This document shows positions 1 through 20,601 of a DNA stretch of 20,601 nucleotides, in pieces. Source of the DNA: a virus; IMG/VR virus record IMGVR_UViG_3300032236_000320, positions 1 through 20,601 of that record; one strand, given 5' to 3'. Position 1 is the first letter of the stretch. Each line of letters opens with the position of its first letter. The position numbers and the translations under genes are program-made. The notes beneath the pieces were generated by a model. The model had not been told where the DNA came from and searched no databases. It saw only the letters and a list, made by a program, of their open reading frames with translations.

Positions 1-179
1 CACTAACAGATGAGGAAATAGAGCAGGTTGGCAAAGAAACTATGTTGTTGCAATTCTTTCAAAGCATTGAAGCTACCGCAGAACATGGGGATAGTGTAGC
101 GAGAGCAATGACAGCAATGATTAGACAACAAGCATTTGATTTTGCTAGAGCAATACTAAAAAAGGCACAAGAGAAATGA
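1..179 (+). CDS. Small phage protein of unknown function, 5' end missing
   Basis: The reading frame is open from the left edge (codons begin at position 3) and ends with TGA at 177-179, giving at least 58 residues. The visible part is helical and charged, begins LTDEEIEQVG and ends FARAILKKAQEK. From memory, short phage proteins with similar endings occur in aquatic phage genomes, but no function is known to me. The stop codon overlaps the start of the next gene (ATGA, 176-179), so the two are probably translationally coupled. The true start lies outside the window. Function is not assignable. Confidence 0.6.
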   Translation, partial: LTDEEIEQVGKETMLLQFFQSIEATAEHGDSVARAMTAMIRQQAFDFARAILKKAQEK

Positions 180-180
180 A
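161..180 (+). repeat. 20-base start element, copy 1
   Basis: AAAGGCACAAGAGAAATGAA occurs identically at 161-180 and 354-373, 193 bases apart. It contains a Shine-Dalgarno-like AAAGG, a purine-rich spacer and the ATG start codon. In this copy it also encodes the end of the upstream gene. It looks like a duplicated translation-initiation segment. Confidence 0.7.
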
Positions 181-352
181 AGCTAAAGAAATTGAATTGA
201 CATTTACTTGTCAAATAGTTACCTACAACCAACAAGAAATACTAAAGTTGCGTGAAAAACTATATGAAGCCTTTGAAAATTGCACCCACAATATAGTTGA
301 TAGGGAAGGTTTAGTGGGCAATCTACAACTTGAACTGTCTGGCGAACACTAA
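176..352 (+). CDS. Hypothetical 58-residue protein
   Basis: ATG at 176 overlaps the preceding TGA, and the frame runs to TAA at 350-352. The product starts MKAKEIELTFTCQIVTYNQQ and is mixed in charge, with one probable central helix (EILKLREKLYEAFENC). There is no signal peptide, membrane segment or recognisable motif. A Shine-Dalgarno-like AAAGG lies 10 bases before the start within an element repeated in front of the next small ORF. The overlap, start element and intact frame support a real gene. I do not recognise the family. Confidence 0.55.
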   Translation: MKAKEIELTFTCQIVTYNQQEILKLREKLYEAFENCTHNIVDREGLVGNLQLELSGEH

Positions 353-353
353 G

Positions 354-373
354 AAAGGCACAAGAGAAATGAA
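354..373 (+). repeat. 20-base start element, copy 2
   Basis: This is an exact second copy of the 161-180 sequence, here in the short gap after the TAA at 350-352 and supplying the start codon of the 30-residue ORF. It may mark duplication of a small gene unit, or re-use of an efficient ribosome-binding context. Both copies sit before very short unknown genes. Confidence 0.7.
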
Positions 374-461
374 ATTTTGGAAAAGAAAACAACTTAACGG
401 AAAAACTTTTGAGATTGTGCAGATACTAGGTGATCTCGTCATTGTTAAAGAGTTCAAATAG
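369..461 (+). CDS. Hypothetical 30-residue miniprotein
   Basis: ATG at 369 starts a 30-codon frame ending in TAG at 459-461. The product is basic at its N-terminus (MKFWKRKQ) followed by a likely beta hairpin (TFEIVQILGDLVIVKEF). It begins inside the second copy of the 20-base start element, and its stop shares one base with the GTG start of the next gene (TAGTG). This arrangement argues for translation, either as a functional peptide or as a leader coupling the following gene. The size makes a chance ORF possible. Confidence 0.4.
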   Translation: MKFWKRKQLNGKTFEIVQILGDLVIVKEFK

Positions 462-904
462 TGAATGGATCAAATTCCTACGCAGAGCGACAAACCGTTG
501 CTAACAAAGGTGAGATCTTATTTCAGGAATGGTGTCAATTTAACGGCTATCAAATCCGTAGGGTTGGCTTTGATGAAAAGTCTGGAAATGTGGCTAATTT
601 TTTTAATTTGCCTTGCTTTTTACGCAATTTACCTGATTTTGTTATCACTAGAGGTGACGAAACGATGGTTGTTAATGTCAAAGGAACAGCCAATTTCAAA
701 GAAAAAGAAATAAAAATGATTCCAATGTTTTTGGAATGGTTTAGCAGTAAAAAAGCACCGCTGGTTTATGCTTTTTGTTTTGAGGATTGTGAGCCTTTGT
801 TTATTTATCCAGAAAAAATTATTTATCTGTATGAAAAAGCACAAAATCGCAAATGGAATGATGGCGTTATTTATCGCAACTTAAATTTTATGGAATTACT
901 ATGA
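461..904 (+). CDS. PD-(D/E)XK nuclease-like protein with altered active-site motif
   Basis: This 147-residue protein starts at GTG 461, overlapping the previous TAG; no in-frame ATG occurs before residue 69. The order of elements resembles a small PD-(D/E)XK nuclease or Holliday-junction-resolvase-type fold: an N-terminal helix with Glu18 (KGEILFQEW), a strand with Pro58-Asp59 (LPDFVITR), and a strand ending Asn72-Val73-Lys74-Gly-Thr. In active enzymes the third element is usually (D/E)-X-K; here the acidic position appears to be Asn72. Glu18, Asp59 and Lys74 remain. It may be inactive, use another acid such as Glu67, or be a DNA-binding relative. The stop overlaps the next start (ATGA at 901-904), indicating coupling to the glycosyltransferase. 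The family call rests on motif reading only. Confidence 0.6.
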   Translation: MNGSNSYAERQTVANKGEILFQEWCQFNGYQIRRVGFDEKSGNVANFFNLPCFLRNLPDFVITRGDETMVVNVKGTANFKEKEIKMIPMFLEWFSSKKAPLVYAFCFEDCEPLFIYPEKIIYLYEKAQNRKWNDGVIYRNLNFMELL

Positions 905-1656
905 CAGATTTATCAAAAACCAATCTTTTTATTGCTACTCCAATGTATGGCGGTATGTGCGCTGGTTATTACACTCAATCAGTGATGCAAGCTCAAATGG
1001 TGTTTTCTCATTACAAAATGAACAGTTCTTTTAGCTTTATGTTTAATGAGAGCCTAATTACCCGTGCCAGGAACGCTTTAACAGCAACTTTTCTCAAAGG
1101 TGAATATACGCACCTCATGTTTATAGATGCAGACATCAAGTTCAATCCTCACGACATTGTAAAAATGATTGAGGCTGATAAAGACATTATTTGCGGTATT
1201 TACCCTAAAAAAGAGATTAACTGGGATACAGTAAAGAACGCAATGGATGCTGGTGTGCCTAATGATCGTTTAAAGCACCATACAGGCTCTTTTGTAGTCA
1301 ATTTGGTAGATTATCAAGGAGAAGTCACTGTGCCTGTTGCAGAGCCTGTAGAGATCTTTAATGGCGGTACTGGCTATATGCTGATTAAGCGTGAAGTTTT
1401 TGAAAAGTTAGCAGATCATGTGCCAACTTACTTTAATGATGTTTTAGACCTTGCTGGCACTGTTGGGCAGCGTGATGAGATTAAAGAGTTCTTTACTACT
1501 TCAATTGAGCCTGAAACTCAGCGTTTGTTGTCAGAGGATTACCACTTTTGCCGTATTTGGAGGCAAATTGGCGGTAAGGTTTACGCTGCTCCCTGGTGTG
1601 ACCTCGCTCATATAGGTACTTACGCTTTTGAAGGTAAATTGATCCCTGCTGGTTAA
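901..1656 (+). CDS. Putative GT-A-type glycosyltransferase
   Basis: The 251-residue protein begins with a strand typical of nucleotide-sugar-binding folds (NLFIATPMYGGM). It has an Asp76-Ala-Asp78 metal-binding DXD motif in HLMFIDADIKF, a GGTGYMLIKREVF segment at 155-167, an acidic SEDYHFCR at 211-218 and a late His in LAHIGTY at 235-241. This order (DXD, acceptor-side Gly-rich loop, ED pair, C-terminal His) matches GT2-like glycosyltransferases common in phages. The likely role is transfer of a sugar from a nucleotide-sugar donor to phage DNA, a virion protein or the host surface; the acceptor cannot be read. It is soluble, with no membrane segment. It is the last plus-strand gene and overlaps the nuclease-like gene by four bases. 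Confidence 0.75.
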   Translation: MTDLSKTNLFIATPMYGGMCAGYYTQSVMQAQMVFSHYKMNSSFSFMFNESLITRARNALTATFLKGEYTHLMFIDADIKFNPHDIVKMIEADKDIICGIYPKKEINWDTVKNAMDAGVPNDRLKHHTGSFVVNLVDYQGEVTVPVAEPVEIFNGGTGYMLIKREVFEKLADHVPTYFNDVLDLAGTVGQRDEIKEFFTTSIEPETQRLLSEDYHFCRIWRQIGGKVYAAPWCDLAHIGTYAFEGKLIPAG

Positions 1657-1671
1657 TGTTGCAGTGCAACA
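1657..1671 (+). terminator. Possible weak terminator hairpin
   Basis: Directly after the glycosyltransferase stop, TGTTGC-AGT-GCAACA forms a perfect six-base-pair stem with a three-base loop, followed by the T-rich stretch AATTTAATTTTGTTT. The stem is short and the T tract interrupted, so it would be a weak intrinsic terminator. Its position between two convergent gene blocks supports the role. Confidence 0.4.
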
Positions 1672-1684
1672 ATTTAATTTTGTT

Positions 1685-1702
1685 TGGGGAGGAGAAGCCC
1701 CA
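1685..1702. terminator. Second hairpin in the convergent junction
   Basis: TGGGG and CCCCA are separated by eight bases, giving a five-base-pair GC-rich stem. Neither strand shows a following T run, so rho-independent termination is uncertain. It lies between the plus-strand block and the end of the minus-strand operon, where a terminator would be expected. Confidence 0.25.
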
Positions 1703-1724
1703 TTCAAACCTAGTACCCAGTGCA

Positions 1725-1922
1725 TCATAGTTTTATGTTTACCCAGATACGCTCATGTAGCCAATACAGAGCTATCTTGGTAAATAACTCTACAAAGGCA
1801 ATTGAGAAGGCAAGGGAGGCATGACCAGTGATAATCCAAGACAAAACAAAGGTGTCAAGGCTACCTGTGATGCGCCAAGTAACTGCTTTAAGAAGGGACT
1901 TGTAGTGTGAATCTACCTGCAT
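1725..1922 (-). CDS. DUF2061 family small membrane protein
   Basis: The 65-residue protein matches the DUF2061 pattern from memory: KSLLKAVTWRITGSLDTF, a first membrane segment (VLSWIITGHASLAFSIAFVEL) and the closing TKIALYWLHERIW. It is full length for this family, with two hydrophobic stretches and a conserved WLHERIW end. DUF2061 proteins are widespread in bacteria as uncharacterised inner-membrane proteins, and their biochemical role is not established. It is the last gene of the minus-strand operon and its ATG (1922) overlaps the end of the preceding gene (stop at 1913-1915), so it is co-translated with late genes. It could be a host-derived auxiliary gene; nothing visible ties it to lysis. 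Confidence 0.85.
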   Translation of the reverse strand: MQVDSHYKSLLKAVTWRITGSLDTFVLSWIITGHASLAFSIAFVELFTKIALYWLHERIWVNIKL

Positions 1923-2146
1923 CCCCAGCGTTTCCTAGCAGCTTTGCCACGCTCACCTTTCCAGTGTTTGGATCTAGCGCAAAATGAACGATGCCGACTG
2001 CCTGATTTTTGGGGTGCTTTTAGCTTTGATCCTGTGGCTCTGTTATATTTGGCACGCCCTTTCGCAGTCAAACCCCCGCCCTGGGAAACGGAGAGCTTCT
2101 CGCCACGACCAACGGAAAGATTAGGACCTCTTTTTCGCTCTGCCAC
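1913..2146 (-). CDS. DUF6321-like small basic phage protein
   Basis: The 77-residue protein starts at GTG (2146), preceded by the purine-rich GGAAAGGAAAGAAAA. It is strongly basic, with the signature GGGLTAKGRAKYNRATGSKL at 24-43, then SGSRHRSFCARSKHWKGERG and a C-terminal KAARKRWGCR. The LTAKGRAKYNRATGS...FCAR...RKRW order resembles DUF6321 phage proteins as I remember them. Its charge suggests nucleic-acid contact or a packaged basic protein, but this is inference. It overlaps the upstream 50-residue gene by 26 bases and the downstream DUF2061 gene by 10. Confidence 0.65.
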   Translation of the reverse strand: MAERKRGPNLSVGRGEKLSVSQGGGLTAKGRAKYNRATGSKLKAPQKSGSRHRSFCARSKHWKGERGKAARKRWGCR

Positions 2147-2273
2147 TTTTCTTTCCTTTCCTCGCAGTTGATAACGATGCAGCTACGGCTTGCTTTTGGG
2201 GATAGCCCTCACGCATCATCTTGCGGATGTTTTTAGAAACAGTCTTTTTGGAATTTCCTTTAGCTAATGGCAT
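2121..2273 (-). CDS. Small basic phage protein, 50 residues
   Basis: ATG at 2273 opens a 50-codon frame ending TAA at 2121-2123. The product is MPLAKGNSKKTVSKNIRKMM followed by REGYPQKQAVAAS and a lysine/arginine-rich tail. The NIRKMMREGYPQKQAVAAS pattern recurs, from memory, in many small phage proteins often annotated only as hypothetical; the helical basic character suggests nucleic-acid or virion association. The ATG overlaps the stop of the upstream 200-residue gene (TAATG), supporting coupled translation. It is easily missed because of its length. Confidence 0.8.
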   Translation of the reverse strand: MPLAKGNSKKTVSKNIRKMMREGYPQKQAVAASLSTARKGKKSGRAKKRS

Positions 2274-2875
2274 TATTTAACTCCTAAGTATTTACGAACT
2301 TGATCGAGCAATAAAAGCTGTTGTGGTGTGTATGCGCTTTTAGCGTCATCCCATTGATTAAAAGTATATCCTCGAAAATAACCAGGAATACCACTTGCTT
2401 TCGCCCAATCTTCAAAAGGTCTGTTTTCTTTGTAATTTTTTTGATACCAAGCGTATTGATCTTGTAATTTTTTTTGTTGTTCAGGTGTAAAAGATTGCTG
2501 GAATTGTTGATATTGAGTTTTTAAAAAAGGATCGTTTTCTACACCGTAATGGCTTACATAATCAGCCAAAATATCTAAAGGTTTAGTTTTAGGATCAAAT
2601 ACTTGGACACCCACTTTACCCATAGGTATGTTTTGTGGGCGAGGATACTCAGGAGAACCCGTTTCAGTAGGTGAGTAAAACTCTAAATATCCCTGACCCT
2701 TACCTGGAGCATAGTCAAAAGCAATATCTTTGTCTGCCAAGTATGGATACTCTTTCTTGGCTTTCTCAAACAACATTTGACCAACAACGGCATTATCGTC
2801 TGGTATAGGTATTGCTGGAGCATTAGAAAACTCCGCAGGAGCTGCGCTTACCGATACTGAGGAATTATCAGCCAT
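2273..2875 (-). CDS. Hypothetical 200-residue phage protein
   Basis: This soluble protein begins with a Ser/Ala/Pro-rich segment (about residues 1-25), followed by a mixed alpha/beta region containing AFDYAPGKGQGYLEFYSPTE and a helix DILADYVSHYGV near residue 103. The C-terminal half is Gln-, Tyr- and Lys-rich and probably helical. No signal peptide, membrane segment or catalytic motif is evident. It lies two bases downstream of the lipoprotein gene and overlaps the following small basic gene by TAATG. A virion-associated role is conceivable from its position in the late operon, but I do not recognise the family. Confidence 0.8.
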   Translation of the reverse strand: MADNSSVSVSAAPAEFSNAPAIPIPDDNAVVGQMLFEKAKKEYPYLADKDIAFDYAPGKGQGYLEFYSPTETGSPEYPRPQNIPMGKVGVQVFDPKTKPLDILADYVSHYGVENDPFLKTQYQQFQQSFTPEQQKKLQDQYAWYQKNYKENRPFEDWAKASGIPGYFRGYTFNQWDDAKSAYTPQQLLLLDQVRKYLGVK

Positions 2876-2877
2876 GA

Positions 2878-3417
2878 TTAAGGAGCGTTACCGCCAACAC
2901 CAAAGCTAGTGCCAGCAGGTGATTGAGTAAATCCAGTTTGCCCTGGCTTAGTATGATCGTGTGTCCAAGGGCTTTCATTCAATGGTCCATAGCAACTAGC
3001 CAAGGTTACACCATTTACCTTTTCAGGCTGAATTTGGCACAAGTATGACCACATATTGCTGATCTGAGTTTGTGGAGTAGCGCCAATTACGAATGAACGG
3101 AAGGCTGCGGGCTGATTAGACCAATCAGGTGCTTGTGGATAGCTTGATTGTTGGCTAAACAATGACCATACAGTACCAGGCTTGGCATCACAAGAACCAT
3201 TCATCAAATCAAGGTCAGCAATAGAATCACCAGTTAATACTGGGCAAGTTGCTACGCCTTCTTGAAAGATTTTATTGCCAATAATCATGGTATTGCCTGT
3301 AGGTTGTGCGCCACTAGCAGCACATAAAGCGTATTGACCATGACAGATGCCTAAAGTATGAGCAACAGAACAGCCAGCCATCAGAATACCTGCCATAAAA
3401 ATCAAAAATTTTTTCAT
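2878..3417 (-). CDS. Putative lipoprotein with six further cysteines
   Basis: The chosen ATG (3417) overlaps the endolysin stop (ATGA) and has AAAGGA upstream. A start 28 codons earlier is possible in frame but would hide the signal peptide within endolysin sequence. The 179-residue product begins MKKFLIFMAGILMAGC, a canonical lipoprotein signal with lipobox LMAGC and Cys16 as the lipidation site; the next residue is Ser, which favours outer-membrane delivery. The mature part has Cys25, 32, 58, 76, 127 and 142, which could form up to three disulfides in the periplasm. It follows the endolysin, but the outer-membrane spanin is encoded elsewhere (inside Rz), so this is a separate lipoprotein. 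Superinfection exclusion or envelope modification is possible; the function is unknown. Confidence 0.75.
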   Translation of the reverse strand: MKKFLIFMAGILMAGCSVAHTLGICHGQYALCAASGAQPTGNTMIIGNKIFQEGVATCPVLTGDSIADLDLMNGSCDAKPGTVWSLFSQQSSYPQAPDWSNQPAAFRSFVIGATPQTQISNMWSYLCQIQPEKVNGVTLASCYGPLNESPWTHDHTKPGQTGFTQSPAGTSFGVGGNAP

Positions 3418-3860
3418 GCCATGTCCTTTAAAAAGAGTAATTCTTCTGCTTGTCTGCGTTTGAGCAATCCAGCCATGTGATGACCAGCAGCCATATCCCA
3501 TTTTAAAAATTCTTGTGCAGCGCCCTCAAAATCACCTGCATTTAATTTTTTAAGCAAAGTAGAGTTGTTTAGATTGCCACATCCGCAATTAAAAGCAAAA
3601 TCCACAAGAGCGTCAAACTCCTCTTGGTTTACTTTAACAGTTAGCTTGGCATTAACATCTGCTTCTGCTCTTTTGACATCTTGAGCCAATAAATCTTCGG
3701 CTTGTTCTAAAGTAATGGTCATTCCTGGGTGAACATCAGGACCTGTATGACCGTATCCAATAGTCCAAGGATCTCCGCCAGTACCAGGATCAGGATAAGC
3801 AATTAATCTGCATCCTTCAAAGCCTTCAGTAAGGTGTAATCCTTCTTTAGAGTATTGCAT
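3414..3860 (-). CDS. GH24 endolysin (T4-type lysozyme, N-acetylmuramidase)
   Basis: The 148-residue enzyme has the complete T4-lysozyme-type catalytic triad: Glu15 in GFEGCRL, Asp24 in AYPDPG and Thr33 in PWTIGYGHT. The Glu-Asp spacing of nine equals that of T4 lysozyme, and its length is close to the family norm. Downstream motifs include FDALVDFAFNCG (about 91-102) and a late LLKRRQAEELLFL helix. It hydrolyses the beta-1,4 bond between N-acetylmuramic acid and N-acetylglucosamine. No N-terminal signal or SAR segment is present, so it should need a holin to reach the wall. It overlaps Rz upstream by one base and the lipoprotein gene downstream by four. Identification is firm. Confidence 0.95.
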   Translation of the reverse strand: MQYSKEGLHLTEGFEGCRLIAYPDPGTGGDPWTIGYGHTGPDVHPGMTITLEQAEDLLAQDVKRAEADVNAKLTVKVNQEEFDALVDFAFNCGCGNLNNSTLLKKLNAGDFEGAAQEFLKWDMAAGHHMAGLLKRRQAEELLFLKDMA

Positions 3861-4261
3861 TATTTAATTCCTACTTGTTCGTTTACCCATTGTTGCAATG
3901 ATACTAATTGCTGGGTTGTTGCTGCACAGTCTTGGGCAACAGATATAAAGTCTTTGGAGATTCCATCAGGGAAGGTGATGGTTTGGCTGGAGGCGGACAC
4001 TGTACCGCTACTGGACTGGCGCATCCTGCCATAATAAGAATTAATGGAATCCAGCTTAGTCTTGTAATCATTAGAGATCCTTTCGGTTTGGGCTTGTTGC
4101 TCTGCTATTACTGCTTTTGTATGTTCCTCGGCTTGTTTGCCAATTGACTCTACTTGAGTTTGATAATTTTCAAAACGCAAATGCTCTACATAAAATCCGC
4201 CAAAAGCAGATATAAAAGCAATTCCAGCGTAAATGTAAAAATTAGTTGGGAGAGGAAACAT
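3860..4261 (-). CDS. Rz: Rz-like inner-membrane spanin (i-spanin)
   Basis: The preferred ATG (4261) follows AAGGA at eight bases' spacing and gives 133 residues; an in-frame start at 4297 would add 12 residues. The protein has one N-terminal membrane segment (about 7-23, FYIYAGIAFISAFGGFY), a long Gln/Glu-rich periplasmic coiled coil (about 27-75) and a C-terminal DCAATTQQLVSLQQWVNEQV segment typical of Rz proteins. Rz spans the periplasm with Rz1 and fuses inner and outer membranes as the last step of lysis. It lies between the putative holin and the endolysin, and a full Rz1 frame is nested inside it. The identification is strongly supported by structure and by the nested partner. Confidence 0.92.
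   Translation of the reverse strand: MFPLPTNFYIYAGIAFISAFGGFYVEHLRFENYQTQVESIGKQAEEHTKAVIAEQQAQTERISNDYKTKLDSINSYYGRMRQSSSGTVSASSQTITFPDGISKDFISVAQDCAATTQQLVSLQQWVNEQVGIK
3904..4071 (-). CDS. Rz1: Rz1-like outer-membrane spanin lipoprotein, nested in Rz
   Basis: In a different frame wholly inside Rz, ATG at 4071 opens 55 codons ending TAG at 3904-3906. GAAAGGA lies six bases upstream, a good ribosome-binding site. The product has a short signal, RLSWIPLILIMAGC, with lipobox IMAGC and Cys17 as the lipidated residue, followed by a Pro-rich stretch (CPPPAKPSPSL, 25-35). These are the hallmarks of Rz1: a small, proline-rich outer-membrane lipoprotein embedded in the Rz gene. The second cysteine, Cys25, could allow a disulfide dimer. 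It pairs with the C-terminal end of Rz to form the spanin complex. Nested spanin pairs are known in lambda and many Gram-negative phages; this one is complete. Confidence 0.92.
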   Translation of the reverse strand: MITRLSWIPLILIMAGCASPVAVQCPPPAKPSPSLMESPKTLYLLPKTVQQQPSN

Positions 4262-4487
4262 CGCCACCATCCTTTTGAGTGGCAGCTTTAGCGCCAATCA
4301 TGACCCCCGAACCGCCAAGAACTGTTCCAAACCCCACCCCAAGTTGTGAGAAATCAATATCGTGACCATGTATAACATGAATGATAGCAATAGCCAGGAA
4401 GCCAAAAAGAGCAGCAACAGCGCAAACCCTAGCAGCACAATAGGTTTCATTATTGTCCTCAGTGAGAATGTCTTTTAGCAATTTCAT
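4242..4487 (-). CDS. Putative holin, two membrane segments
   Basis: This 81-residue protein has two hydrophobic segments, ARVCAVAALFGFLAIAIIHV (about 19-38) and a Gly-rich one, FSQLGVGFGTVLGGSGVMIG (about 46-65), followed by a charged C-terminus (KAATQKDGGD). Size and topology fit a class II-like holin; similar N-ETYCAARV...GFG...GG proteins near endolysins of proteobacterial phages are, from memory, annotated as holins. It directly precedes Rz and the endolysin and overlaps both neighbours (ATGA with the gene before, about 20 bases with Rz). Holins lack reliable motifs, so the call rests on position and topology. Confidence 0.65.
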   Translation of the reverse strand: MKLLKDILTEDNNETYCAARVCAVAALFGFLAIAIIHVIHGHDIDFSQLGVGFGTVLGGSGVMIGAKAATQKDGGDVSSPN

Positions 4488-4837
4488 TTTTTAGCGCTAA
4501 TAGTGTCTTGACCTTTAGTAACGGTGACTTTATCTCCGTCAACGCTTACTGACATTGGAGGTTCTTTTTCAGCAAGATGATCTAAACGCTGAATGAGTTG
4601 TTGAATAACTTGAAACTCTGGTTTTTCTTCTTTTTCAGTAGTGCCAGCAACGCCATTCATCATGTTGATGATAGCCATCAAAGCACCACCAGCCATACCA
4701 ATTACAGCAGCAATCTTGGATGAATCTAAGAAAATGCTTGCTCCTACAGCAATCAAAATAATCGCTGTAATGTAAGCAAGACCATGCTTTCCAATGGATT
4801 TACCAGCTACTTCTTTTGCAGTTTCCAATTGATCCAT
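4484..4837 (-). CDS. Holin-like or antiholin-like membrane protein, 117 residues
   Basis: The preferred ATG (4837) has AAGGA seven bases upstream and lies 10 bases after the previous stop. A longer in-frame start at 5065 would overlap the preceding gene almost entirely with a low-complexity Gln/Arg/Lys-rich shadow and is rejected. The protein has a short amphipathic N-terminus, two hydrophobic segments (21-37, AYITAIILIAVGASIFL, and about 41-63) and a soluble C-terminal domain (64-117) with a helix and a short beta stretch (MSVSVDGDKVTVTKG). Its place before the putative holin makes it an alternative holin, antiholin or membrane modulator. Which of the two neighbours forms the lethal hole cannot be read from sequence. 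Confidence 0.7.
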   Translation of the reverse strand: MDQLETAKEVAGKSIGKHGLAYITAIILIAVGASIFLDSSKIAAVIGMAGGALMAIINMMNGVAGTTEKEEKPEFQVIQQLIQRLDHLAEKEPPMSVSVDGDKVTVTKGQDTISAKK

Positions 4838-4847
4838 CCGAAAATCC

Positions 4848-5084
4848 TTAGTTTGCAGGAGCGTCTTGGGTTGTTTCTGGCGCTGGAGTTTGCTCGATTG
4901 GCGCTGCGTCAACAGGTGGTTCTGGAATTGGCTCTGGTTCTGGAGTTGGCGCTGGGGCGGGTGCTGGTTCTTGCTCTGGCGCTTCAGCATGAACAGCAAA
5001 ACGCTGTAATAGCTGATGAATAGCGCTACCCATTTCAATACATTCTTTACTGACAAAAGATTCAATTTTATCTAATAAGCTCAT
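4848..5084 (-). CDS. Small protein with Pro/Glu/Ala-rich tail
   Basis: ATG at 5084 overlaps the previous stop (ATGA) and is preceded by GGAGAAGGATT. The 78-residue product has an amphipathic helix (1-31, SLLDKIESFVSKECIEMGSA) followed by an acidic proline-rich tail (35-78) built of PEP, PAP and PIP units. Such tails are extended and often act as spacers or periplasm-spanning linkers. No signal peptide or membrane segment is seen. It lies just before the two holin-like genes, so a role in lysis or virion attachment is possible, but no function is recognised. Confidence 0.75.
   Translation of the reverse strand: MSLLDKIESFVSKECIEMGSAIHQLLQRFAVHAEAPEQEPAPAPAPTPEPEPIPEPPVDAAPIEQTPAPETTQDAPAN
4917..4983 (-). 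repeat. Imperfect short tandem repeats coding a Pro-rich tail
   Basis: This stretch is built of imperfect units around GGTTCTGG and GGCGCTGG (plus-strand view) and codes for the PAPAPAPTPEPEPIPEPP part of the 78-residue protein. The units are degenerate six-base codon-pair repeats and probably vary in number between relatives by slippage. Confidence 0.6.
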
Positions 5085-5431
5085 AATCCTTCTCCTGGGG
5101 TGATATAAACAGACGCATTGGCAGCATCGCCAATAACTCTTGCATACACATTGCCTGACTGACTTACTTGAGGTCCAGTAATTACTCTATAAGCGTATGG
5201 TGGCAAAGGAATGACATAATTAGGACCATTATCTGGTAACGCCACATTAAAAGTATTGGTAGGGTTGATCCAAACATAAACAGCATTATTAACATCAGCA
5301 TTAGAAATAAAATACTGGTTAACAGGGCTGTCTGCTGTGATGGTATATACATTGGACTGCGTGTTGGCAGCACCGTTAACGGCTACTTTTACCGTTTTTC
5401 CCATCGGTTGAAAAGCGATATTATTAGCCAT
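5081..5431 (-). CDS. Small beta-rich putative virion protein, paralogue of the 13564-13908 product
   Basis: The 116-residue protein is rich in Asn, Val and Thr with alternating hydrophobic residues and no helix-forming runs, suggesting a beta sandwich. It starts MANNIAFQPMGKTVKVAV and contains NQYFISNADVNNAVYVWINP. The 114-residue product encoded at 13564-13908 has the same layout: AF(Q/T)P(M/L)G(K/N)TV near the N-terminus, NQY(F/R)I(S/I)NA in the middle and VYI/LYI before a GxG end. The two are probably distant paralogues, perhaps small decoration or tail-attached proteins. Overlaps join it to both neighbours (TAATG upstream, ATGA downstream). No function is known. Confidence 0.75.
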   Translation of the reverse strand: MANNIAFQPMGKTVKVAVNGAANTQSNVYTITADSPVNQYFISNADVNNAVYVWINPTNTFNVALPDNGPNYVIPLPPYAYRVITGPQVSQSGNVYARVIGDAANASVYITPGEGL

Positions 5432-5685
5432 TAGTAGATACTCTTTTTACCTGCGTTGCCTGGTTTAGTAGTTTTAGAATCTTTGGTGTTGGTGTTGCCA
5501 TCAAAGTTAAAAACACCCATAAATCCTGAAGGCATCTTACCAGTTAAAGTTGTGTTAATTCCGCCAGCAGAACCATCTCTAGGCAACTGAGGGCGAATAG
5601 CATGAGCAACCTGCTGATTGTATTCAGTAGGTCTTTTATGAGGTTGACCACCACTACTCCCCTGGGTTTTCGGCTTTAGGCTCAT
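5431..5685 (-). CDS. Hypothetical 84-residue Gly/Asn-rich protein
   Basis: ATG at 5685 follows AAAGGATTAAAA. The protein is hydrophilic and probably largely disordered: a basic N-terminus (SLKPKTQGSSGGQPHKRP), a central IRPQLPRDGSAGGINTTLTG and a lysine-rich end. It has no membrane or catalytic features. It overlaps the membrane protein gene upstream by 32 bases and the beta-rich protein gene downstream (TAATG). A minor virion component is conceivable; I do not recognise the family. Confidence 0.7.
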   Translation of the reverse strand: MSLKPKTQGSSGGQPHKRPTEYNQQVAHAIRPQLPRDGSAGGINTTLTGKMPSGFMGVFNFDGNTNTKDSKTTKPGNAGKKSIY

Positions 5686-5878
5686 TTTTAATCCTTTCTT
5701 TTGTTTTGACTACAAGGTAGCAAAAAACTACAAATATTGCTAGTGTTGTTACTCTTTCCCACATGGGATTCCACATTGTCCAACCGCACATAATGCTTGC
5801 TGCTATTAATGCCAAAATCGTTATTAAGCGGTCTGTAATGACCCCTAATGCTAGGCGTACCAATGCTACTGCTTCCAT
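5654..5878 (-). CDS. Small two-segment membrane protein
   Basis: This 74-residue protein begins MEAVALVRLALGVITDRLIT and has two hydrophobic segments (about 18-34 and 46-60), a Trp-rich loop (WTMWNPMWERV) and a charged C-terminal tail (KTKERIKNEPKAENPGE). It resembles small phage inner-membrane proteins that I remember from other phage late operons without assigned function. Its size fits a holin, but it is separated from the endolysin by six genes, which makes the holin-like proteins encoded at 4242-4837 better candidates. It starts 41 bases after the 68-residue gene ends. Confidence 0.75.
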   Translation of the reverse strand: MEAVALVRLALGVITDRLITILALIAASIMCGWTMWNPMWERVTTLAIFVVFCYLVVKTKERIKNEPKAENPGE

Positions 5879-5918
5879 ATTTATCCCCTATGAACTTGTT
5901 AAAGATCACAGTTTAACC

Positions 5919-6125
5919 CTACTCATCAATATCATCAATACTGCCAAAACCACTACCCCACTCATCATCAGAAATCTTCTGCTTGAGCTTTTCAATGTTC
6001 ACCATACGGTCAATCACCTTACATTTATCAGTAAGGGAAGCCGTTTCATCTGCCATAACTTCTCTAAGCAGCTTGGCAACAGCATCTTCAAGATCAGGGT
6101 TTAATCCTTTTGATTTCTTGCTCAT
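5919..6125 (-). CDS. Small acidic helical protein, 68 residues
   Basis: The protein is short, helical and acidic at its C-terminus: GLNPDLEDAVAKLLREVMAD, then ETASLTDKCKVIDRMVNIEKL, ending DDEWGSGFGSIDDIDE. Similar short proteins occur, as I recall, in other phages, sometimes near terminase genes, but I cannot confirm a small-terminase function here and do not assign one. The ATG overlaps the stop of the large ejection-type protein gene (ATGA at 6122-6125). Confidence 0.75.
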   Translation of the reverse strand: MSKKSKGLNPDLEDAVAKLLREVMADETASLTDKCKVIDRMVNIEKLKQKISDDEWGSGFGSIDDIDE

Positions 6126-7903
6126 TTTCCTAAAAATCCAGAGGCAACATGACTAGCTCCATAACCAATGCCAAGACCAATACCGATTTTTGTCCATTTA
6201 ATGATCTTTTGCTTCTTTTCCTCAGCGCTAACCACTGATTGAACTTCTCTTAAGAACTGATCTCTTTGCTCTAAAGGCAATAAATTAGCCAATTCTTCAG
6301 CTTTGTCATTAATGTATTTAATTTTCCTAGCTGGATCGGTATAAACATCAGCTCTATTAATATCGGACTCTACTTTTTGTAATTTTGACTGTAACTTTCT
6401 TTGTTCTTCAGCGGTAGCAGCCCTAGCTTTGCCACGCTCTAATGCAGTAGTTCCACGCTTCTCAGCTTGCTCTAATTGACGGACATAGTTATTAGCCATG
6501 TCATAAGATCCCGTTTCTTTAAGCATTGCACGGGTATTCCTGTCATCAATAAACTTTCTTGCTTGAGATGCGTCTTTGCCTTGTAATTGACCAGCAAAGT
6601 ATTTTTGAGCCTCAGCCTGGGCTAGTTTTCTGTCACCGCCAATAGCATCAACAAAGTTATCAAAGTTTTCTTTATTCTTGAATACTGCTTTAGGAATGTC
6701 TTGAGCAGCAGTAGTAGCAATCGTTGTGCCTTTTTGCTCACCAACTAAAGATTTACCTAATTTGCTTTGGAAAGCCTGTAATGGGGCGGAATCTTGACGA
6801 TATTGATTAATAAATTTATCAATTCTTTTTTCAGAAAAGTCTGACATTACTTTTTCAACTGCTTTAGCTAGATCACCAGCTTTTTGTTGATTGATGGCAT
6901 CAAAACCTTCTGCGGGTAATCCGTAAGAGCGATCACGCAAGAATCTGCGTAATTCTTCCATACCTTTAAAACTAATAGGTCTGCCCATAACAATGCCTGA
7001 AGCCTCATCTACATAACGAGGGTCAATAGCACGCCTAATTTGCAATAAAGGATTTTTCATTGCGTCTAAAGTAGATACGGCTAAACCTGTTTCCTTATCA
7101 TTTAAAAGGCTATCTATTTCATTTAATACATCTTTATAAGCCTTTGTATTTTCTACTCTTTCTCCAGCAAGTTCTTTTTTCTTTGAAAAATCAAAAGCAT
7201 CAGCTTTTAATCTTTCGGCATTTTCTGCTCTAGTGCTTTTTAGTTTGTTGTAAATGTCATCTGCTTTAGCTTTTAGTCTTTGACCAATGGTTACATCGGC
7301 TTCAGCAATCTTATTTTCAACGCCAGGCAATTGACCGTAAGCAGCCTCACTTTTACCAGCTTCACGCTCTGCAATCTTTTCGGTAGCGCCAGCACGCTTC
7401 TCGGCAGTGGTGGCTTTCTTACCAGCTTTTTCAATTTCTTCAGCAGTTTTACCAGCAGTAGTTGCCTGTAGTTCAGCAGCAAGGTCTTTACCTCCGCCAA
7501 TTAATTTTCCAATGCCTTTAACTCCAGCTTTAGTTAAATCGTATGCGAGCTTTCCGCCTCCAGCGATTGCAGGTAACAATTCTCCAGCTTTTTGATAACC
7601 GCTAACTTCTTTTCTTGGTTTTGGAATACCGAATTTGCCGTAAATTTCTTGAGCTTCTTCCGTTGTGGGAAAAAATGTTGAATGACCTTTTAATGCGCCT
7701 TCGCCTTTAGCTTCAGTAGGATAAAGGGCTTGCTCAATATCTCCACCAGTACCTAAAATGCTTGTGCCTAATCCATAGGCAGTTGCTCCAGCTTTTTCAA
7801 GTGCGCCTGGAGATTCATAAACAGGAGCTTTAGGCGTAGCCAATAAGTCACGCCCACCGCCTGAAGAAGTATCTCCAGCAAGAAGATCCTTTCCTTCAGC
7901 CAT
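6122..7903 (-). CDS. Putative internal virion (DNA ejection) protein, 593 residues
   Basis: This is the largest protein of the block between fibres and lysis genes. It has two short KDLLA/RDLLA motifs at the N-terminus (5-9 and 18-22), a Gly/Ala-rich region with hydrophobic patches (36-55 and about 105-140), then long Lys/Glu/Ala-rich coiled-coil helices (about 145-260 and 470-560). The C-terminal segment is hydrophobic and Gly-rich (WTKIGIGLGIGYGASHVASG). Large helical proteins with membrane-active ends in this position are typical of podoviral internal core proteins that leave the capsid ahead of DNA and extend the tail across the envelope. No lytic transglycosylase motif is seen. The start overlaps the preceding gene (TAATG). 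The role is inferred from composition and order. Confidence 0.65.
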   Translation of the reverse strand: MAEGKDLLAGDTSSGGGRDLLATPKAPVYESPGALEKAGATAYGLGTSILGTGGDIEQALYPTEAKGEGALKGHSTFFPTTEEAQEIYGKFGIPKPRKEVSGYQKAGELLPAIAGGGKLAYDLTKAGVKGIGKLIGGGKDLAAELQATTAGKTAEEIEKAGKKATTAEKRAGATEKIAEREAGKSEAAYGQLPGVENKIAEADVTIGQRLKAKADDIYNKLKSTRAENAERLKADAFDFSKKKELAGERVENTKAYKDVLNEIDSLLNDKETGLAVSTLDAMKNPLLQIRRAIDPRYVDEASGIVMGRPISFKGMEELRRFLRDRSYGLPAEGFDAINQQKAGDLAKAVEKVMSDFSEKRIDKFINQYRQDSAPLQAFQSKLGKSLVGEQKGTTIATTAAQDIPKAVFKNKENFDNFVDAIGGDRKLAQAEAQKYFAGQLQGKDASQARKFIDDRNTRAMLKETGSYDMANNYVRQLEQAEKRGTTALERGKARAATAEEQRKLQSKLQKVESDINRADVYTDPARKIKYINDKAEELANLLPLEQRDQFLREVQSVVSAEEKKQKIIKWTKIGIGLGIGYGASHVASGFLGK

Positions 7904-9276
7904 TATTGCTCTCCCTCAATCTTAAATCCTGCTTCTCTCAAACGCTTCTTAGCTTCATCTTCAGTAATCTTTTGACCTTTAGCAGTAGCAGCAACATCGG
8001 CTGCTGTAGCGACTTTAGGCGCAGTAGGTGTAGCATTTTGTTTATTGTCCAAAGGCAATTCAGCACGCTTATAAATGTTTTTGCCGTATGCGTACAGTTC
8101 AGGACCAGTAATTGCAGGGTCTTTAGCTGCTGTAGCACGGGCAACTTCTTTCATCTGCTCGTTCATCAAAGCATCAAAACCAGCTTGATTAAATTGATCT
8201 TGTGACATCAAAGTATTAAAGCGATTCTGGAATTGTTGTGTCATACCACGATTGCTACCCGCCAATGTACGCTCATATCCAACAAGATACGCTGCATACT
8301 TTTTAGCAAAGATCAGAGCTGGCTGACCTTCATCTGGCATGGTTTCAATATCTTGAGTACCGCCACTAGCCTTCCAAGAATCATAGTATCTATTAACATT
8401 TTGAGCAATCTGACCTTGCCTACCAAGATATTGAGGGTTTTCTTTAGCGTATTGCTTTAGTTCATCAGCGGTTGCAAGAGATAACGCTCCAGCATTAATA
8501 GAGTTTTTCTTATCTTCATTCTGAGAAGGTGTACCAGTAAATTGCAATCCTGGAAAAAAATCAGTCATGCCAGCGCCTTTACCGCTAACTCCAGACTTTA
8601 TGGCTTTAACCATGATCTCGCTTTGCAGCTTAGAGTTAGCTTTAGCAATTTCTAGCGCATTGTCTGCTTGACCTGATTGAATTAATTTAGCAATCACACC
8701 TGGGTTTTTAGCTGTAATTTCACCAGCTTTTAATAACGCTGCTTCCTTGTCAGTAACTCTTAATTTTTGATATTGCTCTAAATCTTTGAGCAAAGCGTCA
8801 TTGTGGGATTTCATTGAAGCCATTTCTTTGTCAAAAGTAGCTTGTTCTTTAGCAAACAAGTCTTTGCGACCTTGCTGATAGCCTTTGAGCATACCGCCCA
8901 TAGCGTTCAAAGCATTTAATCCCGATAACTTGCCTGATCCACCCAAAGCAACGCCCATAGTGCCAATCATGCTAAAAATAGCGCCAAGATCAAAAGCGTT
9001 GTCCTGAGATGGTTTGAACTCAGGAACAGGCTTCATTTCTTTTTTAACTTGTTCGTAATGCGCTTTGTCCTCAGTGGAGATTCCTTCAAGAGCCTCTCGT
9101 TTAGCGCCTAATTCAGCTTCTGTTTTAGCAACATCAGACTCTACTTTTGCTTTTACAGCTTGTTCTCCAGCCTTTTGCTGAGTCTTTAAAAATCCAGGTA
9201 ATTTGCCAATATCAGTATTTAAAGACTGAGATAAAACTTCACTATCTTTAGATGGAGCAATTTGTGTATCAGCCAT
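7903..9276 (-). CDS. Putative internal virion (DNA ejection) protein, 457 residues
   Basis: The protein has an N-terminal charged coiled coil (about 33-82), a hydrophobic Gly-rich stretch (FDLGAIFSMIGTMGVALGGS, 95-114) followed by GMLKGYQQGRKDLF, and a long helical middle. It ends in a short domain, VATAADVAATAKGQKITEDE then AKKRLREAGFKI, which looks like a small helical module found at the ends of other phage internal proteins. Overlaps on both sides (TAATG) link it with two other putative ejection proteins. The combination of membrane-prone segment, coiled coil and operon position supports an ejection role. It lacks recognisable enzymatic motifs. Confidence 0.6.
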   Translation of the reverse strand: MADTQIAPSKDSEVLSQSLNTDIGKLPGFLKTQQKAGEQAVKAKVESDVAKTEAELGAKREALEGISTEDKAHYEQVKKEMKPVPEFKPSQDNAFDLGAIFSMIGTMGVALGGSGKLSGLNALNAMGGMLKGYQQGRKDLFAKEQATFDKEMASMKSHNDALLKDLEQYQKLRVTDKEAALLKAGEITAKNPGVIAKLIQSGQADNALEIAKANSKLQSEIMVKAIKSGVSGKGAGMTDFFPGLQFTGTPSQNEDKKNSINAGALSLATADELKQYAKENPQYLGRQGQIAQNVNRYYDSWKASGGTQDIETMPDEGQPALIFAKKYAAYLVGYERTLAGSNRGMTQQFQNRFNTLMSQDQFNQAGFDALMNEQMKEVARATAAKDPAITGPELYAYGKNIYKRAELPLDNKQNATPTAPKVATAADVAATAKGQKITEDEAKKRLREAGFKIEGEQ

Positions 9277-10337
9277 TATTGACCTGCCCTAACAGTAATA
9301 GATTGACCACCACCGCCACCAACCATTTGAGCCAATTGACTGTAGAAGTTAGTAGTAGCTTGATTAAGTTGAGTATCCAATTGCAAACCAGTTTTAATAG
9401 CGCCAAGACTAATATTGTCACCAATTTGCATTACATTCAATCCATAAGTGTATTGATTGTTAAGCAAGTTTTGATAAATGGCAGCCATTTGATTAGCAGC
9501 TTGTTGAGTGCCTACACCGCCACGATTAGCCACTTGTTGGTTAATTTGAGCTTGTGCAGCTTGGAAGGCTTGTTGGCTTGCAGGAGATAACTGACCTGCT
9601 TGAGCTTGATTAACAAGAGTCTGACCTTGTTGCTGATAAGGTGTTGCAATAGCTTGTTCTTGACCTTGAGCAGCTTGTACTTGACCAGCAGTCTTACGAG
9701 CTTGTGAAGCGCCAAAAGCACCTAAACCAGTAGCTAAACCTAAGCCTAACAATCTATTAGGATCGGTTAAAGCAGTCAGGAATTTATCACCATAGCTTGG
9801 GGTTGGTTTAGTTCCGTCTGGAGCAACAACAGGCGCAGCAGCTTGTTGAGATGGGCTAACAGCTCCTGGCTCTGTAGGGGTAGGAGCTACAAATTGACCA
9901 GTTGGAATGTTGTAAGACTGACCACTTGGCGTAAATACAGTTTGAGTTTCAACAGTTGGAGCAACGCTTCCTGGATAAATAGTTTGATCTGTATATGGTT
10001 TGTCTGGTGTTGCAGCAAAATCTTCTTGCCTTTGAGTTTCAGCTAAACCAGCAGTAGTTCCAGGAGTTGTCGTGTATTGACCTCCAGCACCAGAAATAGT
10101 GTCGTAAGCTGGTGATACAGGAGCTGGAGTACTAAAGTCATAAGAACTTGAATCTTCAAACTCAGGCAAACCAGTATCAGGGTTAGTTGTTCCTGAACCG
10201 CCTCTACGCTTTAATAATGCAGCTTCTCTTGGAGTAATGTGAGCAAGCATAGTATCTTTACCACGCCCTTTAGAGCGCAGCATTTCTGCCAAAGCTGGCA
10301 GATCCATTTTTAGTGTTTCTTTTAATACCTTACTCAT
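9276..10337 (-). CDS. Putative internal virion protein with conserved N-terminal motif, 353 residues
   Basis: The N-terminal part contains the motif MLRSKGRGKDTMLAHITPRE followed by AALLKRRGGSGT (19-50), which I recall from many phage proteins of unknown structure, often near tail or ejection genes. A Pro/Thr/Ser-rich, probably disordered linker spans about 60-180. A hydrophobic Gly-rich segment, LLGLGLATGLGAFGASQA, follows at 196-213, and the rest is Gln/Ala-rich helix (about 214-340) ending in GGGGGQSITVRAGQ. Charge, linker and a single membrane-prone patch resemble injected internal proteins. It overlaps its neighbours by ATGA and TAATG. Confidence 0.6.
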   Translation of the reverse strand: MSKVLKETLKMDLPALAEMLRSKGRGKDTMLAHITPREAALLKRRGGSGTTNPDTGLPEFEDSSSYDFSTPAPVSPAYDTISGAGGQYTTTPGTTAGLAETQRQEDFAATPDKPYTDQTIYPGSVAPTVETQTVFTPSGQSYNIPTGQFVAPTPTEPGAVSPSQQAAAPVVAPDGTKPTPSYGDKFLTALTDPNRLLGLGLATGLGAFGASQARKTAGQVQAAQGQEQAIATPYQQQGQTLVNQAQAGQLSPASQQAFQAAQAQINQQVANRGGVGTQQAANQMAAIYQNLLNNQYTYGLNVMQIGDNISLGAIKTGLQLDTQLNQATTNFYSQLAQMVGGGGGQSITVRAGQ

Positions 10338-11161
10338 GAAGTACTCCCTGAATCCGTTGTCCTTAATGATGCCTGATTCCAGACATTTCGTGAAGTTTGA
10401 TCTGATCCTAATTGGACAGGCGGATTAATCTCGCCACCACCAATATTTAGAGCCTGACCTAATGCAGATGAACCTGGGGTTGATCCCGCTAAAGCACTTG
10501 GGAAGTTTGTCAATTGTGATCCACTTGAAGTAGATGGAGTAGATGCAGTGCTTGAAGGTGTGAACAAGCTAGATACATCTTGACGAATATATGGTCCAGC
10601 AGCAGCCAAGGTGGATTTAGTAACCTGTGGATCTGCACCAGCGGAAGTTGCAAGTTCAGAAATTCCAGATGTTAAAGCACCCGTAGCACCACCAATTTCA
10701 GCGTTTTTCAGTGATTGATTGAGGTTTTGTCCTGTTAATTCAGATCCTGTAAATCCTTGAGCTGCTCCAGAAGCGGTAGCTCCAGCAATATTAGATGCTG
10801 ATTTTCCTAATGTGTCGGCAGTAGCCCCTGATACTTCAGAACCAACAGCTCCTCCTACAGCACCTGTAGCGCCACCCTCAGCAGCAGCAGTAAGTACGCC
10901 TTCAATGTTTTTTCCTTGAACGGCAGCATTAATTGCTCCACTTGCAGCTCCCATTGCAGCGCCTCCAACGGCGGCTACGGTAGCAGTACCATATCCAGCA
11001 GCAGATACGGCAGCAGTAGCAGTTAAAGCGGCATCGGCAGCCATCGCAGCGCCAACGGTTGAATCAGTTGCAGCAATAATGGCAGCACCCATTTCAGGTC
11101 CTGCAACAACAGAAGCAGCAACGGCTACTACGGTAATGATTACTGGCGCAGCTCCACCCAT
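10334..11161 (-). CDS. Ala/Gly-rich putative membrane-active virion protein, 275 residues
   Basis: The first two thirds (about 1-170) consist almost only of Ala, Gly, Val, Thr and Ser with many small-xxx-small patterns, for example VGGAAMGAASGAINAA and EGGATGAVGGAVGSEVSGA. This glycine-zipper composition favours tightly packed membrane helices. The C-terminal third is Ser/Thr/Pro-rich and probably extended. It lies at the head of the group of putative ejection proteins and overlaps both neighbours (TAATG upstream, ATGA downstream). A part in forming a channel across the host membrane during DNA entry is plausible but unproved. I do not recognise a named family. Confidence 0.6.
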   Translation of the reverse strand: MGGAAPVIITVVAVAASVVAGPEMGAAIIAATDSTVGAAMAADAALTATAAVSAAGYGTATVAAVGGAAMGAASGAINAAVQGKNIEGVLTAAAEGGATGAVGGAVGSEVSGATADTLGKSASNIAGATASGAAQGFTGSELTGQNLNQSLKNAEIGGATGALTSGISELATSAGADPQVTKSTLAAAGPYIRQDVSSLFTPSSTASTPSTSSGSQLTNFPSALAGSTPGSSALGQALNIGGGEINPPVQLGSDQTSRNVWNQASLRTTDSGSTS

Positions 11162-11535
11162 TATAGTTTCCCTTCTTTTACCAATTCTTCCGTTAATCTA
11201 CCAGCAGTTAATCCGTTACCAAGCAATTGAAAGTCAATTCCTGGACCTTTAGGTAGCTGATCTGGTGTTAATAATCCTGCTTTTACAGCATTATCAAGCG
11301 CCATTTGATACATTTCAGGTCTTTTTAAGGCTGATTCAGCATATTTTCCAGCTTGAATTACTTTCTGAGGATCAAGACCAACTTGCTTAATAATTTTCAA
11401 AAGCCTTTCTTTAGCTTGCTGAACAGGCTCAGGCTTTGATTTTCCTTTCATTTGATTCATAACATCAGCATTATCTACACCTTGTTGCGGTGCAGAAATC
11501 GAATTTTTCTGGGGGGTGGGAACGATATTTGTCAT
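11161..11535 (-). CDS. Hypothetical small helical protein, 124 residues
   Basis: The likely ATG is at 11535, two bases after the stop of the preceding gene; an in-frame start at 11601 would add 22 residues that lie inside that gene. No strong Shine-Dalgarno is visible, so re-initiation by terminating ribosomes is likely. After a disordered N-terminus (TNIVPTPQKNSISAPQQGVD) the protein has a helical domain with AKERLLKIIKQVGLDPQKVI and MYQMALDNAVKAGLLTPDQL. It lacks membrane and catalytic features. Its position next to the internal virion genes suggests a virion or assembly role. Confidence 0.7.
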   Translation of the reverse strand: MTNIVPTPQKNSISAPQQGVDNADVMNQMKGKSKPEPVQQAKERLLKIIKQVGLDPQKVIQAGKYAESALKRPEMYQMALDNAVKAGLLTPDQLPKGPGIDFQLLGNGLTAGRLTEELVKEGKL

Positions 11536-11537
11536 GG

Positions 11538-11882
11538 TCAGTAAGGGATATTGAGTCCAGCAGCTATTTGTTGATGAATAAAGAGATGGGTGGAAAGCCA
11601 ATCGTAAAAAGATGTTTCGTCATTAAAATTTACATCGAGCATATTGTATGGATTATCCAATCCAAGCAGTCCTGAAAAGGCTTGATGCTCGACTTGGTGA
11701 GCCAATAACCAGTCATCCAAATTGCTTGTATCAGCGTCAATTAAAGGAAAAACAGGTACTGAAATGCCCTTTTGCATGAATTTTTGCTGAAATAAGTAGT
11801 GTTGCGTTCCATTTTCAAAAAGAAAATCATTTAGGGACTCAACATCCCCAAACTTGACAATGGAAAGCGTATTCATGTCCAT
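11538..11882 (-). CDS. Protein with three helical repeats carrying a conserved Asp-x8-His pair
   Basis: This 114-residue protein is built of three related units at about 15-44, 52-79 and 90-114. Each has Ser, two or three residues, Asp, Phe/Trp, Leu and then a His nine residues after the Asp: Asp19-His28 (LNDFLFENGTQH), Asp57-His66 (LDDWLLAHQVEH) and Asp94-His103 (FYDWLSTHLFIH). Units 2 and 3 share a second His four residues earlier (His62, His99). The pattern suggests three short helices packed around shared aromatic residues, perhaps with metal-binding histidines. No known function is recognised. It overlaps its neighbour upstream (TAATG) and lies between the fibre and ejection genes, so a structural role in the virion is likely. 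Confidence 0.75.
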   Translation of the reverse strand: MDMNTLSIVKFGDVESLNDFLFENGTQHYLFQQKFMQKGISVPVFPLIDADTSNLDDWLLAHQVEHQAFSGLLGLDNPYNMLDVNFNDETSFYDWLSTHLFIHQQIAAGLNIPY

Positions 11883-12103
11883 TATTTGTCTGCTTTTAAA
11901 TCTAACTTGTCAGAAATACGAGTCAACATTCCTTTGATCTCGGCAATATCAATTCTGTAGTCATCTTTTTGAACATAACCTCGTTCAATCTCTTTAACAT
12001 CTTCTTTCAAGTCATGAATAGCATCCCAGAGGACTTTAAAAAGCCAGCCAGCAATAGTTCCGACAATTGAAAGTGCAATGTTAAAAAGTAATTGAAAGTC
12101 CAT
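11882..12103 (-). CDS. Small membrane-anchored coiled-coil protein, 73 residues
   Basis: The protein starts MDFQLLFNIALSIVGTIAGW with one membrane segment (about 4-22), followed by a charged helix (DAIHDLKEDVKEIERGYVQK) and a DDYRIDIAEIKGML...LDLKADK tail that should form a coiled coil. This N-anchor plus YVxKDDYRxDIAEIKxML pattern is, from memory, common in phages just after tail-fibre genes and is generally annotated as hypothetical. It could anchor to the inner membrane during assembly or lysis, but the single segment does not look like a typical holin. It begins two bases after the fibre gene stop. Confidence 0.8.
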   Translation of the reverse strand: MDFQLLFNIALSIVGTIAGWLFKVLWDAIHDLKEDVKEIERGYVQKDDYRIDIAEIKGMLTRISDKLDLKADK

Positions 12104-12105
12104 AT

Positions 12106-13560
12106 TTATACCGAGTAGTAAGGCACTTTAACTACAGTGCCGTTAAGGTCAATTTCAAGAAATCCAGCAGGGACAAGCAAAAGGCTAGATGTGGCGTAAG
12201 TAGCGTTACCAGTAGTGGTCGCTGTTAAGTTTGTGGTTTGTACATTAATCGTACCGCCAGTAATTGCTACATTATTGGCATTTTGAAACGCCATAGTGCC
12301 AAGACCGCTAACACCAATAGTCACATTTGCTTGACCAGTGCCAGGACTATCAGCCGTTGAAATGGTTATATTTGCGCCAGGAATAAAGTTAATTGCTGGT
12401 TCAGATCCAACTAAAACGCCATTGTTTTGAACGGTTACTTTTTGGTTTACAGAGTTGGCAGTGACCGATAAAGTCACATTGCCTGTCAATGCGCCACCGC
12501 CTGATAAACCTGATCCTGCCAATACATAAGTTGTGTTAGGTACTGCGCCTGATACAGCAGCTACACCAATTGCAATAGCCACATTTGCTGCGCTTGTAGC
12601 CCTGCCTTTAGCGTCAAAAGTAACTTGAGATACTTGTGAGGCTGTACCGTAAATACCTGCCGTAACACCACTCGTATTCAAAGTAGGGTTAGGGTAAGTA
12701 CCTGTTAAATCTCCACCAGCAGTGCCACCTGGAGGTGTTCCAGTGATGGTGACATTGGAGGCTGAAGTAATGCGACCTTTTGCATCTACGACTAATTGCG
12801 GAACAGCAGTAGCAGTGCCATAAGTACCAGCAGTAACACCAGAAGTATTGAGTGAGGGGTTAGGATAGCTACCAGTAAGATCACCGCCAGCAGAACCACC
12901 AGGAACAGTCCCAGAAATAGTAACATTTGAAGCATTTGTTATCCTCCCTTGAGCATCTACAGTAAATACACCGTTAATAGTGGCGTTTCCGTAAGTTCCC
13001 GCAGTAACCGCAGTATTTGCTAGGCTAATCGTGCCTGAACCAGTAATTGGACCACCAGTTAAACCAGTGCCAGTAGCAACGCTAGTAACAGAACCGTTCC
13101 CCGTTCCTGGGGTGAATCCAAGTGCGGTAACAATATCACCGCTAGTAAGAGTGACATTGCCTGTACGAGTGTTAAATGTAAGAACGCCAGCATTAGTTAA
13201 AGTTACATTTCCTGTTAATCTACCACCACCAGAAAGTCCAGTGCCAGCAATGACATAAGCAGTATTAGGTGTTGCGCCAACATCATTAGCGCCTAATACA
13301 ACAATACCTGTTTGACCGTTTACAGAGGTGACAGCGCCAGTCTGGTTATCTACTTTCTCCCAAACATTGCCGTCAAATACTGCCCAATCGCCTACTTTCC
13401 ATGATGTAATACCGTTTAAATTGGTGCTACCAGCAACGGAAACAACATAATAAAAACCTTTAGTACCGACTGAACTTTGCAAAAATGGAGTGTTTGAGTT
13501 CGCATCCCAAGTAGATTGGTATGTTAACGATCCCGCAAAGTTGCCAGATACCTTGAGCAT
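12106..13560 (-). CDS. Repeat-rich tail fibre or receptor-binding protein, 484 residues
   Basis: The protein is Gly-, Thr-, Asn- and Val-rich with short beta repeats, as in trimeric phage fibres. The N-terminal 70 residues form a distinct module ([20 protein letters not shown] ... [13 protein letters not shown]) of a type often found in phage tail proteins. Three units of about 57 residues follow at 182-237, 238-294 and 295-340, marked by VTAGTYG, VDA(Q/K)GRIT and AGGDLTG(S/T)YPNP. The motif NT(A/T)YV(I/L)AG(T/S)GLSGGG appears at 99-113 and again at 342-356. The C-terminal 25 residues ([20 protein letters not shown]) look like a small closing domain. It probably contacts the host surface. No peptidase S74 chaperone or depolymerase motif is seen. 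It lies three bases after the small beta-rich gene. Confidence 0.8.
12541..13017 (-). repeat. Three coding repeats of about 57 residues in a fibre gene
   Basis: Units cover 12850-13017, 12679-12849 and 12541-12678 (the last is incomplete). They share AGGDLTGxYPNPxLNTSGVT and [13 protein letters not shown] at protein level; units 1 and 2 are closest. DNA identity is only partial, so the duplication is not recent or has diverged by selection. Confidence 0.75.
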
Positions 13561-13563
13561 TTA

Positions 13564-13908
13564 TTACATTCCATCGCCATTGACAATGTACAAAGTTGCG
13601 CTATTAGCAGCAGTAATGGCTGTAAACCACGCATTGGGAACAAAAGTGATGATTTCGTCTGTATTAGGCAAAATGTACAAAGTAGTTGTGCTGTTGCCAC
13701 CTGTAGGAATAACACAATTTGTTTGCGCTACGCTTGAAGTTTGCGCATACGATAAAAAGCATCCTTGAGTAGTAGATGCGTTAATAATGCGATATTGGTT
13801 GCCACCAAAGCTGCCACTGGAATTAACTTGAACGGCAGAAGGTGCAGAGGTAGCAGCCGTAAGCACTACGGTGTTACCTAGTGGAGTGAAGGCTGCTGAT
13901 ACGCTCAT
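13564..13908 (-). CDS. Small beta-rich virion-type protein, 114 residues
   Basis: It begins MSVSAAFTPLGNTVVLTAAT, is Ser/Thr/Ala-rich and alternates hydrophobic with polar residues, suggesting an all-beta fold. NQYRIINASTTQGCFLSYAQ and VIPTGGNSTTTLYILPNTDE occupy its centre, and it ends ATLYIVNGDGM. The protein encoded at 5081-5431 shares its layout and several motifs. Lying directly before a fibre gene, it may be a small fibre-associated or decoration protein. Its ATG overlaps the stop of the 56-residue gene upstream (ATGA). Confidence 0.75.
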   Translation of the reverse strand: MSVSAAFTPLGNTVVLTAATSAPSAVQVNSSGSFGGNQYRIINASTTQGCFLSYAQTSSVAQTNCVIPTGGNSTTTLYILPNTDEIITFVPNAWFTAITAANSATLYIVNGDGM

Positions 13909-14075
13909 TGTACGGTTTCTTCCTGTTTTTGAGCTTCATCTTTTGGAGGAAGCTGTGAGTTATATTGATCTGCCAATTTAGTAAACAAAGGTGCTGTACC
14001 AGTGTTGTTTGGCAAACCACCAATTTGATTAATAATAAATAATGCTTCGTTATCTTCTAATGTAAAAGTTTTCAT
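13905..14075 (-). CDS. Hypothetical 56-residue acidic protein
   Basis: ATG at 14075 opens a 56-codon frame ending TGA at 13905-13907, overlapping the next ATG. The product has MKTFTLEDNEALFIINQIGG, a short NNTGTAPLFTKLADQYNSQL helix and an acidic tail (PPKDEAQKQEETVQ). A weak GGGGATACCT precedes the start. Its single helical core suggests a small accessory or assembly factor; no family is recognised. It fills a gap between the 72-residue gene and the beta-rich gene. Confidence 0.75.
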   Translation of the reverse strand: MKTFTLEDNEALFIINQIGGLPNNTGTAPLFTKLADQYNSQLPPKDEAQKQEETVQ

Positions 14076-14093
14076 AGGTATCCCCTAGTTAAG

Positions 14094-14312
14094 TTAAAGT
14101 TTTACTGCGTCAACAAATGGCGTTAAATCATGCTCGCCATAAAACTCTGCACCTTTAGCAATTTGAATTTCAAGGTGTTCTTTGTTGCGTTTAACTGTAT
14201 CAGCCCAATCAGCATCAGTCATTTCTGCTGGTTTGCCAGCTTGTAAAAGAACTACAGAATCCATAGCTGCTTTATAGTCTTGTGCTACTTGTTGTTCTTT
14301 TGTAAGTTCCAT
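14094..14312 (-). CDS. Hypothetical 72-residue helical protein
   Basis: The protein is mostly helical and charged: MELTKEQQVAQDYKAAMDSV, then MTDADWADTVKRNKEHLEIQ and a C-terminal DLTPFVDAVKL. The TDADWADTVxRNKEHLEI pattern recalls small proteins found after fibre genes in other aquatic phages, unannotated. It could be a fibre assembly chaperone, but this is not shown. Its start lies four bases after the stop of the 27-residue miniprotein. Confidence 0.75.
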   Translation of the reverse strand: MELTKEQQVAQDYKAAMDSVVLLQAGKPAEMTDADWADTVKRNKEHLEIQIAKGAEFYGEHDLTPFVDAVKL

Positions 14313-14315
14313 TAT

Positions 14316-14399
14316 TTATGCCTTTTTGTATCGGTTAATAATATTAAAAATGTGCATTAAAAATACTGCAACAAACCCAAGCCAAAATAAGTATTCCAT
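14316..14399 (-). CDS. 27-residue transmembrane miniprotein
   Basis: ATG at 14399 follows TTAGGAGCATAAAA, an AGGAG ribosome-binding site embedded in the end of the tail-fibre gene. The 27 residues (MEYLFWLGFVAVFLMHIFNI then INRYKKA) form one hydrophobic helix with a positively charged C-terminus, a typical single-pass inner-membrane miniprotein with its basic end in the cytoplasm. The frame closes with TAA three bases before the next ATG. The strong start site and tight packing support translation; function is unknown. Confidence 0.7.
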   Translation of the reverse strand: MEYLFWLGFVAVFLMHIFNIINRYKKA

Positions 14400-14401
14400 T
14401 T

Positions 14402-15721
14402 TTATGCTCCTAATTTAGCTTCTAATGCGGTTACTTTTGCGTTGAGTTCTTTAACTGCGTTAATCAAATACCAAGTTAAATTTTCTGTATTTACTGACAT
14501 TACACCAGTTGATTCTGTTCTAACGCAATCAGGTAATATTGCTTGTAATTCTTGGGCAATAGCACCTAATTGAATACCATTTTTTTCAATAGCATTTTGT
14601 GATGGTAATTCTGTAATTTCATCTTTTGTGCGATATTCAAAATTTCGTACTTGAATTTGTGAAATTGCATCAAGACCAGTTTCGTTATTAACAATGTTCT
14701 TTTTAAGTCTTGCATCAGAAACAATAGACCATGTTGCAGAGTTATTGCCTTGATAAACTGGGCCACCACCCGGATTAATAGAGCCAGTATTAGAACCTTT
14801 ACCAGTGCCATTTGAACCAATTACAATTTCATCATGATTGCTAGAAGCAGATGGTTGGCAAGCATAACCAATATAAATTGAATAATAACCAGTTGTATTA
14901 TTGCTACCAGCAGTATATCCAAAAAAACAATTTGCGCCATTTGCGCTATTGTTTACACCAGCTTGGTAACCTACAGCCGTACTTCCACCAGCAGTATTTG
15001 AATATAACGCTTGGTAACCTACTGCTGTGTTGTTAGATTGGGTGGTGTTTAAAGCTAATGCTTGAAAACCTATACCAACACCATAAGAACCGCTTGTATT
15101 GCTTGCTAAAGAACCAGTACCTATTGCTATATTTCTGAAGCCTGTAGTATTCGCTATCATTGCAGCGGCAACACCTGTTACACCGCTTTCATAAGAACCA
15201 ATAGCCGTATTAGCATAGCCTGAAGTGTTATTAGTTAGCGCTTGATAGCCAATTCCAATATTTCCAACTCCAGTATTTGTAGCAGCTAAAGCAGAAACGC
15301 CTAAAGCTGTATTACCAGCTAAAGCACCACCACCCTTACCAACAGTAAGACCTGATATAGAAGCATCATTAGCTAATGTTAGCTTTGTGCCATCAAAAGT
15401 CATATTGGCAGAGTCTGTTAATAGACCGCCAGTGGTTGCATAAGTTACACGACCAGAAGTTAAACCTGTGTCGGTTAGGCTTGTAAATGCTCCTGTAGAA
15501 GGCGTTGTGTTACCTATTGGGGTATTGTTGATCGTATCTAATGTTACTGACACATTTTGAATAGATCCGCCAGTAATTGTGACATTAGCAAGGGCAACAG
15601 TGCCGTTTCCGATGCCATTTACGGCTGCATAAATGGTAGCAAAGTCGCTATCTAGGTTAGATAACGGAATGGATGTTGTGACATTTCCGAATACATACGG
15701 TACTGTAATTGGTAGAGCCAT
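14402..15721 (-). CDS. Tail fibre with C-terminal S74 intramolecular chaperone, 439 residues
   Basis: The C-terminus (about 335-439) is an S74 chaperone-type peptidase domain: Ser335-Asp-Ala-Arg338-Leu-Lys340-Lys341 starts it, FEYR follows at 361-364 and GAIAQELQAILPD at 386-398, ending in a coiled coil (ELNAKVTALEAKLGA). In this family the domain drives trimer folding and is then released by self-cleavage just before the Ser, with a Ser-Lys type dyad. The preceding 137-300 region has YadA-head-like repeats (NTAIG, NTAVGYQAL, GxxxxxIG units), expected to form a beta roll. The N-terminal 130 residues would attach to the virion. It follows the nozzle gene by one base and is a main candidate for receptor binding. 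Confidence 0.92.
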   Translation of the reverse strand: MALPITVPYVFGNVTTSIPLSNLDSDFATIYAAVNGIGNGTVALANVTITGGSIQNVSVTLDTINNTPIGNTTPSTGAFTSLTDTGLTSGRVTYATTGGLLTDSANMTFDGTKLTLANDASISGLTVGKGGGALAGNTALGVSALAATNTGVGNIGIGYQALTNNTSGYANTAIGSYESGVTGVAAAMIANTTGFRNIAIGTGSLASNTSGSYGVGIGFQALALNTTQSNNTAVGYQALYSNTAGGSTAVGYQAGVNNSANGANCFFGYTAGSNNTTGYYSIYIGYACQPSASSNHDEIVIGSNGTGKGSNTGSINPGGGPVYQGNNSATWSIVSDARLKKNIVNNETGLDAISQIQVRNFEYRTKDEITELPSQNAIEKNGIQLGAIAQELQAILPDCVRTESTGVMSVNTENLTWYLINAVKELNAKVTALEAKLGA

Positions 15722-15722
15722 G

Positions 15723-17711
15723 TTAGAACCTCGTTCTCAATTCTTGTTCAAATTCAAATGTATTGACTTGGAAAGCAGCAGAGTTGCTTGTCATAGTCAA
15801 ACCTATATATTTACCCCATTGCATCGCATCTGATTTATACAAAATATAACCAGTGCCGTATGTCCATGATATTACTTGAGAACTGTTGTTTATCCAAGGG
15901 ATAATCGTTCCAAAATTGTTATACCAAGTGACAGTATTAGCCAAGTAATAAGGTGGACTTGCACCATACTCAGAGTCCACAGTTACTACAAAATTACCGC
16001 CTTGAGTCAATGTCGCTTCAACACCAAATTTTAACGCTTGCTTGGTGCGAATTGAATCGGTCATCGGCAACAATGCAGTCTGGATTCTGCTGATAACTGG
16101 ATCAGTAGCATCTGCATAAAGCTCATACAAAGTGGTATCTGTAGTGCCAAAAAGGGTGTCATCACCATTAACTGGTACGGAAGTAATAAACTTTAGACCG
16201 TCACCTTGGCTAGTAATAAACCATTTTTTGTCAAAAAAGACAGCTTGCACATAGCGTGAGCTTTGCGTAAAAGTAGGGTCAAAATACTTAAAGTTAAATG
16301 CAGCGCACAAGATGTTGTTTAAAATCACCTGACCAGCGTAAACAGGCGCTGTAAAGTCAATGTTTTGAATCAATCCATCCAAGGGGCTAGATAACTTGGT
16401 TGTAGTAGATCCGACCAGTGCATACACTCCATAATTGTTCATAAATAGCACTGAACGGAAGTACGGAATAATGGCGTAAGGCAATTGCGTACCAACGGAA
16501 GCGCTCACATTGGTATTGGTAAACAGGGTTATCCCTGATGAGTTAACCTGCACATTGGAAAACACATTGATGGAAGAATCGCCAAAAATGTATAAAAAGT
16601 CGTTAGCAGACACTAATTGACGGATGTTTCCGTGCAATGTAGAGTCAGTAATCTGAAAAGTACCCGCTGAAACGCTTGTAAAGTCGCTGTATTCACCCGC
16701 AGCAGAGTAGGTGACAGTTCGCCCTGATGCAATCCAAACACGCCCTGAGAAGGTCGCTATTCCAGTATTTAAGTTGTTGTTGATAATGGGCTTTAAAACC
16801 GCATTACCAGTAACGGTAGCCACAATGTTGGCTGAGTTGGTATAGCCAGTGCCAGGGTTGGTCATCACCACTTGAGTAATGGTATTCCCTGAGATGATCG
16901 CTGTACCAGCAGCTCCCGTGCCACCACCTCCTGTAATTGTTACGGGCGTAGTGTTTCCTGTATATCCTGATCCACCGTCAATCACCGCTACCTGAACCGT
17001 TCCTGTAGCAAAAGTCGCAATACCAGCAATAGCTTGTGCGCCTGAACCACCGCCACCAGATAGGGTTACAGTCAGGTTTGCAGCATTGGTATAGCCTGAT
17101 CCACCGTTTACCAAAACAATAGATCCAACAGTATTACCGCCTGAAACAAGGGATGCAGTCGCATTAGCTTGCACACCGCCTGTTTTATCTGGACCGCTAA
17201 TCACAACGGTAGGAGCAGTCGTATATCCGCTACCTTTGTTGGTAATGGCAATCACGCCAACAGCACCTACAGCGACAGTATTGCTTCCATCCCAAGTGAA
17301 ATATCCGTAATTAGGATCTAAGATCAGACATTCTGTGTTGTACCACTGGGTAATGTTCATACCAGAAGTACCGCTAAATGTTCCAGCAGGAGCAATATTG
17401 CCCGTAGATTTGTCTTGAATCTTGTAGTAAGTAGCTGATCCGTCAGCTAAGAAAAAGGTCAAATAATCACTAACACCAAGGTTTACGGTACTGAAATAAA
17501 CAATGTTAGATGATTGGACAACGGTAGTATTGCCAGATCCTAGCGCATTAGTGCTAGTTGCAATAATCCTGATGTTGCCTGAACCAATAGGTTGGGCGTT
17601 TTCTATCCAAGAAAATTCTTCAGAATCAATTGCAGTGCGGTTAGCCTGGGTATTGAGTCCCTTAAAGTTCTTAATGACATCGTATGACTTTTTCTGTTCT
17701 GCTGATGCCAT
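15723..17711 (-). CDS. Tail nozzle or DNA-stabilisation type protein with GSGYT repeats, 662 residues
   Basis: The N-terminus (SYDVIKNFKGLNTQANRTAI then DSEEFSWIENA) and the body with VWIASGRTVTYSAAGEYSDF and LFGTTDTTLYELY strands look like the beta-propeller proteins that close short tails (the T7 gp12 or P22 gp10 type of role). Between about 150 and 305 four inserted units each contain GSGYT or GTGYT (Tyr163, 207, 250, 290, spacing 44, 43 and 40) separated by Gly-rich strands. These probably form an added beta domain pointing outward. It sits three bases after the adaptor gene, the usual podoviral order. The family call is by structure-like pattern and position, not by a unique motif. Confidence 0.75.
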   Translation of the reverse strand: MASAEQKKSYDVIKNFKGLNTQANRTAIDSEEFSWIENAQPIGSGNIRIIATSTNALGSGNTTVVQSSNIVYFSTVNLGVSDYLTFFLADGSATYYKIQDKSTGNIAPAGTFSGTSGMNITQWYNTECLILDPNYGYFTWDGSNTVAVGAVGVIAITNKGSGYTTAPTVVISGPDKTGGVQANATASLVSGGNTVGSIVLVNGGSGYTNAANLTVTLSGGGGSGAQAIAGIATFATGTVQVAVIDGGSGYTGNTTPVTITGGGGTGAAGTAIISGNTITQVVMTNPGTGYTNSANIVATVTGNAVLKPIINNNLNTGIATFSGRVWIASGRTVTYSAAGEYSDFTSVSAGTFQITDSTLHGNIRQLVSANDFLYIFGDSSINVFSNVQVNSSGITLFTNTNVSASVGTQLPYAIIPYFRSVLFMNNYGVYALVGSTTTKLSSPLDGLIQNIDFTAPVYAGQVILNNILCAAFNFKYFDPTFTQSSRYVQAVFFDKKWFITSQGDGLKFITSVPVNGDDTLFGTTDTTLYELYADATDPVISRIQTALLPMTDSIRTKQALKFGVEATLTQGGNFVVTVDSEYGASPPYYLANTVTWYNNFGTIIPWINNSSQVISWTYGTGYILYKSDAMQWGKYIGLTMTSNSAAFQVNTFEFEQELRTRF
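16797..17264 (-). repeat. Four GSGYT coding repeats inside the nozzle-type gene
   Basis: Four units of 40-44 codons share the pattern of a hydrophobic strand, then N/D-x-G-(S/T)-G-Y-T, a second strand and a Gly-rich turn. They interrupt the propeller-like protein between about residues 150 and 305. Similar GSGYT repeats occur in other phage and bacterial surface proteins. Confidence 0.75.
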
Positions 17712-17713
17712 GA

Positions 17714-18631
17714 TTAGTAAGGTGAGCTATATACGGAAGGTACTCTGCGGGTAAATACTGTGTTGAGTACAGACTGAGCGTGCTTGTTGTACTCTTGTTT
17801 ATAAATCTCGGCTTCCCCATACGATTGCTCGTAGTACTTAGCCAAATAAGCTGCGTAAAACTGAACAGGGCTTGTATAAGGATCGTTAATAACATCGGTA
17901 GTGTTCGGTGAGCTTAGGCTCAACGGATTAGGCAATACCACGCAATCAATCTCTAATTGATAGACTTGATCTGGTACTGGTCCAATGTAAATTTGTTGCT
18001 GACCATAAATGCTAAATGCCAATGGTCTGCCAATGTAATTTTGCCAAAATCTTAATCGTGCATTGAAATCACTCCAAGCTAAGTAATCCATCGGTACACG
18101 AGAGTTTCCCCAGTACAGGTTGATGTTAACAATATCTAGCACCGTATTGCCGTTAGATGGCGTTAAAGGTGATGTTCCCATTAAATAAGTCAACGCTGGA
18201 TAGCTAATATTTTCGCAATTACCAACATAAGTTAATCCACAAGTGCCGTTTAAAAACTGACCGCTTGGTGGATAGTTGTTGTAATTGTTTTGAGTAGCTT
18301 GTGGGTACGGAGGCGCTGTACCGCTAGTAGTACCAGATTGAGTTACTTGATAAATGTAGATATTGCTAAAAATGAATTGTCCAGCAGTGTAAGCAGTATT
18401 TGCTGCCCAGGCTGATGGATATTGTGGCGAAACTCCGCCAATGGTCGCTGTAGGAGCAACCATACATGGTGTTTGTGTAACAACGACTTCTCTTAACGCT
18501 CCAGTATCACGAACTGTTCTCTGACGAGCTTCGTTGATGTAATCCGTTAACTGTGAAGGGGAATAGAAGTTATTGTTGGCATCATGAAGCAACCTTTGGA
18601 CTTGCGTAAGGTATGAATTGAGTGTTGCCAC
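17714..18631 (-). CDS. Head-tail adaptor / tail tubular A-like protein with inserted binding-type module, 305 residues
   Basis: GTG at 18631 follows AAAGG. The N-terminal helical part (LNSYLTQVQRLLHDANNNFY then SPSQLTDYINEARQRTVRDT) and the C-terminal helices (SPVQFYAAYLAKYYEQSYGE) match the tail tubular A / adaptor proteins that bridge portal and nozzle in short-tailed phages. Between about 71 and 137 an extra module is inserted, with Trp75, WAANTAYTAGQFIFSNIYIY, Gly-Thr-Ser-Gly and NGTCGLTYVG, resembling the small aromatic-rich modules found in many phage tail proteins. The order capsid-adaptor-nozzle supports the identification. The module may bind a sugar or a neighbouring protein; this is inference. 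Confidence 0.75.
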   Translation of the reverse strand: MATLNSYLTQVQRLLHDANNNFYSPSQLTDYINEARQRTVRDTGALREVVVTQTPCMVAPTATIGGVSPQYPSAWAANTAYTAGQFIFSNIYIYQVTQSGTTSGTAPPYPQATQNNYNNYPPSGQFLNGTCGLTYVGNCENISYPALTYLMGTSPLTPSNGNTVLDIVNINLYWGNSRVPMDYLAWSDFNARLRFWQNYIGRPLAFSIYGQQQIYIGPVPDQVYQLEIDCVVLPNPLSLSSPNTTDVINDPYTSPVQFYAAYLAKYYEQSYGEAEIYKQEYNKHAQSVLNTVFTRRVPSVYSSPY

Positions 18632-18648
18632 TGGTTACCTTTCATAAG

Positions 18649-18987
18649 TCATGCTACCGCCTGTAGGACTTTTCCCCTTGCCTTCCTTTCAGACGGCAGG
18701 GGTACTCTTTCCACCAACGGGGATATAGATTGGTTCTTTTTTGGAGCTTCAGATGAAAAATCCCACTGAGAAAGAATCTCTAAACCTTTTTCAAGGTCAT
18801 TAGATGTAATGATCCATCCGAGTCTTGCCAAATACGGCTCTTTGTTCTCATCTCCATAACCAAAAATGTGACGAGCTACTTCAATAGGAAGCTCTACAGT
18901 TTCACCTTTAGGAAAAGTGTAAAAGACTCCAGCGTAGCCATCTTTTAACTTTTTGTCAGAATTATTAGTTACGAAGATTGAGGACAT
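18649..18987 (-). CDS. Hypothetical protein between capsid and adaptor genes, 112 residues
   Basis: The N-terminal two thirds are well ordered (SSIFVTNNSDKKLKDGYAGV, FYTFPKGETVELPIEVARHI and FGYGDENKEPYLARLGWI), followed by a helix (NDLEKGLEILSQW) and a basic tail rich in Pro and Arg (VPLPSERKARGKVLQAVA). Its beta strands and basic end would suit a head-completion or minor virion protein, and its place between the capsid group and the adaptor agrees. No known family is recognised. The start lies two bases after the preceding stop without a strong ribosome-binding site, so coupling is likely. Confidence 0.75.
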   Translation of the reverse strand: MSSIFVTNNSDKKLKDGYAGVFYTFPKGETVELPIEVARHIFGYGDENKEPYLARLGWIITSNDLEKGLEILSQWDFSSEAPKKNQSISPLVERVPLPSERKARGKVLQAVA

Positions 18988-18989
18988 AT

Positions 18990-19454
18990 TTAGAACTTTA
19001 CAACATCGCCATATACGCTAATTGTGGCAGTGTTAGTGTTACCACTAGCAGTATTCACATTTACATATAAGGCTTGGGTTACATTGCCTGAAACAGGAAC
19101 TGAGGCTGCATAAGGAGCTGCAATTGTTAAATCAGTGAACTTGTTTACACCGTTGATCTGAGTTAACGCCACATTCGCTACAACCACATTAGAACCTGCT
19201 GCATCTGTTGAAATTGAAACATACGCAGAAGATACATCACCAGACGGGTTAGAAACCGTAATTCTACGGAGAATAACCGCACCTGATGTTGCAGTTGAAC
19301 CTGATTGTGTTAAGCCACCTCCAAGAATAGGCAATGTAATACCAGTAACGGTAGCATTGCCTACTGTATTGAAGGAAACATTTTGAGCTACAGCAATGCG
19401 ACCATTCCCGAAACTATCAAGGTAATACTGTGATACTGAATCTGGATTAGCCAT
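18990..19454 (-). CDS. Beta-rich head-associated protein, 154 residues
   Basis: ATG at 19454 follows AAGGAGATCAGTA, one of the strongest ribosome-binding sites in the window. The product is Thr-, Ser-, Val- and Asn-rich with long beta strands (NVSFNTVGNATVTGITLPIL, SSAYVSISTDAAGSNVVVAN) and no charged clusters. This composition and its place just downstream of the capsid gene fit a decoration protein or head fibre. The strong start predicts a high copy number. Function is not proved. Confidence 0.7.
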   Translation of the reverse strand: MANPDSVSQYYLDSFGNGRIAVAQNVSFNTVGNATVTGITLPILGGGLTQSGSTATSGAVILRRITVSNPSGDVSSAYVSISTDAAGSNVVVANVALTQINGVNKFTDLTIAAPYAASVPVSGNVTQALYVNVNTASGNTNTATISVYGDVVKF

Positions 19455-19465
19455 TACTGATCTCC

Positions 19466-19807
19466 TTAGCTTGCGTTAAATGTACCACTGACTGGCAAGC
19501 CACCGTTTACAGTAGCTAAAGTCAATGTTGCAGCAGTAGATGCGTTTGCAGCCACATTCACACCGTCAGCAGTAATCCAACCGCCAACGCCTGAAGCGAT
19601 CACAGTTGACCATGTTGCAGCGTTAGAAGTTGCGTTATAAGCTGATACAGCAGAAATGCTCACATTGGCTGTTGGGAACACGATGTAGTTACCAGCAGGG
19701 ATTACAACACCGCCTGTTGGAACTGACAAAGTAGTTAACTGCCAAAATGCGCCTGGTGTATTCGCATAAGTACCTGAAATCAGGATTTTATTATTACCTA
19801 GTGCCAT
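19466..19807 (-). CDS. Beta-rich putative capsid decoration protein, 113 residues
   Basis: ATG at 19807 follows TAAGGAGCATATAAC, a strong ribosome-binding site. The protein begins MALGNNKILISGTYANTPGA, is Ala-, Val-, Thr- and Ser-rich and almost free of charge, with alternating hydrophobic residues that imply an all-beta fold. The centre holds VVIPAGNYIVFPTANVSISA. Directly downstream of the capsid gene, and with a strong start, it is a good candidate for a capsid decoration protein. It is not clearly homologous to the 154-residue neighbour. Confidence 0.7.
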   Translation of the reverse strand: MALGNNKILISGTYANTPGAFWQLTTLSVPTGGVVIPAGNYIVFPTANVSISAVSAYNATSNAATWSTVIASGVGGWITADGVNVAANASTAATLTLATVNGGLPVSGTFNAS

Positions 19808-19819
19808 GTTATATGCTCC

Positions 19820-20601
19820 TTATAGTGAAATAGAGTTATAACCCTGCACACGGGTCATTGACTTAGGCTTGGTGCTTACCAATTCGGCAATCATCAAAAC
19901 TGCGCCAACATAACCGATCTGCCAGTTAGGAAGTGTGGACTCAAAACCAGTAAATACGAATGAACCTTGATCGTGGATATAAAGGCTCATGTAGTTGCTG
20001 TTAATGAAGTACAAAGTACCTTCTGGGCAATATGGGTCTGGATAGATTGGAACACCAGCAACCATCAAAGCACGGAAAGCTGCTTGAGGACCGTTGGAAT
20101 CGCTATCAAAGCCGTGTCCTGGGGTAATTACATACTGTTCTTGACCAACATAGTCTTGTGCCAAGAGTGTCCATGTACCGAAACCGCAAACACCAAAAGT
20201 AGGTACTTCAGCACCTTTCTTAACTGTACCAGAAATGTATTGAAGTACATTTTGACGAGTTGGGTTTACAGAACCAGCGTTGTACACCTTAGACTGCCAC
20301 CATGTATAGGTAGAACGGTTGATGTTACCGTAAGTCTGCATATTTGTACCATCATCAATAGCGCCTGGCAAGCCAATGAACTGTTGAGTGTTGGTGTAGT
20401 TTGTGTAAAGTGCTGTAGCCATCGCATCCATCATCACATTGGTTGCATCGTTCATACGAGCTTCAATGAGAGGAATGATTGCGTAATCTTGCTGAACTGC
20501 ACCTTCCATACCGAGGAACGGTACTGGTGCAATCATCAATTTCAAGTTGAACTCAGCATTAAAAGCACCTTGCTGAACTGCTGGCTGGTTGAATGAACCA
20601 G
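19820..20601 (-). CDS. Major capsid protein, N-terminus missing
   Basis: The frame is open to the right edge, so the visible 260 residues are the C-terminal part; the apparent TTG start near 20545 is internal, since the sense frame continues upstream with GSFNQPAVQQGAFNAEFNLK. Features include GMEGAVQQDYAIIPLIEARM, NDATNVMMDAMATAL, the WWQSKVYNAG region and a C-terminal VLMIAELVSTKPKSMTRVQG. A helix rich in Glu/Asp/Met followed by beta strands and a late basic loop fits an HK97-fold phage coat protein. It precedes decoration-type and adaptor genes as expected for the coat protein. Scaffold and portal genes would lie further to the right. Confidence 0.85.
   Translation of the reverse strand, partial: GSFNQPAVQQGAFNAEFNLKLMIAPVPFLGMEGAVQQDYAIIPLIEARMNDATNVMMDAMATALYTNYTNTQQFIGLPGAIDDGTNMQTYGNINRSTYTWWQSKVYNAGSVNPTRQNVLQYISGTVKKGAEVPTFGVCGFGTWTLLAQDYVGQEQYVITPGHGFDSDSNGPQAAFRALMVAGVPIYPDPYCPEGTLYFINSNYMSLYIHDQGSFVFTGFESTLPNWQIGYVGAVLMIAELVSTKPKSMTRVQGYNSISL

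Follow-up and report, generated by a model that had tools for sequence, protein, structure and literature searches.

Does the short open reading frame lying out of frame inside an Rz-like gene of this phage encode a genuine spanin lipoprotein, or is it open by accident? The window, by which we mean the whole 20.6-kb stretch of a virus record analysed here, carries phage structural genes, including one for a major head protein. A preliminary description of its letters had proposed that a complete Rz1 lipoprotein is nested within Rz, as in phage lambda. Our analysis supports this reading, and we put the probability that the locus encodes an embedded two-component spanin Rz/Rz1 of the lambda type at about 96%.

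The i-spanin gene, Rz, occupies positions 3860 to 4261 on the minus strand (402 nt, 133 residues); its likely start is the ATG at 4261, with AAGGA upstream, and its stop lies at 3860. The o-spanin frame, Rz1, extends over 3904 to 4071 of the same strand, from an ATG at 4071 through 55 codons to a TAG at 3904-3906, and a Shine-Dalgarno-like GAAAGGA (4078-4084, minus strand) ends six bases before the ATG. The frame is contained entirely within Rz, at nucleotides 190 to 358 of 402, in the +1 frame. Its product, MITRLSWIPLILIMAGC followed by ASPVAVQCPPPAKPSPSLMESPKTLYLLPKTVQQQPSN, the second part beginning with Cys17, is a predicted lipoprotein precursor of 55 residues: WIPLILIMAGC, with Arg4 in the n-region, fits the lipoprotein signal pattern and places the predicted lipidated residue at Cys17, after IMAG, with Ala at +2. 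The lipobox (MAG-C, residues 14-17; 4021-4032, minus strand) has a Met at -3, which falls outside the strict [LVI] consensus and inside that of the PROSITE lipoprotein rule. Mature Rz1 has 39 residues, 23% of them Pro. The start, the GAAAGGA, the codon count, the IMAGC ending at Cys17, the Pro-rich mature part, the stop and the containment within Rz had all been given in the preliminary description, which was exact in every detail. Rz1 spans 0.47 to 0.89 of the length of Rz, close to the geometry typical of embedded spanins, about 70% of which have an o-spanin running from 0.4-0.5 to 0.9-1 of the i-spanin length (Kongari et al., 2018; PMC6139136).

A frame of this kind might be open by chance, as a consequence of the residues that Rz encodes and the codons it uses, and the window taken alone leaves some room for that explanation. 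Of 20000 synonymous-codon shuffles of the window's Rz, which keep the Rz protein and the codon counts unchanged, 189 (0.9%) contained a nested lipoprotein ORF of 55 codons or more; for a single sequence this rate is suggestive and lends only moderate support, and hydrophobic out-of-frame ORFs do occur, for instance in the neighboring holin-like gene. As the result for the window alone was not decisive, relatives of Rz were gathered from loci around relatives of Rz, the lysozyme and the holin-like protein in viral contigs and one phage record, and an iterated profile search yielded 140 Rz-like ORFs, 76 of them distinct. Every one of the 76 has a lipobox ORF in the +1 frame and none has one in the +2 frame, and the nested ORF is kept in relatives whose Rz identity is down to about 15%. 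Stop codons or a missing lipobox in the nested frame of relatives, which the preliminary description had named as grounds for rejecting its own proposal, were thus found in none of the 76. Shuffles of the relatives' genes gave a nested lipobox ORF in 298 of 22800 cases (1.3%), a rate that is no independent probability, because the 76 sequences are kin and the lipobox pattern was widened post hoc: the initial scan recovered 68 of the 76, and the pattern as widened after the eight misses had been seen was applied to the shuffles as well. All eight carry a nested lipoprotein with one of the rarer lipoboxes, such as LCSC, CVGC or MQGC.

Consideration of the residues that the two frames encode from shared DNA bears more directly on the chance explanation. 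For 21 sequences of the window's subtype, diverged pairs have a mean Rz1 identity of 0.50, compared with 0.34 over the Rz residues encoded by the shared DNA, and Rz1 identity lies above that of Rz in all diverged pairs (197/197); between the window and the relative L075, for example, identity is 33% in Rz and 57% in Rz1. Among the other subtypes, Rz1 is about as conserved as Rz in type B and somewhat more conserved in type C. Hitch-hiking alone could keep a frame open but could not make it the better conserved of the two, which Rz1 is in the window's subtype. This refutes the chance explanation, which we regard as vanishingly unlikely, and nested Rz1 is a real gene, conserved and under protein-level selection.

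A real gene pair of this architecture could still be something other than a spanin: Rz1 could be a small lipoprotein of another role, for example in superinfection exclusion or envelope stress, nested in the gene of a membrane protein. The short product matches known families weakly enough to accommodate such a role, and the spanin function of the pair is itself a prediction from sequence. Compared with PHROGs, the 55-residue Rz1 has phrog_1267 and phrog_812, both Rz-like spanin, as its two best families of known function; the E-values of 0.3-0.4 (best 0.32) are non-significant, as expected for only 55 residues. Its phage matches by tblastn are weak (E 0.2 to 9), and eight of the ten are to Pseudomonas phages. 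In the two Pseudomonas phages that we examined, the gene holding the match is annotated as either an Rz-like spanin or a putative lysis protein; the match is in its +1 frame, with an LAGC lipobox.

Rz, in contrast, argues against a role outside lysis. It matches two Rz-like spanin families, phrog_2466 (E 6e-4) and phrog_739 (E 1.2e-3), with moderate significance, and a hydrophobic segment at about residues 6-22 forms a predicted N-terminal membrane helix. The structure model has a long helix (residues 6-83), a linker and a second helix (105-130); with a mean pLDDT of 68 and a pTM of 0.26, it suggests with modest confidence a membrane helix continued by a long periplasmic helix, then the linker and a C-terminal helix bearing Cys112. 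The same helix-linker-helix layout has been described for lambda Rz (PMC6139136). Besides the lipidated residue, each protein has a periplasmic cysteine, Cys112 in Rz and Cys25 in Rz1. Conservation of both within the window's subtype, like the embedded geometry, speaks for a spanin; at least one such cysteine is present in 507 of 528 two-component spanins. Matches of Rz to tape measure and DivIVA families in Pfam, and to EsxB in the PDB, were set aside as below curated cut-offs or generic helical.

The surroundings of the pair also weigh against a non-spanin role, as the genes around Rz/Rz1 are a lysis cassette, all on the minus strand. In order of transcription it comprises a membrane protein that weakly matches a holin family (4484-4837; phrog_1350, E 0.0024; start inferred at the ATG at 4837, after AGGA), an 81-residue membrane protein (4242-4487), Rz with nested Rz1, and an endolysin of the phage lysozyme type (3414-3860; PF00959, E 3e-48; phrog_7, E 5e-61). 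The gene for the 81-residue protein, upstream of Rz, overlaps the Rz start by 20 nt, and the start of the endolysin gene overlaps the Rz stop. Family searches with the 81-residue protein gave no match; its size, hydrophobicity and position make it holin-like, a role suggested by synteny. Given these neighbors, together with the PHROG matches, the geometry, the cysteines and the model of Rz, we consider a non-spanin role for the pair very unlikely. The lambda-type reading is borne out by conservation of the nested frame throughout the family, constraint on Rz1 above that on Rz, a typical position and frame, the holin-like and lysozyme synteny, and +1 matches that are weak and coherent.

Two further ORFs on the minus strand were noted near the pair. 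A second lipobox protein, MKKFLIFMAGILMAGC... (2878-3417, about 179 residues, Cys-containing), has a start that overlaps the preceding lysozyme gene and had no match in family searches. Out of frame within the 81-residue holin-like gene lies a very hydrophobic ORF of 50 residues (4298-4450) with AGGA before its ATG. We rejected it as a real nested gene: many relatives with an intact outer frame have it truncated or without its start, and it is therefore probably a by-product of that frame. Matches to AGGA-ATG are no commoner in the window than expected by chance.

Returning to the spanin pair, its action may be outlined by analogy with lambda, where the inner membrane holds Rz, the outer membrane holds lipidated Rz1, and the two membranes fuse once the endolysin has degraded the peptidoglycan (PMC6139136). 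In the window's phage, Rz would lie in the inner membrane, with a membrane helix at its N-terminus and a helical domain in the periplasm; Rz1, from a Shine-Dalgarno sequence of its own, would be translated from the Rz mRNA in the +1 frame. If lambda is a guide, Rz1 would acquire its lipid at Cys17 and reach the outer membrane, and the two proteins would bind end to end across the periplasm. Removal of the peptidoglycan by the holin and lysozyme would leave the Rz/Rz1 complexes free to move, and the freed complexes could then fuse the inner and outer membranes, completing lysis.

The Ala at +2 of Rz1, after the lipidated Cys, fits sorting to the outer membrane under the rule of E. coli, so that a host with an outer membrane is likely, though not proven. 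The preliminary description had held that the nested gene proves that lysis targets an outer membrane, which is too strong for what is an inference from sequence. Searches for the host in genomes gave no match with Rz, and with the lysozyme only distant ones in mixed hosts.

More interesting than nested Rz1 itself is the manner in which the pair appears to have been exchanged. The window carries type A of Rz1, while its closest relatives by holin-like protein and lysozyme differ in type: L122, L010 and L014 (about 90% identity in each protein) have type C, and L096 and L038 (about 85%) have type B. DNA identity between the window and L118 is mostly 0.82-0.98 over the genes upstream and 0.80-0.92 through most of the lysozyme gene, but 0.43-0.63 between about 4200 and 3900. 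The drop in identity confined to this interval between similar flanks, and the differing Rz1 types, suggest block-wise exchange of the spanin pair, with a boundary close to the N-terminus of Rz. Across L118, L122, L010, L014, L096 and L038, the segment corresponding to 3900-4230 (minus strand) of the window has Rz/Rz1 replaced as a unit by two other types, with ELGQPFLPRM or YQVKDSDYL motifs in mature Rz1, between a holin-like gene and a lysozyme gene about 85-90% identical to those of the window. We regard as evenly balanced the broader proposal that, in this freshwater phage group, both spanin frames swap as one indivisible block, in no fewer than three Rz1 types, while the holin and endolysin genes on either side stay near-constant, and the nested frame is the more constrained in one type. 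If true, it would be a natural experiment on the co-evolution of overlapping partners and on the need for particular spanin parts to match. Phages are well known to exchange lysis genes in mosaic fashion, and the Rz/Rz1 blocks are therefore a useful data set and carry no new principle.

Taken as a whole, the identification of Rz/Rz1 is correct and well supported, and the pair is an ordinary instance of the known embedded spanin architecture, which leaves knowledge of phage lysis unchanged. Kongari et al. (2018; PMC6139136) catalogued 182 embedded systems, and the o-spanin coding sequence was absent from the annotation in 196 of 528 systems. The earlier remark that such a gene is easily skipped thus holds as a published general problem, and nothing about it is special to this locus. 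What the locus adds is a verified o-spanin, of a kind usually overlooked by gene callers, together with dozens of diverse relatives; this Rz1 set can be used for better annotation and for studying how overlapping genes evolve.

Comparison with lambda shows the same arrangement of Rz1 wholly within Rz in the +1 frame, a Pro-rich mature o-spanin of about 40 residues (39 here, 40 in lambda), an Rz with an N-terminal membrane helix and two helical segments, and a location with the endolysin gene. Unlike those of lambda, the window's Rz and Rz1 precede the lysozyme gene instead of following it, and the longest proline run in Rz1 is PPP, where lambda has a penta-proline run; direct sequence similarity between the two pairs is not established. 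As in the window, the annotated Rz-like spanin genes in Pseudomonas phages vB_PaeP_Tr60_Ab31 and YA3 contain an ORF nested in +1, there with an LVLAGC lipobox and a QCxxPxPPxxLMxxxP motif, but the alignment is weak (E about 6), Rz is longer and the gene order with respect to the lysozyme differs. Myoviridae sp. cta1H496 (MW202520.1) and ct2os315 (MW202796.1) each have a relative of Rz whose +1 frame carries the window's Rz1 subtype. In MW202796.1 the Rz frame alone is annotated, as hypothetical, and Rz1 is unannotated; in MW202520.1 (10154-10549, corresponding to L008 3001-3396) both genes are unannotated and both frames are intact. The Rz of MW202520.1 has about 30% identity to that of the window, and the pair there likewise has a lysozyme gene downstream.
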